This document shows positions 1 through 64,000 of a stretch of DNA of 64,000 nucleotides, piece by piece. The stretch comes from an uncultured Flavobacteriales bacterium (lineage in GTDB: Bacteria > Bacteroidota > Bacteroidia > Flavobacteriales_D > Crocinitomicaceae). The translations under genes and the position numbers were made by a program. Location of the stretch: positions 1-64,000 of the forward strand of contig CAJQPA010000012.1 of the NCBI GenBank assembly GCA_905480145.1. Direction: 5' to 3'. How positions within the stretch are numbered: the first letter of the stretch is position 1; each line of letters begins with the position of its first letter. Below the pieces are notes generated by a model, which saw nothing but the letters and a program-made list of their open reading frames with translations, was not told where the DNA came from and made no database searches.

Positions 1-824
1 TCAAAATTATAAGACACGGAAGATCCACCAATCCAAAAGACAGAATTCTCTGTACCGCTGCATGCCGACCTGTAACTTGCTAGTCCAGGAGCGTCAGGCA
101 TCAAACTCCATGTAATATCTGTTGGGTCAGCTGGATTTATAAAGCCTTTTCTCATAAACTTCTTTGCCAAAAAAGAACCTCCACCGGCACCACCATAATA
201 ATATAAGGTGTCTCCAATAATATGTCCTGATGAACCAAAAGAAGTGTAAAAAGCATTTCCTCCCGTACTTGTTCCTGCTTGCCAAGTATCAAATGAAGGA
301 TCATAAATTTGGACATTAGGTACATTTCCTGTATTACTCCAACCTGTTACAATAAAGATCAAACTATCCTTATAAACGCATTGTACATGATCATCTATTG
401 GAATAGGTATACTTGCTCCGTCTTGCTCAAATAAATCCGTTGATGGATTATAGACATGAACTTTATTTGAAGAAACTTCATTCTGTGAAGCTAAAACATG
501 ATAGCCCCCAAATATATAAATTCGGTCTTTGACAAAAGAAGCTCCCGAAGCAATTTTTCCAGAAGTGTCAGGAAGAGAATTTATTTCTGTCCAGCTATCA
601 TTGGCTACATCATATTTAAAAGATCTTTGATGTATTCCAGCATAACTTTTTGTCGTATCAATCCCCCCAAACGAATAAACATATTCATTGCCATTCACTA
701 TAGCTTCGCATAGAGCATTGTTTGCTGTTTGAAAAGGCATGCTTGACAATTCTGTCCATTGCCATTGTCCAATAGCTGTTCCTGACAAAAAAAAGAAGGC
801 TAGAAGTTTAATTAAATTTGACAT
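1..824 (-). CDS. secreted kelch-repeat protein, partial (3' end outside window)
   Basis: The frame is open from an ATG at 824 down to position 1, so the C-terminus is missing. Residues 1-19 form a signal peptide (hydrophobic core, then a cleavage site before GQWQW). The mature part shows kelch-type beta-propeller repeats: FGG motifs (YSFGGID, YIFGGYH) and aromatic blocks such as NDSWTEINSLP and TWSLMPD at roughly 50-residue spacing. Kelch propellers are binding scaffolds; no enzyme motif is visible. The start overlaps the end of the DUF2797 gene by 17 bp, so it is probably the last gene read from the gldB promoter. Whether it ends in a type IX sorting domain cannot be seen. The kelch assignment is good; ligand and role are unknown. 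Confidence 0.75.
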   Translation of the reverse strand, partial: MSNLIKLLAFFFLSGTAIGQWQWTELSSMPFQTANNALCEAIVNGNEYVYSFGGIDTTKSYAGIHQRSFKYDVANDSWTEINSLPDTSGKIASGASFVKDRIYIFGGYHVLASQNEVSSNKVHVYNPSTDLFEQDGASIPIPIDDHVQCVYKDSLIFIVTGWSNTGNVPNVQIYDPSFDTWQAGTSTGGNAFYTSFGSSGHIIGDTLYYYGGAGGGSFLAKKFMRKGFINPADPTDITWSLMPDAPGLASYRSACSGTENSVFWIGGSSVSYNF

Positions 825-1599
825 GGTAACTTGTATGTTTTCTAATGTTGAGGACTTCTCCGTTTTCAAAAAGTAGGTATTGTCCTTTTATCCCCATTAG
901 TTTCCCTTCAATTATATTTGTTTTGTCAAAAGATAGACTTTTTACTTTTTCAGGATATTCTACAACAGGATAATTTAACGCTATTATGTCGTCATTTTCA
1001 GAAAACAACTCAATAATATCTGCCGGCAAATGTTCTTCAAGCGCCCACTTTTCTTCTTCTAAATCAATTTCCTCATCAATTTCATTCTTCAGCATTTTAC
1101 GCCAATTTGTTTTATCCGTGAAGAATTCTTTTAACGCAACTTCCACTCTACCCGCTTCATAACGGTTGGGTGTTTCTGCCAATCTTATCGCAGATGAAGC
1201 CCCTTGATCTATCCATCTTGTTGGAACTTGATCTCCTCTAGTAATACCAACCTTCACAGCACTTGATGCTGCAAGATAAACAACGTGAGGTTTATTATGG
1301 TGCTTTTCCTCCCATTCTGGATCACGACCTTCACCAAGGTGTGCTCGACAAAGTTCTGGTCGAATAATACATTCTGCAGATTCAGGCGCATTAGCAAAGC
1401 AAGTATAACAGAAGCCTTGTCCAAAAGATTTTTTCGTCACTTTTTTACAAGAAGAACAGTTAATTACACCATTCCACTCGAGACGAATATGATTTCCAAT
1501 CAAATCGTTCATTAGAATATCTTCAGACAAATTCAATGTATACTGAATTTCAGCATCTAAGTGAACCGACATTTTTCTTAAATTTCCTATTGCGCTCAT
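808..1599 (-). CDS. DUF2797 family protein
   Basis: This 263-residue cytosolic protein has no signal peptide. A Cys cluster at residues 48-71 (CSSCKK ... GFCYTCF) followed by CIIRPELCRAHLGEGRD looks like a zinc-binding region. It is followed by HVVYLAASSAVKVGITR and PTRWIDQGASSAIRLAETPNRYEAGRVE, the hallmark of DUF2797; the VYLA...KVGITR part resembles a GIY-YIG-like nuclease core, which is an inference. Function is unknown. It begins 6 nt after gldC and overlaps the kelch gene, so it is co-transcribed with gldB-gldC. Confidence 0.85.
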   Translation of the reverse strand: MSAIGNLRKMSVHLDAEIQYTLNLSEDILMNDLIGNHIRLEWNGVINCSSCKKVTKKSFGQGFCYTCFANAPESAECIIRPELCRAHLGEGRDPEWEEKHHNKPHVVYLAASSAVKVGITRGDQVPTRWIDQGASSAIRLAETPNRYEAGRVEVALKEFFTDKTNWRKMLKNEIDEEIDLEEEKWALEEHLPADIIELFSENDDIIALNYPVVEYPEKVKSLSFDKTNIIEGKLMGIKGQYLLFENGEVLNIRKHTSYHVKFN

Positions 1600-1605
1600 G
1601 ATATA

Positions 1606-1953
1606 TTATACTTCAGGAAGAATATTCATTTTATCGGCAAAGTGATGACAGTAATCTCTCAAATCTTCACAAATATTATGTTCTCCTGTTGCCTTTTCAA
1701 AAGTATCTGACATGGTCAATAGCGTCTGGTGAAAAAACTGTTTCATTTCTTCAACTGACATATCCTTGGTCCATAAATCAATCTTCATCGTGTTATTTGA
1801 AGTAGGGTCCCAAAGTGACAATAGCATAGCTTTAGCATCTGCATTCTCCACACCACCGTCATCAGCAGACCACTTCATACCAATCGGTAAATTATTTTCA
1901 TTCAATCCAACTTTAACAGCAATGTTGGATGTCTTTACAATTTTATCTTCCAT
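1606..1953 (-). CDS. gldC: gliding motility protein GldC
   Basis: The 115-residue soluble protein matches GldC along its length: the block MKWSADDGGVENADAKAM, then LSLWDPTSNNTMKIDLWTKDM, and the FFHQTLLTMSDTFEKATGE segment. In Flavobacterium johnsoniae GldC is a small cytoplasmic accessory protein; its loss weakens but does not abolish gliding. It has no catalytic motif. The gene lies 20 nt after gldB, the same gldB-gldC order as in other gliding Bacteroidota. The start is the only in-frame ATG near the family's usual N-terminus. Confidence 0.93.
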   Translation of the reverse strand: MEDKIVKTSNIAVKVGLNENNLPIGMKWSADDGGVENADAKAMLLSLWDPTSNNTMKIDLWTKDMSVEEMKQFFHQTLLTMSDTFEKATGEHNICEDLRDYCHHFADKMNILPEV

Positions 1954-1973
1954 TATAATTTATTTCTTTCTAA

Positions 1974-2987
1974 TTAATCTTCTATTTCGTATTCTCTGAG
2001 AATGTCGTTATACTCCGCATCAATTAAATCCTTGACACTCGTATCCGTTTTCTTCATGTACTGGTGCACCATTCTCCAACCTAAAAATTGGCCGTATCGA
2101 TCCGGGGCTTCCTGATTTGGCAACCCAGGAGTAAATGGCCCTTCAGAAATCAAGTTACGCGTCGCGCGCTCATCAATTTTGAACAATAATTTCTCATCAA
2201 CTAAATAATTCCAAAAGGACTCTTCATTGTCTATTGCGTAATTGTAATTCTCTTTGGTGTATCTGATGATTAATCGAGGATCCATGTCTGGAAAAGCGGC
2301 CTCAACAAGGTAAAGAACTTTCCCCCATCTTATCATATTTTCAGCAACATTACCATCTACCGGATTCACATAATGTGTTTCGATCCAAGAGGTCAATACG
2401 TCTCTCTCGTAATACTCCATTTTCATTGCATTCTTCATCCAATCAAAGAAATACTGAGTGTTCAACTGCTCAACAATACTGCTTGTGTCTCCGATGTACC
2501 ACTCAGCTCCCACCCCTATTTCTTTCTCTGCGCTGAACATAGCTGTTGTAAAGAGTCCATTAAGATAAGCTATGGATTCAGGAATGTTTCCTTCCGGGAA
2601 ATGAAATCTAATGTGCTTGAATCCATCGATGATTATATCTTCTTTATCAATTAACAAAGGAATAATTCTAGAGAGATCTCTTTCCAAAGCCTGAATAGAT
2701 GTGTCGCTTCTAAAATCTTGAATACTATTATAAAAAGCAGTGTCAGATACTTTTCCAATTTTTAATACTCGTCCAATTTCATACGCCAAAATACTTTCTT
2801 CGTTTTTTGATAGTTCTTCGTGTTGCTTCATCAATTCTAATGAGTCACTGTAAAATATAATCTCATCAACATTAATAAACCCCATATCCAACTGAACATC
2901 AGACGTGTTAACAAGAAGTGGGTTATTTTCGCAGCCAATCAAAATGATAGATACAAAAACAAAAATGATAGTATTCTTTAGAGTCAT
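1974..2987 (-). CDS. gldB: gliding motility lipoprotein GldB
   Basis: The 337-residue protein opens with a lipoprotein signal (hydrophobic stretch 6-17, lipobox LIGC with Cys at 19). The C-terminal block PDRYGQFLGWRMVHQYMKK is characteristic of GldB. The family resembles M48/DUF2268-like proteins but lacks a clear HExxH motif; its role in gliding is essential in F. johnsoniae and biochemically undefined. It is the first gene of the gldB-gldC-DUF2797-kelch operon. A perfect -7 box (TACTTTTG, minus strand 3017-3010) lies about 22 nt upstream of the ATG. Confidence 0.92.
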   Translation of the reverse strand: MTLKNTIIFVFVSIILIGCENNPLLVNTSDVQLDMGFINVDEIIFYSDSLELMKQHEELSKNEESILAYEIGRVLKIGKVSDTAFYNSIQDFRSDTSIQALERDLSRIIPLLIDKEDIIIDGFKHIRFHFPEGNIPESIAYLNGLFTTAMFSAEKEIGVGAEWYIGDTSSIVEQLNTQYFFDWMKNAMKMEYYERDVLTSWIETHYVNPVDGNVAENMIRWGKVLYLVEAAFPDMDPRLIIRYTKENYNYAIDNEESFWNYLVDEKLLFKIDERATRNLISEGPFTPGLPNQEAPDRYGQFLGWRMVHQYMKKTDTSVKDLIDAEYNDILREYEIED

Positions 2988-3009
2988 TAAAATTCTTTAT
3001 TTTCGTAGT

Positions 3010-3017
3010 CAAAAGTA
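3010..3017 (-). promoter_or_regulatory. -7 element of the gldB operon promoter
   Basis: TACTTTTG matches the Bacteroidota -7 consensus TAnnTTTG. The predicted start is near 3005, giving a leader of about 18 nt. No clear -33 TTG was found at the normal spacing. Confidence 0.5.
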
Positions 3018-3059
3018 CTCAAAAAGTATAAGTTTTAAAGTAAAGAAAAATCATAAGTG

Positions 3060-3893
3060 ATGAAAAAAATAGTATTAGGATTGGCATTTTTAGGATTCAT
3101 CGGTGGAGTTCAGGCCCAAGATGCCGCGGATAAGAAAGTTCAGGCTGGATTAGTAGTTGGAGGAGGTATGAATTTCGCGAAGATGGGGACTAAGAGAATA
3201 GCTTCAGGAGGAGCTGGCGCTGATTGGACAATTGGTGCTAATTTAAATTATACGTTTAACGAAACAGTGGGCATAACAACTGGTGTTGAATTTGATTTTT
3301 CTACTTTAAAATATGCTGCCGTAGACAATGTTTATTATAGATATGATGACAATACAATATTGACACAAGATGAAGCTTCCGATGCAGAAGGTACTTTTCT
3401 AATGAGCTCTAGAAGTCAAAAACCTATTTACCTAACAATTCCCGTTATGGCTTTGTTTAGAACTAATTTTATTGGTTATTTCCGTTATTTCGGAAAGTTC
3501 GGTTTGCGTTCAAGTTTTTTACTATCTAATGCTGTAACAGATGAAGGAATTGCATACACTAATGGAGTAGGATTAGATGACCCTTTCAATAACTCAAATG
3601 CTGTAGGAACTCCTGCTACCAACGAAAACATGACGCATAGCAAAAATGATTTGGACTTCTTTAAATCTTCAGTAGGAGTAGCTGGAGGGGCAGAATGGAA
3701 TTTTACAGGATCAACATGCCTTGTAGCAGAAATTGGTTACTATTATGGATTTACTGATATCCATTGGGATAGAAAAGATGAAAATTCTTCTTTAGCAACT
3801 TCTAATGCTGGTGAGGTAGATGACGCTCCTTCTTTCTTCAACAATGCAGTGAAGCAATCGCAGTTGATGTTTAAAGTTTCAATTTTATTCTAG
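3060..3893 (+). CDS. outer-membrane beta-barrel protein, PorT-like family
   Basis: The protein has a signal peptide (MKKIVLGLAFLGFIGGVQAQ) and then alternating aromatic/aliphatic strands ending in LMFKVSILF, with a terminal aromatic typical of outer-membrane barrels. It fits the broad PorT-like family (OMP_b-brl_2); about 277 residues. PorT/SprT itself is a type IX secretion component, but I cannot tell this copy from the many generic members. A GTG at 3057 is in frame, but the ATG at 3060 gives the standard signal peptide. It sits divergent from gldB and 4 nt before nadE, so it is co-transcribed with nadE. Confidence 0.75.
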   Translation: MKKIVLGLAFLGFIGGVQAQDAADKKVQAGLVVGGGMNFAKMGTKRIASGGAGADWTIGANLNYTFNETVGITTGVEFDFSTLKYAAVDNVYYRYDDNTILTQDEASDAEGTFLMSSRSQKPIYLTIPVMALFRTNFIGYFRYFGKFGLRSSFLLSNAVTDEGIAYTNGVGLDDPFNNSNAVGTPATNENMTHSKNDLDFFKSSVGVAGGAEWNFTGSTCLVAEIGYYYGFTDIHWDRKDENSSLATSNAGEVDDAPSFFNNAVKQSQLMFKVSILF

Positions 3894-3897
3894 AAAA

Positions 3898-4692
3898 TTG
3901 AACTCAAAAAAAGTAGCACAACATATTGTTTCTTGGTTAAGTGACTATTGTGATTCTGCAAGAGCGCAAGGATTTATCGTTGGTATTTCTGGGGGCGTTG
4001 ATTCTGGATTAACCTCAATGTTATGCGCAATGACTGGTAAGAAGGTTTTACTATTAAGCATGCCTATCCGCCAAACAACTGCTGAATATTCTAGAGCAAA
4101 AAACCACATCACGGATTTAACTGAAAAGTTTGACAATGTTGAAGTTTACGATATCAATTTAACGGATACTTTCTCGGAATTTGAAAAGAATATGCCTTTT
4201 GATCTTCAAGAGCAACATTTGGCTATGGCCAATTCAAGGGCTCGTTTGAGAATGATGACACTTTACGCTCTAGGACAAGCTAATGGAGTTTTAGTAGCAG
4301 GAACCGGTAATAAAATAGAAGATTTTGGTGTTGGCTTTTATACAAAGTATGGAGACGGTGGTGTTGACTTAAGTCCAATTGCTGACTTAACGAAAACGCA
4401 AGTATGGGATTTAGCGCGCGAAGTTGGTGTTATTGATGAAATTGTAGATGCTAAGCCAACTGATGGTTTATGGGAAGATGGTAGAAGTGATGAAGATCAA
4501 ATTGGAGCTACTTATCCTGAATTAGAATGGGCCATGGAATTTGTTGCTTCTGAAAATAAGAACCTAGACACGAACTTATCGGAACGTCAAAAAGAAGTTC
4601 TCACCATTTACAAGAAATTTAATCGAGCCAACCAGCATAAAATGATTCCTATTCCAGTTTGTGAGATCCCAAATGAGTTGTTAGAGAAGTAG
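3898..4692 (+). CDS. nadE: NAD synthetase, ammonia-dependent type
   Basis: The enzyme adenylates and amidates nicotinate adenine dinucleotide to NAD in the cytosol. The P-loop GISGGVDSGLTSML at residues 28-41 is the N-type ATP pyrophosphatase signature; GTGNKIEDFGVGFYTKYGDGG and SPIADLTKTQVW are NadE blocks. At 264 residues it lacks the glutaminase (nitrilase) domain, so it must use ammonia. Translation begins at TTG (3898): this aligns with the family N-terminus, and the next ATG (residue 40) would remove the P-loop. nadE next to gldB is a known Flavobacterium arrangement. Confidence 0.92.
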   Translation: MNSKKVAQHIVSWLSDYCDSARAQGFIVGISGGVDSGLTSMLCAMTGKKVLLLSMPIRQTTAEYSRAKNHITDLTEKFDNVEVYDINLTDTFSEFEKNMPFDLQEQHLAMANSRARLRMMTLYALGQANGVLVAGTGNKIEDFGVGFYTKYGDGGVDLSPIADLTKTQVWDLAREVGVIDEIVDAKPTDGLWEDGRSDEDQIGATYPELEWAMEFVASENKNLDTNLSERQKEVLTIYKKFNRANQHKMIPIPVCEIPNELLEK

Positions 4693-4804
4693 ACTATTCT
4701 CAGAGTAAGTGCACTTCGAGAGCCTCAGTGCACCTTCCCTTAGCAAACCTTTAAAGGTCTCATTGCACTTTTGAGCCTACGTGACAAAAAGATAATATGC
4801 TCTT
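4693..4804. other. convergent intergenic region with GTGCAC repeats and a palindrome
   Basis: The 112-nt spacer between converging nadE and ferredoxin genes holds two AGTGCAC copies, a related TTGCACTTT, and a perfect 12-bp palindrome ACCTTTAAAGGT at 4747-4758. No long stem with a T-run was found, so it is not an obvious intrinsic terminator. It may be a degraded small repeat element. Confidence 0.4.
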
Positions 4805-5122
4805 TTACTCAGGTGCTAACCTTAAAACAATTCCATCTATTTCATCTGAAATTTGAATTTGACACCCTAAACGGCTGTTATCTTCAACATGGAAAGCTTG
4901 GTCTAACATATCCAACTCATCGTCACTTTGTTCTGGTAGATTAGTTTCTGATTCCAAATAACATTGACATGTTGCACACATTGCCATTCCTCCACACTCT
5001 CCCAAAACAGGAAGTTCATATGCTTTGCAGAGCTCCATGACATTCATGTTCATGTCCGTTGGCCCTTCTAATTCGTGCTTCGAACCTTCTCTATCTATAA
5101 TTATAACTTTTACGTCTTGCAT
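4805..5122 (-). CDS. [2Fe-2S] ferredoxin, adrenodoxin type
   Basis: The 105-residue cytosolic electron carrier has cluster ligands C43-x5-C49-x2-C52-x34-C87, the spacing of adrenodoxin-type ferredoxins used in Fe-S cluster assembly and P450 or hydroxylase chains. The chain is acidic around residues 57-82, typical of the partner-binding surface. A TTG at 5143 would add seven residues, but a perfect -7 box TACCTTTG (5148-5141) overlaps it, so the ATG at 5122 is preferred. No redox partner gene is adjacent. Confidence 0.9.
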   Translation of the reverse strand: MQDVKVIIIDREGSKHELEGPTDMNMNVMELCKAYELPVLGECGGMAMCATCQCYLESETNLPEQSDDELDMLDQAFHVEDNSRLGCQIQISDEIDGIVLRLAPE

Positions 5123-5140
5123 TGTAATTTGTAATTCATG

Positions 5141-5148
5141 CAAAGGTA
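5141..5148 (-). promoter_or_regulatory. -7 element of the ferredoxin promoter
   Basis: TACCTTTG is a perfect TAnnTTTG match. Transcription should begin near 5136, about 14 nt ahead of the ATG at 5122, which excludes the longer TTG start at 5143. Confidence 0.5.
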
Positions 5149-5153
5149 ATCAA

Positions 5154-5579
5154 TCAATTGAAAATTCTCAATGATTCATTTCCATTCCATGTTGTTTGGT
5201 ATTGGCGCAGTCCATAGTCTGAACCAGAAATTGGTGATCCATCGTAAAGAGAAAATGATGCGTTATTACAGGTATCATTTAAAACTAGGTAATTATCCAG
5301 GTCCGGGGTTAACGGAAGTGCACAACTTCCATCGACATCTGCCGGAGAGTGCCTGTCAAAGGCAATAAACTCCTCAATTCCTCTTCTATAAACAATGACA
5401 CCTCTAGATCCAGCATTGACCATCGCATATCCACTTACCCCGATTAAGTCAGAATAGGTCGGTAAATTGATGTCAATAATTACATCAAACGGTACATTAG
5501 GAACCGGATGATTGTTGTTCTTCTTGCACGCAGAAAATAGAAAGACAATTGTTCCCAGAAAAATAAATAGTACTTTCAT
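5154..5579 (-). CDS. Rieske-like lipoprotein lacking cluster ligands
   Basis: The 141-residue lipoprotein (lipobox FLFSAC) is exported. Its body follows the pattern of a Bacteroidota Rieske-fold lipoprotein family: VDIxINLPxYSDL start, GVIVYRRGIEEFIAFDR, LYDGSPISG, and RQYQTTWNGNESLRIFN at the end. Rieske proteins bind a cluster with CxH and CxxH; here these positions read RHSP and CNNA, so no [2Fe-2S] cluster can be held in the usual way. The TTG at 5588 is rejected in favour of the ATG at 5579, which begins a normal signal peptide. Function unknown. Confidence 0.6.
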   Translation of the reverse strand: MKVLFIFLGTIVFLFSACKKNNNHPVPNVPFDVIIDINLPTYSDLIGVSGYAMVNAGSRGVIVYRRGIEEFIAFDRHSPADVDGSCALPLTPDLDNYLVLNDTCNNASFSLYDGSPISGSDYGLRQYQTTWNGNESLRIFN

Positions 5580-5599
5580 TACGTTCAAATAGTATTAAG

Positions 5600-5607
5600 C
5601 AAAGTTA
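5600..5607 (-). promoter_or_regulatory. -7 element of the Rieske-like lipoprotein promoter
   Basis: TAACTTTG (minus strand) is a perfect TAnnTTTG, predicting a start near 5595 and a leader of about 16 nt to the ATG at 5579. It overlaps the first base of the divergent lipoprotein gene at 5607. Confidence 0.45.
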
Positions 5608-5882
5608 TGAAGTTTAGAACGATATTCCATGTCCTTTTATTGTTGTTTGCACTAACAACTGCAAATTGCGGAAGTGTAGGCCCTAAAAATAATCCTACTT
5701 CTGTCGCTGAAGCAGAGAAAAAGTTGGCAAAAAACAATAAAAAAGCGAACAGAAAAGGACGAAAGGCTCGAAAAGAATCAGATAAAAGATACTGGAGAGC
5801 ACAATCTAAAGAGTCTAAGAAATCTATTAAAAAAAATAAAAAAAGAAATAAGCGAATTGCTCGACATAAAAAGAGAAGATAA
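5607..5882 (+). CDS. small polybasic lipoprotein
   Basis: The 91-residue protein has a signal peptide with a plausible lipobox (TANC, Cys 21) and then a strongly basic tail: about half of residues 40-91 are Lys or Arg, with no hydrophobic segment. I do not recognise a named family. A lysine-rich tail on a lipid anchor would suit binding to anionic partners such as LPS, peptidoglycan or DNA; this is inference. It is divergent from the Rieske-like gene (18 nt or less between them) and converges on the ABC-F gene. Confidence 0.65.
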   Translation: MKFRTIFHVLLLLFALTTANCGSVGPKNNPTSVAEAEKKLAKNNKKANRKGRKARKESDKRYWRAQSKESKKSIKKNKKRNKRIARHKKRR

Positions 5883-5902
5883 TCTTAAGCATTAGTTCAC
5901 AT

Positions 5903-7849
5903 CTAATTATCCATCGCTTCTAAACGCTCTGTTCCTTCCTCCCACAACTTCATTTGATTGTCAAGTTCATTCTTCAAAGCTTCATAATCAGCCAATGCCT
6001 TACCAGCCTTTGCTGAGTTAGAATAATCAAGAGTGGTCATAACAACATCCATTTCCGCTATTTTAGCCTCACATTCTTCAATTTTTTTCTCGGAAGAATT
6101 GATTTGATTGTTCCATTTATTACGTTCTCTTTTAAGTTCCTTTTTATCTTGGTAATTATTTTTATTCTCAGAGCTCGTTTTCTTTTCTTTTTTTTCCTTC
6201 TTTGGATTTAAACTCTTTTTCTTTTGCGATTCCGGCATTAACAATTCCATTTTTCGCTTTAAGAAGTCTTTTACGCCAAAATGATGAATTTTCAATGTTT
6301 GATTTTCAATGTCCCAAATACGATTTGTAAGGCCCTCCAAGAACTCTCTATCGTGCGAAACAACAATAAAAGTTCCTTCATAGTTTTTTAACGCCTCTTT
6401 TAACACTTCTTTACTTTGGATGTCCAAGTGATTGGTAGGCTCATCAAGAATTAAGAAGTTTGATGGACTTAATAACAATTGACATAAAGCCAGTCTTGTT
6501 CTTTCTCCCCCGGATAATACAGCAACTTTTTTATCTACATCTTCGCCTCTAAATAAGAAAGCACCGAGTACTTTTCTTAATTCTTTTCGAATATCACCCT
6601 TCGCAATATCATCAACCGTTTCATATACAGTCTTCGTTATATCCAACGCTTCTGCTTGATCTTGTGCGAAATAGGTAATATTTGCATTATGCCCATACTC
6701 AACCGTTCCTTCACCATCGATAACGCCCATTACTCTTTTAAGCAATGTTGATTTACCAGTTCCATTTGCTCCAAGAAGAGCTATTTTTTCTCCTCTACCT
6801 ACTGTTAGGTTAACATCTTTAAAAAGCATCTTATCCCCGTAGGTTTTCCCCATGTTTTTCATATCCACAACCCACTTTCCTGGTTGAATACTTAATGGGA
6901 AATTAATCTTCATTCCGGTCACCGAATCATTATCGACTTCAATTCGTTCTGTTTTCTCCAGTTTTTTGATCAAAGATTGAGCAAATGCGGCCTTGTTCTT
7001 TTTAGCTCGGAATTTATTAATCAATTCTTCGGTATGCTTAATGTCTTTTACCTGTTGTTTAGCTGCTCCAGCTAGACGCTCAAGTTCTTCAGCTCTCGCA
7101 ACTTTATATTTAGTGTAAGAAAAAGCGAAATCTAAAACTTTACCGTTGGAAATTTCCAAGGTTCTCTTAGTAACATTATCCAGAAACAATCTATCGTGTG
7201 AGATAACAATTACCGCTCCTTCAAATGTTTTTAAATAATTTTCCAACCAACTAATAGAGATAATATCCAAGTGATTGGTAGGCTCATCCAACAATACTAT
7301 ATCTGGGTTATTAACTAAAATTTTTGCTAGCTCTGCTCTCATTTTCCAACCACCAGAAAATGTTTGAAGACTCATACCAAGTTCTTTGTCGCTAAAACCA
7401 AGACCTTTCAATGTATGTGTTATTTTCTCTTCCCAAAGAAATCCTTCATTAATATTGAATTCATGATTTAGATCATTCAATTCATCCAACATTCCCAAAT
7501 AACTATCCGACTCATAGTCAGTACGTTCGACCAATTCTATATTAATCTCTTCAATCCTACCATTGATTTTTGCTAATAGTAGGTTAGAACTATTCAGATA
7601 TTCAAATACAGATTGAGTTGAATCAATTTTGATATCCTGCGTTAAAAAACCAACAGTAGTGCCAGATGGCTGATGTATTCTGCCTTCAGATGGCTTATCA
7701 AATTTTGCGATTAATTTTAACAAGGTAGATTTACCTGCACCATTCTTACCTACTAACCCAATCTTATCTCCTTTATTTATTTGAAAGTTTAAATCTTTAA
7801 ATAAATAGCCTTGAGGCAAGTGAACACCTATATTTTCTAAATTAATCAT
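5903..7849 (-). CDS. ABC-F family ATP-binding protein (Uup/YdiF-like)
   Basis: The 648-residue protein has two ABC ATPase domains in one chain and no membrane segment: Walker A GKNGAGKST (about 35) and GANGTGKST (about 360), signatures TFSGGWKMR and LSGGERTRL, and twin LLDEPTNHLD / ILDEPTNHLD Walker B motifs. A linker between the domains and a lysine-rich coiled coil after residue 545 are ABC-F features. Such proteins act on the ribosome (translation factor, rescue or antibiotic protection) or, for Uup, bind branched DNA; which applies here is not visible. It converges on the small lipoprotein gene. A -33/-7 promoter places transcription start at or beside the ATG. Confidence 0.92.
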   Translation of the reverse strand: MINLENIGVHLPQGYLFKDLNFQINKGDKIGLVGKNGAGKSTLLKLIAKFDKPSEGRIHQPSGTTVGFLTQDIKIDSTQSVFEYLNSSNLLLAKINGRIEEINIELVERTDYESDSYLGMLDELNDLNHEFNINEGFLWEEKITHTLKGLGFSDKELGMSLQTFSGGWKMRAELAKILVNNPDIVLLDEPTNHLDIISISWLENYLKTFEGAVIVISHDRLFLDNVTKRTLEISNGKVLDFAFSYTKYKVARAEELERLAGAAKQQVKDIKHTEELINKFRAKKNKAAFAQSLIKKLEKTERIEVDNDSVTGMKINFPLSIQPGKWVVDMKNMGKTYGDKMLFKDVNLTVGRGEKIALLGANGTGKSTLLKRVMGVIDGEGTVEYGHNANITYFAQDQAEALDITKTVYETVDDIAKGDIRKELRKVLGAFLFRGEDVDKKVAVLSGGERTRLALCQLLLSPSNFLILDEPTNHLDIQSKEVLKEALKNYEGTFIVVSHDREFLEGLTNRIWDIENQTLKIHHFGVKDFLKRKMELLMPESQKKKSLNPKKEKKEKKTSSENKNNYQDKKELKRERNKWNNQINSSEKKIEECEAKIAEMDVVMTTLDYSNSAKAGKALADYEALKNELDNQMKLWEEGTERLEAMDN

Positions 7850-7854
7850 GGGTG

Positions 7855-7886
7855 CAAAGATAGATTATTTTTAAATACTGATTCAA
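7855..7886 (-). promoter_or_regulatory. promoter of the ABC-F gene
   Basis: On the minus strand TTG (7886-7884), 21 nt, then TATCTTTG (7862-7855), a full Bacteroidota -33/-7 pair. Only five bases separate the -7 box from the ATG at 7849, predicting a leaderless mRNA. Confidence 0.6.
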
Positions 7887-7922
7887 AAAAAAACAAGCAT
7901 CTTGATGTCAAGATACTTGTTT
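7885..7922 (-). terminator. intrinsic terminator after the gldM paralogue
   Basis: Arms 7892-7904 and 7909-7921 form a 13-bp stem (AACAAGNATCTTG) with one mismatch and a 4-nt loop. In the minus direction it is followed by a run of T (A-run 7885-7891 on the plus strand). Confidence 0.75.
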
Positions 7923-7948
7923 AGCGTTTGGCTAGTATTAAGATCGCA

Positions 7949-9709
7949 TTAGAGTTTAAAGGAACTATTAATAGGACGAATAGATCCATCAGGAAACTTC
8001 ACTTTACATCTAAACGAAATTATTGTACCTCGCGGTGCTTGCCTGATCAAAGAAAGAGCCGCAGAAATATCATTGCTCCTTCCTTTAAGTGGTGCTCCTG
8101 GTCCAGCTCCACACTCCCAACTGATTACTTTGAAATCAACATTTAATGGAATCTCCGGCGGGTACTTAGCAAAAAGCTTCGTCGCCCTTACATTTGGTCT
8201 AGAATTCTCATCCGCACCGCCCCAAAATATTGAAGGTTTTGGTAAATTCCGAACTTTGTAGCTCAACGTTTTTAAAACCTTTTGCTCACCAGTATTTGAG
8301 TTGACACCAACAACCTTCAAAACAGCCGTTCTTGCCCTTCCTGTTGGTTTTACAACCCACCCATCAGATGATTTAGAAATCGAAACATTGGAACCACTTA
8401 ATTTAGTAATATCAAAACCAGAAGCGGTTGCGCGAACATTATTTTTAAACCCACGATACAAAGTATTCATGTCTGTCAATTCAATAGAACCAGATGGTTC
8501 CATAATCACAATGTCATGAGACCATTTCTCCTCCTTCCATTGTCCAGATTTCTTTTGAACAGACACCGTTCCTGAAAGTGACATTGAACTTCCTCCGGCC
8601 TTAAATTTTATTTCGCCTTGCCCATTAGCAATGTTAATTTGCGCGCCATCCATATTATTAATAGTTACACGCGGCTGCTTATCAGTGTCAAAAGCTGCCA
8701 TCATAACATTAACACTGACATCATCCCCTCTATTTGCCACTGCCGGTCCATATGCTAGAGGAATCACTTTATTAAAAGAATAATCACCTCCCGTAACTCT
8801 ATTACGAATAAGAGTAACCGCCTGCGATCTAGCAGCTAGGATGTCATTTTGCAAGGAAGTTAAAGATGCAATTGCTGCTACAGCTGGAGAATGATCAAAT
8901 GTTTTTCCTAACCAGTGAACATCATTGACGCCATTGGCCGATGATAATTCATTCTTGGTAAGAATACTATAAATTTCTATAATATCTTCTTGATCATCAG
9001 GATGCACTTTGTTTTTATTAATTTCTTGTTTTAATAGTTCTTTGAGCATGCTTTGAGACGCGAAAGAATTAAAATGTTCCGTTTTAAATGAAAATCTCTG
9101 ATCATAAACGGCTTTCTTATTATCATTATACATCACATGCGAACTAGCAATCTTAGAAGTTAACTCTAATCTATAATCATTAATTGAATTCCATAACTCA
9201 AGGCCATTACCAGATGGCGCTTTAAGATCAGTAGCATCACCAAGCATAATACGCATGGGATCATCGAATTTATCTTTGCTTTGCACATAACTTAGATTCA
9301 TCCGAATAGGTTTGATACCTTTCACATTAGGATCCGTCACAAGGATTGATTGAACTTTACCTACAGTATTTACATCCTCACCTATATCTTCAAGAATTTG
9401 TAATTTAAGCGCATCAATCATTTTGATACGTGTCTCGGTCATTTCATCGATTTCAGCAACGGTACGAACTAGTAGTTTTGCTTTATCAGCTCTTTGGATA
9501 TTAGACCTATCCATTGATACCTCAGTCAACTCAGACTTCTTCTCATCCCCACGATACAGTTGAGTAAGATTGGAAGTTTGCATATTCTCTTCAATAGATA
9601 CAAAAGCATCCAAAATAGATTTAGATACGTTTAACGCCAGTAATGCTGTTAGCACGAGATACATCATCCCGATCATTTTTTGTCTTGGTGTTTCCTTTCC
9701 TCCTGCCAT
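7949..9709 (-). CDS. GldM paralogue, type IX secretion motor subunit
   Basis: The 586-residue protein parallels the canonical GldM at 10854-12611 along its whole length: near-identical N-terminus (GGKETPRQKMIGMMYLVLTA, with the motor residue Arg9), one membrane helix at about 12-33, then the four-domain periplasmic stalk, sharing blocks such as TFDHSPxVAAIASL, YSFNKxxPLAYGP and KLFAKYPPEIPLN. The first periplasmic domain (about residues 45-200) is the most diverged. GldM dimers thread a GldL pentamer and transmit proton-driven rotation, so this copy could form alternative or mixed dimers with GldL. It follows gldN but is separated from it by a strong terminator. Confidence 0.88.
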   Translation of the reverse strand: MAGGKETPRQKMIGMMYLVLTALLALNVSKSILDAFVSIEENMQTSNLTQLYRGDEKKSELTEVSMDRSNIQRADKAKLLVRTVAEIDEMTETRIKMIDALKLQILEDIGEDVNTVGKVQSILVTDPNVKGIKPIRMNLSYVQSKDKFDDPMRIMLGDATDLKAPSGNGLELWNSINDYRLELTSKIASSHVMYNDNKKAVYDQRFSFKTEHFNSFASQSMLKELLKQEINKNKVHPDDQEDIIEIYSILTKNELSSANGVNDVHWLGKTFDHSPAVAAIASLTSLQNDILAARSQAVTLIRNRVTGGDYSFNKVIPLAYGPAVANRGDDVSVNVMMAAFDTDKQPRVTINNMDGAQINIANGQGEIKFKAGGSSMSLSGTVSVQKKSGQWKEEKWSHDIVIMEPSGSIELTDMNTLYRGFKNNVRATASGFDITKLSGSNVSISKSSDGWVVKPTGRARTAVLKVVGVNSNTGEQKVLKTLSYKVRNLPKPSIFWGGADENSRPNVRATKLFAKYPPEIPLNVDFKVISWECGAGPGAPLKGRSNDISAALSLIRQAPRGTIISFRCKVKFPDGSIRPINSSFKL

Positions 9710-9713
9710 AATT

Positions 9714-9746
9714 CAAATTTTATTGGTTTATAACAGTGGAATGCAA
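9714..9746 (-). promoter_or_regulatory. possible promoter of the gldM paralogue
   Basis: On the minus strand TTG (9746-9744), 21 nt, then TAAAATTTG (9722-9714), which has one base more than TAnnTTTG. It lies four bases from the ATG at 9709. Together with the terminator upstream it suggests separate transcription of this gene. Confidence 0.35.
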
Positions 9747-9764
9747 GAAAGAAAAATAAGTAAC

Positions 9765-9794
9765 AAAAAAAACCCTTTACATTACTGTAAAGGG
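9765..9794 (-). terminator. intrinsic terminator after gldN
   Basis: CCCTTTACA (9773-9781) and TGTAAAGGG (9786-9794) make a perfect 9-bp stem with a 4-nt loop, followed on the minus strand by eight T (9772-9765). It closes the gldKLMN transcript before the second gldM. Confidence 0.85.
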
Positions 9795-9819
9795 CTTATA
9801 TTATAATTATTCAAATTAA

Positions 9820-10842
9820 TTAGAACGACCAAACATCGTGTTCAATATTTCTAATTTCATTTCTAATCTTTTGTGATTCATACAATGCATCAACTCCTGC
9901 CTGGTACGTTTCAATTTTTCTATCGTGTATGTTACTCTCTTTATAAATAACAGAACTGAACCTACGTTTCCAGAATAAATCATCAAAACTCATCCATTGT
10001 GCATCATTCGATTCATTGTAAACAAAGTAATTATTGAATACAAATCTACAATGAGGAAAGTATAACCAGAATAATTCTCTCATTCCACTAATACTCTTCT
10101 CACCTTGAGAATCTTCAGTTACTTCATATACAACTGGCGCAATTGCAAGAATACGAACATCTAAAACTGATCTTTCTTTATCAAAGAACCAATCTTCTTT
10201 AATTCTATATTGAACAATATCTTTTGATGTATACCACATTGTATCTGGTGGTGGATACTTAAAAGTTGAAGAACCATCCGGCAATGTCAATATTATTTCA
10301 TAACCATCATCATCTACTTCCGCTATATCACTTTGAGGACCTAATTTACCCAAAAAGTAAACCATTTCTTCTCTGTAAATAGAATCTGTATCATATGTTA
10401 ATCCTGGCTCAGGATCAACAGGGTACTTCAACTGATATCCATCCCATTCACCAAATTGGTTTAAAGGATTATAAGGAGAGAATACTCTTAAATCACCTTT
10501 GATGATGTGCGTACGTATAACAGTCCAAAGACTCCAACGTGTAGCATTTTTCACCCAGTCACCTCCACCAGTAATCTCATCTAGCGGATAATATAGTGTG
10601 TGATTAATCTTTTCTCTTAAGTCTAGATATTCAAATGCTCTTCTGCTCCAAATGGCATCTGCCTCTCTCACGTGCTCATAAGGAATCATTCTTTTGGTAG
10701 GAATATGTTCTTGAATGAACACCCCATCAATGATTCCTTCTGTAGGAACATTCACAGGCCCACCATCGATATCCGGTTGAGCATATGCTGTAGCAGTTCC
10801 GAAGAACGCTACTGTACATATTGAATAAATTAAACTTCTCAT
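9820..10842 (-). CDS. gldN: gliding/type IX secretion protein GldN
   Basis: The 340-residue periplasmic protein has a signal peptide (MRSLIYSICTVAFFGTATAYA). Typical GldN blocks follow: RRAFEYLDLREKINHTLYYP, SLWTVIRTHIIKGDLRVFSP, the KEDWFFDKERSVLDVRI segment, and WLYFPHCRFVFNNYFVYN-type sequence before SFDDLFWKRRFSSVIYKESN. GldN (PorN) associates with the lipoprotein GldK in the periplasmic ring under the outer membrane and contacts the GldM tip. It begins 11 nt after gldM and is the last gene before a strong terminator. No gldO-like second copy is present. Confidence 0.95.
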   Translation of the reverse strand: MRSLIYSICTVAFFGTATAYAQPDIDGGPVNVPTEGIIDGVFIQEHIPTKRMIPYEHVREADAIWSRRAFEYLDLREKINHTLYYPLDEITGGGDWVKNATRWSLWTVIRTHIIKGDLRVFSPYNPLNQFGEWDGYQLKYPVDPEPGLTYDTDSIYREEMVYFLGKLGPQSDIAEVDDDGYEIILTLPDGSSTFKYPPPDTMWYTSKDIVQYRIKEDWFFDKERSVLDVRILAIAPVVYEVTEDSQGEKSISGMRELFWLYFPHCRFVFNNYFVYNESNDAQWMSFDDLFWKRRFSSVIYKESNIHDRKIETYQAGVDALYESQKIRNEIRNIEHDVWSF

Positions 10843-10853
10843 AATTCTAAATT

Positions 10854-12611
10854 TTAAATTTTAAAAGCACCTGCTTTTTTTCTACGAATTCCGTCGGGAC
10901 CAACTACCGTAGCAATAAAACTTACAGTCATTCCTGAACGCGCTTGTCTTATTAACGACGAAGCAGCAGAAATGTTACTACCAGACCCAGAAGGCGGTCT
11001 ACCTGGTGCTCCAGGTATTGTACATTCCCAAGCAACGATCTTAAATGTTGCATTTAAAGGAATCTCAGGTGGGTATTTAGCAAAAAGCTTTGTTCCATTC
11101 TTGTTTGCTTTTGTTCCAGATTTAGCACCACCCCAATACAATTCAGGATCAGGTAAGTTACTAACTCTATATTTTACTTTTTTCAATTGCTTAGATTCTC
11201 CAGTTGCCGAATTTTTACCCGTTACTGTTAAATAAGCTTCTCTTGCTCTACCAGTTGGTTTAGCTATCCATCCTGTACCTGATTTCGAAAGAGCAACTCC
11301 ACTTCCTCCAAGACTAGTTTGATCATAACCAGAAGCCGTAGCCTCTACTTTATTCGCATAACCTCTATACAACATGTTCATTTCTGGTAATTCAATAGAG
11401 CCAGCAGGTTTCATGATAATAATCTCATGCGACCAGTCTTCTTTCTTTTCAACACCTGATTTGTTCTTGATTGAAACAGTACCTTTCAATGACATTGTAG
11501 AACCACCAGCAGTCAATTTTACAAGACCTTGTCCGTTTCCAGGATATTCAACTGTTGCACCTTCATAACCATCTACAGTTACTTTAGGCTGATTGTCTGA
11601 ATCAAATGCAGCCATCATAACTTGCAATTCAACCGCATCACCACTATTTGAGACCATTGGTCCGTATGCTAATGGCATAATCTTGTTAAAGCTATATTCA
11701 CCAGTAGACACTTTCGATTTCCAATGTGCCAAAGATAAAGCTCGTGCAGCAAGAACATCTTGTTGCATAGAAGACAATGAAGCTATCGCAGCAACTAGAG
11801 GCGAATGATCAAAAGTTTGACCAATCCAATGCACACCTTCCATTCCATGAACAGTGTTTATTTCCTTCTTCGTCATTCCCATATAGAGATCTTGCAATAC
11901 TTGCTTATCATCTTTATGAACCGTCTTAATGTCGATCATTTTTTTAACCTGCGCTGATAAATCTGCGTTACTCTTAAAATCGTTAATATCTTTAACATTC
12001 ACTTTATAATCGGTTTTACCCCATTTATATGTACCTGTCAATTCAACAATTTTCTTTCTGTAAGCGTTAAAATCATTCCAAAGTTTATCACCGACACCCG
12101 ATGGGTTTTTGATATCTTCACCGATAATCTCATGCATCGGAATATCATATTGATCCTTTGCTTGAACCGCCATTAAATTCATTCTAACTGGCAAAGCACC
12201 TCGAGACTTATCATACTTAGTCCAAATGATAGTTTCCTCATCTTTGTCTTTCATCGTAGTTGCATCCTCACCACTTTTGGTCATGATGTCTACTTTGATT
12301 TCATCGATTTGCTTAATCATCTTAGCAGCCTCATCATCAATTAAAGCCATTTGCTTTAATACATAATTTAACTTCTCAAGTTTCGCTTTATTTTCAGCAT
12401 CATTTTTAGTAGAGCTTTTTTCTGACGCTACATCGGAAATAAATCCAGTTCCTCTATCGAACTGAACAATATTCCCTTTCTGTGTATTCTCCTCAATCGC
12501 TACGAAAGCATCAAGGATAGATTTAGATACATTCAGGGCTAAAAGAGCGGTAAGTACTAGGTACATCATCCCGATCATCTTTTGCCTTGGGGTTTCTTTT
12601 CCTCCTGACAT
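10854..12611 (-). CDS. gldM: gliding/type IX secretion motor protein GldM
   Basis: The 585-residue inner-membrane protein has a short cytoplasmic N-terminus with conserved Arg9, a single membrane helix (about 12-33) and a long periplasmic stalk of four domains, matching the standard GldM/PorM size of about 510-590. Family blocks include GVHWIGQTFDHSPLVAAIAS, YSFNKIMPLAYGP and LFAKYPPEIPLNATFKIVAW. Its position between gldL and gldN identifies it as the canonical copy. With GldL it converts proton flow into rotation that drives type IX secretion and gliding. Confidence 0.96.
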   Translation of the reverse strand: MSGGKETPRQKMIGMMYLVLTALLALNVSKSILDAFVAIEENTQKGNIVQFDRGTGFISDVASEKSSTKNDAENKAKLEKLNYVLKQMALIDDEAAKMIKQIDEIKVDIMTKSGEDATTMKDKDEETIIWTKYDKSRGALPVRMNLMAVQAKDQYDIPMHEIIGEDIKNPSGVGDKLWNDFNAYRKKIVELTGTYKWGKTDYKVNVKDINDFKSNADLSAQVKKMIDIKTVHKDDKQVLQDLYMGMTKKEINTVHGMEGVHWIGQTFDHSPLVAAIASLSSMQQDVLAARALSLAHWKSKVSTGEYSFNKIMPLAYGPMVSNSGDAVELQVMMAAFDSDNQPKVTVDGYEGATVEYPGNGQGLVKLTAGGSTMSLKGTVSIKNKSGVEKKEDWSHEIIIMKPAGSIELPEMNMLYRGYANKVEATASGYDQTSLGGSGVALSKSGTGWIAKPTGRAREAYLTVTGKNSATGESKQLKKVKYRVSNLPDPELYWGGAKSGTKANKNGTKLFAKYPPEIPLNATFKIVAWECTIPGAPGRPPSGSGSNISAASSLIRQARSGMTVSFIATVVGPDGIRRKKAGAFKI

Positions 12612-12673
12612 GGTATATTAATTTATTAGTTAAACAATTAGTTACTTCTTATTTCCAAATAATAGATTGCCCC

Positions 12674-13468
12674 TTATTTAGAAATAGTCATAGCCTTTAA
12701 CATATTTCCATATACGCTATTCAAGTCAGTCAAGTTTTGAGATAACATAGACATGTTTTCTTTGTATAGACGAGTATCTTCAACTGAATCAGAAAGATTT
12801 TTCATCATATCAGTTACTTGACCTTGGAATTTCTCAGTAGCTTCTAAATGAGCAGAAGATCCTTTTAATTGTAATTCATATACATTGTTCAATGCAGATA
12901 AATTTTTAGAAACTTTCCCCATTTGCTCTCCGAAAGATTCACCTTCTGCAGTAGCAGAAGTCATTCCAGAAATAGCCATAGATGCTTTCTCGTAAGAATC
13001 AGATAATTTAGACACCTTATCAGATGCTCCTTGCAAACTATCAACGTAAGAATCTGTTGCCGCTGCTGCTGAAGAAATACCTTTCAACTGCGCTGCATTA
13101 TCTCCTAGGCTTCTCATACCGTCACCTAATCTTGTTAATAATTCACCATCAATTTTAGCCTCTTCAAGCATTTGATCTAATTGATCAGTAATACCTGTTG
13201 CTTTTTTACCTCCCGCTTCAAGAGCATGATCATCATCATGACCTAATGCCAATTCTGGGTAAACAAGTTCCCAGTTTGGATCTTCATGAATAGGCTCAAA
13301 TGCAGAGAAAGCAAAAATTACCGCCTCTGTAGTAAGACCCACAACAAGCATTGGTCCCGCTCCTGGCCAGTGCATAATTTTAAACATTGCTCCAAGAATT
13401 ACAACTGCTGCACCTAATCCGTACAATTTAGCCATAAAATTTTTCCACGCTTTTCCTCCAATTTTCAT
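12674..13468 (-). CDS. gldL: gliding/type IX secretion motor protein GldL
   Basis: The 264-residue protein has two membrane helices (about 15-33 and 39-58). Charged residues used by the motor are present: K30 and H33 in helix 1 and E48 in helix 2, matching the proton-pathway positions described for F. johnsoniae GldL (around K27, H30, E49). SAFEPIHEDPNWELVYPEL is the family block after helix 2. A long cytoplasmic helical tail (about 90-264) contains Ser/Ala/Asp-rich coiled-coil stretches. It sits between gldK and gldM, 62 nt before gldM. Confidence 0.95.
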   Translation of the reverse strand: MKIGGKAWKNFMAKLYGLGAAVVILGAMFKIMHWPGAGPMLVVGLTTEAVIFAFSAFEPIHEDPNWELVYPELALGHDDDHALEAGGKKATGITDQLDQMLEEAKIDGELLTRLGDGMRSLGDNAAQLKGISSAAAATDSYVDSLQGASDKVSKLSDSYEKASMAISGMTSATAEGESFGEQMGKVSKNLSALNNVYELQLKGSSAHLEATEKFQGQVTDMMKNLSDSVEDTRLYKENMSMLSQNLTDLNSVYGNMLKAMTISK

Positions 13469-13556
13469 AATCTTTCTAGTTTTACTTTGGTTTGTTAATA
13501 CTTACTGTTTAGTTATAACGATGGATTTTTCCCACCGCGTTTTGTTGTTGTTAATC

Positions 13557-15104
13557 TTAACGAAGGTTTATGTCGTTTCGATTGTCTTGGCCACCTTCTG
13601 AAGTAAAATCTCTTCCACCACGTCCAAGGTGTGTCATTACGTTTCTATATCCAACGTAAGACTTGGCTGTATCTTGATACTCGAATGTACGAGTTCCGTT
13701 TCTTAAATAATATCCAATGTCTTTCCAAGAACCACCGCGAAGAACTTTACGCTTCATTGAGGGCGGATCCCAGTCCATTGCATTATACCTATAATCAGTA
13801 TTTAAATCATGAGAAAACTCATACATCGATTCATCATAAGCTGTTTCACACCATTCTGAGACATTACCTGCCATACAATATAACCCCCATCCGTTTGGAT
13901 TGTAAGAAAATACTTTGACCGTATGGAATCCACCATCTTCAAAATATCTACCTCTCATTGGTTTAAAATTCCCTAAGAAACAACCGGACTCATTTCTGAT
14001 ATACGGTCCACCCCATGGATACTGAGACAATTGTAAATCACCACGTGATGCTCTTTCCCATTCTGCTTCAGTAGGCAGACGGAAATCATTCACAAACAAA
14101 TCTCCCATTGCAACCAACCAATTGTTTAACAATTGTGTTCTCCATACAGAAAATGCTTTCGCCTGAACCCATGTCACACCAACTACTGGATAGTTATCAT
14201 AAGCTGGATGCCAGAAATACATATTTGTCATTGGATCATGAAAAGAGTATGTGAAATCACGTACCCAGCATAAAGTATCAGGATAGACATTGATAATTTC
14301 ATCAATAATAAAACGCTGACGATTTGCATGCCCTCTAATTGCATTACTTTGACCTTTCTTATTAATACCATTACTTAAGTCTAAATCCTGACCTTGTGGT
14401 TCTTGGGTAAAAGGATGCGGAGGTGTTTCCAATTCTCTATGCTCATCGATTAATTTATTCCCTTGATTGTCATATGCATCAGGAGAAATATTTATTCGTC
14501 CTCTTTTAGCCGCTTCAACCAAATCAATCCAGTAGTATCTAAACATTAGTTTTCTAACATCAAGCTCTCTTCTTTTATAGTAGCGCTGAGGCTGCGGGTA
14601 ATACATATCCGCCAAAATAGGCACCAATTCAGGGTCTGCATATGAAAAACTTCTATCCCAGTTTAATGAAAAAACTGTTCTGTTTAATTCACGGTCAGAA
14701 CCATCGTATTCTACATACTCAAGAGCACCTTCATCAAAATACATATCATTGTAATTGATGAAACGATCTGCATCTTCGTCTTCTTCCAGACCATAATATA
14801 TTTTATCACGGGCAATTGAATCTCGCACCCATTCAACAAATTGACGATACTCATTGTTCGCAATTTCAGTTTGATCCATGTAAAAAGCTTGGACTGAAAC
14901 AGTCTTTGCCCTTGTTTGATGCAAAAATGGCATATCACCATCATTCTCACCCATCTGATATGAGCCAGCAGGGATATAAACCATTCCCAGTGGAATTTGG
15001 GGCTGATAAACTGGACGGCCTAAAGCACCAGTCAACTCTCCTGTTCGAGAACTACATGATGCGAGCACAATACTAAGAATACCTACTACTAATAAATTTT
15101 TCAT
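13557..15104 (-). CDS. gldK: gliding/type IX secretion lipoprotein GldK
   Basis: The 515-residue lipoprotein (lipobox VLASC, Cys 17) carries a formylglycine-generating-enzyme-like (FGE-sulfatase) fold: IPAGSYQMGEND, DQTEIANNEYRQFVEW, RLPTEAEWERASRG, GNVSEWCETAYD and RKVLRGGSWKD. In GldK/PorK this fold is structural: the protein forms rings with GldN on the periplasmic face of the outer membrane. It is the first gene of gldKLMN, with a predicted leader of about 87 nt. Confidence 0.95.
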   Translation of the reverse strand: MKNLLVVGILSIVLASCSSRTGELTGALGRPVYQPQIPLGMVYIPAGSYQMGENDGDMPFLHQTRAKTVSVQAFYMDQTEIANNEYRQFVEWVRDSIARDKIYYGLEEDEDADRFINYNDMYFDEGALEYVEYDGSDRELNRTVFSLNWDRSFSYADPELVPILADMYYPQPQRYYKRRELDVRKLMFRYYWIDLVEAAKRGRINISPDAYDNQGNKLIDEHRELETPPHPFTQEPQGQDLDLSNGINKKGQSNAIRGHANRQRFIIDEIINVYPDTLCWVRDFTYSFHDPMTNMYFWHPAYDNYPVVGVTWVQAKAFSVWRTQLLNNWLVAMGDLFVNDFRLPTEAEWERASRGDLQLSQYPWGGPYIRNESGCFLGNFKPMRGRYFEDGGFHTVKVFSYNPNGWGLYCMAGNVSEWCETAYDESMYEFSHDLNTDYRYNAMDWDPPSMKRKVLRGGSWKDIGYYLRNGTRTFEYQDTAKSYVGYRNVMTHLGRGGRDFTSEGGQDNRNDINLR

Positions 15105-15183
15105 TCTACCTCTTTTAATTCTTACCGGATATCTCTATTAACTTTACTTACAGGATCTGATTACTTCAATATAACGGCATTAT

Positions 15184-15195
15184 ACCTTTAAAGGT
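15184..15195. promoter_or_regulatory. 12-bp palindrome at the predicted gldK transcription start
   Basis: ACCTTTAAAGGT is a perfect palindrome centred where transcription from the candidate gldK promoter would begin. The same 12-mer occurs at 4747-4758. Operator function is inference. Confidence 0.3.
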
Positions 15196-15197
15196 TA

Positions 15198-15228
15198 CAA
15201 ATATTCAAAAAATAATTGACAATTACAA
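15198..15228 (-). promoter_or_regulatory. candidate gldKLMN promoter
   Basis: On the minus strand TTG (15228-15226), 20 nt, then AATATTTG (15205-15198), one mismatch from TAnnTTTG. The -33 box lies in the last codon of the porP/sprF-like gene. No terminator separates the two genes, so readthrough is also possible. Confidence 0.4.
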
Positions 15229-16164
15229 CCACCTCGGGTGTTTTGATTTCTGGATTGGAGGTGTCGGAAGATAATAGCAATACTTAGCCATTACCTCATG
15301 AGAACCAGCTGAAATACCAGACAATCTATTGATAGTCACATCATAAGAATAACCAATCGTTAAGTTCGGTATCACTTCATATCCAAGCATGACCGCAATA
15401 GCATCAAACGTTCTATATGTCAACCCCCCATAAGCATTAAACGCCCCATGATACATATATCTAACGTTTACATCTGCAGAAGCTAAAACTAAATCAGATC
15501 TAAACAATGCATTTGTCTCTATATCACCTTTAGAACCGAAAACATTATTAAAAGTTTTTCCACCCATCAAATAATAATGACGAGCAGTATTATATGTCGT
15601 TGGATTCACGCCTTCCGAACTCAATAAAGATTGCGACAAATGTGTAGAACTAATCCCCACATAATAGTCAGCATTTCCTTTAAGGTATATTCCGAAATTT
15701 AGGTCTAAATTATTATCGCTGTATGCTACAGGTAAAGTATTATCAACACTTGTCGTTGGTGGCTCCCAATTTGGAGACATCGAAAAATTAGTTAAACCAA
15801 CACCTATCCCTACTCCAAAAGTACCTATTGTAGGAACCGTGTAAGGAAACGAATAGTTTAAGACAACGTTATTTTGCCTATTAAAACCAATTTGATCATG
15901 AAACATGGAGATACCAACTCCACCTGGAAAAAAACGTGTCAAGTTAGCTTCGATATTCAACAACATCGAATTTGGTGCTCCATTTACTTTATCCCATTGA
16001 TTTCTATATACCATTGCTCCACAAATCCCTTCATCGATTCCAGTTTCACCTGGATTCAAACTCATCTTATCATACATAAAGTGAGTAATTAATTTGTCTT
16101 GTTGAGCAAAAGAATAGGAGCCTACAACGATGAACAACAATAACAATAAAGAATTTCTTTTCAT
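15223..16164 (-). CDS. PorP/SprF family outer-membrane protein
   Basis: This 313-residue barrel protein has a signal peptide (MKRNSLLLLLFIVVGSYSFA). Family blocks: DKLITHFMYDKMSLNPGETG, CGAMVYRNQWDKVNGAPNS, FPGGVGISMFHDQIGFNRQN, LGYEVIPNLTIGYSYDVTINRL and SHEVMAKYCYY. PorP/SprF proteins dock specific type IX effectors or act with the outer-membrane assembly. The ATG at 16188 would put eight residues before a normal signal peptide, so 16164 is chosen. Placement directly before gldK matches porP-porKLMN in Porphyromonas. Confidence 0.92.
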   Translation of the reverse strand: MKRNSLLLLLFIVVGSYSFAQQDKLITHFMYDKMSLNPGETGIDEGICGAMVYRNQWDKVNGAPNSMLLNIEANLTRFFPGGVGISMFHDQIGFNRQNNVVLNYSFPYTVPTIGTFGVGIGVGLTNFSMSPNWEPPTTSVDNTLPVAYSDNNLDLNFGIYLKGNADYYVGISSTHLSQSLLSSEGVNPTTYNTARHYYLMGGKTFNNVFGSKGDIETNALFRSDLVLASADVNVRYMYHGAFNAYGGLTYRTFDAIAVMLGYEVIPNLTIGYSYDVTINRLSGISAGSHEVMAKYCYYLPTPPIQKSKHPRWL

Positions 16165-16324
16165 AAGTGTAATAATAAATAAATGCAACTAATTCGTTTT
16201 AATTTACGTCTTTAAGCTTATTATATAGGCGTCTAAAATAAGTATTAATATTATAAATAAGAACTTATTACAGTATATTTTTAGAAAAAATTCCTTTACA
16301 CAGAAAACACAAACTAGGTTGATA

Positions 16325-17476
16325 CTAATTAATTTTCTTTAATGTTTTCCACCACAAATCAGGAATTTGATTAGCTAAAGCATTATCATAATCTAGTTTA
16401 TCGCATGGGACCATCTGATGTCTATCATACATACTCTCGACATCAGGATTGTAGCGAACTTCTAACCACCAGCGATTTGACTTGTCACTTTTGTAAAAAA
16501 CCAAATCATCATCAAAATCATCCAAGTGAACATAAAATTTAGTGTAATTTTTCTTGCTACCTATAGGGAAATCTCCAACGCGGGATGCATATCCATCCAT
16601 AAAATACCAAATAATTTGCGCCAACAATTCAGAAGCAGCATTACTTTGATTCGGCTCAATATCAAATATACCAAGACAAGACATTTTATCACTTATTCCA
16701 GCGTATCTTGACAACTGACAAATTTGAGACGCCGAGACTCCATTTGGATTAGTGTAAACCAATGGATCCGTGTCTGCTGACTTTATACTTTTAAAATCTA
16801 TTGTTAACAAGTCTGAATTCCTCAAGAAGGGCTCTGCTACTCTATAATCTGTGTTCAATTGTCCTAAGCGGCACAAGTCAAAATATAACTTATCAAAAAG
16901 CTCCACATCCTTTTTGGAAGTGTACGGTCGCTGAATTCCAATTGTTGTATAATTGAACAAATAACAAGGGCGCTGCATTAATAAGTGACTAATAAAACCA
17001 TTTGATGCTATTGGCGTATTTGGGTCCCCGACATCCAATGTGTTATCAATAGAGCAAATATTAATCATTTGTTCATGAACCTCGAACCCTTTATAACAAG
17101 CTAAAGTTAGGTCTTGACTTCCACCAACGACAATAGGAAGAACGTCTTTTTTTAGCAATTCAGAAATAACTTGAGATAAAGCAAAGCCTGTATCCGATTC
17201 CTTTTCTCCAGGACTTATGGTGCCGAGGTCGTAAATCTCGAAATTCCAAGCGTCACCATTTGACATTCTGTACAAATGGCTCCGAAAGCTATCATTTTGA
17301 ATGTCAGAGTCGATCTCAGAGTTCCTGTACTCGGGAGTATAAATAATCGCAACTCCTTTCTTATCTATTTCCGGAAAACCCGATTCATCGTGAATTTGAA
17401 TTGAACTAAAAAGTTCACCTGTCTTTTCAAAAAGGTTCTTTGGGACAGGTTTGAAATAAATTGAGATATCCTTCAT
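16325..17476 (-). CDS. arginase/formimidoylglutamase-fold protein with degenerate metal site
   Basis: The 383-residue protein keeps the ureohydrolase scaffold, but the metal ligands are mostly lost. GGDH(S) reads GGSQD (118-122), so the first His is Gln; DxHxD reads DNTLD (144-148), so the second His is Thr; and DxD reads DFK (227-229). Only Asp144, Asp148 and Asp227 remain. A two-manganese hydrolase is therefore unlikely, and a structural or regulatory role is inferred. Databases usually name it formimidoylglutamase. Between topA and the gld cluster it occupies a position seen in other Flavobacteriia. It has its own -7 box. Confidence 0.75.
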   Translation of the reverse strand: MKDISIYFKPVPKNLFEKTGELFSSIQIHDESGFPEIDKKGVAIIYTPEYRNSEIDSDIQNDSFRSHLYRMSNGDAWNFEIYDLGTISPGEKESDTGFALSQVISELLKKDVLPIVVGGSQDLTLACYKGFEVHEQMINICSIDNTLDVGDPNTPIASNGFISHLLMQRPCYLFNYTTIGIQRPYTSKKDVELFDKLYFDLCRLGQLNTDYRVAEPFLRNSDLLTIDFKSIKSADTDPLVYTNPNGVSASQICQLSRYAGISDKMSCLGIFDIEPNQSNAASELLAQIIWYFMDGYASRVGDFPIGSKKNYTKFYVHLDDFDDDLVFYKSDKSNRWWLEVRYNPDVESMYDRHQMVPCDKLDYDNALANQIPDLWWKTLKKIN

Positions 17477-17493
17477 TGTGTTTTAGCTTTCCT

Positions 17494-17525
17494 CAAAACT
17501 AAACGATAATGTGACTGACAATCAA
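17494..17525 (-). promoter_or_regulatory. promoter of the arginase-fold gene
   Basis: TAGTTTTG (17501-17494, minus strand) is a perfect -7 match with TTG at 17525-17523 (21 nt) or 17521-17519 (17 nt). The predicted leader is about 14 nt. Confidence 0.5.
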
Positions 17526-17601
17526 ACTCAATAAATAATGTTTACAAGTATGGTCGTTGAAAACTTTTTATTGCGCGAATAACCTCGTATAAATCATTTT
17601 T

Positions 17602-17626
17602 AAAAAACTCAATTAAAAAATTAAGT
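17602..17626 (-). terminator. probable terminator of topA
   Basis: On the minus strand an 8-bp stem (ACTTAATT with AATTGAGT, one T-G pair, TTTT loop) is followed by six T. The stem is AT-rich, so strength is uncertain. Confidence 0.5.
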
Positions 17627-17635
17627 GAATGATTT

Positions 17636-20140
17636 TTATTTCTTTTTAGCTACTTTTTTCTTCGCGGGCTTTTTCTTGGTAGCTTTCTTTTTCGGTTTTT
17701 GAGCTTCAATCATTTTTTGAACCTCTTCTAATGTTAATTTCTCAACTTTAAAAGTTTTAGGAAGTTCAATCTTCAATTTACCCTTAATGATATTAAAACG
17801 ACCCCAACGTGCTTTCTGAACAGAAATCCCTTCTTCTTCCCAGTTGTGAATCATTTTATCAATTTCCTTTTGCTTTTTCGCTTCAATTAGCTCAATGATA
17901 TCATCATTGCTTAAATTGTCAAAGTCATATTTACGATTGACATTGATGAATAATTCATTCCATTTTATAAATGGTCCGAATCTTCCTGATCCTTTTTGAA
18001 CGGGCAAGCCTTCATATTCAGCAACAGGAGCGTCAGCAGCTTGTTTTTCTTTAATCAACTCAATAGCTCTATCCAGGTCAACAGCACCCATGTCTTCGTC
18101 TTTCGGCAAAGAAACAAATGACTCATCAAATCGTATATATGGGCCAAAACGACCTTGAGAAACAATAACTTCATGCCCTTCAAACTCTCCAACTGTTTTT
18201 GGGAATTTGAACAACTCTAATGCTTCTTCTAATGAAATTGAATTAATGGATTGCCCATTTTTCAGGGACGCAAACTTTGGTTTCTCACCATCTGCCTCCT
18301 CATTTCCAATTTGGACCATTGGACCAAATCGTCCAATTCTAGTTATCATCTTTCGCCCAGATTCAGGGTCAATCCCCAATTCTCTCTCTCCAGATGCTCT
18401 TTCAGAATTTTCTAATGTATCCTCTACTCTTTCGTGAAATGGCGTGTAAAAATCCGCAATCATTTTCGTCCAATCTACAAGCCCTTTGGCAATTTCATCA
18501 AATTGTTGCTCTACATTTGCTGTAAAATTGTATTGCATAATTTGAGAAAAATGCTCCACCAAAAAGTCTGTAACGACAATTCCAATATCTGTTGGGCAAA
18601 GTTTATTTTTTTCTTTACCTGTTGTTTCTTTTAATTCATTCTTAACATATGCCCCGTTCGATAAAACAAATTGGTCATACCTTCTTTCTTCACCATCTTT
18701 CTCAGGTTTTTCAACGTACCCTCTTTTCTGAATTGTAGAAATTGTAGGTGCATAAGTTGATGGACGGCCAATCCCTAATTCTTCTAACTTCTTAACCAAT
18801 GATGCTTCAACATATCTTGAAGGAGCACGAGTAAATCGTTGCGTAACTTGAATCTCATCTGCATTAACAGCATCACCTGAAGAAACCGCTGGCATTATTC
18901 CAGAGGCAAATTCATTTTCGCTATCCTCTACATCCGTTTCCAAATAAACCTTTAGGAAACCTTCAAATAAAATAACTTCACCTTTTGCAGAAAAAGTTTC
19001 CGAAACTGATGGAGAATCAATTTTAATGGTTGTTCTTTCCAATTTCGCATTCGACATTTGAGAAGAAATTGCTCTTTTCCAAATTAAATCATATAGCTTC
19101 TCTTGATCTGATTCACCAGAAATAGAATGTCTAGAAAATTCTGTTGGACGAATGGCCTCGTGAGCCTCTTGTGCACCTGATGCTTTGGTTGTATACTTTT
19201 GGGTGTTAGAAAATTCTGCTCCATAAGCCCTTTCAATTTCTGCTTTAGCGGCATCAAGTGCTGTTTGAGACAAGTTTACAGAATCCGTTCTCATGTATGT
19301 AATTCGACCTGATTCATAAAGTCTTTGTGCAACGGACATGGTTCTTGAAACAGAGAATCCTAATTTAATACTGGCCTGTTGCTGCAGAGTAGAAGTCGTA
19401 AATGGCGCTACTGGCTTCTTAACCGCGGGTTTTTTAATTACATCTGAGATTTCAAATGTTGCATTTTTACAATCGTCTAAAAATGAAACAACCTCAGCTT
19501 CAGATTTTAATTGTTTTGAAACGTTCGCATTGACTCTGCCTTTATCGGTGCTGAATTGGCCAGTAATTCTATAAAATGTTTCAGAATTAAAAATATTTAT
19601 TTCTTTCTCTTTCTCCACTATCAATCGAACTGCTACTGACTGAACACGTCCAGCAGAAAGACTTGGTCTAACTTTCCTCCATAAAACAGGTGAAAGTTCA
19701 AAACCTACCAATCTATCTAAGATTCTTCGTGCTTGCTGCGCATCAACTAATTCTTTATTAATTTCTCTTGGAGATTCAATGGCTTTGAGAATTGCTGATT
19801 TAGTAATTTCATTGAAAGTAATTCTTTTCGTTTCCTTTTTCGCAAGACCCAAAGTTTCATAAAGGTGCCACGAAATAGCCTCTCCCTCACGATCCTCATC
19901 GGTCGCTAGCCAAACCGTCTCAGCTGCCTTGGCTAAACGTTTCAGTTCTGCCACAACTTGTTTCTTATCTGCTGAAACCTCATACTTGGGCATGAAATTA
20001 TTGTCAACATCAATAGCTTCTTTCTTTGCTAAGTCACGTACGTGACCGAAACTGGATTTAACAACAAAATCTTTTCCTAAATATCCTTCGATTGTACTCG
20101 CTTTTGCAGGTGACTCGACAATTACTAAATTCTTAGCCAT
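17636..20140 (-). CDS. topA: DNA topoisomerase I
   Basis: The 834-residue type IA topoisomerase relaxes negative supercoils. It has the N-terminal Toprim domain (LVIVESPAKASTIEGYLG, ATDEDREGEAISWHL) and the active-site tyrosine block SGRITYMRTDS. Instead of Cys4 zinc fingers the C-terminal part has repeated GRFGP(Y/F/M) modules (about residues 620-780), ending in a lysine/alanine tail like histone H1 tails. This architecture is usual for Bacteroidota TopA. It is divergent from miaB across a 214-nt spacer. Confidence 0.96.
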   Translation of the reverse strand: MAKNLVIVESPAKASTIEGYLGKDFVVKSSFGHVRDLAKKEAIDVDNNFMPKYEVSADKKQVVAELKRLAKAAETVWLATDEDREGEAISWHLYETLGLAKKETKRITFNEITKSAILKAIESPREINKELVDAQQARRILDRLVGFELSPVLWRKVRPSLSAGRVQSVAVRLIVEKEKEINIFNSETFYRITGQFSTDKGRVNANVSKQLKSEAEVVSFLDDCKNATFEISDVIKKPAVKKPVAPFTTSTLQQQASIKLGFSVSRTMSVAQRLYESGRITYMRTDSVNLSQTALDAAKAEIERAYGAEFSNTQKYTTKASGAQEAHEAIRPTEFSRHSISGESDQEKLYDLIWKRAISSQMSNAKLERTTIKIDSPSVSETFSAKGEVILFEGFLKVYLETDVEDSENEFASGIMPAVSSGDAVNADEIQVTQRFTRAPSRYVEASLVKKLEELGIGRPSTYAPTISTIQKRGYVEKPEKDGEERRYDQFVLSNGAYVKNELKETTGKEKNKLCPTDIGIVVTDFLVEHFSQIMQYNFTANVEQQFDEIAKGLVDWTKMIADFYTPFHERVEDTLENSERASGERELGIDPESGRKMITRIGRFGPMVQIGNEEADGEKPKFASLKNGQSINSISLEEALELFKFPKTVGEFEGHEVIVSQGRFGPYIRFDESFVSLPKDEDMGAVDLDRAIELIKEKQAADAPVAEYEGLPVQKGSGRFGPFIKWNELFINVNRKYDFDNLSNDDIIELIEAKKQKEIDKMIHNWEEEGISVQKARWGRFNIIKGKLKIELPKTFKVEKLTLEEVQKMIEAQKPKKKATKKKPAKKKVAKKK

Positions 20141-20254
20141 AGTATATTAATGTTTGAGGTTCAACTCATTTAAGGATGCAAAATAAGAGGAATTAAATTC
20201 AATTTGCAACTGATTATTCGAACTATTTTCAACTTTCCTTGCTATATATATATA

Positions 20255-20269
20255 TTAACCGTAGGTTAA
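20255..20269. promoter_or_regulatory. palindrome in the topA-miaB divergent spacer
   Basis: TTAACC-GTA-GGTTAA is a perfect 6-bp inverted repeat directly after an alternating TA run. The remainder of 20141-20354 shows no gene. An operator is possible but unproven. Confidence 0.3.
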
Positions 20270-20306
20270 AGAAAATAATGATTTTTAAAATAAATCAACT
20301 GCCATT

Positions 20307-20336
20307 TTGACACCCTCTACTTTTTGACTAAATTCG
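20307..20336 (+). promoter_or_regulatory. candidate promoter of the miaB operon
   Basis: TTG (20307-20309), 19 nt, then TAAATTCG (20329-20336), one mismatch from TAnnTTTG. Predicted leader about 13 nt. Confidence 0.35.
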
Positions 20337-20354
20337 CACTCAGATTAGATTGAC

Positions 20355-21815
20355 ATGAGCGAAACCAGCACTTTTAACAAAACCATTGACGAATCTCGTC
20401 AAGGAGAAGCAATTGTTGCCGAAACAATAGTAACACCAAACGGAAAAAAATTATTCCTTGAGAGTTACGGCTGTGCTATGAATTTTTCTGACAGTGAAGT
20501 AGTTGCTTCTATTTTAATAGGAGAAGGATACACAACAACATTGGATGAACTTGAAGCAGATATAATCCTCATCAACACCTGTTCGATCAGAGATAATGCT
20601 GAACTGCGTGTCAGAAAGCGCTTAACCAACTTTAAGAATCGCAAAAAAAGACAACCTTCACTAATAGTTGGTGTTTTAGGATGTATGGCCGAGCGACTGA
20701 AAAAAGAATTATTGGAGGAGGAAAAGCTCGTTGACATTGTCGCGGGTCCAGATTCTTATCGTGAATTACCAAACTTAATTATTGAGGTTGAGGGAGGACA
20801 GAAAGCCGTTAATGTTCTTTTATCAAGAGATGAAACATATGCGGACATTTCTCCAGTTCGTTTAGATAAAAAAGGGGTCACATCATTCGTCTCTATTACA
20901 AGAGGATGCGACAACATGTGCTCATTCTGCGTCGTTCCATTTACGCGTGGAAGAGAAAGATCGAGAGATCCTGAGACAATTTATAAAGAATGTGAAGAGC
21001 TCTTCAAAAATGGGTATCGTGAAATCACACTGCTAGGACAAAATGTTGATTCTTACCGTTGGAATATGACTTCGAAAGGAGAAATTAAAGACGAAAGTAA
21101 GCCAACAACAAACTTTGCTGAGTTAATGAAGATGGTAGCAAAAGTTTCTCCTGACTTAAGGATTCGCTTTTCTACTTCACATCCGAAAGACATGTCAGAT
21201 GAAGTATTAGAAGTAATTGCTTCTCACGACAACATATGCAACTATATCCACCTTCCTGTTCAATCTGGAAATACGGAAGTTTTAAAAAGAATGAACAGAG
21301 GCTACTCTAGAGAATGGTACCTTAATCGTATTGAAGCAATTCGAAGAATAATCCCAAACTGCGCAATCACAACAGATATTATAACGGGGTTTTGTGATGA
21401 AACTGAGGAAGAACACAGGGATACAATTTCACTTTTAAAAGAAGTAGGTTGGAGTTTTGCCTTCATGTACAAATACTCTGAAAGACCGAAGACACTTGCT
21501 GAAAGAAGATATGAAGACAATGTACCTGAAGAAGTTAAGGCTAAACGATTAACGGAAATTATTGATTTACAAAGAGCAACTGGTCATTTTATTAAACAAG
21601 GTCAAATTGGTGAAATTCATAAAGTTCTGGTAGAAGGTACTTCTAAAAAATCAGAAGATTTTATGGATGGAAGAAACGATCATAACACCAAAGTTGTCTT
21701 TCCAAAAGGTGATTTTGGAAAGTGTGATTATGTAATGGTAAAAATAACGGATTGCACAACCGCAACCTTAATTGGAGAAGTTGTTGAAATCTTGTCACCT
21801 ATAAAATCCGATTAA
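20355..21815 (+). CDS. miaB: tRNA-2-methylthio-N6-isopentenyladenosine synthase MiaB
   Basis: The 486-residue radical-SAM methylthiotransferase modifies A37 of tRNAs after MiaA. N-terminal UPF0004 cysteines C40, C76 and C110 hold one [4Fe-4S] cluster; C185-x3-C189-x2-C192 (GCDNMCSFC) holds the radical-SAM cluster. A C-terminal TRAM domain (about 415-480) binds RNA. It is the first gene of a tight operon with the sigma-54 activator (2 nt gap), lptE, a TPR protein and secG. Confidence 0.96.
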
Positions 21816-21817
21816 TT

Positions 21818-23059
21818 ATGGATATTCAACAGATAAAACAACGTTTCGGAATTATTGGAAATGCTCCGTTATTAAATCGTGCGCTAGAAGTAGCGATTCA
21901 GGTGGCACCAACAGACATTTCTGTATTTGTCACCGGAGAAAGTGGTACTGGAAAAGAAATTATCCCGCAGGTAATACATCAATTAAGTTCTAGAAAGCAT
22001 GCTGAATATATTGCTGTCAATTGCGGAGCTATTCCGGAAGGAACAATTGATTCTGAATTATTTGGTCATGAAAAAGGTTCCTTTACCGGAGCAAGTGGTA
22101 GCAGAAAAGGTTACTTTGAGGTTTCTGATGGTGGAACCATTTTTTTAGATGAAGTTGCTGAGCTTCCTTTACAAACTCAGGTTCGTCTCCTAAGAGTTCT
22201 TGAAACTGGAGAGTTTATAAAAGTTGGTTCTTCTAAGGTTATTAAAACGAACGTCAGAGTTGTTGCAGCAACGAATGAAAATATTCATCAAGCTATTGCA
22301 GACGGTAAGTTCAGAGAAGACTTATTCTACAGATTAAGCACAGTTCCTATTTCATTGCCTCCTCTTCGTGACCGCCAAGATGATATACACCTTCTGTTTA
22401 GAAAATTTGCTTTAGATTTTGCAGATAAGTACCGTATGCCTGCCGTTAAATTAACTGATGACGCCGTGCATTTATTAAACAATTATAGTTTTCCTGGGAA
22501 CATAAGACAACTTAGAAACATTGTAGAACAAATATCGGTAATTGGAACCTCTAGGGAAATTACGGCAAATGAATTGATTCAATACATACCTAAGAAAATG
22601 GACTTAAGTCCAGCATTAATTCAAGACAATAAAGAGAGTGTAAACGAGCGCGAGTTGATGTATAAGTTCTTGTTTGACATGAAAAAAGATCTTAATGATC
22701 TTAAAAAGTTAGTCCTTGAATTGATACCTGGCTCAAATTCAACTCAACTTAGTCGAGATCAAGAAACTACAATTAATCGATTTACAAATGATGTGCAGTC
22801 GGCGCCAAGTTCTACAAAAATATTACCGCCAGCATCCCCTACTGAAACTAATTTTTCTCACCCAGTTCATTCTTCAGAGTTGAATTATGAAAAACATGAA
22901 GAAGTTGAAGAGTCTCTTTCTTTAGAAGACAGAGAAAAAGATTTAATACAAAAAGCATTGGTTAAACATAAGGGCAAAAGAAAATATGCAGCGGCTGAAT
23001 TAGGAATCAGTGAACGAACCTTATATCGTAAAATTAAAGAGTATAACCTGATCGACTAA
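21818..23059 (+). CDS. sigma-54-dependent transcriptional activator without receiver domain
   Basis: The 413-residue protein begins directly with the AAA+ domain: Walker A GESGTGKE (40-47), the sigma-54 contact loop GSFTGA (87-92; GAFTGA in most), Walker B TIFLDE (107-112) and the arginine-finger region LFYRLSTVPISLPPLRDR. A variable linker (about 260-365) leads to a Fis-type helix-turn-helix at 375-413 (AAAELGISERTLYRKIKEY). With no receiver, GAF or PAS domain its activity must be set by abundance or partners. It overlaps lptE by one base; the miaB-activator-lptE-secG order is common in Bacteroidota. Confidence 0.9.
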   Translation: MDIQQIKQRFGIIGNAPLLNRALEVAIQVAPTDISVFVTGESGTGKEIIPQVIHQLSSRKHAEYIAVNCGAIPEGTIDSELFGHEKGSFTGASGSRKGYFEVSDGGTIFLDEVAELPLQTQVRLLRVLETGEFIKVGSSKVIKTNVRVVAATNENIHQAIADGKFREDLFYRLSTVPISLPPLRDRQDDIHLLFRKFALDFADKYRMPAVKLTDDAVHLLNNYSFPGNIRQLRNIVEQISVIGTSREITANELIQYIPKKMDLSPALIQDNKESVNERELMYKFLFDMKKDLNDLKKLVLELIPGSNSTQLSRDQETTINRFTNDVQSAPSSTKILPPASPTETNFSHPVHSSELNYEKHEEVEESLSLEDREKDLIQKALVKHKGKRKYAAAELGISERTLYRKIKEYNLID

Positions 23060-23565
23060 TGAAATTAATCATTGCTTTTATTGCTATAATTTTACTGACT
23101 AGTTGCTGGCCAAAGAGCGTTTCTTTTGTTGATGGCAACTTGCCAGACGAATGGAAATTCTTTTCTTTGAGCACGTTAAAAAGCAATGCCCCTAATGCAC
23201 CAATTAGTTATTCTGCTATTCTCTCAGATGCCATAAAAGATGGTATTCAAAATGGGTCTCGATTAAAACTAGCTTCAGACCCTAAGGATGCACAAATTGA
23301 AATTGATGGAGCAATAACCTCTTATTCCATTACACCAATTGCATTAGTCCAAGGAGATAACGCTACTCAAAACAGATTGACAATTTCAGTTAAATTCAAT
23401 TTTTATATCAACGCTCCTGAAGAGGATGAAATGACTTTGGTCAGTACTCGATTTTTTGATTATGATGCTTCCGCTGATCTAAGCAGTCAAGAGTCTGTTT
23501 TTTTAGATGAAATTAACGCCCAAATAGTTCAAGATGTCACAAATAAATTACTTTCGAACTGGTAA
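23059..23565 (+). CDS. lptE: LPS-assembly lipoprotein LptE-like
   Basis: The 168-residue lipoprotein (lipobox LLTSC, Cys 15) plugs the LptD barrel in the outer membrane. The KSVSFVDGNLPDEWKFFSL start, the YSAILSDAIKDGIQNGSRLKL helix and the DAQIEIDGAITSYSITPIA strand match the Bacteroidota LptE family. It overlaps the activator by one base and the next gene by one base. Sequence similarity to proteobacterial LptE is low, so the call rests on family pattern and gene order. Confidence 0.85.
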   Translation: MKLIIAFIAIILLTSCWPKSVSFVDGNLPDEWKFFSLSTLKSNAPNAPISYSAILSDAIKDGIQNGSRLKLASDPKDAQIEIDGAITSYSITPIALVQGDNATQNRLTISVKFNFYINAPEEDEMTLVSTRFFDYDASADLSSQESVFLDEINAQIVQDVTNKLLSNW

Positions 23566-24509
23566 TGCTGAATATTAAGGACATATCTAATAGAATTGAG
23601 AACACTCAACTGATCACGCCTGATGACTTAGACTTTTTAAAAGAAAATTCTGAAAACGTTCCTTATTCTCAAATATACTCGATTCTATACTTGAAAGGCT
23701 TAAGCCTGCACCGAGATATTCGATTTGACCAGGAGTTGAGTGCTCATTCATTTCGAATTACTGATAGAACTCAATTGTATAACTTAATTCAGAATAAAGA
23801 AATAACTGAAGATATCGTTGAAGATGAGTCGACAAATGAAATCATTTCAATTGAAGCAGATACACTTGAATTAGAATCAGAAATTGCAACAGAAGAATTA
23901 GAAGTACCAATTGATGAATCAGAAATTGAAAGTCATGATTCTAAAAGACTATCTGACGATAAAACGATGGATAACATAGATAACATAGATAAATCTATTC
24001 TTGAACATGCGTTTACAGCCAACTACTCTCTTCCTGAATTAAATGAAGAAGAAAAAATTACTTTAGAACAAAAAAATATTTCTACTATTAAAAGTGTTGA
24101 AATTGAGACAAAAATTGCGGAAGAAAAAGTAGAAAATGAAATTAACATTGACACAAAACAATCGTTTAACTCTTGGCTGAATTCGAACCAAAATTACAGC
24201 GAAAATAAAAACGACGACAAAGATAAAATCCTCTCTATTGCTGAGGGTAAAGAGAACAAGACGGATTCATCCGCATTATTTGGAAAGGTCAATAAATCCA
24301 AAAAATCTTTCTTTTCACCTACCCAAAAAGCAAAAGAAAGTTTACAAGAAGATTTGCTGCCTGTTAGTGAAACTTTAGCTAAAATTTATGCTTTACAAGG
24401 CAACTTTCCTAAGGCAATTTTAGCTTATAATCAATTAAGTTTGAAATATCCGGAAAAAAAGATTTTCTTTGCAGTCCAAATAAAAGAATTAGAGAAAAAA
24501 TTAAATTAA
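23565..24509 (+). CDS. acidic TPR-like protein between lptE and secG
   Basis: The 314-residue protein has no signal peptide or membrane helix. Residues 80-230 are very acidic and low in complexity (Glu, Asp, Ile, Ser), probably disordered. The C-terminus (about 270-314) has a tetratricopeptide-like helix pair: SETLAKIYALQGNFPKAIL followed by AYNQLSLKYPEKKIFFAVQI. I know of no assigned function; its fixed place between lptE and secG suggests a cytoplasmic link to envelope biogenesis or secretion, which is inference. Confidence 0.75.
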   Translation: MLNIKDISNRIENTQLITPDDLDFLKENSENVPYSQIYSILYLKGLSLHRDIRFDQELSAHSFRITDRTQLYNLIQNKEITEDIVEDESTNEIISIEADTLELESEIATEELEVPIDESEIESHDSKRLSDDKTMDNIDNIDKSILEHAFTANYSLPELNEEEKITLEQKNISTIKSVEIETKIAEEKVENEINIDTKQSFNSWLNSNQNYSENKNDDKDKILSIAEGKENKTDSSALFGKVNKSKKSFFSPTQKAKESLQEDLLPVSETLAKIYALQGNFPKAILAYNQLSLKYPEKKIFFAVQIKELEKKLN

Positions 24510-24515
24510 TAAAAA

Positions 24516-24818
24516 ATGACATTATTTTCAATTATCATAGTTATCGCGAGTATCCTTTTGATTTTCGTTGTGTTTGTTCAAAACCCTAAAGGTGGAGGAT
24601 TAAGTTCTGATTTCGGAGCTGCATCACAATTAGGAGGTGTGCAGAAAACAAATGAGTTTATTGATAAAGCAACGTGGTCTTTGGCTGGTCTTATTGCTGT
24701 TTGTAGTATTATTATGACAATATACATGAAGCCAGCACAAGTAGAGGTGCCTCAAGAGGTTGCGCCTACTGAACAACCTGTTGATGCTGGTTCACCAGAT
24801 GACGGAGGAGCTTTATAA
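24516..24818 (+). CDS. secG: preprotein translocase subunit SecG
   Basis: The 100-residue inner-membrane protein has two membrane helices (about 2-20 and 53-72) with the conserved cytoplasmic loop VFVQNPKGGGLSSDFGAASQ. It ends in an acidic Pro/Gly-rich tail. SecG assists SecYE during protein export. It is the last gene of the miaB operon and is followed by a strong terminator. Confidence 0.95.
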   Translation: MTLFSIIIVIASILLIFVVFVQNPKGGGLSSDFGAASQLGGVQKTNEFIDKATWSLAGLIAVCSIIMTIYMKPAQVEVPQEVAPTEQPVDAGSPDDGGAL

Positions 24819-24841
24819 AAAAATTAAAACAATCGTTTTAA

Positions 24842-24875
24842 AATGTCAGTATGTCACGCATACTGACATTTTTTT
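24842..24875 (+). terminator. intrinsic terminator after secG
   Basis: AATGTCAGTATG (24842-24853) pairs perfectly with 24859-24870 across a 5-nt loop, followed by a T-run. This ends the miaB-secG operon and isolates groESL. Confidence 0.9.
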
Positions 24876-24914
24876 GTTTAAATAGGTAATAATGTCTTAA
24901 TGCAAAGAATGGCA

Positions 24915-24922
24915 TAAATTTA
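24915..24922 (+). promoter_or_regulatory. possible -7 element of groESL
   Basis: TAAATTTA differs from TAnnTTTG in the last base. No -33 TTG at normal spacing and no CIRCE element was found. A small inverted repeat (CCGTT-4-AACGG, 24934-24947) lies in the predicted leader. Confidence 0.3.
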
Positions 24923-24978
24923 GAGAAGACAAACCGTTCTATAACGGAATTACAAACACTAAAATAAAAACAAATTAT

Positions 24979-25254
24979 ATGTCTATCACATTCAAACCCT
25001 TAGCGGATCGAGTTCTTATTGAGCCAGCACCTGCAGAGATGAAAACGGCTAGTGGAATAATTATTCCGGACTCGGCCAAAGAAAAGCCTTTAAAAGGAAA
25101 AGTTGTTGCTGCAGGAAGCGGCAAAGTAGATGAGCCAATGACCTTAAAAGCAGGTGATGAGGTTCTTTACGGACAATACTCAGGAACTGAAATTAAATTA
25201 GATGGTGGAACGTATTTGATTATGCGTGAAGCTGATATTTACGGAATATTTTAA
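24979..25254 (+). CDS. groES: co-chaperonin GroES
   Basis: The 91-residue protein shows the GroES pattern: [16 protein letters not shown] start, the mobile loop around [14 protein letters not shown], and [20 protein letters not shown] with the C-terminal ADIYGIF. It forms the heptameric lid of GroEL. The gene lies 12 nt before groEL in its own transcription unit after the secG terminator. Confidence 0.97.
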
Positions 25255-26904
<1,650 letters not shown>

Positions 26905-26921
26905 AATTCAAACAAAGAGAT

Positions 26922-26950
26922 AAAGGGCCATTTTTGAATGGTCCTTTTTC
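26922..26950 (+). terminator. intrinsic terminator after groEL
   Basis: AAAGGGCCATT (26922-26932) pairs with AATGGTCCTTT (26937-26947) with one G-T pair and a 4-nt loop, followed by T. A second hairpin (about 26955-26988, TCCTAATT...AATTAGGA with inner CCGA/TCGG) follows. Confidence 0.8.
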
Positions 26951-27000
26951 CGTTCCTAATTTCCCGATACTTCTCGGATAATTAGGACGACTATATAAAG

Positions 27001-27032
27001 AAAACTTCTTGTGATTAACAAGAAGTTTTTTT
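27001..27032 (+). terminator. second terminator hairpin before the histidine kinase
   Basis: AAAACTTCTTG (27001-27011) pairs with CAAGAAGTTTT (27019-27029), 7-nt loop, with further T to 27032. The A-run on the left would let it act in both directions. Confidence 0.75.
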
Positions 27033-27068
27033 ATGCTTATATAAATAATAACCATACATTGTAGATAG

Positions 27069-28286
27069 ATGAAATTATTTACACCACCGAAAACTGAGTA
27101 TACCGATTACTATGAAGTATCCAAATTTAATTTAATTTGGAATTTTTCGATGTCTATATTTCTTCTTTTAATTCTGGTTACAATTTCAAACCACTCCAAT
27201 GATAATTATAGCTCTATACCTAATTTAATAGCTGTTTTGATTTGTGCATTGGTTATGTTTTTTCTCTACAAAACAAAGAAATTCAAAGCGGTAGCTATTG
27301 GCGCAGTGATAAGTATTCTCATATTGATTTCTCTTACCTTTTTCTTTCAGCGTAATGTCATCCACTACACCACTCCCATGTGGATGCTATTGAATATTTT
27401 ACTTTCTTTCTTTATTCTCGGCAGAAATTGGGGAACACTTGTTTTTATAGTACACTATGTTGTTCTTTTTTTTTATTTTTCATTTCATTTAAAGTCAAAT
27501 TTAGAAGGTTTACCTGAGCTTAAAAATGGAGACATTTGGAATTTTATTATTGAAAGTGCAATTGTCGGCGCGGGTATATTTTATATACTCATAGAATACA
27601 TTAAAACAACAAAGCACGCTGAAAACGATTTAAAGGCTGTAAATGATTCTTTGATAGATAAAAATTCTCTTATCAGTGAACAAAATGAAGAAAAAGAAGT
27701 AATGCTGAAAGAGATTCATCACCGGGTGAAAAACAATCTCCAAATTATAACGAGCATACTTAGACTTCAATCTCATGATATTCAAGATGAAAAAGTAATT
27801 GCTCCCTTTAAAGAAGCCATTAACAGAGTAAGTTCAATTTCACTGATTCATGAAAAAATGTATCAAACAGATACCATCTCGAAATTTGATTTGGAAGATT
27901 ATTTCAATTCATTATCTATTAATATCATTGCCAATTACGCCTACAAAAAAGAAATTTTGATCAACGTTCAATCATCCGTAACAATGATTCACAGCAAGTC
28001 AATCGTCCCTATTGCAATGCTCTACAATGAACTAATTACCAACTCTGTAAAGCATGCATTTATAAATGTTGAACAGCCAAAAATTACCGTTACCTTCAAC
28101 CCAATTGATAATGAGTATTTTCAAATGATATACACGGACAACGGTAAATGGAAGAGTAATGTCAACACGTCATTTGGGACTGAATTAATCCAAGCGATGA
28201 CAGAACAGCTTGATGGACATTATGCCATTGACAAAACTGACCTTGGTACAAGTTATTCTTTTACTTTTAAGATTCTGGAAGATTAG
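27069..28286 (+). CDS. membrane sensor histidine kinase, HisKA_2 family (copy 1)
   Basis: The 405-residue kinase has about six membrane helices in residues 25-180, a short coiled coil, then a HisKA_2 dimerisation domain with phospho-acceptor His218 in EIHHRVKNNLQII and a HATPase domain (N box NELITNSVKHAF). The G1 box reads DNGKW rather than DxGxG, so nucleotide binding departs from the classical form; the paralogue at 29257 shares this. No response regulator is adjacent. The membrane part has no recognisable extracellular sensor domain, suggesting membrane-state or partner sensing (inference). Confidence 0.88.
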   Translation: MKLFTPPKTEYTDYYEVSKFNLIWNFSMSIFLLLILVTISNHSNDNYSSIPNLIAVLICALVMFFLYKTKKFKAVAIGAVISILILISLTFFFQRNVIHYTTPMWMLLNILLSFFILGRNWGTLVFIVHYVVLFFYFSFHLKSNLEGLPELKNGDIWNFIIESAIVGAGIFYILIEYIKTTKHAENDLKAVNDSLIDKNSLISEQNEEKEVMLKEIHHRVKNNLQIITSILRLQSHDIQDEKVIAPFKEAINRVSSISLIHEKMYQTDTISKFDLEDYFNSLSINIIANYAYKKEILINVQSSVTMIHSKSIVPIAMLYNELITNSVKHAFINVEQPKITVTFNPIDNEYFQMIYTDNGKWKSNVNTSFGTELIQAMTEQLDGHYAIDKTDLGTSYSFTFKILED

Positions 28287-28340
28287 TTCTTAATCCTGTG
28301 CGAATTACTAAAAAAAGTTCAAGGAAGCTGACAGCTCTTT

Positions 28341-29135
28341 TTAACTCATCATTTCATTGCCGCACTGATTGCAATAAATAGAGCCAAATGGATTATCCGC
28401 TTCACAGTTATCGCATAAATTATCTTTCTCACCATCATCCTTGTATTGAGACATTTCAACAGATATGATTCCTGTGGGAACTGCAATTATTGCATAACCC
28501 AAAATCATCATCATTGAAGAAATCATTTTCCCAAAATCTGTCGATGGTACAACATCTCCATAACCAACTGTTGTCGTTGTAACTATAGCCCAATAAATAC
28601 TCGCAGGTATACTCGTAAATCCATTATCTCCACCTTCTATGACATACATTAATGTCCCTGCCATGACCATCATCATTATTACAAAAAACAAGAAAATGGT
28701 GATTTTATAATAACTCGCTTTTAAAGAATGAGCAAGTGCTTGTGATTCTGCGGTAAAGCGACTCAACTTTAGTATTCTAAAGATTCTCAATAATCTCGCC
28801 GCTCTCACTACTCTCAAGGATGAAGTCCCGGAAATGAACGGTGAGATAAAGGTTGGAATAATTGAAATTAAATCAATAATCCCCCACCAGCTTGTAATAT
28901 ATTTTAGTGGCTTAGGAGAAACCCAAATCCGAAGAATATATTCAATCGTGAATACGATAGTGAAAAACCATTCTAAATAGAATAACTCTAATTTAAAACG
29001 TTCGCTCCATTCAGGAACACTTTCAAACATTACGATAAAAACAGATAATAAGATCAAAATCAATAAAACAACATCGAAGGACCTTGCATTTTGCTCGGTT
29101 GTTCCAAAAATGATTTTATACAGTTTTTTCTTCAT
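28341..29135 (-). CDS. voltage-gated potassium channel with C-terminal zinc ribbon
   Basis: The 264-residue channel has six membrane helices. The S4 sensor carries regularly spaced arginines (LRVVRAARLLRIFRILKLSR, about 107-126), and the pore holds the selectivity filter TVGYGD (189-194). After S6 a short acidic linker leads to Cys pairs C241/C244 and C255/C258, a zinc-ribbon pattern unusual for Kv-type channels. Start: ATGs at 29180, 29141 and 29135 are possible. A near-perfect -7 box (TATCTTTA) ends five bases before 29135, as in other leaderless genes here, so 29135 is preferred. It lies between two paralogous kinases, on the opposite strand. Confidence 0.87.
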   Translation of the reverse strand: MKKKLYKIIFGTTEQNARSFDVVLLILILLSVFIVMFESVPEWSERFKLELFYLEWFFTIVFTIEYILRIWVSPKPLKYITSWWGIIDLISIIPTFISPFISGTSSLRVVRAARLLRIFRILKLSRFTAESQALAHSLKASYYKITIFLFFVIMMMVMAGTLMYVIEGGDNGFTSIPASIYWAIVTTTTVGYGDVVPSTDFGKMISSMMMILGYAIIAVPTGIISVEMSQYKDDGEKDNLCDNCEADNPFGSIYCNQCGNEMMS

Positions 29136-29256
29136 TGCCATAAAGATATAAAAAAGATAAGGCTGATGAACGCTGCCCATTTATTTAAACATAAACAGTT
29201 GAAATTTAGATCACTGAAAATCAACATTCAACAAATAAATGATTACCTTAAGCATT

Positions 29257-30474
29257 ATGGATTTTTTAAAACCACCCATCTCTGATTCAAAAGATTATTA
29301 CGACCAATCAAAAATTCGTATGATTTGGAATGTAGCACTAACAGTAGCCACCTTACTTTCTCTTGTATCTATATCAAACATTACTAATTCTAACTATGCA
29401 CAACTTCCAAATATCGGAGGCATTTTCATTTGTCTGATTTCATTATTTATACTTAAATGGAAAAAAAAATACAGAGCTATAAGTATTTTTACGGTAACCT
29501 GTGTTTTTATAATTATATCATTAACATTTCTATTAATAAAAAACACTCCCCACTACACAACTCCGCTGTGGATGATTTTAAACATACTTATTACTTACTT
29601 CGTATTGGGTAAACGATGGGGAACATTGTTTTTGACCATGCATTTCATTGTGGTTTTTTTCTATTATTGGTTTTTCTTTAAATCGAATCTAGAGAACCTT
29701 TATAAACTCTCAGAATTGGATATCATTAATTACATCATTGAAACTTCAATTCTTGCTTTCGCAATATTCTACATTTTAGGACAGTTCATAAACTCTAGCT
29801 CAAAAGCAGAAGAGAAAATAAAAGAAATTAATGAGCGATTGAGGGTAAAGAACAATCTTGTTAACACACAAAACAAAGAGAAAGAAGTGATGTTACGCGA
29901 AATACATCATCGCGTGAAGAACAACCTTCAAATTATTACAAGCTTATTGAGAATGCAAGCAATAGACCTGAAAGGAAGCCAGGAAAGTCATGCATTTGAG
30001 GAAGCTATAACCCGTGTTAAGTCTATGGCACTTATCCATGAAAAAATTTATCAGTCGGATACACTTGTCAACTTTGATTTGAAGAACTATTTAGAGTCAC
30101 TTACTACTGAAATAATTGACACTTATTCTGTAGGCAAAAAAATACTGCTTAACGTAAATTCTGAGAAAAAAGACATTGGTCAAAAAGGAATTGTCCCTTT
30201 ATCAATGCTATTCAATGAACTTATTTCAAACTCCGTAAAGCATGGCTTGAAAAACATTGAAAATGGACAAATAACCGTCAATTTAAAAGGATTAGATAAC
30301 GATTACTTTCAATTGGACTATAGCGACAATGGCAAATGGATTGAACCTAACCACAGTTCATTCGGACGAGAGTTAATTTCTTCCATGACCCAACAGCTAG
30401 AGGGAATCTCTAATTTTTCAACAGATGAATCGGGTACTCACTATTCATTCAAATTAAAAATTATTGAGGAATAA
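29257..30474 (+). CDS. membrane sensor histidine kinase, HisKA_2 family (copy 2)
   Basis: The 405-residue protein is a full-length paralogue of the kinase at 27069: same membrane region, same EIHHRVKNNLQIITS H-box, ALIHEKIYQSDT, SMLFNELISNSVKHGL N box and the altered G1 box DNGKW. The ATG at 29257 (MDFLKPP) is chosen because it aligns with the start of copy 1 (MKLFTPP); an ATG at 29239 would add six residues. Divergent from the channel, convergent with ahcY. Confidence 0.88.
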   Translation: MDFLKPPISDSKDYYDQSKIRMIWNVALTVATLLSLVSISNITNSNYAQLPNIGGIFICLISLFILKWKKKYRAISIFTVTCVFIIISLTFLLIKNTPHYTTPLWMILNILITYFVLGKRWGTLFLTMHFIVVFFYYWFFFKSNLENLYKLSELDIINYIIETSILAFAIFYILGQFINSSSKAEEKIKEINERLRVKNNLVNTQNKEKEVMLREIHHRVKNNLQIITSLLRMQAIDLKGSQESHAFEEAITRVKSMALIHEKIYQSDTLVNFDLKNYLESLTTEIIDTYSVGKKILLNVNSEKKDIGQKGIVPLSMLFNELISNSVKHGLKNIENGQITVNLKGLDNDYFQLDYSDNGKWIEPNHSSFGRELISSMTQQLEGISNFSTDESGTHYSFKLKIIEE

Positions 30475-30506
30475 AAAAGGGGAATCCAACTAGATTCCCC
30501 TTTACT
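30474..30506. terminator. bidirectional intrinsic terminator between the kinase and ahcY
   Basis: AAAGGGGAATC (30476-30486) pairs perfectly with GATTCCCCTTT (30493-30503), 6-nt loop. The A-run and T-run on either side fit termination of both convergent genes. Confidence 0.85.
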
Positions 30507-30523
30507 TTTATAGAATATTAATT

Positions 30524-31834
30524 CTAGTATCTATAGTGATCCACTTTGTAAGGACCTTCAACTTTTACATCGATATAATCAGCTTGTTCTTGCGTTAAAG
30601 TCTCTAACTCAACATCAATTTTAGCTAAGTGTAATCTTGCTACTTTTTCATCTAAATGCTTCGGTAACATGTATACTTCATTCTTGTAAGCATCTGTATT
30701 GTTCCATAACTCTAATTGAGCCAATGTTTGGTTTGTAAATGAGTTACTCATTACAAATGAAGGATGTCCTGTTGCACAACCTAAATTCACCAAACGACCT
30801 TCAGCTAAAACAAAAATTGTATTACCATTAATCTGATATTGATCAACTTGTGGCTTGATAGTATCTTTAGTGTGACCATACTTACCGTTTAACCATGCCA
30901 TGTCAATTTCATTGTCGAAATGTCCAATATTACAAACGATCGCTTGGTCTTTCATTGATTCAAAGTGTCGTCCTTGAATAATGTTAAAGTTACCCGTTGT
31001 GGTAACAATAATGTTTGCTTCCTTACAAGCATCATCCATTCTCTTTACTTCAAAACCGTCCATTGCAGCTTGCAATGCACAAATAGGATCAATCTCAGTA
31101 ACAATAACTCTTGCTCCAGCTCCAGCTAAAGAAGCAGCAGAACCTTTTCCAACATCACCATAACCTGCAACAACAGCAACTTTACCAGCCATCATTACAT
31201 CAGTAGCTCTACGAATAGCATCTACTAAAGACTCTTTACATCCGTATTTGTTATCAAATTTAGATTTAGTAACAGAATCATTAACGTTAATCGCTGGCAT
31301 AACTAAAGTACCTGCTTTCATTCTATCATATAATCTGTGAACACCAGTAGTTGTCTCTTCAGACAATCCTTTTATTCCAGCGCATAATTCAGGGTACTTA
31401 TCAAACACCATGTTCGTTAAATCTCCACCATCATCCAAAATCAAATTTAATGGCTTACCATCTTTAAATCCGTGAATTGTTTGATCAATACACCAATCAA
31501 ATTCTTCATCCGTTAAACCTTTCCATGCATAAACAGGAACTCCTGTTGCTGCAATTGCCGCAGCTGCTTGATCTTGTGTTGAGAAAATATTACAAGAAGA
31601 CCACGTAACTTCAGCTCCTAACGCTGTTAATGTTTCAATCAAAACTGCTGTTTGAATTGTCATGTGCAAACACCCTGCAATTCTCGCACCAGCTAAAGGC
31701 TTAGAATTTCCATACTCCTCGCGAAGAGACATTAAACCTGGCATTTCTGCTTCAGCTATTGTAATCTCTTTTCTTCCCCAGTCAGCTAAACTAATATCCT
31801 TAACCTTGTAAGCTAATTTTTCCATTGTACTCAT
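30524..31834 (-). CDS. ahcY: adenosylhomocysteinase
   Basis: The 436-residue cytosolic enzyme hydrolyses S-adenosylhomocysteine to adenosine and homocysteine in the methyl cycle. It has the NAD-binding [16 protein letters not shown] block, [14 protein letters not shown] with the catalytic Lys, the [15 protein letters not shown] substrate block and the C-terminal DHYRY. Length is standard. It has its own promoter (-7 box 31869-31876) and a shared terminator downstream. Confidence 0.97.
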
Positions 31835-31868
31835 ATTCTTTTGTATGTATGTTCGTAATTAATGACTG

Positions 31869-31876
31869 CAAAGATA
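31869..31876 (-). promoter_or_regulatory. -7 element of the ahcY promoter
   Basis: TATCTTTG on the minus strand is a perfect match; the predicted leader is about 30 nt. No clear -33 TTG. Confidence 0.45.
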
Positions 31877-31938
31877 CAGAGTTCCTTCATCATTTAAAAA
31901 TTTTGATGTAATTCCTTCTGTTAAACTAGTCATTTGAT

Positions 31939-32964
31939 TTAATTTAGTCTTTCTTTTATCAATTCTTCTAATCCATCAATGAATCGATTTTCACTGTTAG
32001 AACTCGGAACCAACTGAACTTTTTCTCCGCCAAACTCTTCAAAGATTTCCTGGTACTCCACTCCAATTTCAACAAGCGTTTCAAGGCAATCAGCAACAAA
32101 TGCTGGACTAAAAACCAAAAGTTTTTTCGCTCCTTTCTTCGCTTGTTCTTCCACAATTTTATCGGAAAAAGGTGTCAACCATTTTTTATCCAATCGAGAC
32201 TGAAAACAAACTGTATAATCAGCTTCTGTAATTCCTAATTTAGCAGCAATCAATCGAGTAGTTGCGAAGCACGTTGCCTTATAACAAAACTGATTTTCAC
32301 TATTCATCTCAGACTCACAGGGTTGATCAGAACATAAATCATCATTTTCATAAACCTTATCCACATGACGTTCTGGAAGGCCGTGATATGAAAATAAAAT
32401 GTGATCATATTCTTTTAAATTGAATTGCTTTGTATTCTCAATTATTGAATCAATATACCCTTCATTGTCCCAAAACTGTGCAACTGTAGAAACCTCAGGA
32501 ATAACCCACCATTTTCGTATAATATCCATTGCTAATTCAATTGCCGATCCTGTTGAAGCACTGGCGTACTGAGGAAATAATGGCAATAGAATGATTTTAT
32601 CATAGTTTTTCGCACGCATCTCCTCCATCACATCATACATCGAAGGGTTTTGATATCGCATCGCATAATGCACCGTTACGTTTTCATTAGGGAAACGATT
32701 TTGAAGCTTTTCCTGAGCGGCTTCAGTGTGCGTAATTAATGGAGAAATGCCATTACTCAGATCCCACAATTCCTTATAAATCTTTGCTGATTTTGGCGCT
32801 CGAAAAGGAACGATTATACCATTCACTAGTAATTTTCTGCCTAACCAAGGTAAATCAATGACTCTTGGGTCATTCAAAAACTGATTCAAATATCTTCTAA
32901 CATCATTTGTACTTGGACTATCCGGAGTACCTAATTGTATTAATAAAACACCTGTTTTCTTCAT
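31939..32964 (-). CDS. hemH: ferrochelatase
   Basis: The 341-residue enzyme inserts ferrous iron into protoporphyrin IX, the last step of haem synthesis. Motifs: GVLLIQLGTPDSPS start, YGVxxRYQNPSM-type region, FSYHGLPERHV with the catalytic His, CFQSRLDKKWLTP and LVFSPAFVADCLETLVEI with the active-site Glu. It ends a three-gene run: ABC exporter, binding protein, hemH, with gaps of 18 and 12 nt. Confidence 0.95.
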   Translation of the reverse strand: MKKTGVLLIQLGTPDSPSTNDVRRYLNQFLNDPRVIDLPWLGRKLLVNGIIVPFRAPKSAKIYKELWDLSNGISPLITHTEAAQEKLQNRFPNENVTVHYAMRYQNPSMYDVMEEMRAKNYDKIILLPLFPQYASASTGSAIELAMDIIRKWWVIPEVSTVAQFWDNEGYIDSIIENTKQFNLKEYDHILFSYHGLPERHVDKVYENDDLCSDQPCESEMNSENQFCYKATCFATTRLIAAKLGITEADYTVCFQSRLDKKWLTPFSDKIVEEQAKKGAKKLLVFSPAFVADCLETLVEIGVEYQEIFEEFGGEKVQLVPSSNSENRFIDGLEELIKERLN

Positions 32965-32976
32965 GTTTATCGTACT

Positions 32977-33834
32977 TTAAATGAATAACTTTTCTCTCCA
33001 ATTCTCTGCATCTTTTTCAGACAAAAGGTTCAAGTTGATTAAGTATTTAACTGCTTTTTCAAATGCAAGTGGATAATCTATTCCCTCATAATTCCAATCC
33101 GTTTCATTCAGCCAATTTTCGACTTGCCCGTGACGCAGGTTATACCTCCAACTAATTATATCAACAACATTTTCGTTCTCTTTAAGCTCTCTAGCTTTCT
33201 CAGAGACGATAGTGCACATTCTATCTAGTGTTTCCTTATTGTCTTCGTAAATTTCTGTTCGAACAGCTATGACGAAACAAGGCCAAGGCGTTACAACTTC
33301 TCCTATATATTTACATTTCTTTTGCTCCGTATAAGGGTGTGTCGTGTATTTTTCCCATAAAAAAGCTTGTGCTTCATTATTCTCAAGAGCCCATAACCCA
33401 CCATAGACATCTCCAATAATATTGAATTTTAATTTTTCTGGGTCCCAACCTTCTTGGCTTGCTTTCACATATGCCATTAGATGCGAACCTGATCCCATTC
33501 TAGAAATTGCGAAGGTTTGATTTTCCAATTGCTCAACAGAGTTGATATTACCATTATATGGGACATGAATACCCCAATGCAGCGGGGTCGTAACATAGAC
33601 TTTCAAGATTTTCGCATCTAAACCCTCAAGAATTGCTTTTGTTATTCCTTCCGTTAAAAGTACAGCGACGTCCAATGTTTTGTTCTCTAGACCTCGAATC
33701 ATTTGTCCAGTTCCACCGCCCATGTCACTCCAGTGCAATTGAATACCTTCTTTCCTAAATCTTCCTTCTTCAATACAAGTTCGCCATGGCAAATTAAAAT
33801 GCTCTGGAACGCCTCCTATTTTAAATCCTTTCAT
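32977..33834 (-). CDS. cytosolic type-2 periplasmic-binding-protein-fold protein
   Basis: The 285-residue protein resembles SsuA/THI5-like substrate-binding proteins (GVPEHFNLPW, FRKEGIQLHWSDMGGGTGQMI, LDVAVLLTEGITKAI, FAISRMGSGSHLMAYV), but it starts directly with the first beta strand and has no signal peptide or lipobox. It therefore stays in the cytosol and cannot serve a classical importer. Similar leaderless members (the Ca3427-like group) exist in Bacteroidota and fungi with unknown ligand. It lies between an ABC exporter and hemH, which may hint at a tetrapyrrole or metal ligand, but that is a guess. Confidence 0.75.
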   Translation of the reverse strand: MKGFKIGGVPEHFNLPWRTCIEEGRFRKEGIQLHWSDMGGGTGQMIRGLENKTLDVAVLLTEGITKAILEGLDAKILKVYVTTPLHWGIHVPYNGNINSVEQLENQTFAISRMGSGSHLMAYVKASQEGWDPEKLKFNIIGDVYGGLWALENNEAQAFLWEKYTTHPYTEQKKCKYIGEVVTPWPCFVIAVRTEIYEDNKETLDRMCTIVSEKARELKENENVVDIISWRYNLRHGQVENWLNETDWNYEGIDYPLAFEKAVKYLINLNLLSEKDAENWREKLFI

Positions 33835-33852
33835 AAATAAATCTCTTTAATC

Positions 33853-35610
33853 CTAAGAAAATTGTTTCTCATGAAGTGTATAATAATAACCTTGTAATTT
33901 CATTAAATCCTCATGCGCACCTTGCTCTATTATTTCGCCTTTATCTAATACGACAATCTTATCCGCATTTTTGATTGTAGACAAACGATGTGCAATAACA
34001 ATAGATGTTCTCCCCTTAGTCAACTCCAATGTTGCATTTTGAATCAACTCTTCAGATTCATTATCAACACTTGATGTCGCTTCGTCTAAAATTAAAATAT
34101 GAGGATCATAAACATAAGCTCGAATGAAAGAAATCAATTGTCTTTGACCAGTCGAGAGAACACCTCCCCTCTCTCCAACTTCATAATCATATGTGTTTGG
34201 AAGCTTTTCAATAAAAGTATGTGCGCCGACTGCTTTTGATGCTTCAATTACTTGATCTTTTGAAATACTTTTATCCCCCAATGTGATATTATACATTATG
34301 CTTCCCGAGAATAAAAAAACATCCTGTAAAACAATTGCAATATTCTTTCGCAAGTAATTCAACTCAATGTCAATCAATTTTTGATCTCCAAAAAATATAT
34401 CCCCTTTTTGATATTCATAAAAACGACCAAGTAAATTTACCAATGAACTTTTCCCTGCACCAGTAGCTCCAACAAATGCTACAGTAGAACCTGGCTCTAT
34501 CGTTAAATTGACATTTTTCAACACCCAATCCTCATCCGTATAAGCAAAGTACAGGTTTTCGAATTTTATCTCTCTATTAAAATCACATTCCGTTAACTCT
34601 CCATTATTTTGAATATTGTCTTGTAAATCTATCACCGCGAAAACTCTCTCTGCTCGCACTGTACCTTTTTGAAGAATATTAAATTTATCTGCCAACATTC
34701 TGATTGGACGATACAACATGTGCACCCATAAAATAAAAGCAACGATTTCTCCAAACTGTCCTGAAATCTCTTCTGAAGTTTTCCCTTCAACTTGAAGTGC
34801 TCCCCAAACCAACAATAAAGCGATTGATATCGAACTCAAAGACTCAACAACTGGAAAGAAAATAGATGTTGCCCAAACAGCTTTGATGTGTGCTTGCCTG
34901 TGACCTTTATTAATTTCCTTGAATTGCTCAAACTCTTGCTTCTGACGACTAAACAATTGCACCAGTGACATACCTGTTATTCTCTCTTGAACAAAAACAT
35001 TCAACTTATTCACTTGAATTGCCTCTGACTGATATGATTTCCTAATAACTCTAGCAAACATTCGGGTCGCATAAAGCAATAAAGGAATTGGAATCAGCAC
35101 TAACAAGGTCAATACCCAATTTGTATAGAACATCATTCCAATTGTAACAAAAAGCATTACCAATTCTCCGGCAATTGCAATCATACCAGAAGAAAAAACT
35201 TCCGTTATTGCTTCTAGATCTGAGACTACTCTGGTGATCAAAGTTCCAACAGGTGTTTTGTCAAAAAACTTAATTCTAAACGTTAAAATGTGCTTTAATA
35301 AACTTTTTCTTACATCTCGAATAATGGATTGCGCGAATAAATTAGAAAAATACGCTGATAAAAATCTTAGTGCTGCTTCAGCCATTAAAAGAACAACCAC
35401 AAGAATAGTCCAAAAAAGAAGCATGTCAGGGTTTTGAGTCTCAACAATATATTTTTGAACCATTTCACCTATAAAGTATGGGCGCAATGGTCCAGGAAAA
35501 GCAAGTAAAAAAGTTGTGACAACTGCTAAAAAAAACAACGTTTTATAGGACTTCCAATAAGATAGAAGTCTTAAAAAAACTTTAATATTCAATTTTGATT
35601 TTTTAGCCAT
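33853..35610 (-). CDS. ABC exporter, MsbA/multidrug type (fused membrane and ATPase domains)
   Basis: The 585-residue half-transporter has six membrane helices (about 20-320) and a C-terminal ATPase: Walker A GATGAGKSS, Walker B ILILDEATSSVD and H-loop IAHRLST. The signature reads LSTGQ instead of LSGGQ. Such proteins dimerise to flip lipids or export hydrophobic compounds; substrate unknown. A TTG at 35637 would extend it by nine residues, but a perfect -7 box (TACTTTTG, 35623-35616) overlaps that stretch and ends five bases from the ATG at 35610, which is taken as the start. Confidence 0.92.
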   Translation of the reverse strand: MAKKSKLNIKVFLRLLSYWKSYKTLFFLAVVTTFLLAFPGPLRPYFIGEMVQKYIVETQNPDMLLFWTILVVVLLMAEAALRFLSAYFSNLFAQSIIRDVRKSLLKHILTFRIKFFDKTPVGTLITRVVSDLEAITEVFSSGMIAIAGELVMLFVTIGMMFYTNWVLTLLVLIPIPLLLYATRMFARVIRKSYQSEAIQVNKLNVFVQERITGMSLVQLFSRQKQEFEQFKEINKGHRQAHIKAVWATSIFFPVVESLSSISIALLLVWGALQVEGKTSEEISGQFGEIVAFILWVHMLYRPIRMLADKFNILQKGTVRAERVFAVIDLQDNIQNNGELTECDFNREIKFENLYFAYTDEDWVLKNVNLTIEPGSTVAFVGATGAGKSSLVNLLGRFYEYQKGDIFFGDQKLIDIELNYLRKNIAIVLQDVFLFSGSIMYNITLGDKSISKDQVIEASKAVGAHTFIEKLPNTYDYEVGERGGVLSTGQRQLISFIRAYVYDPHILILDEATSSVDNESEELIQNATLELTKGRTSIVIAHRLSTIKNADKIVVLDKGEIIEQGAHEDLMKLQGYYYTLHEKQFS

Positions 35611-35615
35611 TGAGA

Positions 35616-35623
35616 CAAAAGTA
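35616..35623 (-). promoter_or_regulatory. -7 element of the ABC exporter-hemH operon
   Basis: TACTTTTG, perfect match, five bases from the ATG at 35610. Predicts a leaderless transcript and fixes the start codon. No -33 TTG at normal spacing. Confidence 0.5.
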
Positions 35624-35696
35624 ATTGAAAGATTCAATAGATTTTAAATCCATTGATTTTATTTTTATAATCCTTCGTACTGAACTGATTTTATTC

Positions 35697-35704
35697 TAAC
35701 TTTA
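35697..35704 (+). promoter_or_regulatory. -7 element of the upp operon
   Basis: TAACTTTA, one mismatch from the consensus, four bases before the ATG at 35709. Same close spacing as other leaderless candidates. Confidence 0.4.
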
Positions 35705-35708
35705 CTCT

Positions 35709-36356
35709 ATGGTACATGACTTTTCAAACACACATTCAATTTTCTCTACATTCTTAGGGGAATTAAGAGATAAAGAAATTCAAAAAGATTCAATGCGCTT
35801 CCGCAGGAATTTAGAACGAATTTCTGAAATAATGGGATATGAATTGTCTAAAAAGCTGGAATTTGAAATAAAGGATATTGAAACACCTTTAGGAATTGCT
35901 CCAACTGCTGTACTCAAGAATCAACCTGTAATTGCAACAATTCTGAGAGCAGGATTAGGTATGCATATGGGATTGCTTAATTATTTTGACAAAGCAGAAA
36001 GTTCATTTGTGTCTGCTTATCGAAAGCATACAACAGCTGAAGAATTTGACATTCATGTTGAGTATATGGCTTCACCAAAAATTGACAATAAAGTGCTAAT
36101 TATTAATGATCCAATGCTTGCTTCTGGAGGTTCAATGGCACTTGTATACAAAGCACTTTTAAAACAGGGGAGACCATCAAGAGTAATTGTCGTCTCAGCT
36201 ATTGCTTCAGCGCAATCTTTGGAATATTTAAAAAAGTATCTACCTGACACAACAGAATATTTTATTGGAGCCATTGACAAAGAACTAACAGCGCAGTCGT
36301 ATATTGTGCCTGGTTTAGGAGATGCAGGGGACCTAGCTTACGGTGTAAAATGTTAA
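35709..36356 (+). CDS. upp: uracil phosphoribosyltransferase
   Basis: The 215-residue enzyme salvages uracil to UMP using PRPP. Motifs: ATILRAGLGMHMGLLNYFDKA, the PRPP loop LIINDPMLASGGSMA, and the C-terminal uracil-binding LTAQSYIVPGLGDAGDLAYG. Slightly longer at its N-terminus than the E. coli enzyme. First gene of an operon with a small membrane protein (10 nt gap) and a HAD phosphatase (3 nt gap). Confidence 0.95.
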   Translation: MVHDFSNTHSIFSTFLGELRDKEIQKDSMRFRRNLERISEIMGYELSKKLEFEIKDIETPLGIAPTAVLKNQPVIATILRAGLGMHMGLLNYFDKAESSFVSAYRKHTTAEEFDIHVEYMASPKIDNKVLIINDPMLASGGSMALVYKALLKQGRPSRVIVVSAIASAQSLEYLKKYLPDTTEYFIGAIDKELTAQSYIVPGLGDAGDLAYGVKC

Positions 36357-36366
36357 TGCACAGCTG

Positions 36367-36825
36367 ATGGTCTGGGGAGCAATTTCATCACTTTTTTTTA
36401 TCTCTTGGATAAAATTCATGTTCGCTCCATTTGGTGGGCCTGCACTTGGATTAACTTTTCTTGAGACATATTCAGGCTGTGTATCTGGAGCAATTTTATC
36501 TTCCGCTTTATTTTATTTTTCGGCAGATTACCTTATGGATCGTGCAACGGCTAAAAGAATTCAAAAACAAAAAGAGGCGCTAAAAAATGGTTCACCAGTG
36601 AAACGAAAAAAGAACTTTACACGAATGAATAAATTCATAGTGAAAATAAAAAGATCATTGGGCCAAGTTGGAATTTGTTTTTGGGCTCCATTCTTTTTAT
36701 CAATACCCATAGGGAGTATTATTTCTGCAAAATTTTACGGACACTCGAACAAATCATACCCTTTAATTGTTCTAGGAATTTTTATTAATGGCATTGTTAC
36801 AACAGGGATCGCCTACTTATTTTAA
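36367..36825 (+). CDS. small integral membrane protein
   Basis: This 152-residue protein has about four membrane helices (roughly 3-20, 33-52, 98-118, 129-150) split by a very basic cytoplasmic loop (RIQKQKEALKNGSPVKRKKN). The N-terminal part WIKFMFAPFGGPALGL with a Phe-Gly-Gly-Pro turn suggests a re-entrant or small-exporter-like helix pair. I do not recognise a named family. The gene is tied to upp and the HAD phosphatase by short gaps. Confidence 0.7.
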   Translation: MVWGAISSLFFISWIKFMFAPFGGPALGLTFLETYSGCVSGAILSSALFYFSADYLMDRATAKRIQKQKEALKNGSPVKRKKNFTRMNKFIVKIKRSLGQVGICFWAPFFLSIPIGSIISAKFYGHSNKSYPLIVLGIFINGIVTTGIAYLF

Positions 36826-36828
36826 AAT

Positions 36829-37545
36829 ATGAAGCATCTTTTTTTTGATTTAGATCATACATTATGGGATTTTGAAAAAAATTCTAAGCTGGCCTTGGAA
36901 ATTCTTTTTGAAGAGTTGGAAATGATTAATCAACTTCCTTCTTTTCAGCGGTTTCATACTAAATATAAAAAGATCAATGCTAAATTATGGCATCAATATG
37001 GTAAGGGTAAAATTTCAAAAAGCACTCTAAGAGTTCAGCGATTTACTGACACATTTTCAGAATTTGATTTAAAAAATCAAGAACTTGCTGAGCAACTTGC
37101 CACTCGTTATACTCAAGTTTCACCTTATCAAACTAACTTGTTTCCCAATGCTATTGAAGCACTTGAAGGATTAAAAAATGAAGGTTATCAATTACACATT
37201 ATTACAAACGGATTTAAAGAAGTTCAGTTTATTAAGCTGACGCAAAGTGGACTTCTCGATTTCTTTGATGTTATTCTTTGCTCTGAGGAAGTTGGTAAAA
37301 ATAAGCCGGCAAAAGAAGTTTTTCATGAAGCTATGAAAAGAGCGAATGCCCAAGCTCATGAATCTATTATGATTGGTGACGATTATCATTGCGACATCAT
37401 TGGTGCGGAAAACTGTGGAATAAGAAGTATTTTATTCGATACTAAAAATGGTCACCAAGAAGGAGCTCATGAATGGCAAGTAAAGAATCTAAATGAAATT
37501 ATTGAATTAATTCCTTGGATTAAAATTGCTCAGGCGCGTCTTTAA
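36829..37545 (+). CDS. HAD-superfamily nucleotidase, YjjG type
   Basis: The 238-residue phosphatase has HAD motif I FFDLDHTLWDFEKNS, motif II ITNGF, motif III NKPAKEVFHEAM and motif IV MIGDDYHCDIIGAENCGI. The LDHTLWDFEKNS cap entry is typical of YjjG, which removes phosphate from non-canonical pyrimidine nucleotides; pairing with upp fits pyrimidine housekeeping. Its last 26 bp overlap the 3' end of the convergent gene. Confidence 0.9.
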   Translation: MKHLFFDLDHTLWDFEKNSKLALEILFEELEMINQLPSFQRFHTKYKKINAKLWHQYGKGKISKSTLRVQRFTDTFSEFDLKNQELAEQLATRYTQVSPYQTNLFPNAIEALEGLKNEGYQLHIITNGFKEVQFIKLTQSGLLDFFDVILCSEEVGKNKPAKEVFHEAMKRANAQAHESIMIGDDYHCDIIGAENCGIRSILFDTKNGHQEGAHEWQVKNLNEIIELIPWIKIAQARL

Positions 37546-37996
37546 TTCTCAATAGAATCAGTTTCACTGGCTTGTCATTCTGACCGGATTTGATTTTCAC
37601 TTTTAGTTTATTCTTTGTTAAAAGTCCAATCGAATACTGTATGAAGTAAGGTGTGTTTTCATCAATGTTATAAAACCTCATCTTACGCTTATCAGCAATA
37701 AAACTCATACTCTTGTGAAACTTATTAGAGCTTGTATTATGATGATGCTCTTTTATCGAATAAGTTAAATTTTTATTTATGTAACGGATTACCATCTCCT
37801 CAACTATAACGGTGTCACCAGTTTTACTTATACGGTATTCATAACCGTACAATCCAGAATTCTCCTCTTTCCATACTTCAATACCACTTCCGCTGCGATA
37901 CTCCCATGAACCAACCATCTTTTTCAGTTTACCGTTCAGCTGTCCTATAGATAGAAACGTAACACCAACAAAAACAAGTAAAAGAAAATTTTTCAT
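37520..37996 (-). CDS. secreted hypothetical protein, lipocalin-like
   Basis: The 158-residue protein has a signal peptide (MKNFLLLVFVGVTFLSIGQ) followed by KKMVGSWEYRSGSGIEVWKE and alternating beta strands. The GSWE/W pattern is like the Bacteroidota lipocalin-like families (DUF6265 or similar), but the assignment is loose. It is the last gene of an osmC-rlmB operon, 9 nt after rlmB, and its end overlaps the HAD gene. Confidence 0.65.
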   Translation of the reverse strand: MKNFLLLVFVGVTFLSIGQLNGKLKKMVGSWEYRSGSGIEVWKEENSGLYGYEYRISKTGDTVIVEEMVIRYINKNLTYSIKEHHHNTSSNKFHKSMSFIADKRKMRFYNIDENTPYFIQYSIGLLTKNKLKVKIKSGQNDKPVKLILLRIKDAPEQF

Positions 37997-38005
37997 AACG
38001 ATAAT

Positions 38006-38872
38006 TTAATGCAATTCTTGTCTCAATTTTTCATACAGCACCATTCCAGTAGCTACCCCAACATTCAAAGAAGCAATTTCGCCTCTCATTGGAATTTTAC
38101 ATGAAATATCAGCCATATTGATCAAATCTGATGTTATTCCATCCATCTCTGACCCCATTATTACAGCAACAGACCCCCTTAAATTTGTCTCATACAAGGG
38201 AACACTTGCTTTTTCTGTACATGCGACCAACCTTAAACCACATTGTTGAATATAGTATAATGAGTCTTTAAAATTATCTGATTTACAAACTTTAATTCTA
38301 TTCAAAGCTCCGGCAGATGTTTTAATAGCATCCGCTGTAACTTGAGCCGAACCTTTATTTGGAATGAGGATAGCATCAACTCCTTCACATTCTGCTGTTC
38401 TTGCAATAGCTCCAAAATTTCTAATGTCAGTAATCCGATCAAGTGCTAAAACAAACACTTTTTTTTCTTCTGCCAACAAACCTTCCACTACATCCTCAAT
38501 TTTATGATATGTAATGGGAGAAACCAGTGCAACAACTCCTTGATGATTATCTTCTGTATAGCTATTTAATTTCTCTTGAGGAACAAATTGTAATTGAAAA
38601 TGATGCCCTTTCAATTCTTCTTTTAATTCTAAGAACAACTCTTTGTCCATTCCTTTTTGAATCAAGATTTTGTTAAATCCTCTTCCTGCTCGAATAGCCT
38701 CTATTACTGCGCGAACTCCATAAATAAACTCTTCATTTGGAGTCTTTTTCTCTCGACGCTCGTAATTATTATCTCTATCTCTATTTTCGAAACGGCTGCC
38801 TCTACTCTCGTAGCGATCACCTCTATCTCCGTTTCTATCATCTCTACCTTTGTATTTATCTCTTCTTTCCAT
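38006..38872 (-). CDS. rlmB: 23S rRNA (guanosine-2'-O)-methyltransferase RlmB
   Basis: The 288-residue SPOUT methyltransferase methylates G2251 of 23S rRNA. Motifs: N-terminal substrate-binding EEFIYGVRAVIEAIRAGR, then the knot motifs ITDIRNFGAIARTAECEG, SVAVIMGSEMDGIT and IPMRGEIASLNVGVATGM. The first 48 residues are an added Arg/Asp/Gly-rich tail (RGDRYESRGSRFENRDRD), likely disordered and RNA-binding. In an operon with osmC (6 nt gap). Confidence 0.93.
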   Translation of the reverse strand: MERRDKYKGRDDRNGDRGDRYESRGSRFENRDRDNNYERREKKTPNEEFIYGVRAVIEAIRAGRGFNKILIQKGMDKELFLELKEELKGHHFQLQFVPQEKLNSYTEDNHQGVVALVSPITYHKIEDVVEGLLAEEKKVFVLALDRITDIRNFGAIARTAECEGVDAILIPNKGSAQVTADAIKTSAGALNRIKVCKSDNFKDSLYYIQQCGLRLVACTEKASVPLYETNLRGSVAVIMGSEMDGITSDLINMADISCKIPMRGEIASLNVGVATGMVLYEKLRQELH

Positions 38873-38878
38873 AATTTC

Positions 38879-39283
38879 TTAAAACAAGTATGTAATTTCT
38901 ATTTCCATTTCTAGGTCAACGGATTTAGCAACTGGACAAGCCTCACCGACATGTTGAATTTTAACTTGCGTTTTTTCGTCCCATTTATTTTTTGAAAAAT
39001 CCAAGAAAATGTCTAATCGACTAATTCTTCTTGGATTAGCCCCCATTGTTTTAGTAACCTCGGATTCACAAAATTCAAATGTAATGTCATGTGCATTGCA
39101 ATATATACCAACAATTGTAATTAAACATGAAGCATATGATGTAGCAAGCAAATCAGTGGGAGAAAACGCCTCACCTTTTCCATTATTATCCGTTGGTGCA
39201 TCAGTAATTATTTCAACACCGGATTTCAAGTGCGTACACTTTGTTCTTAAGTCTCCTAAATATTCAACTTTACTTGTTGCCAT
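38879..39283 (-). CDS. OsmC/Ohr family peroxidase-like protein
   Basis: The 134-residue protein has the OsmC fold with both catalytic cysteines: ATSYASCLITIVGIYC (first Cys, about 54) and VGEACPVAKSVDLEME (second, about 117). The family reduces organic hydroperoxides; the YhfA-like subgroup is less well defined. First gene of the osmC-rlmB-hypothetical operon, divergent from lipA. No clean -7 box was seen for this direction. Confidence 0.9.
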   Translation of the reverse strand: MATSKVEYLGDLRTKCTHLKSGVEIITDAPTDNNGKGEAFSPTDLLATSYASCLITIVGIYCNAHDITFEFCESEVTKTMGANPRRISRLDIFLDFSKNKWDEKTQVKIQHVGEACPVAKSVDLEMEIEITYLF

Positions 39284-39308
39284 TTTACGTTGCTTTTATC
39301 TAACTTTG
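39277..39308 (+). promoter_or_regulatory. promoter of the small ORF-lipA operon
   Basis: TTG (39277-39279), 21 nt, then a perfect TAACTTTG (39301-39308). Predicted start near 39313, about 26 nt before the 20-codon ORF and 90 nt before lipA. It lies over the start of the divergent osmC gene. Confidence 0.6.
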
Positions 39309-39338
39309 TACTTATCCATTCTACTTAAGGTAAGCACA

Positions 39339-39401
39339 ATGGAACAAAAGTACCTTTTTAATTTGTGGTACAAGTTAAAAGCAAGATTCAAAATTGGTTA
39401 A
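39339..39401 (+). CDS. 20-codon ORF upstream of lipA
   Basis: ATG at 39339 to TAA at 39399-39401, one base before the lipA ATG. The product [20 protein letters not shown] is amphipathic and basic with aromatic residues. It sits at the right distance after a perfect promoter and fills the lipA leader almost completely. It may be a leader peptide coupling translation to lipA or a small membrane-active protein; no homologue is known to me. It is too short for coding statistics. Confidence 0.4.
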
Positions 39402-39402
39402 A

Positions 39403-40275
39403 ATGGTTGATAACACATTAAACACAGATAAGATTAGAATTAAAAAGCCAAAGTGGCTTCGTGTAAAACTACCCACCGGGGAAAATTACAAAAAAGTTCG
39501 ATCTTTAGTTGAAGAGCATAAGCTACACACCATTTGTGAAAGCGGCAACTGCCCGAACATGGGAGAATGTTGGGGAGCTGGAACGGCGACTTTCATGATA
39601 CTAGGTAATATCTGTACTAGATCTTGTGGATTTTGTGCCGTTAACACTGGTCGACCAGATACCGTTGATGAATTTGAACCAGGAAAAGTTGCGCATAGTG
39701 TAAAAACAATGGAAGTAAAGCACGCTGTTATCACTTCAGTGGACAGAGACGACTTAAAAGACGGAGGTTCTGCTATCTGGGCTCAAACTGTCCGAGCGAT
39801 CAGAAAACAATCACCTGGAACAACAATGGAGACTTTGATACCTGATTTCGGTGGTCATTGGGATAATTTACAGGTGATTATTGATGTAGCTCCTGAAATT
39901 GTAAGCCATAATTTAGAAACTGTGCGGCGATTGACCAAAGAAGTGCGGATTCAAGCAAAATATGATCGTAGCCTAGAGGTCTTATTTCGTCTAAAAAAAG
40001 GTGGAATGAAAACGAAATCAGGTATCATGCTAGGGCTCGGTGAAACACACGAAGAAGTGATTGAATCTATGGAAGATTTACGTTCAGTAAATGTTGACGT
40101 CTTAACCTTAGGCCAGTATTTACAGCCGACAGCTAAACACCTTCCAATAGCAGAATTTGTTACTCCTGAGAGGTTTCAAGAATACAAAGAACTAGGTCTT
40201 GAAATGGGTTTTAGGTTTGTTGAAAGCGGACCTCTTGTAAGATCTTCATACCACGCAGAAAAACATTTATTCTAA
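39403..40275 (+). CDS. lipA: lipoyl synthase
   Basis: The 290-residue radical-SAM enzyme inserts two sulfurs into protein-bound octanoyl groups to make lipoate for 2-oxoacid dehydrogenases. The auxiliary cluster ligands are C45-x4-C50-x5-C56 ([12 protein letters not shown]); the radical-SAM ligands are C71-x3-C75-x2-C78; and the C-terminal RSSYHA supplies the serine ligand. The ATG at 39403 is preferred to the TTG at 39394 because the latter overlaps the preceding ORF. The lipoate user lpd lies 2.5 kb downstream. Confidence 0.96.
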
Positions 40276-40287
40276 GTTAGACCTGTA

Positions 40288-40305
40288 TACATTTGCAGAA
40301 ATGTA
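40288..40305 (+). other. short inverted repeat after lipA
   Basis: TACATTT-GCAG-AAATGTA, a perfect 7-bp stem without a T-run. Could be a weak transcript end. The rest of 40276-40452 shows only a possible promoter for the next gene (TTG 40389-40391, 16 nt, TAAATTTA 40408-40415). Confidence 0.3.
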
Positions 40306-40452
40306 GTAATTGTGTGAATACCTATACCTCTAAAAAGTAATAGTTTTACGATAACTTAGACTTTTTGAATGTTAAATCTCAATATTTTTTGTTATTTTTA
40401 CAACGTTTAAATTTAGAACATCTAATTTGAATACTTTATATATTTTAGAACT

Positions 40453-42630
40453 ATGAAAAAAATAATACTTTCAGCATTATTGCTAACAGGAATTTCTTTT
40501 GGGTCTCAAGCTCAAGTACCTGATCAAAAATGTGCTTCTTATGAAGCCTTGGAGAATACATTTAAAATGTATCCAGAATTACGTCAAAACTATGAAGCAT
40601 CTTTGTTGTTGCAAAATAGCATTGTATCAACAAAATCAGACACTCTCATTGATCGTGTGATTCCTGTTGTGTTTCACATTCTTCATGAATATGGAGCTGA
40701 AAACATTTCTGATGCTCGTGTTTATAAGGCTATGGAGGTAATCAATAGAGAATTTAATTCTGCTGATCCTGACTCGTCTGACGTTGTAGCTGAATTTCAA
40801 AACTTGATAGGAAATGGTCACATGGAATTTAAACTAGCCGCTTTGGATCCTTTAGGGAATTGTACAAATGGTATTGAGCACATTTATTCTCACGAAACTA
40901 GAACGGGTGATGCTTTTGCCAAACTTAATCAATGGAATAGATCACGCTACCTAAACATATGGGTAGTAGATATTGTTGGCACTCCTGGTGCTGCAGCTTA
41001 TGCAACATTCCCGTCTGGAACAGATGGAAATGGTTACTGGGTTGATGGTGTTCTTTCGCGTCACACTTATGTTGGTGGCAATGCAGGTATAGAATCTGTT
41101 TTAACACATGAAATTGGACATTACTTTGCCTTACCTCATACTTTTGGGAACTCTGATTTAATCAATGACGGTCCAACTATTTGTAATGATGACGGGATTT
41201 TAGACACTCCTCCAACTAAAGGTTGGAATACTTGTCCGATAAGTACTTATCCTGCAAGCTGGATTGTTTGTGATACTGATGGTTTGTTAGTTGAAGATGT
41301 TCAAAACTATATGGACTACTCTTATTGTGATAGACATTTCACACCAGGTCAGGTGACAGTGATGCACAATACCTTAAATGGAATATCTGGACAAAGAAAT
41401 AATCTTTGGACTGACTCAACAATTATGCTAACAGGACTTACTAACGTCATTTTACCACAAGTACCAACAAACGATCTTACTAACCTGAGCGTTCCTTTGT
41501 GTGCTCCAGTTGCAGATTTTAATTCTACTCAAAAAACAACGTGTGTTGGAGATTTGATCACTTTTAATGACGCTTCTTGGAACGCAGTTGTAGATACGAG
41601 AACATGGACATTTCAAGATGGATCGCCAGCAACCGCTACAGGACTTAACCCTTCTGTTTCTTTTACTTCCCCTGGTTACAAAACTGTAACATTAGAATCA
41701 TCTAATGCAGCCGGAACAGGAACTGAAACAAGAACTGAATACATCTATGTTTATCCAAACTGGGCTGATTTCAATGGGCCTGCTTCTATTAATCTAGAAA
41801 ATTACTACGCTGATTGGTTTAGAGTGAATAACATTGAAAATAATTACGCTAAATTTCAGATATCAAACAACGGTGGAATTGGAAACTCTAAAGCATTTAA
41901 ACTGAACAACTATAAGGATGTTTCGAATGCAGACTTATTCACAAATGACTTCTGGTACAACAACAGATTAGGATTAAGTGTTGATGAACTAATTACTCCA
42001 TCTTTTGATTTCAGATACACAACAGGAATTAACGTTTCATTTCAGTATGCACTAGCTACGAATGCAACCAGTACTGATGATGTTACTGAATCATTGAAAG
42101 TCTATTCTTCTAGAGACTGCGGAAAAACATGGTCTTTAAGAAAAACAATACCGGCAACTCAAGTTGTCACTGCAGGATTTGCGGGTAATATTGACTTCGT
42201 GCCAACAAATGACAACCAGTATAAGGAAGTAAACTTTAATTACATTCCTACATCAGCTGATTCAAAAACAATTTTCAAATTTGTATTTGAAGCATCAGAT
42301 ATTTCAAGTAACCTTTTTATTGATAATATCAATGTTACAGGAACGCTAAGTCTTACTTCAAATGCTATTTCAGTTATGGATTTAAATGTTTTTCCTAACC
42401 CAACTTCTAAAGGAAAGGCAATTAACATTTCATACCAAGGACAAGACGAAGCTGTTACTTTTACATTGAGAAATGCTCAAGGAAAAGAAATTTCGTCAGA
42501 AACAATTGAAGCTACAAGCACTTCTGTTGAGCGTACTCTTAATGGTACAGAAAACTTATCTGCTGCATGTTACTTCTTAGAAGTATCTTCTGGAGGCCAT
42601 TCTACTATTCGTAAAGTAGTTGTTCTTTAA
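40453..42630 (+). CDS. secreted M43 (pappalysin-like) metalloprotease with PKD and type IX sorting domains
   Basis: The 725-residue protein has a signal peptide (1-20), a propeptide, and an M43 catalytic domain with zinc site HEIGHYFALPHTF (H219, H223, H229; Ala226 replaces the usual Gly). A PKD domain follows (about 352-435; VADFNSTQKTTCVGDLITF), then a beta-sandwich region, and a C-terminal type IX sorting domain (about 650-725: LNVFPNPTSKG ... CYFLEVSSGG ... RKVVVL). It should be exported by type IX secretion and anchored or released at the surface, linking it to gldKLMN. Single gene between its own terminator and lipA. Confidence 0.93.
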   Translation: MKKIILSALLLTGISFGSQAQVPDQKCASYEALENTFKMYPELRQNYEASLLLQNSIVSTKSDTLIDRVIPVVFHILHEYGAENISDARVYKAMEVINREFNSADPDSSDVVAEFQNLIGNGHMEFKLAALDPLGNCTNGIEHIYSHETRTGDAFAKLNQWNRSRYLNIWVVDIVGTPGAAAYATFPSGTDGNGYWVDGVLSRHTYVGGNAGIESVLTHEIGHYFALPHTFGNSDLINDGPTICNDDGILDTPPTKGWNTCPISTYPASWIVCDTDGLLVEDVQNYMDYSYCDRHFTPGQVTVMHNTLNGISGQRNNLWTDSTIMLTGLTNVILPQVPTNDLTNLSVPLCAPVADFNSTQKTTCVGDLITFNDASWNAVVDTRTWTFQDGSPATATGLNPSVSFTSPGYKTVTLESSNAAGTGTETRTEYIYVYPNWADFNGPASINLENYYADWFRVNNIENNYAKFQISNNGGIGNSKAFKLNNYKDVSNADLFTNDFWYNNRLGLSVDELITPSFDFRYTTGINVSFQYALATNATSTDDVTESLKVYSSRDCGKTWSLRKTIPATQVVTAGFAGNIDFVPTNDNQYKEVNFNYIPTSADSKTIFKFVFEASDISSNLFIDNINVTGTLSLTSNAISVMDLNVFPNPTSKGKAINISYQGQDEAVTFTLRNAQGKEISSETIEATSTSVERTLNGTENLSAACYFLEVSSGGHSTIRKVVVL

Positions 42631-42649
42631 GAAATAAGGTAAAAAATTA

Positions 42650-42682
42650 AAAACCACTCATTTATTTGAGTGGTTTTTTTTT
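42650..42682 (+). terminator. intrinsic terminator after the M43 protease
   Basis: AAAACCACTCA (42650-42660) pairs with TGAGTGGTTTT (42667-42677), 6-nt loop, then T to 42682. Confidence 0.88.
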
Positions 42683-42706
42683 GATAAAAACATTGGTAGA
42701 ATACCA

Positions 42707-42735
42707 TTGTACTTAGTTTATAAAAATTAAATTTG
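42707..42735 (+). promoter_or_regulatory. lpd promoter
   Basis: TTG (42707-42709), 18 nt, then perfect TAAATTTG (42728-42735). Predicted leader about 12 nt. Confidence 0.65.
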
Positions 42736-42748
42736 TATCAAATACAAA
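42732..42748. promoter_or_regulatory. inverted repeat overlapping the lpd -7 box
   Basis: TTTGTAT-CAA-ATACAAA: 7-bp arms, overlapping the end of the -7 element and the predicted start point. The position fits a repressor operator; the regulator is unknown. Confidence 0.35.
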
Positions 42749-42751
42749 ATC

Positions 42752-44155
42752 ATGAGTAATTTTGACATTACAATTATTGGATCAGGTCCTGGAGGATATG
42801 TAGCCGCAATTCGTTGCGCTCAATTAGGAATGAAGACAGCTATCATTGAAAAATATGAAACATTAGGTGGAACATGTCTTAATGTTGGATGCATACCTTC
42901 TAAAGCTTTATTAGATTCATCAGAACATTTTCACAATGCAACACACAACTTCACAGAACACGGAATTGACGTGAAAGAAGTTAAGGCGAATATTGGACAA
43001 ATGATTAAAAGAAAAAATGATGTTGTCTCCCAAACTTGTGATGGAGTAAAATATCTTATGGATAAAAATAAGATTGAAGTGTTTACGGGATTAGGTTCTA
43101 TTGTAGATCAAAACACAGTTAAAGTCATAGGTAATGATCAAAAGGAAACACTTTTACAAACTAAGAATATTCTTATTGCGACAGGATCAAAACCTAACTT
43201 CTTTCCAGGAATGGAGCCAGACAAAAAAAGAATCATTACTTCGACTGAAGCTTTGAACATGACTGAAATTCCAAAAAAGATGTTAGTTATTGGTGGAGGT
43301 GTAATCGGATTAGAATTAGGATCTGTTTATGGACGACTGGGCACTCAAATTGAAGTTGTAGAGTTTGCAAAAACAATTGTACCTACAATGGATAAAACGA
43401 TGTCGAAAGAACTCACAAAAGTTCTTAAGAAGGAAGGCTTTAAATTTCATTTACAACATCAGGTGCAGAAGGTAACTAACACGGGGAAAGGTGTGAAGTT
43501 AATTGCCTTGAATAAAAAGAAAGAAGAAGTTATTCTTGAAGCGGATTACTGTTTAGTAGCTGTCGGTCGTAAGCCTTTCACAACAGGATTAGGGCTTGAA
43601 AATATTGGAATAACAGTGAATAATAAAGGTCAAATTGATGTTAATGAAAACATGCAAACATCAATACCAAATATATTTGCAATCGGTGATGTCATTAAAG
43701 GTCCAATGCTTGCGCATAAAGCTGAAGAAGAAGGAGTTTTTGTTGCTGAGTTTCTAGCAGGACAAAAACCACATATTAATTATAATTTAATTCCAGGTGT
43801 GGTTTACACTTGGCCTGAGGTTGCATCAGTTGGTAAAACTGAAGACGAATTAATCGCAGAAGGTAAAGAAATTAAGATTGGCCAATTCCCTATTAAAGCA
43901 TTGGGAAGAGCAAGAGCTAGTATGGATACAGCGGGAACAATTAAAATTATTGCTGACAAAGAAACAGACGAAGTTCTCGGAGTTCATATGATTGCACCAA
44001 GAGCGGCCGATTTAATTATGGAAGCAGTTACCGCAATGGAATACAGAGCATCAGCTGAAGACATGGCAAGAATTTGTCATCCGCACCCTACTTATTCAGA
44101 AGGAGTTAAAGAAGCAGCTTTAGCAGCAACTGACGATAGAGCTCTTCATGTATAA
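42752..44155 (+). CDS. lpdA: dihydrolipoyl dehydrogenase
   Basis: The 467-residue flavoenzyme reoxidises dihydrolipoamide in pyruvate/2-oxoglutarate dehydrogenase and the glycine cleavage system. It has the FAD fold IIGSGPGGYVAA, redox disulfide C42/C47 (GGTCLNVGC), NAD fold VIGGGVIGLELG and the C-terminal HPHPTYSE His-Glu pair. Monocistronic, with a full promoter and terminator. Confidence 0.97.
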   Translation: MSNFDITIIGSGPGGYVAAIRCAQLGMKTAIIEKYETLGGTCLNVGCIPSKALLDSSEHFHNATHNFTEHGIDVKEVKANIGQMIKRKNDVVSQTCDGVKYLMDKNKIEVFTGLGSIVDQNTVKVIGNDQKETLLQTKNILIATGSKPNFFPGMEPDKKRIITSTEALNMTEIPKKMLVIGGGVIGLELGSVYGRLGTQIEVVEFAKTIVPTMDKTMSKELTKVLKKEGFKFHLQHQVQKVTNTGKGVKLIALNKKKEEVILEADYCLVAVGRKPFTTGLGLENIGITVNNKGQIDVNENMQTSIPNIFAIGDVIKGPMLAHKAEEEGVFVAEFLAGQKPHINYNLIPGVVYTWPEVASVGKTEDELIAEGKEIKIGQFPIKALGRARASMDTAGTIKIIADKETDEVLGVHMIAPRAADLIMEAVTAMEYRASAEDMARICHPHPTYSEGVKEAALAATDDRALHV

Positions 44156-44173
44156 TTTTAAATTATATGAATT

Positions 44174-44207
44174 TAAAAGGAGTAACTGGAAAGTTGCTCC
44201 TTTTTTT
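44174..44207 (+). terminator. intrinsic terminator after lpd
   Basis: AAAGGAGTAACT pairs with AGTTGCTCCTTT (one T-G pair), short loop, then seven T (44201-44207). Confidence 0.85.
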
Positions 44208-44263
44208 ATGCCAGAATAATCAAACTCTAATCATTCGATTTAATTCTGTCAGACCAAACAACT

Positions 44264-44923
44264 TCAATAATACATAATCATTAATATACTTTTTGGTGAA
44301 TTGGCGATTACGCCATGTAAAATATTCATGAAACTATTTGACACCATAGGACATCCTAAACTCAGCATAATAGGATAATCTTGTTCTTCATCTGGAACGG
44401 CCGAATAAGGATGTAAAACAATGTACCTCTTAAAAGCATTACTGTTGGACATATCCAGACCATGAAGTTTATATGACTCTCCAAAATTACCCATATACTT
44501 CCCTCCAATACGATACTTACCCAGAGAGGACTGATAAGAGTTCGGTATATTACTAAACATTAACGAATCGGATTCAAGCAATTCAGAGCCACTGCCATGA
44601 GCAACTAAAGCGCGATGGATTATAGAGTCGTTTTTTAAATCATGGACAAAGAACCTGAATTGACCCGAAGGACGTCTCATATCTAATAAAAAGACTAATT
44701 CAGGGTTGTATCTCTTATTCTTGACGATGTATTCAGCTGCTAATTGTTTCTGACGACAATATTCAGCATTACGTTGGTTATTGAATAGTGTTTCTTTTTC
44801 TTGATCAGAATTCAAACGAGTTTGTTCTAAATTATTGTGTTTGGCATCTGATTGGGCGCAAGAAAATAATCCAAAACTCAAAAATAAAATACATATGCAC
44901 TTGGCTACCATTGTTTCTATCAT
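44264..44923 (-). CDS. L,D-transpeptidase-like lipoprotein (YkuD_2 family)
   Basis: The 219-residue lipoprotein (lipobox LFSC, Cys 22) carries the murein L,D-transpeptidase-like domain: RFFVHDLKNDSIIHRALVAHG, NSYQSSLGKYRIGG, YKLHGLDMSNSN, IVLHPYSAVPDEEQ and the catalytic Cys block LSLGCPMVS. These enzymes cross-link or trim peptidoglycan or attach proteins to it. The start may also be the ATG at 44911. A -7 box TATTTTTG (44950-44943) precedes it. Confidence 0.85.
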   Translation of the reverse strand: MIETMVAKCICILFLSFGLFSCAQSDAKHNNLEQTRLNSDQEKETLFNNQRNAEYCRQKQLAAEYIVKNKRYNPELVFLLDMRRPSGQFRFFVHDLKNDSIIHRALVAHGSGSELLESDSLMFSNIPNSYQSSLGKYRIGGKYMGNFGESYKLHGLDMSNSNAFKRYIVLHPYSAVPDEEQDYPIMLSLGCPMVSNSFMNILHGVIANSPKSILMIMYY

Positions 44924-44942
44924 AAACAGATAATACAGAAAT

Positions 44943-44950
44943 CAAAAATA
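44943..44950 (-). promoter_or_regulatory. -7 element of the L,D-transpeptidase-like gene
   Basis: TATTTTTG on the minus strand, perfect TAnnTTTG, with a leader of about 15-27 nt. It indicates transcription separate from the S46 peptidase gene upstream. Confidence 0.4.
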
Positions 44951-44974
44951 GTAACTGAAAAATCTAAAAAAAGA

Positions 44975-47116
44975 TTAGTCTTTCACCAAGGTCATTTCGT
45001 CCACTAAGTGTTTTGCGTTAGAATAACGATCCATTACCCATAAAACATACTTGATATCAACAGCAATATTTCTGCATCTAGAAGAGTCAAACATGAAATC
45101 ACTCATGGTACTTTCCCAAGATCTATCAAAGTTAATACCCATCAGGTTGCCCTCTGCATCAATTACTGGAGAACCAGAATTCCCTCCGGTAGTATGATTG
45201 GATCCAGTGAAACAAACCCATAACTCACCATCTTGAGCATAAGGTCCATAATCTTTCTTCTTAACCAATTCTTTCATTCTAGGGAGCAATTCATAATCAA
45301 GATTTCCGCTATTATTTTTTGTTATGATCCCATCGACAGTGGTATGCTCAGTATATTTCGCTCCATCATGAGGCGCAGAACCTTCTAATTTACCGTATGT
45401 GATACGCATAGTTGAATTCGCATCTGGCCATTGTTTTTCATTTGGAAACATTTCTGTTTTACCTGCAACATATACCTTTAGCAAACCATCCATTTCACTT
45501 TTATATATTCTAATATCAGGAATAATATTACTCATAAAATTTTCATCTGCCTCTAAGAAGAGCATAAAGCCAAGGTCTTTTTTCTTCAATTTTTTCAATG
45601 AATTAGAATTCAATTTATTCATGAATTTTATAAAACGCTCTTCGTTCGTTAAAATTGATTTTGCATATATTTTATCTGCCAAAATTTTTGCCGAAGTACT
45701 TTTCAATCGATCTGGTAATGGTCCTTCACCGACCTGAGTAACATATTCAGCAGTCAACAATTCGAAAACTTTCTTATCTACATTTTCATCATAGTTCTTG
45801 AAGAAACCTTTTGCTCCATTAATTTGTTTTTTTATTTCAGCATCCAACTCTCCGTTCGCCTTTAAAGCATCGTAGCTTGATAAAAATTTATTTAAATTTC
45901 TCGCTTGTTTAAACAATTCTGGACCAACATATAAATACTCAATAGCCATAGAATAACCAAAATCGGCATGTTTATACTTCTTTACTAGAGCGTTCATATC
46001 ACCAATAGCATTTCCGTATTTATCTTTCCATTCCTTTTTAGAGTTCACCATTTCTATATACTTAGCTTCTCTATCTAATTTTATTTGAATAGCATCAACC
46101 GTTTTTAATCCACCAATTTGTCCAATCCATTTTTTCCACCCATTGGCAATTCTTGCCTGCTTCGAAGAGTATTGAATTCTAGTCAAATCAGAGGATCTCA
46201 TTCCAGCGTTAATAACGCTTAATGATTTATCTCTCATCTTAATCCTTGCAGGTCTCTCTTGATCCATTATATATCTTAAGTTTTCCGAAGACAAGTGTTG
46301 CTCAGTTGTTCCTGGAAACCCATAAATCATAGTAAACTCACCTGGAGTTCTTTTCTTCATAGAAACTGGCAAAAAATGTAACGGAGAATATGGGATATTA
46401 GAATCACTTATGTCACTCGGCTCATTTTTTTCATTGGTATAAACTCTAAATACTGAAAAGTCACCTGTATGCCTTGGCCATATCCAGTTATCCGTATCTC
46501 CACCAAACTTTCCTATTGAATTGGGCGGTGTACCAACCAAACGAACATCAGAAAATGTCTCCTTCACAATCATATAAAAATCATTGCCGTAGTTGAAAGG
46601 CTTTATCTTTGCCGAATACCCATTGCCCTTCATGGCATCTTCAACCAACTGAGAGATGTTGGATTGCATTTTTAAAAGCTTATCACTATCTGAAAGTCCT
46701 TTCGTACCCGTTAAAACCATCGATGTAACATCTTCGATTCTCACAACTCTAGAAGCTGTCAAGCCCGGGTTCTTTAATTCTTCGGACTTATTTTTTGCCC
46801 AAAACCCATATTTCAAATAATCATTTTCAAGAGATGAATGAGATTGAATTTGAGAATATCCACAATGATGGTTCGTTAATAATAGACCTTGCGATGAAAC
46901 AAGTTCTGCTGTGCAGCCGCCACCAAAATGAAGGATTGCATCTTTTAAACTAGAATTGTTCACTGAATAGATATCAGCTGCTGACAACTTCATCCCCATT
47001 GCTTTCATGTCATTTTCAAATGCACTGATTAAAGAAGGGATTAACATACCCTCTTCCGCAAAAGAATGGAAAATTGAAGATACTGATAGTAAAATAATAA
47101 AAGCGGATTTTTTCAT
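44975..47116 (-). CDS. S46 dipeptidyl-peptidase, probably DPP11 type
   Basis: The 713-residue periplasmic serine peptidase has a signal peptide (1-20), a chymotrypsin-like split fold with catalytic His in LLTNHHCGYS (about 84), Asp near GGDTDNWIWPRHTGD (about 225), and Ser at about 647 in TGGNSGSP. The residue after GINFD is Arg (about 665); in Porphyromonas the matching position is Arg in DPP11 (Asp/Glu preference) and Gly in DPP7. It releases dipeptides for peptide-fed metabolism. Divergent from the membrane gene at 47176. Confidence 0.93.
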   Translation of the reverse strand: MKKSAFIILLSVSSIFHSFAEEGMLIPSLISAFENDMKAMGMKLSAADIYSVNNSSLKDAILHFGGGCTAELVSSQGLLLTNHHCGYSQIQSHSSLENDYLKYGFWAKNKSEELKNPGLTASRVVRIEDVTSMVLTGTKGLSDSDKLLKMQSNISQLVEDAMKGNGYSAKIKPFNYGNDFYMIVKETFSDVRLVGTPPNSIGKFGGDTDNWIWPRHTGDFSVFRVYTNEKNEPSDISDSNIPYSPLHFLPVSMKKRTPGEFTMIYGFPGTTEQHLSSENLRYIMDQERPARIKMRDKSLSVINAGMRSSDLTRIQYSSKQARIANGWKKWIGQIGGLKTVDAIQIKLDREAKYIEMVNSKKEWKDKYGNAIGDMNALVKKYKHADFGYSMAIEYLYVGPELFKQARNLNKFLSSYDALKANGELDAEIKKQINGAKGFFKNYDENVDKKVFELLTAEYVTQVGEGPLPDRLKSTSAKILADKIYAKSILTNEERFIKFMNKLNSNSLKKLKKKDLGFMLFLEADENFMSNIIPDIRIYKSEMDGLLKVYVAGKTEMFPNEKQWPDANSTMRITYGKLEGSAPHDGAKYTEHTTVDGIITKNNSGNLDYELLPRMKELVKKKDYGPYAQDGELWVCFTGSNHTTGGNSGSPVIDAEGNLMGINFDRSWESTMSDFMFDSSRCRNIAVDIKYVLWVMDRYSNAKHLVDEMTLVKD

Positions 47117-47163
47117 TTTCTAGTTTTTGAATTCGTTAATGCTGATAAAGATAATCAGATTGT

Positions 47164-47171
47164 TAAATTTG
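47164..47171 (+). promoter_or_regulatory. -7 element of the membrane-protein gene
   Basis: TAAATTTG, perfect match, four bases before GTG (47176) and ten before TTG (47182). A CTG at 47142-47144 could replace the -33 TTG (19 nt). Confidence 0.45.
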
Positions 47172-47175
47172 TGAT

Positions 47176-47832
47176 GTGCAATTGATAGATTTTATATTTG
47201 AACTTGGCGTATTATTCGCAGTTTACGGATTTCTTTGGGGGATTTTTGACATTATGATCAAAGCATTAAGTGCGGGGCGAATTCGTTCTGTGGCTGAAGT
47301 GTATATTCTCCGATTGATTAAATACTTCTTTTTAGTCAATGTCACCTTCTTATTTTGCTTTGAAAATAACTCTTCTGCCATGCCTGAATTGAGTAAGTTT
47401 ATTTTTGCTGGACTGATATTGTTAACTTATTTCGTAGGTAAACTTCAACAAAACAAAACAAAATCCGTGTTTTTCAATATTGCGGGGCGTGGAATGCCAA
47501 ATACCCAAAACAACTTTAATTTTAGCGCGGAAGCAATGATTATTGGTGTTTCTCTTGCTGTATTTATTTTATTTTGGTTTTCCCCAGAATATGCAATCAA
47601 TCCTATTGCAGAATGGTTTCGTGAGAAAACGATTGCTATGGAAAAAGCACCCGTTTTTGGATTCATTTTTAAAATAGTAGGATTCTTCTTTTTGCTGAGT
47701 TTAATCTTTAAGATGGTCAATACTGTATTATTCTTCCTAAATGGAGGTCGTCTCAAAACCCCTTTACACAATAACACAGGAGGAGATCAATTGGATAATG
47801 ATGATCACTTCGATGATTATGAGGAAGTATAG
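47176..47832 (+). CDS. multi-pass membrane protein with acidic tail
   Basis: The 218-residue protein has five predicted membrane helices (about 4-24, 45-64, 71-87, 118-136, 160-188) and an acidic hydrophilic tail (GGDQLDNDDHFDDYEEV). No family is recognised. Start is GTG at 47176 or TTG at 47182. The last 89 bp, coding for the tail, are repeated at 49112-49200 on the far side of the PAS kinase gene. Confidence 0.75.
   Translation: MQLIDFIFELGVLFAVYGFLWGIFDIMIKALSAGRIRSVAEVYILRLIKYFFLVNVTFLFCFENNSSAMPELSKFIFAGLILLTYFVGKLQQNKTKSVFFNIAGRGMPNTQNNFNFSAEAMIIGVSLAVFILFWFSPEYAINPIAEWFREKTIAMEKAPVFGFIFKIVGFFFLLSLIFKMVNTVLFFLNGGRLKTPLHNNTGGDQLDNDDHFDDYEEV
47744..47832 (+). repeat. 89-bp direct repeat, copy 1 (3' end of the membrane gene)
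   Basis: Matches 49112-49200 at 80 of 89 positions by my reading. It includes the last 28 codons and the stop of the membrane-protein gene. Confidence 0.9.
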
Positions 47833-47905
47833 GGCATAATACAACTTCAATTTTACCCTTTCAAAACCATAAATTATTGTTACCTTTAAAAACAGCCATA
47901 ATTAT

Positions 47906-47925
47906 ATGAATAACATTTTATTCAT
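47906..47925 (+). other. perfect hairpin upstream of the PAS kinase
   Basis: ATGAATAA-CATT-TTATTCAT, an 8-bp stem 12 nt before the TTG start; a possible operator or RNA hairpin. No T-run. Confidence 0.35.
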
Positions 47926-47936
47926 GTTAAAATCAT

Positions 47937-49091
47937 TTGCCATTGAAAAAATACAAATCCATATCCGACCTTAAGCTTCTTAATGAAAGTGTCTTGGAGG
48001 GTTCACTTGCTGGATTCTGGGATTGGAATATTCTAAAAAATGAAGAATACTTAAGCCCAAGATTTAAAGAAATGTTCGGTTATGATGATCATGAAATGGA
48101 AAACAAACCTGAATCTTGGCAAAAGATAGCCTTTCAAGAAGATTTACCCGAAATGTTTGAAAACTTTAATAAACATGTAAGTTCTGCTGGCAAAATACCA
48201 TTTAAATCCATTGTGCGTTATCATCACAAAAATGGAAAGACGGTTTGGGTTAGATGCAACGGTAAAGTAATTGAGTGGGGGGAGAATGGTGAGCCAATTA
48301 GGGCAGTTGGTTGTCATATAGATATAACCGAAGAAAAAGAGCTAGAATTAAAATTAAAAAACGCTTTAACCGAAAGAGAAGTCTTATTGAAGAAAGAGAA
48401 AGAGTTGGGGTTACTGAAATCGAGCTTTGTTTCGATGGCATCTCATCAATTTAGAACCCCCCTAGCAGTTATCCAGTCAAATGCACAATTATTTGAAATG
48501 TTGGTAGGAAGTGACCAAGAAGTTAAAGCGGAAAAGTATCTAAAAATATCAACCCGCATTACAGAGGAGATTTCTAAAATGACAGCATTAATGGATGACG
48601 TTCTTATTCTTGGTAAATTAACCTCAGAAAATGTTCATTATGACCCTCAAGAATGCGATTTATTTGAATTCTGTAATGTACTTATTGATCAATTCAATTT
48701 AATACAAGAGGATGGCAGAAAGTTAGATTTTGTAGTAAAAGGGAAACCTTATAATGTTGAAATAGACCATAAATTGCTCACGCATTCTTTATCTAATATA
48801 ATTAGTAACGCGTTTAAATATTCTGTTGGAAAAGCGAACCCTTCGCTAAAATTGACTTATGAGGAAAAAGAATTTAGTTTAACTGTTTCAGACAAAGGTA
48901 TAGGCATTCCAAAAGAAAATATGGAAGATTTACTGCTACCTTTTTTTCGTGGCAATAATTCAGTCGGAATTAAAGGTACCGGATTGGGCTTGAGTATCGC
49001 AAAAGAATATCTTGATATTAATAAAGGAATCGTAATTATAAACTCTACTGAAGGTGTGGGAAGTAGTTTTGAGATGAAGTTTCAAAAGTAA
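47937..49091 (+). CDS. PAS-domain sensor histidine kinase
   Basis: The 384-residue soluble kinase has a PAS/PAC domain (about 15-135; GFWDWNILKNEEYLSPRFKE, AVGCHIDITEEKE), a coiled linker, HisKA with His170 (SFVSMASHQFRTPLAVIQ) and HATPase with N box SNIISNAFKYS, G1 VSDKGIGIP and G2 GTGLGLSIAKEY. No membrane helix, so it senses a cytosolic cue. Start is TTG at 47937; the only nearby ATGs are out of frame, and the first in-frame ATG would cut into PAS. No response regulator is adjacent. Flanked by the 89-bp direct repeat. Confidence 0.9.
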   Translation: MPLKKYKSISDLKLLNESVLEGSLAGFWDWNILKNEEYLSPRFKEMFGYDDHEMENKPESWQKIAFQEDLPEMFENFNKHVSSAGKIPFKSIVRYHHKNGKTVWVRCNGKVIEWGENGEPIRAVGCHIDITEEKELELKLKNALTEREVLLKKEKELGLLKSSFVSMASHQFRTPLAVIQSNAQLFEMLVGSDQEVKAEKYLKISTRITEEISKMTALMDDVLILGKLTSENVHYDPQECDLFEFCNVLIDQFNLIQEDGRKLDFVVKGKPYNVEIDHKLLTHSLSNIISNAFKYSVGKANPSLKLTYEEKEFSLTVSDKGIGIPKENMEDLLLPFFRGNNSVGIKGTGLGLSIAKEYLDINKGIVIINSTEGVGSSFEMKFQK

Positions 49092-49111
49092 TAATTTGAT
49101 AATAGGGTATT

Positions 49112-49200
49112 GAGGTCGTCTCAAAACGCCTTTACACAATAACACAGGAGGAAATCAATTAGACAATGATGATCACTTCGATGATTATGAAGAGTTGTAA
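49112..49200 (+). repeat. 89-bp direct repeat, copy 2
   Basis: Second copy of the membrane-gene 3' end. Nine differences from copy 1; most fall at synonymous codon positions, and the stop is TAA instead of TAG. Confidence 0.9.
49114..49200 (+). pseudogene. 28-codon remnant of the membrane-protein gene
   Basis: The aligned frame reads GRLKTPLHNNTGG, then NQLDNDDHFDDYEEL and a stop. It is preceded directly by an in-frame TGA and has no start codon, so it cannot be expressed. Its last bases overlap the 3' end of coaE on the other strand. Confidence 0.75.
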
Positions 49201-49778
49201 ACTTCTCTTAAAGAATTTACCAATTCTTCCACTTGACCTATCAAAAATTCTTTTCCATTATTTTTGACCACAAAATCAGCCAGAGGAATTTTCTTTTCAT
49301 CTGGCCATTGCTTACCTATCCTTGACTTAACTTCTGATTTTTTTATCCCGTCTCGTTTCATCACTCTGCTAATTCGAAGATCTTCATCAGCTGTTACCAA
49401 CACCATTTGATCAAACTGTTTCTCTCCGCCAGTTTCAAATAGAATAGCTGCTTCATTAAATACAATTTCTTTATTTTGAGACTCGCAAAATATCTCGAAA
49501 TCTTTTCTAACCTGAGGATGTATAATATTATTCACTTTTTTAAGTGCTACATCGTCATTAAAAATTATGCTTGCTAAATATAATCGGTTGAGCTGATTAT
49601 TAATGTAAAGCTCTTTTCCAAACAATTCAATCAATTGTGACCTCACTTTTGGATTTTCCTGGACAATTCTTTTTGCTTCTATATCTGAATTGTAAACTGG
49701 ATAATTCATTGCAGTTAGAACCTTAGAAACAATACTTTTTCCAGATCCAATTCCACCAGTAATTCCAACTTTGATCAT
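49185..49778 (-). CDS. coaE: dephospho-CoA kinase
   Basis: The 197-residue kinase catalyses the last step of CoA synthesis. P-loop GITGGIGSGKS (6-16), substrate block YNSDIEAKRIVQ (DAD-like Asp), the HPQVRKDFEIF helix and LILVTAD-type strand QMVLVTADEDLRISRVMKRDG are present. The last codons overlap repeat copy 2. It follows siaC by 3 nt and ends the siaB-siaC-coaE operon. Confidence 0.95.
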   Translation of the reverse strand: MIKVGITGGIGSGKSIVSKVLTAMNYPVYNSDIEAKRIVQENPKVRSQLIELFGKELYINNQLNRLYLASIIFNDDVALKKVNNIIHPQVRKDFEIFCESQNKEIVFNEAAILFETGGEKQFDQMVLVTADEDLRISRVMKRDGIKKSEVKSRIGKQWPDEKKIPLADFVVKNNGKEFLIGQVEELVNSLREVYNSS

Positions 49779-49781
49779 TGC

Positions 49782-50165
49782 TTAAATCTCATCTACTTCA
49801 ATGATTTCAAATGGCAAAGAAACAATAGCGCCATAATCCTCACCGGCTTCTGCCATATCTTCATCGTCTTTTTCAAAATACCAATTGATTCGCACAGTAG
49901 TTGAGTGACCATTTATTTTTTCCAGCCGCTTAAAAAAATCTAAAATACATTTCGAGGAAGAAGTATTGAAATATTCCAACTTCATATCAACGATAGTTTC
50001 ACCCTTAGGATGATTTTGATAAACTTCAAGCCATTCATTTAGTGGCGCGAAAAACTCTACAGAATTTTCAGGAATTGATCTTCCACTAAATTCTAAAACA
50101 CCTGTATCACCGTCAAAGTGAATCGTTGGAGTTTTTGCTGAACCATTTAAACTAAATTTTTCCAT
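49782..50165 (-). CDS. siaC: SiaC-family phosphoprotein (DUF1987)
   Basis: The 127-residue protein matches SiaC/DUF1987: TPTIHFDGDTGVLEFSGRSIPENS, then MKLEYFNTSSSKCILDFFKRLE. With the ATG at 50165 as start, the conserved threonine of NTSS is Thr68, the number of the SiaB-phosphorylated Thr in Pseudomonas aeruginosa SiaC. Unphosphorylated SiaC there activates the diguanylate cyclase SiaD. A TTG at 50171 would add two residues. It lies between siaB (11 nt) and coaE (3 nt); no SiaA phosphatase or GGDEF protein is nearby. Confidence 0.88.
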   Translation of the reverse strand: MEKFSLNGSAKTPTIHFDGDTGVLEFSGRSIPENSVEFFAPLNEWLEVYQNHPKGETIVDMKLEYFNTSSSKCILDFFKRLEKINGHSTTVRINWYFEKDDEDMAEAGEDYGAIVSLPFEIIEVDEI

Positions 50166-50176
50166 ACTCAAATATA

Positions 50177-50728
50177 TTATTCTATAATTACTTTAAGGCA
50201 AAAGAAACTCGAAAATTCATCTATTTCAATAAATTCGTAATTAAGTTTACTTTTAGACTTCCTGGCTATATCAATTAAGCCTAGGCCAGCAGTGCCTTTG
50301 TCAGTGCGTGGGTCATTTGCTAGTTTCATCTGGTACAATCCCCTGAGTTCATCTGAATCGAGTGAATTCACCATCGCTAATTTTCTTCTTAGATCGTTAA
50401 TTTTAATATTTTCGATATAATTCCCTGTACGGACAATGAAGTCACCTTCATAATGCTTTACGATAACTAATGCAGACTTTTTGATTTCTAGAACATCATC
50501 ATTATAATCTGTAATAGCAATGTGATGATATAAATTTTGAAAACATTCAATTAAGACATTAAAAACTCTTTTTTTCTTACTGCTATCTATTCTCAGTTCT
50601 ATCATTTTAGATTCTAAAATATTCAAGAAAGAAGTTAAAAGTTCGGCCGTGAATTCTCCTTTAAATGAGAGTATAATTCTCTCATCTTCCATTCTCTGGT
50701 AAAATTCATATACTTCAGTAACAGCCAT
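50177..50728 (-). CDS. siaB: SiaB-family protein kinase
   Basis: The 183-residue protein matches the SiaB-type GHKL-fold kinase family (DUF6272): VFNVLIECFQNLYHHI is the N box and GTAGLGLIDIARKS the ATP lid glycine motif. SiaB phosphorylates SiaC on threonine in a partner-switch system resembling anti-sigma factor control. First gene of the siaB-siaC-coaE operon, with a perfect -7 box TATATTTG (50746-50739) about 10 nt upstream, divergent from the methyltransferase. Confidence 0.85.
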   Translation of the reverse strand: MAVTEVYEFYQRMEDERIILSFKGEFTAELLTSFLNILESKMIELRIDSSKKKRVFNVLIECFQNLYHHIAITDYNDDVLEIKKSALVIVKHYEGDFIVRTGNYIENIKINDLRRKLAMVNSLDSDELRGLYQMKLANDPRTDKGTAGLGLIDIARKSKSKLNYEFIEIDEFSSFFCLKVIIE

Positions 50729-50738
50729 AGGATCTACC

Positions 50739-50746
50739 CAAATATA
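50739..50746 (-). promoter_or_regulatory. -7 element of the siaB operon
   Basis: TATATTTG on the minus strand; predicted leader about 5-6 nt to the ATG at 50728. Confidence 0.45.
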
Positions 50747-50786
50747 ATGAATTAGATAAAGAAAAGCAATTAAAGAAAAGTTACTG

Positions 50787-50794
50787 TAACTTTG
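50787..50794 (+). promoter_or_regulatory. -7 element of the methyltransferase-ZIP operon
   Basis: TAACTTTG, perfect match, four bases before the ATG at 50799; predicts a leaderless transcript. No -33 TTG was found. Confidence 0.5.
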
Positions 50795-50798
50795 TATT

Positions 50799-51530
50799 AT
50801 GACAAAAGATTGGTTTGCTTCTTGGTTTGATTCTCCTTACTATCATTTACTCTACAAAAACAGAGATGAAGAGGAAGCTGAGAAATTTATTCTAACTCTT
50901 GTAAAACATCTCGAACTGGAAGCTAACACAAAAGTACTTGACTTAGCTTGTGGAAAAGGTCGTCATGCAAAAACGTTGCACAAAGCTGGACTAGATGTTC
51001 TGGGAGTTGACTTGTCACCCAACAGTATTGCTTCAGCATCAGAACACACAACAGAAGGTTTAAAATTTGCCGTGCATGATATGCGCGAAACTATTACCGA
51101 CCAAAAATTCAAAACTGTATTTAATTTATTTACAAGTTTTGGGTACTTTGATGACAACTCAGAGAATCTAAGAATGTTGGAATCTATCCATAACATGCTG
51201 GAAGAGAACGGACTTTTAGTCATTGACTTTATGAATGCCAATAAAGTCATTGAGAACCTAGTTGAAGAAGAAGTGAAAATCGTAGAACAGGTCCATTTCA
51301 ATATTTCTAGAAATTATGATGGAAATCACATATTCAAAACGATATCCTTTGGCGCTGAAGGCAGAAATCAAAAACATACAGAGCGAGTTCAAGCGATTAA
51401 ATTCAATGACTTTGAATCTTTATTATCTCTATCAAAATTCGAAATTCTTCGTACCTTTGGTGACTTCGATTTAAATGATTTCAGTGAAGAAACATCAGAT
51501 CGACTAATAATTATCGCCCAGAAAAAATAA
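50799..51530 (+). CDS. class I SAM-dependent methyltransferase
   Basis: The 243-residue protein has the Rossmann motif I KVLDLACGKGRHAKTL (about 45-60), LGVDLSPNSIASA, and the motif IV region FNLFTSFGYFDDNSENLRML. The start MTKDWFASWFDSPYYHLLY is a widespread Bacteroidota methyltransferase N-terminus; the substrate is unknown. Stop and start codons overlap by one base with the ZIP gene, so the two are translated together. Confidence 0.88.
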   Translation: MTKDWFASWFDSPYYHLLYKNRDEEEAEKFILTLVKHLELEANTKVLDLACGKGRHAKTLHKAGLDVLGVDLSPNSIASASEHTTEGLKFAVHDMRETITDQKFKTVFNLFTSFGYFDDNSENLRMLESIHNMLEENGLLVIDFMNANKVIENLVEEEVKIVEQVHFNISRNYDGNHIFKTISFGAEGRNQKHTERVQAIKFNDFESLLSLSKFEILRTFGDFDLNDFSEETSDRLIIIAQKK

Positions 51531-52264
51531 TGGAGTTCATTCTTGTCAATATTGCGCTTATTGGTTCAGTTCTTTTAGGAGGGTTATTAGTGTCCTTTTT
51601 GAATAAATCAAGAAATGAACAAATCATTAAGCTAATGCTTGCTTTCAGTGGAGGTTTTTTACTCTCTATTGCATTCATACATTTTATTCCAGAATTATAC
51701 GAGTTTCACGATTTCAATATTGGTGCATACATACTGATTGGATTTTTGATTCAACTATTGTTAGAGTTTTTCTCTGGAGGAATAGAACATGGTCACGTTC
51801 ATATTCATGAAGGCGCTAAATTACCTATAGCATTAGTTATTGCACTCAGTGTTCATTCTTTATTAGAAGGAATTCCGATTGGAAGTCAATTGGCGGGGAT
51901 AGAAATTGCAACTGCTCATCACCATGGCAGCGATAATACTTTATTATTCGGGGTACTTTTTCACAGGCTTCCTGTGGCTATAGCATTAATGACATTGCTT
52001 GTATCTTCAAAAATAAGCAAAGCTCAAACTTGGATATTCTTAAGTATTTTTGCTTTAACAACATCTGTTGGACTAACCATAGGATTCAATGCAAGTAACG
52101 TTTTTGAAAGTGACAGTTTTGATATTATTCTTGCAATTGTGGTTGGAATGTTCCTACATATCTCAACTACCATTATTTTTGAGACGAGTGAAAACCATAA
52201 GTTTAACTTCTTGAAATTGATGACTATCTTTACAGGCTGCGCATTGGCCTTCTTTATGCATTAA
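51530..52264 (+). CDS. ZIP family divalent-metal transporter
   Basis: The 244-residue inner-membrane protein has eight predicted helices. A His-rich loop (GGIEHGHVHIHEG) precedes helix 4, whose metal site reads SVHSLLEGIPIGS; helix 5 has LLFGVLFHRLPVAIALM. These are the M1/M2 ligands of ZIP importers of zinc, iron or manganese; which metal is not visible. Paired with the methyltransferase gene. Confidence 0.9.
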   Translation: MEFILVNIALIGSVLLGGLLVSFLNKSRNEQIIKLMLAFSGGFLLSIAFIHFIPELYEFHDFNIGAYILIGFLIQLLLEFFSGGIEHGHVHIHEGAKLPIALVIALSVHSLLEGIPIGSQLAGIEIATAHHHGSDNTLLFGVLFHRLPVAIALMTLLVSSKISKAQTWIFLSIFALTTSVGLTIGFNASNVFESDSFDIILAIVVGMFLHISTTIIFETSENHKFNFLKLMTIFTGCALAFFMH

Positions 52265-52286
52265 TAATTATAGCCTCCAATTATTA
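52262..52286. terminator. AT-only hairpin between convergent ZIP and sugar transferase genes
   Basis: TAATAATT (52262-52269) pairs with AATTATTA (52279-52286) over a 9-nt loop, overlapping both stop codons. Weak stem; a terminator role is tentative. Confidence 0.3.
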
Positions 52287-52877
52287 AAACCTAACAATCT
52301 TCAAGAAAGTACGCCACATAATTTTAATATCATTGAGTAAACTAGCGTTCGCCAAATACTTTTTATTTAAAGCAATTTTAGCTGGCATTACTTCTTCGAT
52401 ATAAGTTTTTTGTGGATCTTTTGAATTACCCAACAATTCATTTTCATTGAAATATTCCAAAGATGCTAGATCTGTGATTCCAGGTTTAACGTTTAAAACG
52501 GCCAATTGCTCTTTTGTATACAAGTCAACGTATTCTTTTACTTCGGGCCTTGGGCCAACAATACTCATCTGACCGAACAGTACATTAATAAATTGAGGGA
52601 ATTCATCCAATTTAAACTTACGTAGAATTCTACCTATTGATGTAATTCGAATGTCATTCGTGCCAACAGTTAATTTACCTTTACCATCTGAACCAACCAC
52701 CATAGTTCGAAACTTTAACAAACCAAATGGTTGTTTATCCTTTCCTATTCTCTCCTGAATATAAAAAACCCCACCTTTTGAGGATAATAAAACAGACAAA
52801 GAAATAATGATTCCGACAGGAAAAAATGCAGCTAAAATTGCAAATGAAGCTAATATGTCAAAAATTCGTTTCACCAA
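52284..52877 (-). CDS. undecaprenyl-phosphate sugar phosphotransferase, PglC-like
   Basis: The 197-residue monotopic phosphoglycosyl transferase has one N-terminal membrane segment (5-33), FYIQERIGKDKQPFGLLKFRTM, catalytic Asp-Glu in KLDEFPQFINVLFGQMS and the GPRPE turn. It transfers a sugar phosphate to undecaprenyl phosphate to start the repeat unit. The start is TTG (or the next GTG) directly after the DegT stop codon. Last gene of the polysaccharide operon. Confidence 0.92.
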   Translation of the reverse strand: MVKRIFDILASFAILAAFFPVGIIISLSVLLSSKGGVFYIQERIGKDKQPFGLLKFRTMVVGSDGKGKLTVGTNDIRITSIGRILRKFKLDEFPQFINVLFGQMSIVGPRPEVKEYVDLYTKEQLAVLNVKPGITDLASLEYFNENELLGNSKDPQKTYIEEVMPAKIALNKKYLANASLLNDIKIMWRTFLKIVRF

Positions 52878-54089
52878 TTATCCAAGAATTGTTTTTACAG
52901 CTTTCTTAACTGAGTTAATTACAATTTGGACTTGCTCATCCGTTAAGTCAAAATAAACGGGCAAACTAATTTCATTCGCGAAAGACTCATAAGCTTCAGG
53001 GTAATCAGACATTCTAAATCCTATATTCTTGTATGCTGTTAGCAATGGTAAAGGCTGAAAATGAACATTCACAGAAACGTCATCATTGAAAATTTCTTGC
53101 ATTATTGCATCACGACTTCTTTCTTTAGCCCCATCTATTCTCAATAAATATAAATGATAACTTGACGTTTTATTTTCAGTTTCAAACAAAGGATTAATCG
53201 CCCAGCTCTCATTTTTGAATGCTTGATTATACTGATGAAAAATCGATTTTCTTCTATCCAAGTTCTCTTGATAGCGCTCCAACTCAATCAACCCAATAGC
53301 CGCTTGAATATCTGTCATGTTACATTTGAATCCAGGCTCAACCACATCATACTTCCAATTTCCTTTTTGTGTTTTTGCAAGGGCATCTTTATTTTGTCCG
53401 TGTAATATTTTCGTACACATCTCAGCATAAATAGATGAATGGTCGAAATCATCTGGCAAGTTGAAACAAATTGCTCCTCCTTCTGCTGTTGTTAAGTTTT
53501 TCACTGCATGAAACGAGAATGAAGAGATGTCTGCCAGCGAACCTGATCGTTTGCCATTATATATTGCCCCAAAACTATGAGCAGAATCACTCAATAAAAG
53601 TATTCTCCCTAATTTTTCTTGCTTCTCATTTGATGCATGAAACTGCTTTATTATAATCTCTTCATTGATTAGATTCATTAGCTCAACATAATCTGCGGGA
53701 AGACCTCCGATATCCACAGCCATAATAGCCTTGGTTCTTGGGGTGATTGCCGATCTAACTTTATCAATACTTAGGTTAAAATCCTCTTCATTGATATCTA
53801 CCATTACAGGAGTGGCACCAGAATGCACAATAACATTAGCGCTTGCGCAGTAGGTGTAGGATGGTATTATGACCTCATCACCTGCGCCTATTCCCCACCA
53901 ATGCAATAGAACTTGCATTCCCATTGTCCAAGAATTAACTGCAACGGTAGTTTGATTGCCACAGTAAGCTGTAATGTCTTTTTCAAACTGCTTTGTTCTT
54001 GGCCCTGTAGTGATCCATCCAGATTTTAATGCTGCTATTACCTCAGCAATTACTCTATCATCAATACGTGGTGGTGAAAATGGAATCAT
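52878..54089 (-). CDS. DegT/DnrJ/EryC1/StrS-family sugar aminotransferase
   Basis: The 403-residue PLP enzyme makes an amino sugar from a keto-sugar nucleotide. It has GWITTGPRTKQFEKDI at the start, VAVNSWTMGMQVLLHW, VIIPSYTYCASANVIVHSGA and the PLP-lysine block SSFSFHAVKNLTTAEGGAI. Together with the PglC-like transferase the donor could be a UDP-4-amino sugar. Thirteen bases after the glycosyltransferase gene. Confidence 0.93.
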   Translation of the reverse strand: MIPFSPPRIDDRVIAEVIAALKSGWITTGPRTKQFEKDITAYCGNQTTVAVNSWTMGMQVLLHWWGIGAGDEVIIPSYTYCASANVIVHSGATPVMVDINEEDFNLSIDKVRSAITPRTKAIMAVDIGGLPADYVELMNLINEEIIIKQFHASNEKQEKLGRILLLSDSAHSFGAIYNGKRSGSLADISSFSFHAVKNLTTAEGGAICFNLPDDFDHSSIYAEMCTKILHGQNKDALAKTQKGNWKYDVVEPGFKCNMTDIQAAIGLIELERYQENLDRRKSIFHQYNQAFKNESWAINPLFETENKTSSYHLYLLRIDGAKERSRDAIMQEIFNDDVSVNVHFQPLPLLTAYKNIGFRMSDYPEAYESFANEISLPVYFDLTDEQVQIVINSVKKAVKTILG

Positions 54090-54101
54090 ATAAAAACTAG
54101 G

Positions 54102-55328
54102 TTAATTATTATTTAGAATTTCTAAGAAATCTTTAGAAATATTGTCTCTATTAAAATTAGTTTGAACGTAAGCTCTAGCCCTCTCCCCCATTTCTGCTAT
54201 CTGAGCTCTGTTGTTTGCTAATTCAATTATATTCTTTGCTAAGTCAATGCTGTTTTCAGGCTCAAAAAAGAGACCGGCTCTTGCTTTATCAATAAAATGA
54301 TGCCTTGCCTCTCCATCTACACCCAATAACAATGCTTTCTTCATCGCTAAAGCCTCAAATATTTTTGATGGTATTGCACCTTGAAAAATATCGAGTTTTC
54401 TTAACGGAACTAATGCAACGTCTACTTCTTTTAATATTCCCGGCATTTCATTCTTAGCAACAGGAGGCAAAAACAATACATTAGATAGATTTAACTCTTC
54501 ATTCAGTTCCATAAGCATTTCTCTTTCGGGTCCTGCACCTTGAAGAATTATTTTAACATCTTCATTTTTATTCACAATCTTAGCTGCTTCCAACACGACT
54601 TGCAAACCTTGTGCATGACCTAGGATACCACCATAAAAAAACACAATATCAGATTCAGACAGATTATTTTTTTTCCTAAAACCGTTAGCTTTAATTTTTT
54701 GAGGGTTATAAAAGTCAAGATCGACACCATTAGGTAACCAATGTGTTTTAGTTGATGGAAATCTTTCCCTAATATTATCGACAATGCCCTTTGTTTGACA
54801 TGTGACAATAGTGGCATTACGATAGCACTTCGCTTCTAACTTGTAGGCTAAATTTAAAAAGACTTTGTTATTCACAACACCGATTTTCTCAGCACTTTCT
54901 GGCCAAAGATCAGAAACATTAAATATTAGTTTTGCCTTTAGTTTTTTTGAAAGCCTCATTGCAGAATAACCCAAAAAAAGAGGTGGAGACTCTACCATTA
55001 AATAATCATAATTCTCTAATTTTCTTCCTCGCCAATATGAAGTCCATACAAAGCTGAAATAATTCAATAATCTATGGATAATACTTTTTGATTTAGAAAC
55101 ATAAATACGCGACCGAAACACTTGAACCCCATCAATTACTTCTGCCTTGATTTTTCCAGATGAATATCTTGAATCAATCTCCATTGTAGGATAGTTCGGC
55201 ATCGCTGTTAATACTTCAACATTTACCCCTTTTGCCTTTAAACGAACAGCTAACTCATGCAGTCGATTTTGCGGAGCACCAATCTCAGGCGGGTAATATT
55301 GTGTTAGTATTAAAAGTTTCATCATCAA
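54102..55328 (-). CDS. glycosyltransferase family 4, WbuB/WcaI-like
   Basis: The 408-residue GT-B enzyme has the N-terminal LTQYYPPEIGAPQNRLHELA pattern, the central HWLPNGVDLDFYNP, and the donor-site FFYGGILGHAQGLQVVLEAA and PSKIFEALAMKKALLLG with the EX7E-type end. WbuB relatives add N-acetyl-fucosamine-type sugars. Starts at ATG 55328 or the adjacent ATG 55325. A -7 box TAACTTTG lies 25 nt upstream, so the last three genes may have their own transcript. Confidence 0.9.
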   Translation of the reverse strand: MMMKLLILTQYYPPEIGAPQNRLHELAVRLKAKGVNVEVLTAMPNYPTMEIDSRYSSGKIKAEVIDGVQVFRSRIYVSKSKSIIHRLLNYFSFVWTSYWRGRKLENYDYLMVESPPLFLGYSAMRLSKKLKAKLIFNVSDLWPESAEKIGVVNNKVFLNLAYKLEAKCYRNATIVTCQTKGIVDNIRERFPSTKTHWLPNGVDLDFYNPQKIKANGFRKKNNLSESDIVFFYGGILGHAQGLQVVLEAAKIVNKNEDVKIILQGAGPEREMLMELNEELNLSNVLFLPPVAKNEMPGILKEVDVALVPLRKLDIFQGAIPSKIFEALAMKKALLLGVDGEARHHFIDKARAGLFFEPENSIDLAKNIIELANNRAQIAEMGERARAYVQTNFNRDNISKDFLEILNNN

Positions 55329-55352
55329 ATTTAATTGTCTCTAAGTTAACAA

Positions 55353-55360
55353 CAAAGTTA
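55353..55360 (-). promoter_or_regulatory. -7 element before the WbuB-like gene
   Basis: TAACTTTG on the minus strand; predicted leader about 20 nt. A second perfect box TAAATTTG (55333-55326) overlaps the start codons and may be chance. Confidence 0.4.
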
Positions 55361-55437
55361 ATAGAGTATGGGTAATCACTATTTCTTGTCACAGCAGAAT
55401 CTAATGATTAACCAATCTTGAAGTGGTGTCAATAGTT

Positions 55438-56676
55438 TCATTCTTTAATGACTTTTTCATTCCTTACATCAATAAGTAAAAGTAATGAAATCCAAAAAGT
55501 ATAGAATACAATACCACTCTGTCTCTGCAGTATTGACTCGAACAAACAATTGAAGGCCAAACTTATCAGTATAAAAAGTAATAACCAGTTTTTATTTAAA
55601 ATCGCATAATAGAGCCCAAAAAAGATTATCGCTAACAAGAAGAACAGTCCAACCATACCGACTTCAATTGCCGTTTGGAAATATTGGTTATGTGGATTTA
55701 ATTTTCTGATAGCCATGTTAGGCTGACCTATTCTATTCAACATCTCTGTCATACTATCATCTACATTTCCTGTACCCACTCCAAACGGATTCTCTCTCAC
55801 AACTTTAAATGCTGCTGTCCAAAGAATTAATCGAGTTTCACTTCCACCAACATAGGTTTGTTTAGATCGAATAAATTCATCTGGGTCCTCCATATATTCT
55901 GTCAAATACCCCAACGAATTTACCATTTGATCACCAATTTCAGGTGTAAATTTAACTAGAGAAAATAATGCAAGAAAAGTAGCACAAACGAAGGCTATAA
56001 AGATTGGATTGGATAATCTTTTCTTAATCGTACTGAACGTTAAATAGACTATATAACTCAAAATAAATAATACTCCAGCCAAGGAAACGCATAGAATTTG
56101 TGCTACAAAGAAGAAAAAGAAGAGGAATAAAACATTCCTTTTGGTGAAGTAAATCCATTTTGATTTTAGACCATAGATTAAAATCGCACAACAAAATGCG
56201 GCATAAAGGGAAAGGTATGTTGGATGATGAATGAACGAAACGCTAGTGCTTAACAGCGACTTTACATTACCGGTTTCATTATATAGCAATACCGCACTAA
56301 ATAGCCCAATAATAGAAACAATAGCTGTCGCTGCAATCATAAATAGAGCAGGGATGCGCAATGACAATTTATTCTTAGGCATAAAAGAAAACACCACAGG
56401 AAATAGAATCAATGCCATTTTATACTCGAGGTACTTACCCGCAAGGTCCATATTATTGGTGTACAGAACTCCAAAAAGGTAAACAACATAAAAAACCAAC
56501 AATAATAAATTCAGAAAATTAAATTTAAACTCTACTTCACGTTTAATTATTCCAAAGACCCAAACAGCAAGCAATATTATGATCCCAACTCCAACCAAGC
56601 TAGGAACAAGAATCATGAGGAATACAAGGATCCCAAGACTCAATTCATAATACTTATTATAATTCCAACTTTTCAT
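55438..56676 (-). CDS. O-antigen ligase/polymerase family protein (Wzy-like 1)
   Basis: The 412-residue protein has 10-12 membrane helices. It has the Wzy_C/WaaL-type periplasmic loop: ETRLILWTAAFKVVRENPFGVGTGNV followed by KLNPHNQYFQTAIEVGMVGL. The HNQY/LNPH motif with a nearby Arg is typical of polymerases and ligases that use undecaprenyl-linked glycans. Whether it polymerises repeat units or ligates them to lipid A core is not decided by sequence. Confidence 0.85.
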   Translation of the reverse strand: MKSWNYNKYYELSLGILVFLMILVPSLVGVGIIILLAVWVFGIIKREVEFKFNFLNLLLLVFYVVYLFGVLYTNNMDLAGKYLEYKMALILFPVVFSFMPKNKLSLRIPALFMIAATAIVSIIGLFSAVLLYNETGNVKSLLSTSVSFIHHPTYLSLYAAFCCAILIYGLKSKWIYFTKRNVLFLFFFFFVAQILCVSLAGVLFILSYIVYLTFSTIKKRLSNPIFIAFVCATFLALFSLVKFTPEIGDQMVNSLGYLTEYMEDPDEFIRSKQTYVGGSETRLILWTAAFKVVRENPFGVGTGNVDDSMTEMLNRIGQPNMAIRKLNPHNQYFQTAIEVGMVGLFFLLAIIFFGLYYAILNKNWLLLFILISLAFNCLFESILQRQSGIVFYTFWISLLLLIDVRNEKVIKE

Positions 56677-56681
56677 TCTTG

Positions 56682-57749
56682 CTATTCGGTATAATGACTT
56701 TTCATTAGTTCAACATTCTTAATCCAGTCATATTTTTCCTCAACCATTTGTCTACCCCTTTTTCCCATTTCTATTCGAGCTTCTGAGTTTGTTGCTAAGA
56801 ATAATATTTTTTCGGATGTTTCAGCTGCGTCATCAACTAAAAAACCAGTCTCATTATCTATAATTACTTCTGGAATACCGCCAACATTTGACCCAATCAC
56901 TGGGACTTTGCAAGCTGCTGCCTCTAATGCAGCAACCCCGAAACTTTCTCGTATCGACAGGATGCAGAAAACATCCATTTCTGAAATGGCCTTAGAAACT
57001 TCGCTATGCTTAATGAATCCTTTGAATTCTATTTTATCGCCCATACCAAGTTCACTAGACATTTTTTTAAGATTCTCTTCTTCTGAACCTTTTCCATAAA
57101 TGATACACCTGCTGGATGGGTATTTCTTATTGAATTCAGCGAATGATTCTATTAATCTGTTAACACCATAAACCTTCTCTAACGCTTTAACAGTGCCAAC
57201 AACAAAGTCATTTGACTTTTCTTTCCGCTGAAGGTTTTTAAATTTATCTAAATCGATCCCGAACGGAATGACATTAACTGCTTTAGAAGTATATTTTTCT
57301 ATTTCTAACTTCATATTACCAGAAGTAGAAAATAATTTCGTTGCTCTACGAAAAACCCATTTCAATACTAATTTATGAATCACTGATTTACGTGGAAAAT
57401 CATAAACATCCGACCCCCAAACTGAAACGTAGAATGTTTCTGGTTGCAACAGAGCTCCTATTAAACCATATGAGGTTGCATAATGAGAATGTACAAAATC
57501 CGGTTTTAAAGCACGGTGTATTTTTCTTAAATGACGAATGGACTTTAAGTATCCTAATTTACCTGAGGTTTTAGTGGTTTTTTCGGCATTGGTATGAATA
57601 GTTATTCCTTTCAACGCATCAGTTTCATCCACAACAGGATCAAGAGAGAACACAGTTAAATCAAAGTCGTTTTTCAAACCCAAAATCCACTTTCTCAAGT
57701 GAATTGAGTTGATATCGCCTAATAATAATATTTTTTTTCTCTCTGACAA
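56682..57749 (-). CDS. glycosyltransferase family 4
   Basis: The 355-residue GT-B enzyme has KKILLLGDINSIHLRKWI at the start, DFVHSHYATSYGLIGALL, VIPFGIDLDKFKNL, CIIYGKGSEEENLKKM and the donor-site VFCILSIRESFGVAALEAAACKVP (E-x7-E). A GTG at 57788 would add 13 residues not typical of the family; a perfect -7 box lies inside that stretch, so the TTG at 57749 is chosen. It shares an overlapping promoter region with the opposed gene at 57792. Confidence 0.85.
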   Translation of the reverse strand: MSERKKILLLGDINSIHLRKWILGLKNDFDLTVFSLDPVVDETDALKGITIHTNAEKTTKTSGKLGYLKSIRHLRKIHRALKPDFVHSHYATSYGLIGALLQPETFYVSVWGSDVYDFPRKSVIHKLVLKWVFRRATKLFSTSGNMKLEIEKYTSKAVNVIPFGIDLDKFKNLQRKEKSNDFVVGTVKALEKVYGVNRLIESFAEFNKKYPSSRCIIYGKGSEEENLKKMSSELGMGDKIEFKGFIKHSEVSKAISEMDVFCILSIRESFGVAALEAAACKVPVIGSNVGGIPEVIIDNETGFLVDDAAETSEKILFLATNSEARIEMGKRGRQMVEEKYDWIKNVELMKSHYTE

Positions 57750-57763
57750 TACTTTATAAAATG

Positions 57764-57784
57764 TACATTTGTTAAACAAAAGTA
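57764..57784. promoter_or_regulatory. overlapping opposed promoters joined by a palindrome
   Basis: TACATTTG on the plus strand (57764-57771) and TACTTTTG on the minus strand (57784-57777) are both perfect -7 boxes and are linked by the 13-bp palindrome TTTGTT-A-AACAAA (57768-57780). Predicted start points (about 57776 plus, 57772 minus) cross, so the two promoters should exclude each other. The -33 boxes are weak on both sides. Confidence 0.5.
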
Positions 57785-57791
57785 ACACGTT

Positions 57792-58247
57792 TTGTTAGCA
57801 TTCGTAAAAAAACATTTTTTTATCTTTTTATTTACAGGAATTGGGATTCTAATTGGTCTGTTCACTCACCTTAAAAGTGATTCAATAAAAATGTATCGAA
57901 TTATTTATGAATATGATCCGTTTTTAAGTGAAAGTGTTCCTATTCAGCTGCTATCAGACACATTATTTTATAATGATGAATTCTTAATTCGGAATACTAA
58001 CTCATCATTTGCTGACACACTTAACTCGGTAAAACGTTCTGAATTAAAAGTATACTCGGAAAGAGATCTAAACTTGAAGGAGATTGAAAAAATAATTATT
58101 AAAATTAGTCAATCAAAAGCTCATTATAATTCCCATCGAAAAAGCCTTGATTCCCGATCTATTGTATCAGCTCTTTCTTACATAATCTTCGGTCTATTTA
58201 TTGGGTCGTTAATTCATCTTCTGAAGAGCAGAATGTTAGTCCCATAA
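57792..58247 (+). CDS. small two-helix membrane protein in the polysaccharide locus, Wzz-like topology
   Basis: The 151-residue protein has a membrane helix at about 8-27, a polar segment of about 100 residues and a second helix at about 127-145. That is the layout of polysaccharide co-polymerases (Wzz), but the periplasmic part is shorter and I see no Wzz sequence motif. It is the only plus-strand gene in the locus, starts at TTG, and its last 50 bp overlap the 3' end of the Wzy-like gene. A chain-length role is inferred from topology and position only. Confidence 0.55.
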   Translation: MLAFVKKHFFIFLFTGIGILIGLFTHLKSDSIKMYRIIYEYDPFLSESVPIQLLSDTLFYNDEFLIRNTNSSFADTLNSVKRSELKVYSERDLNLKEIEKIIIKISQSKAHYNSHRKSLDSRSIVSALSYIIFGLFIGSLIHLLKSRMLVP

Positions 58248-59382
58248 AAAAAACAATGACGACTCCCAAACCGCCATGTGAAAAAGTAAAGTTCGTAAGA
58301 GAAACTCCAAAAACAAAAGTCATTAGAACAAGCCAATAACTGAAGTTCATTGATCTCAATTTAAATTGCTTTAAGATTGCCACGGCAATTAAAACCCAAA
58401 AAGCCATTCCAATAAATCCATATTGTAGTATAACTCTTACGTATTCAGAATCTATATAGACTCCTAATGTATCGATTGGATTTAAAATTGTTCCTCGTCC
58501 TAACAATAAGCTATTACCGTCAAAACTTAATGCACTCGACAGATTCTCTAATCTTACCATGAGTGAATTCGAACGAAAAGCTTCTCCATTAAATAAACTT
58601 CTTAAATTCCCCGATGATAAAACAATAATTGATAGCAGAACACCTACAAACATGCTTGATAGCATAAAACGCATGTTACTCATTCTATTCTTTAAAGAGA
58701 AAAATAAAAATAACATGGTCAGCACAACAGTAAGAATGAAAACTGTTCTCGATTGCGTTAAGACAATTAATACTCCTAAAATTAAAATGAAATACCATTT
58801 TTTTGAGTCAATCATTAAATAATAGAAATAGAATAAACTCAAGATTACAGCGTTATCATTTGAATTCATTTGCGTCCCTATTAGCCTGAAATTTTGAAAT
58901 TCGTTAAAAAAAACAAAGTTAGAATAAGGTTTCGGCGTAAAAACATTTTGCAAAAACTCTCCATAACCAAATGGGTTAAACACTAGAAACAAGTTGATTG
59001 AAATAACGAAGAATAATAATCCATCAACGAAATAGCGCATTCTATAAATTACCGATCCTCGTTTTGCGAAATCTAAGACCGTCACTAATATTGCAGGCCA
59101 TTTTAGAAAATAGAACAAGTAGGTAATATTACTCATCATCGCATATCCATGATTGAATAGATCTGAAGCGACTGACCAACTAAAAAACAATAGAAAAGTA
59201 AGCGTAATAAACCTCCATTCTTTTTCTTCTATATTAATTAATAGAATATTCAATAAAGCAAATATGAAAAACACATTATCAAGAGAACTTAAAAAACTAG
59301 GTGGGAATACGATAGCTTGAAGGATGCAAATAATTACATAAGTAATAGCACCAAGATTAATATAGTCTTTCAATAGTTTCAC
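58198..59382 (-). CDS. O-antigen polymerase-like membrane protein (Wzy-like 2)
   Basis: The 394-residue protein has 10-11 membrane helices and a large loop with SNSLMVRLENLSSALSF and LLLGRGTILNPIDTLGVYID before YVRVILQYGFIGMAFWV, the pattern of Wzy/EpsG-type polymerases. Starts with GTG at 59382, overlapping the preceding gene by 4 bp. A second such protein lies at 55438, so one may polymerise and the other ligate. Confidence 0.78.
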   Translation of the reverse strand: MKLLKDYINLGAITYVIICILQAIVFPPSFLSSLDNVFFIFALLNILLINIEEKEWRFITLTFLLFFSWSVASDLFNHGYAMMSNITYLFYFLKWPAILVTVLDFAKRGSVIYRMRYFVDGLLFFVISINLFLVFNPFGYGEFLQNVFTPKPYSNFVFFNEFQNFRLIGTQMNSNDNAVILSLFYFYYLMIDSKKWYFILILGVLIVLTQSRTVFILTVVLTMLFLFFSLKNRMSNMRFMLSSMFVGVLLSIIVLSSGNLRSLFNGEAFRSNSLMVRLENLSSALSFDGNSLLLGRGTILNPIDTLGVYIDSEYVRVILQYGFIGMAFWVLIAVAILKQFKLRSMNFSYWLVLMTFVFGVSLTNFTFSHGGLGVVIVFFMGLTFCSSEDELTTQ

Positions 59383-60461
59383 TTCGATATTTGACTTATT
59401 AATTGAATTAATTTATCCATTTGACAACTTCTTGAATATTTTAAATGATAATCCATCGGAGGCTCATTATAATTCGATTCTTGAATGGACTTAATTGTAG
59501 AACAAATTGCCTGTTTATTGTTTTTCGTCCAAAAAACATTTGGATATCCCTTTAATTCCTCATGAATACTTCCTCTTGCTATATGGTTATCACTCACAAT
59601 CAATATTGCTCGATTGCATCTTATATAATCAAATATTTTAGTGGTAGATTGAAAATCTTCACCATACGTTTGAATTATGGCAACATCATTTTTAGCGATT
59701 AATTGCACGGCCTCAGTATAACTGATAAATCCGTGATCAGTAACATTGGCAAGTTCTTTTTTATGCTGATTAGCATCTGCTCCAGCATAATGATATTTCA
59801 ACTTGCACTCTTCAAAGGCATCAATAATTGGAGTTGGATCAAAATAATACTTACCGGTATAAGAAAAACTTGGTTTACTTAAATTTATAGAAGACAATAA
59901 TGGATAAATCGTTTCGTCATATCCATTTTGAATAATCGCATTCGGTTTGTTTTGAAAGTTTTCTATTAATTCACCGCAATACTTATTTACAGTGACTAAT
60001 GCATCTGCACTTCTATTAAACCTTTTCTCAAAGAAACTTTTTACTCTTGATTTCAAAGAGGTATTTTGAAAACCTGGATTGTTAGCAAACGGGTCTCTAT
60101 AATCTAAAATCACTTTGCATGCGTATTTCTTTTTCAACCATTTAGAAAGTCCAAAGTGCATAAACGGAGAACCCGTGATAATCACGATATCAGGATTGTC
60201 GATCTCATTTTTAGATAGAAATGATTTAATATTATGCTTCCAAGTTACTCCAGCATCCTTTATAATGTTAGCTAAAATTGATGCTCCCTCATTCTTTACA
60301 AAATACACTCCTTCGCCGCAAGCATCTTCCTGTGCGGTCAAAACTCTTACCGTTCCATTAATGTTACCCGGTAAGTTTTTATACCAATATCCTGTTCTAA
60401 GAGCACCTACCTGTTTGTTTGGTGGAAAAGCAAACGCGATGATTAGCACATTATTTTGCAT
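59379..60461 (-). CDS. glycosyltransferase, GT-B fold
   Basis: The 360-residue protein has a GT4-like N-terminus (VLIIAFAFPPNKQVGALRTGYWYKN), KVILDYRDPFANNPGF, ADALVTVNKYCGELI and IIQNGYDETIYPLL, as in family-4-like enzymes with WcaI-style acceptor domains. The C-terminal donor domain (SFSYTGKYYFDPTPIIDAF, VAIIQTYGEDFQSTTKIFDY) has Lys-Ile-Phe-Asp-Tyr where EX7E is usual. Overlaps the next upstream gene by 11 bp. Confidence 0.82.
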   Translation of the reverse strand: MQNNVLIIAFAFPPNKQVGALRTGYWYKNLPGNINGTVRVLTAQEDACGEGVYFVKNEGASILANIIKDAGVTWKHNIKSFLSKNEIDNPDIVIITGSPFMHFGLSKWLKKKYACKVILDYRDPFANNPGFQNTSLKSRVKSFFEKRFNRSADALVTVNKYCGELIENFQNKPNAIIQNGYDETIYPLLSSINLSKPSFSYTGKYYFDPTPIIDAFEECKLKYHYAGADANQHKKELANVTDHGFISYTEAVQLIAKNDVAIIQTYGEDFQSTTKIFDYIRCNRAILIVSDNHIARGSIHEELKGYPNVFWTKNNKQAICSTIKSIQESNYNEPPMDYHLKYSRSCQMDKLIQLISQISK

Positions 60462-61368
60462 TAGTAATTTGTTTTAGTTCATTCACAATATTCCCAAACA
60501 CCTTGGCAGATGAATAATTCTCCTTAATAAATTCTATTGCCTCTGGATTTTCAATTCGAGAACCTCTATTGAACTCTTTTTCAATGTCTAACATTTGCTC
60601 ATGCAGTCCCTTCTCATCGGGACAATGATTACAATAATCAAAAGGGTATTTATACATGACCTTTTTTCCTCTAGCCAATGATTCTAGAATGAAAACCGAC
60701 AAGCCATCATGTTCAGGGAAACGAAGACAAACATGATTTTCATTGAAAACCTCATCCATATTTTCAACCCAACCTAACGCCTTAACGTTAGTGGGTATAT
60801 TTACGGCATTTGACTCATCAAAACCGGCAATTGAAAAATCAATTTTAGGGAAATTATTTGCCAACTCTATGAATGCGTCAATTCCATAAAAGGCTGCACG
60901 ATTAGTAGCAATATAAGACAGTACCTTTAACCTGTCACTCTCCAATTTCTTTAGTTTAAATTCTTTTTCAAAAGCAATAAAAGAAACAACTTTAGCATTG
61001 ATCCCGATCTCTTTTAATTCTTCTCTAATCCAATCGACTTCGCAAAAATGTATTGCATTCTCAATATAGTCTTTCCGATATGTCCCTGCATTAAAATTTT
61101 TATTCGCCTTCAACACATCAGTTCCTACCCAATTCATTACTACTGGTACCTTTTTCGAAAAAGCAATGTCAAATGCCCGGGATGTTGAAATAGTACCATT
61201 AATTGAATAAACAACATCAACAAAAGGTATCAAGAATAAGGCCTTTAACTTATGCCATTTGTTATAATAAGTATTCAAAAAGAAGTATGAATTTTCAGAA
61301 TCAAATTCTTGCAAATCATTCTTAAGCCTCTCGGCAAATAAAGGAAGTCCAACTATTAATATTCGCAT
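60451..61368 (-). CDS. glycosyltransferase, GT-B fold
   Basis: The 305-residue protein starts MRILIVGLPLFAERL and has VPVVMNWVGTDVLKANKNF, DFSIAGFDESNAVNIPTN-like donor strand and NHVCLRFPEHDGLSVFILES LARGKKVMYK with a E-x7-E-like end, a short family-4-type transferase. Sugar specificity is unknown. It lies 6 nt after the acyltransferase gene. Confidence 0.78.
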   Translation of the reverse strand: MRILIVGLPLFAERLKNDLQEFDSENSYFFLNTYYNKWHKLKALFLIPFVDVVYSINGTISTSRAFDIAFSKKVPVVMNWVGTDVLKANKNFNAGTYRKDYIENAIHFCEVDWIREELKEIGINAKVVSFIAFEKEFKLKKLESDRLKVLSYIATNRAAFYGIDAFIELANNFPKIDFSIAGFDESNAVNIPTNVKALGWVENMDEVFNENHVCLRFPEHDGLSVFILESLARGKKVMYKYPFDYCNHCPDEKGLHEQMLDIEKEFNRGSRIENPEAIEFIKENYSSAKVFGNIVNELKQITNAK

Positions 61369-61374
61369 AATAAA

Positions 61375-62223
61375 TTAGTCTGAAGGAATCAATTTTATAT
61401 CCGGTAGTAAGAAACGTATTAGATAATGCTCTAAGATACTCCCAGTTTTTTTATACATTCTTTTTTCAACATTGATTTGAATTAAAGAATCATTGTTAAA
61501 CTTTTGAGTTTCCGTCTTAAGAATCCGTACGTATTTTGAATAACTTCCCAAATTATAACGGTTCGTAAAACTCATTAAATACTCTTCTAATAATTTATAC
61601 TTGTCTTCTAAAGGTTTATCTTCAAATTGAGAGCCTATGCGTTCTGTTACGTCCTTCGCAGGAGAGCCTGCATATGTTTTATCAATCAACATATCTTTTG
61701 TAACAAGAGAGCCAAACATTGCCAAACTCCTATCTTCTGCATTGATTGGTGAAACTAAGTTATGCCCAGCAAACCACACATCATTTCCTATATTAAGAGC
61801 TGTTTCGTTATGAAATCGGCACCCTTGCATCATGTCCCCGAAAACCATATGTGTCCATAATTGACTTTGTGCTCCAACACCAACATTATTACCTATTATT
61901 GTTCCAGCTCGCCCGTCAATTATTGAACCCATTCCGACCCAAAAATTATGGCCAATTTTCACATTTCCCCCAGGGAAATAACAGTCATGATAAATAGTCC
62001 CATAGTCTCCTATCTCAAATGATTCTCCGAGAATTTTAACATTATCATTAATTACACAACCGTCCCCAATAGATACTTTTCTTGCATTAATTTGGACGTT
62101 CTTCCCAAAAACGACATTCTTTCCAACGGAGTATTCTTGAGATTTAATTTTTGGACGATGTCTAATATTAAGCAGAAATTTCCTTTTAAAATGTGATAAC
62201 TTAAGACGTAATAAAGAGTTCAT
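61375..62223 (-). CDS. left-handed beta-helix acyltransferase
   Basis: The 282-residue protein has hexapeptide repeats from about residue 28 to 180 (VGKNVVFGKNVQINARKVSI, IGHNFWVGMGSIIDGRAGTI, IGNNVGVGAQSQLW, IGNDVWFAGHNLVSP), the LbH fold of sugar O- or N-acetyltransferases. A helical tail of about 90 residues follows. The THMV/HNLV histidines are candidate catalytic residues. It would decorate the repeat unit. A -7 box TATATTTG (62253-62246) lies 23 nt upstream. Confidence 0.83.
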   Translation of the reverse strand: MNSLLRLKLSHFKRKFLLNIRHRPKIKSQEYSVGKNVVFGKNVQINARKVSIGDGCVINDNVKILGESFEIGDYGTIYHDCYFPGGNVKIGHNFWVGMGSIIDGRAGTIIGNNVGVGAQSQLWTHMVFGDMMQGCRFHNETALNIGNDVWFAGHNLVSPINAEDRSLAMFGSLVTKDMLIDKTYAGSPAKDVTERIGSQFEDKPLEDKYKLLEEYLMSFTNRYNLGSYSKYVRILKTETQKFNNDSLIQINVEKRMYKKTGSILEHYLIRFLLPDIKLIPSD

Positions 62224-62245
62224 ACAAAATTAGTAATTGAAGTAT

Positions 62246-62253
62246 CAAATATA
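62246..62253 (-). promoter_or_regulatory. -7 element before the acyltransferase gene
   Basis: TATATTTG on the minus strand is a perfect match in the 83-nt gap after the flippase; it suggests an internal promoter in the locus. The only TTG upstream is too close (14 nt). Confidence 0.35.
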
Positions 62254-62306
62254 ATTATATATCTATTCAATAGATAACTTTCATTTAAGACAATATTAAA
62301 ACTCCA

Positions 62307-63578
62307 TTATTTTGCCTCTAACCGTCCTTTCCTAGCATAAGAAAAAATATAGTTAATAGCAATGAACAAATACAAAGCTTGAAGTCCACTCACTATAGTA
62401 AGTGTCTTCTCTATTCCAAAGTCAAATACAACTGGAGGAATAACTATTGACAATAACAGTGTTGCAGTTCCGATTAAAGCGATAATGAAGAACTCTCTTT
62501 GTCTTCGAAGTATTACCGGAATTGCCGATATAGGAGAACTGATGAAGTTCATCATAAACCAAGGCGCTAATATTTCTGAATACTTACCTGCTCCTCTCCA
62601 TTTTTCGCTAAATACGTATGCAAATATTTCTTCTCCGAAGAAAAAAATTAAAGTAAAAGGAACTATTGAAAAAAGTGATAAAGTTCTAACAGCCTTCAGC
62701 ATAATTGGAATAATGTCCTCTTTGGCATTTATTTTCTCCGCACACTTTTGAAAAAATACTTGTCCTAGAGCTACTCCAATAAATATCAAAGGTACTTTAA
62801 GCATCCTGAGTGAAAGACCATATAATCCAAAATCTTCTTTCGAAAACAATTGGAGCAGCATAACTGCTACTAGGAGGTCTCTCCCTAAATCCATCAATAC
62901 ATGAGGTAAACTCACTTTTGGAAACTCATCATATTCTCTTGCTAAAACAAAATTTCTAGGAGAGTTTGATTTAATATTGAATTTATTCTTCGCTGTAATA
63001 AATTCAAAAATAAATAATGTTGTTGCCAGAATTGCTCCTAGAACCATCCCAATTATCAATCCGATTGATCCAAAATTAAGAAGACCAAGTCCTATTTTGG
63101 TCAAATTAGCACCAACAGAATTAGTAATTCTTGCAAAACTTATACTCTTAAAGTGTTTATTTCTAATAGCCCAATTGGTACCCATATTGTTCAAGGCTAG
63201 AAAAAATATCGCCACTGGCATTAATAGGTAAAAAATCAATTTTTCTATGCTAATCGAAAATATCGCAGGAAGTAATATTATCCCTAATGAAGAAATTGTA
63301 ACTATAATTGTTGTCCTAAACGCGACTCGATAAAGGCGAAAAGAATGTGAGTCATTTTTCGTAATAGGTAACGCCAATTCATATCGAAATGTTGCTAAGG
63401 CGGCAACAACTGCAACTATACGAACAAACAAGTCAAGTTCTGCCGACTCTTCAGGTGTATATATATCTGTAATTATCGGTGTTAATAGCAATCCCAATAT
63501 TTGCGCCAACACCGTACCAGACATCAAGACTGTGATGTGTTTAATGAATTCAGAATTAAGATTCAGTTTTTTAAACAT
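62307..63578 (-). CDS. wzx: polysaccharide flippase, Wzx/PST type
   Basis: The 423-residue protein has about 12 membrane helices. The start FIKHITVLMSGTVLAQILGL and the LTPIITDIYTPEESAELDLF block match the oligosaccharide flippase family, as do ALPITKNDSHSFRLYRVAF and PHVLMDLGRDLLVAVMLLQL. It flips undecaprenyl-linked repeat units across the inner membrane, completing a Wzx/Wzy pathway with the polymerases downstream. Confidence 0.9.
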   Translation of the reverse strand: MFKKLNLNSEFIKHITVLMSGTVLAQILGLLLTPIITDIYTPEESAELDLFVRIVAVVAALATFRYELALPITKNDSHSFRLYRVAFRTTIIVTISSLGIILLPAIFSISIEKLIFYLLMPVAIFFLALNNMGTNWAIRNKHFKSISFARITNSVGANLTKIGLGLLNFGSIGLIIGMVLGAILATTLFIFEFITAKNKFNIKSNSPRNFVLAREYDEFPKVSLPHVLMDLGRDLLVAVMLLQLFSKEDFGLYGLSLRMLKVPLIFIGVALGQVFFQKCAEKINAKEDIIPIMLKAVRTLSLFSIVPFTLIFFFGEEIFAYVFSEKWRGAGKYSEILAPWFMMNFISSPISAIPVILRRQREFFIIALIGTATLLLSIVIPPVVFDFGIEKTLTIVSGLQALYLFIAINYIFSYARKGRLEAK

Positions 63579-63620
63579 CTTTAAAAGATTCCGTCGATTG
63601 CGAATCGAAGAAAATCGCTA

Positions 63621-64000
63621 TTATCCTTTTAGGATATACTTTAAATAAATTTCCATTCCATCATCAAAACGAATTGGATTGTTATAACTTAATTCGGAGG
63701 TTGTGCTTGTTATATCTGCTAAAGAATCACGAACATCTCCCGGCCGATCTGGGCCATTCACAATTGTCGTATTCTCATTAAAATCACCGGTCATTTTAAG
63801 TCCATCTTTAATTGAAATAATTACTCCATTCAATGAAAGATATTCCCCACAAGCAACGTTAAATGCATTACCATAAGCATTCGGATTATCAACTGATAAT
63901 CCAAGAACGTTTGCCTTGACAGCATTCATCACAAAAGTAAAATCACGTGTTTGTTCGCCATCACCATTAATAATGATTTGCTCTCCCTTTAACATTTTAT
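63621..64000 (-). CDS. NDP-sugar epimerase/dehydratase, partial (5' end outside window)
   Basis: Only the C-terminal 126 residues are visible; the frame runs off the window end. The segment has INGDGEQTRDFTFVMNAVKA, AFNVACGEYLSLNGV, and GPDRPGDVRDSLADITSTT, the substrate-binding half of UDP-GlcNAc/GalNAc C4-epimerases of the WbpP type. The catalytic YxxxK and NAD fold lie outside. It supplies a nucleotide sugar to the locus. Confidence 0.88.
   Translation of the reverse strand, partial: KMLKGEQIIINGDGEQTRDFTFVMNAVKANVLGLSVDNPNAYGNAFNVACGEYLSLNGVIISIKDGLKMTGDFNENTTIVNGPDRPGDVRDSLADITSTTSELSYNNPIRFDDGMEIYLKYILKG

Follow-up and report, generated by a model that had tools for sequence, protein, structure and literature searches.

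The window analysed here, a 64-kb stretch of a probably metagenome-derived genome, contains a histidine kinase gene, probably an insertion, between a membrane-protein gene and the dephospho-CoA kinase gene coaE, and an 89-base direct repeat bounds the insert. The features of the locus are as follows.

47176–47832, forward strand: membrane-protein gene, single-copy in relatives and without a Pfam family; repeat copy 1 contains its final 87 bases (29 codons, stop included)
47744–47832, forward strand: repeat copy 1, which forms the present end of the membrane gene
47833–47942, forward strand: leader of 110 bases, AT-rich (GC 0.245)
47943–49091, forward strand: PAS-HisKA-HATPase kinase gene, a fusion, with a likely TTG start at 47943
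47943–48389 (end approximate), forward strand: PAS half, with about 72% amino-acid identity to the PAS domain of a PAS-HisKA_2 kinase of the same genome (G000:C8) and 65–72% to its orthologues
48377–48389, forward strand: switch zone similar to both parents, a 13-base overlap in the helix before HisKA
48377–49111, forward strand: HisKA-HATPase half with a short 3' flank, 82% identical in DNA to the first kinase of the G000:C57 array (alignment 48377–49119)
49106–49119, forward strand: right joint, with the pattern AT.GA.GT.GT common to the kinase flank and the membrane gene (8/11)
49112–49200, forward strand: repeat copy 2, in all probability the former end of the membrane gene, whose frame is not translated here any more
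49185–49778, reverse strand: coaE; its last 16 bases lie within repeat copy 2

The two copies of the repeat align without gaps and are identical at 80 of 89 positions, and the coordinates and identity given for them in the first-pass annotation are correct. The longest run of identity between them is 26 bases. The next-best match to the repeat in the window reaches 44/89, the best one on the reverse strand 41/89, and the flanks of the two copies are unrelated (32 of 100 bases identical upstream, 26 of 100 downstream). Read in the frame of the membrane gene, the copies give GRLKTPLHNNTGGDQLDNDDHFDDYEEV and GRLKTPLHNNTGGNQLDNDDHFDDYEEL, each followed by a stop; they differ by five synonymous codon changes, the stop codon (TAG/TAA) and two amino-acid changes, in agreement with the earlier statement that most differences are synonymous. 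Copy 1 ends in EEV, the commonest form in relatives, and copy 2 in EEL, the difference lying in the last sense codon. Read backwards in the coaE frame, copy 1 would give a TSS end, as found in coaE of several relatives. The in-frame TGA that precedes copy 2 and the overlap of copy 2 with the end of coaE, both noted previously, are real; the overlap measures 16 bases (49185–49200).

Such direct repeats are rare in the genome. We scanned 1.6 Mb of its 2.44 Mb for non-tandem direct repeat pairs of 40–400 bp that are at least 80% identical and less than 10 kb apart. Besides the 89-bp repeat, four further pairs were found; two long repetitive genes contain three of them, and the fourth lies at the starts of genes in a kinase array. 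No other gene-end duplications around inserts were found in the scanned 1.6 Mb.

The membrane protein is present in 42 of the 60 genomes searched, which range from the same genus to the same order. The gene order in the genus is S46 peptidase (reverse strand), membrane gene (forward strand), coaE, siaC and a DUF6272 gene (all reverse strand); siaC and the DUF6272 gene are reduced or missing in a few same-genus genomes. Kinase-free relatives with the membrane gene and coaE side by side, which the first-pass annotation had proposed to look for, account for 26 of the 28 informative same-genus genomes. The distance between the two genes in these 26 genomes varies from a 26-base overlap to 98 bases apart, and the gene ends overlap in 20 of them, by 4–26 bases. 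The membrane protein of the nearest relative compared is about 61% identical. Copy 2 overlaps coaE as the gene ends of relatives do, which argues that copy 2 is the old end, still in its place, and copy 1 a new one. Copy 2 together with coaE would thus represent the ancestral arrangement, and the kinase together with copy 1 the addition. Kinase-free relatives with end-to-end genes being the rule, the suggestion of an insertion that rebuilt the gene end is supported.

The same comparison bears on a tandem duplication of the membrane gene, in which the kinase afterwards took the place of all but the last 89 bases of the second copy. Two gene ends as seen here would result, and the kinase arrays of this genome show that duplications occur. 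However, every relative with the membrane gene has it only once: among the 60 genomes searched, none of the 42 with the gene has two full copies, and a second match to the protein occurs only in the window's own genome, where it is copy 2. Moreover, the flank shared with the kinase array comes so close to copy 2, within a few bases, that no further remnant would fit, no other membrane-gene sequence is present, and an extra unseen step is required. We therefore disfavor this scenario, one of the two initially offered, as very unlikely.

The two exceptions among the informative genomes, G014 and G020, have other genes between the membrane gene and coaE: an adhesin-like protein of 840 residues in G020 (L108:5709-8231) and an ORF6N-like protein in G014 (L003:2354-2872), both named by eye. 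The spot takes inserts repeatedly. Neither of these inserts has flanking repeats, and both were rejected as further cases of the arrangement in the window.

The TTG at 47943 matches the starts of homologous genes and is the likely start of the kinase; the listed open reading frame begins at TTG 47937. The protein contains PAS, HisKA and HATPase_c domains above the Pfam cut-offs and no further Pfam domain, and no response-regulator gene lies beside it. The PAS half comprises the first 149–151 residues. Its parent family consists of PAS-HisKA_2 kinases of about 340 residues, found in the own genome (G000:C8) and throughout the family, and only such kinases match the PAS half at 65% identity or more. 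In every PAS-HisKA_2 kinase checked, an HHRVKNN motif directly follows the linker. A tree built for the PAS half did not place it. The catalytic half is the sister of the C57 kinase in its tree (support 100/100). The inserted kinase is a fusion of parts of two kinase genes, judging from the different nearest families of its halves, a PAS-HisKA_2 kinase for one and a C57 array kinase for the other. No single gene matching both halves well was found in 240 genomes of the family or 399 genomes of the order.

Histidine kinases evolve by domain shuffling, in which a HisKA-HATPase half already present acquires a new sensor at the linker helix. In comparison with this general process, both parent families, a 13-base switch zone and the landing site can be named here.

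A gene of another family of the order (G272:C230, about 3517–4590, reverse strand; L233) has a similar PAS domain (58%) on an unrelated HisKA half. It represents an independent fusion involving the same sensor family, and was rejected as a full-length relative of the window kinase, its catalytic half being only 28% identical.

The right border of the insert is placed within a few bases. Similarity to C57 extends 28 bases beyond the kinase stop codon and fades at 49106–49119, where copy 2 starts, the alignment running 8 bases into the copy. At the other side, the 110-base leader has no relative: its best similarity elsewhere in the genome covers 26 bases and is not convincing, and it does not resemble the leaders of PAS-HisKA_2 kinases. 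The left joint therefore cannot be placed, and the left border is set only by the end of similarity. A promoter scan gave consensus matches only.

An assembly artefact joining two strains or loci was considered, since the genome comes in 63 contigs, is about 90% complete and is the one assembly in which the arrangement is seen. Misassembly driven by the repeat is unlikely, because identical runs between the copies do not exceed 26 bases and no long repeat covers the right joint, where the similarity is imperfect and only 11 bases long. In addition, the kinase and both neighboring genes are intact open frames, and the contig is at least 64 kb long with conserved gene order on both sides. We regard an artefact as highly unlikely.

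The direct repeats at both ends, the rebuilt gene end and the position beside a stop codon could also point to a mobile element or an integron-like cassette with gene 3' ends as integration sites, which it restores, a likeness drawn in the first-pass annotation. However, the insert is a single kinase gene in 1.37 kb, without a transposase or integrase, as had been noted for the integrase. Elements of this type would be expected to recur, and the search for the same kinase flanked by the tail, suggested at the outset, was negative: neither the tail sequence nor the kinase unit was found at another place in this genome or in its relatives, and none of the 240 family and 399 order genomes has the kinase as a unit. 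It was also not found in IMG/VR viral contigs, and plasmid matches to the kinase are distant, with less than 40% identity among those listed. A mobile element is hardly credible here.

Synonymous differences give some indication of the relative age of the parts. Between the two tails, 5 of 26 synonymous sites differ, and between the catalytic half and C57, 33 of 157; the proportions are equal (Fisher p = 1), so that the two duplications could be of one age, 26 sites giving little power. The PAS half differs from C8 at 42 of 89 sites (p = 3e-5 against the catalytic half), which suggests that it split from the C8 gene of the same genome long before the catalytic half was duplicated. As this split is far older, the parts apparently do not all stem from present genes copied on a single occasion. 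The tails differ by 2 amino acids in 28, a small number given that selection has not acted on most of the length of copy 2 (expected non-synonymous share 0.63; P(<=2 of 9) = 0.017, P(<=3) = 0.07, depending on how the changes are counted). This gives a hint that each served as a genuine gene end until recent times, as would be the case after an import from a sister species. The previous claim that copy 2 was once under protein selection holds in the sense that copy 2 appears to be the ancestral gene end; the synonymous differences themselves are no proof of it, because changes in a copy 1 under selection would also be synonymous.

An import of this kind would start from a sister species that already had the membrane gene, the kinase and coaE in this order; its DNA would enter by one-sided homologous recombination through the membrane gene, with an illegitimate join just upstream of the resident tail. 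We consider this possible, though not likely. Under the import, and with the same reservation, copy 1 could be the gene end of the donor and copy 2 that of the resident. The equal synonymous divergence of the tails and of the catalytic half from C57 is what one between-species distance would produce, and the mostly synonymous differences in both copies also fit. Such events, including duplications of 109–950 bp, were described for E. coli conjugation (PMC3240628). The homology-facilitated illegitimate recombination reported there resembles the proposed import in having one homologous and one non-homologous joint, and related events left a duplicated stretch of the target; the likeness is limited here by the lack of a known donor and by the unmapped left joint. 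Against the import, the kinase occurs between the membrane gene and coaE in none of the relatives (34 same-genus genomes), and the original insertion is merely shifted to another species. In GC content and third-position GC the insert is like the host, although a sister species would not be separable by this measure.

We consider it probable that a 1.37-kb segment carrying the fused kinase entered the site where the membrane gene and coaE overlap tail to tail, with duplication of 89 target bases. The repeats at its ends are target sequence that occurs only once in relatives. In the kinase, the helical linker is the point at which a PAS sensor of one family meets the catalytic half of the array type; the segment would have entered the overlap with doubling of the 89 bases, one copy on each side. 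Copy 2 would remain the old shared end that still closes coaE, and copy 1 would become the new end of the membrane gene. The joints could have formed where short similarities (11–13 bases) exist, through template switching or non-homologous joining, with no dedicated enzyme. The duplication may have arisen by a widely staggered break, by template switching, or by one-sided homologous recombination with donor DNA. We speculate that a single replication accident with several template switches could have built the fused kinase and doubled the overlapping gene end in one step, which seems rather unlikely; if true, a new gene for signalling arose right between two overlapping convergent genes, with neither harmed.

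A tail-to-tail overlap should bar insertion, and a duplication longer than the overlap spares both genes. Both proteins stay complete only if the insertion duplicates the overlap, which would account for the survival of this form. Since an insertion between overlapping genes otherwise damages one of them, the particular feature of the present case is its target.

Insertion with long target duplication, a known and rarely described route of gene movement, is the description that fits the finding best. In the accounts that refer to Nobusato et al. (2000, Gene 259:99), namely PMC1643837, PMC4978471 and PMC3031569, such insertions are known mainly for restriction-modification genes of Helicobacter pylori. 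The locus shares with the cases outlined there a non-transposon gene between long direct repeats of host sequence and an empty site in other genomes; it differs from them in its cargo, a sensor kinase, in the phylum, and in the target, a tail-to-tail gene overlap. Transposed genes of Arabidopsis (PMC2869330) are similarly bounded by direct repeats longer than 30 bp and have a matching empty orthologous site, but this is a eukaryotic case for which excision and ectopic recombination between repeats were proposed. The locus provides a dissected case of a fusion-made sensor kinase inserted without a transposase, with the parent families, the switch zone and the empty site in hand.

The first DHp helix sets the choice of partner by histidine kinases. 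The window kinase and the C57 kinase show no difference over 36 residues of this helix, so the former probably signals to the regulators of the C57 array, which comprise one LytTR regulator (G000:C57:2000-2749) and one receiver protein (C57:10526-10933). It is likely a soluble sensor acting on one or both of them, and its predicted input is probably whatever the PAS domain senses. The spacing from the PAS domain to the phospho-accepting histidine has a phase used by natural kinases, which is consistent with a working fusion, if weakly, as three of the seven phases occur.

The kinase arrays at G000:C57:1-11072 (L100) and G022:C127 (L102) contain four and six histidine kinases, respectively, that share one HisKA-HATPase module and differ in their sensors (TPR, PAS, membrane segments). 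Such arrays in the genus would be a good place to study how bacteria make new sensors. A haem-NO-binding gene adjoins the kinase array(s) at L100/L102. A 198-bp repeat (88%) at L100:8304-8500 and 10246-10442 covers the start and about 55 codons of two array kinases, a partial gene-end duplication, and a stop codon splits one G022 array kinase (L102:9850-12051). In the window itself, two putative GldM-like paralogues (7949–9709 and 10854–12611) are located near putative GldL- and GldN-like gliding-motility genes.
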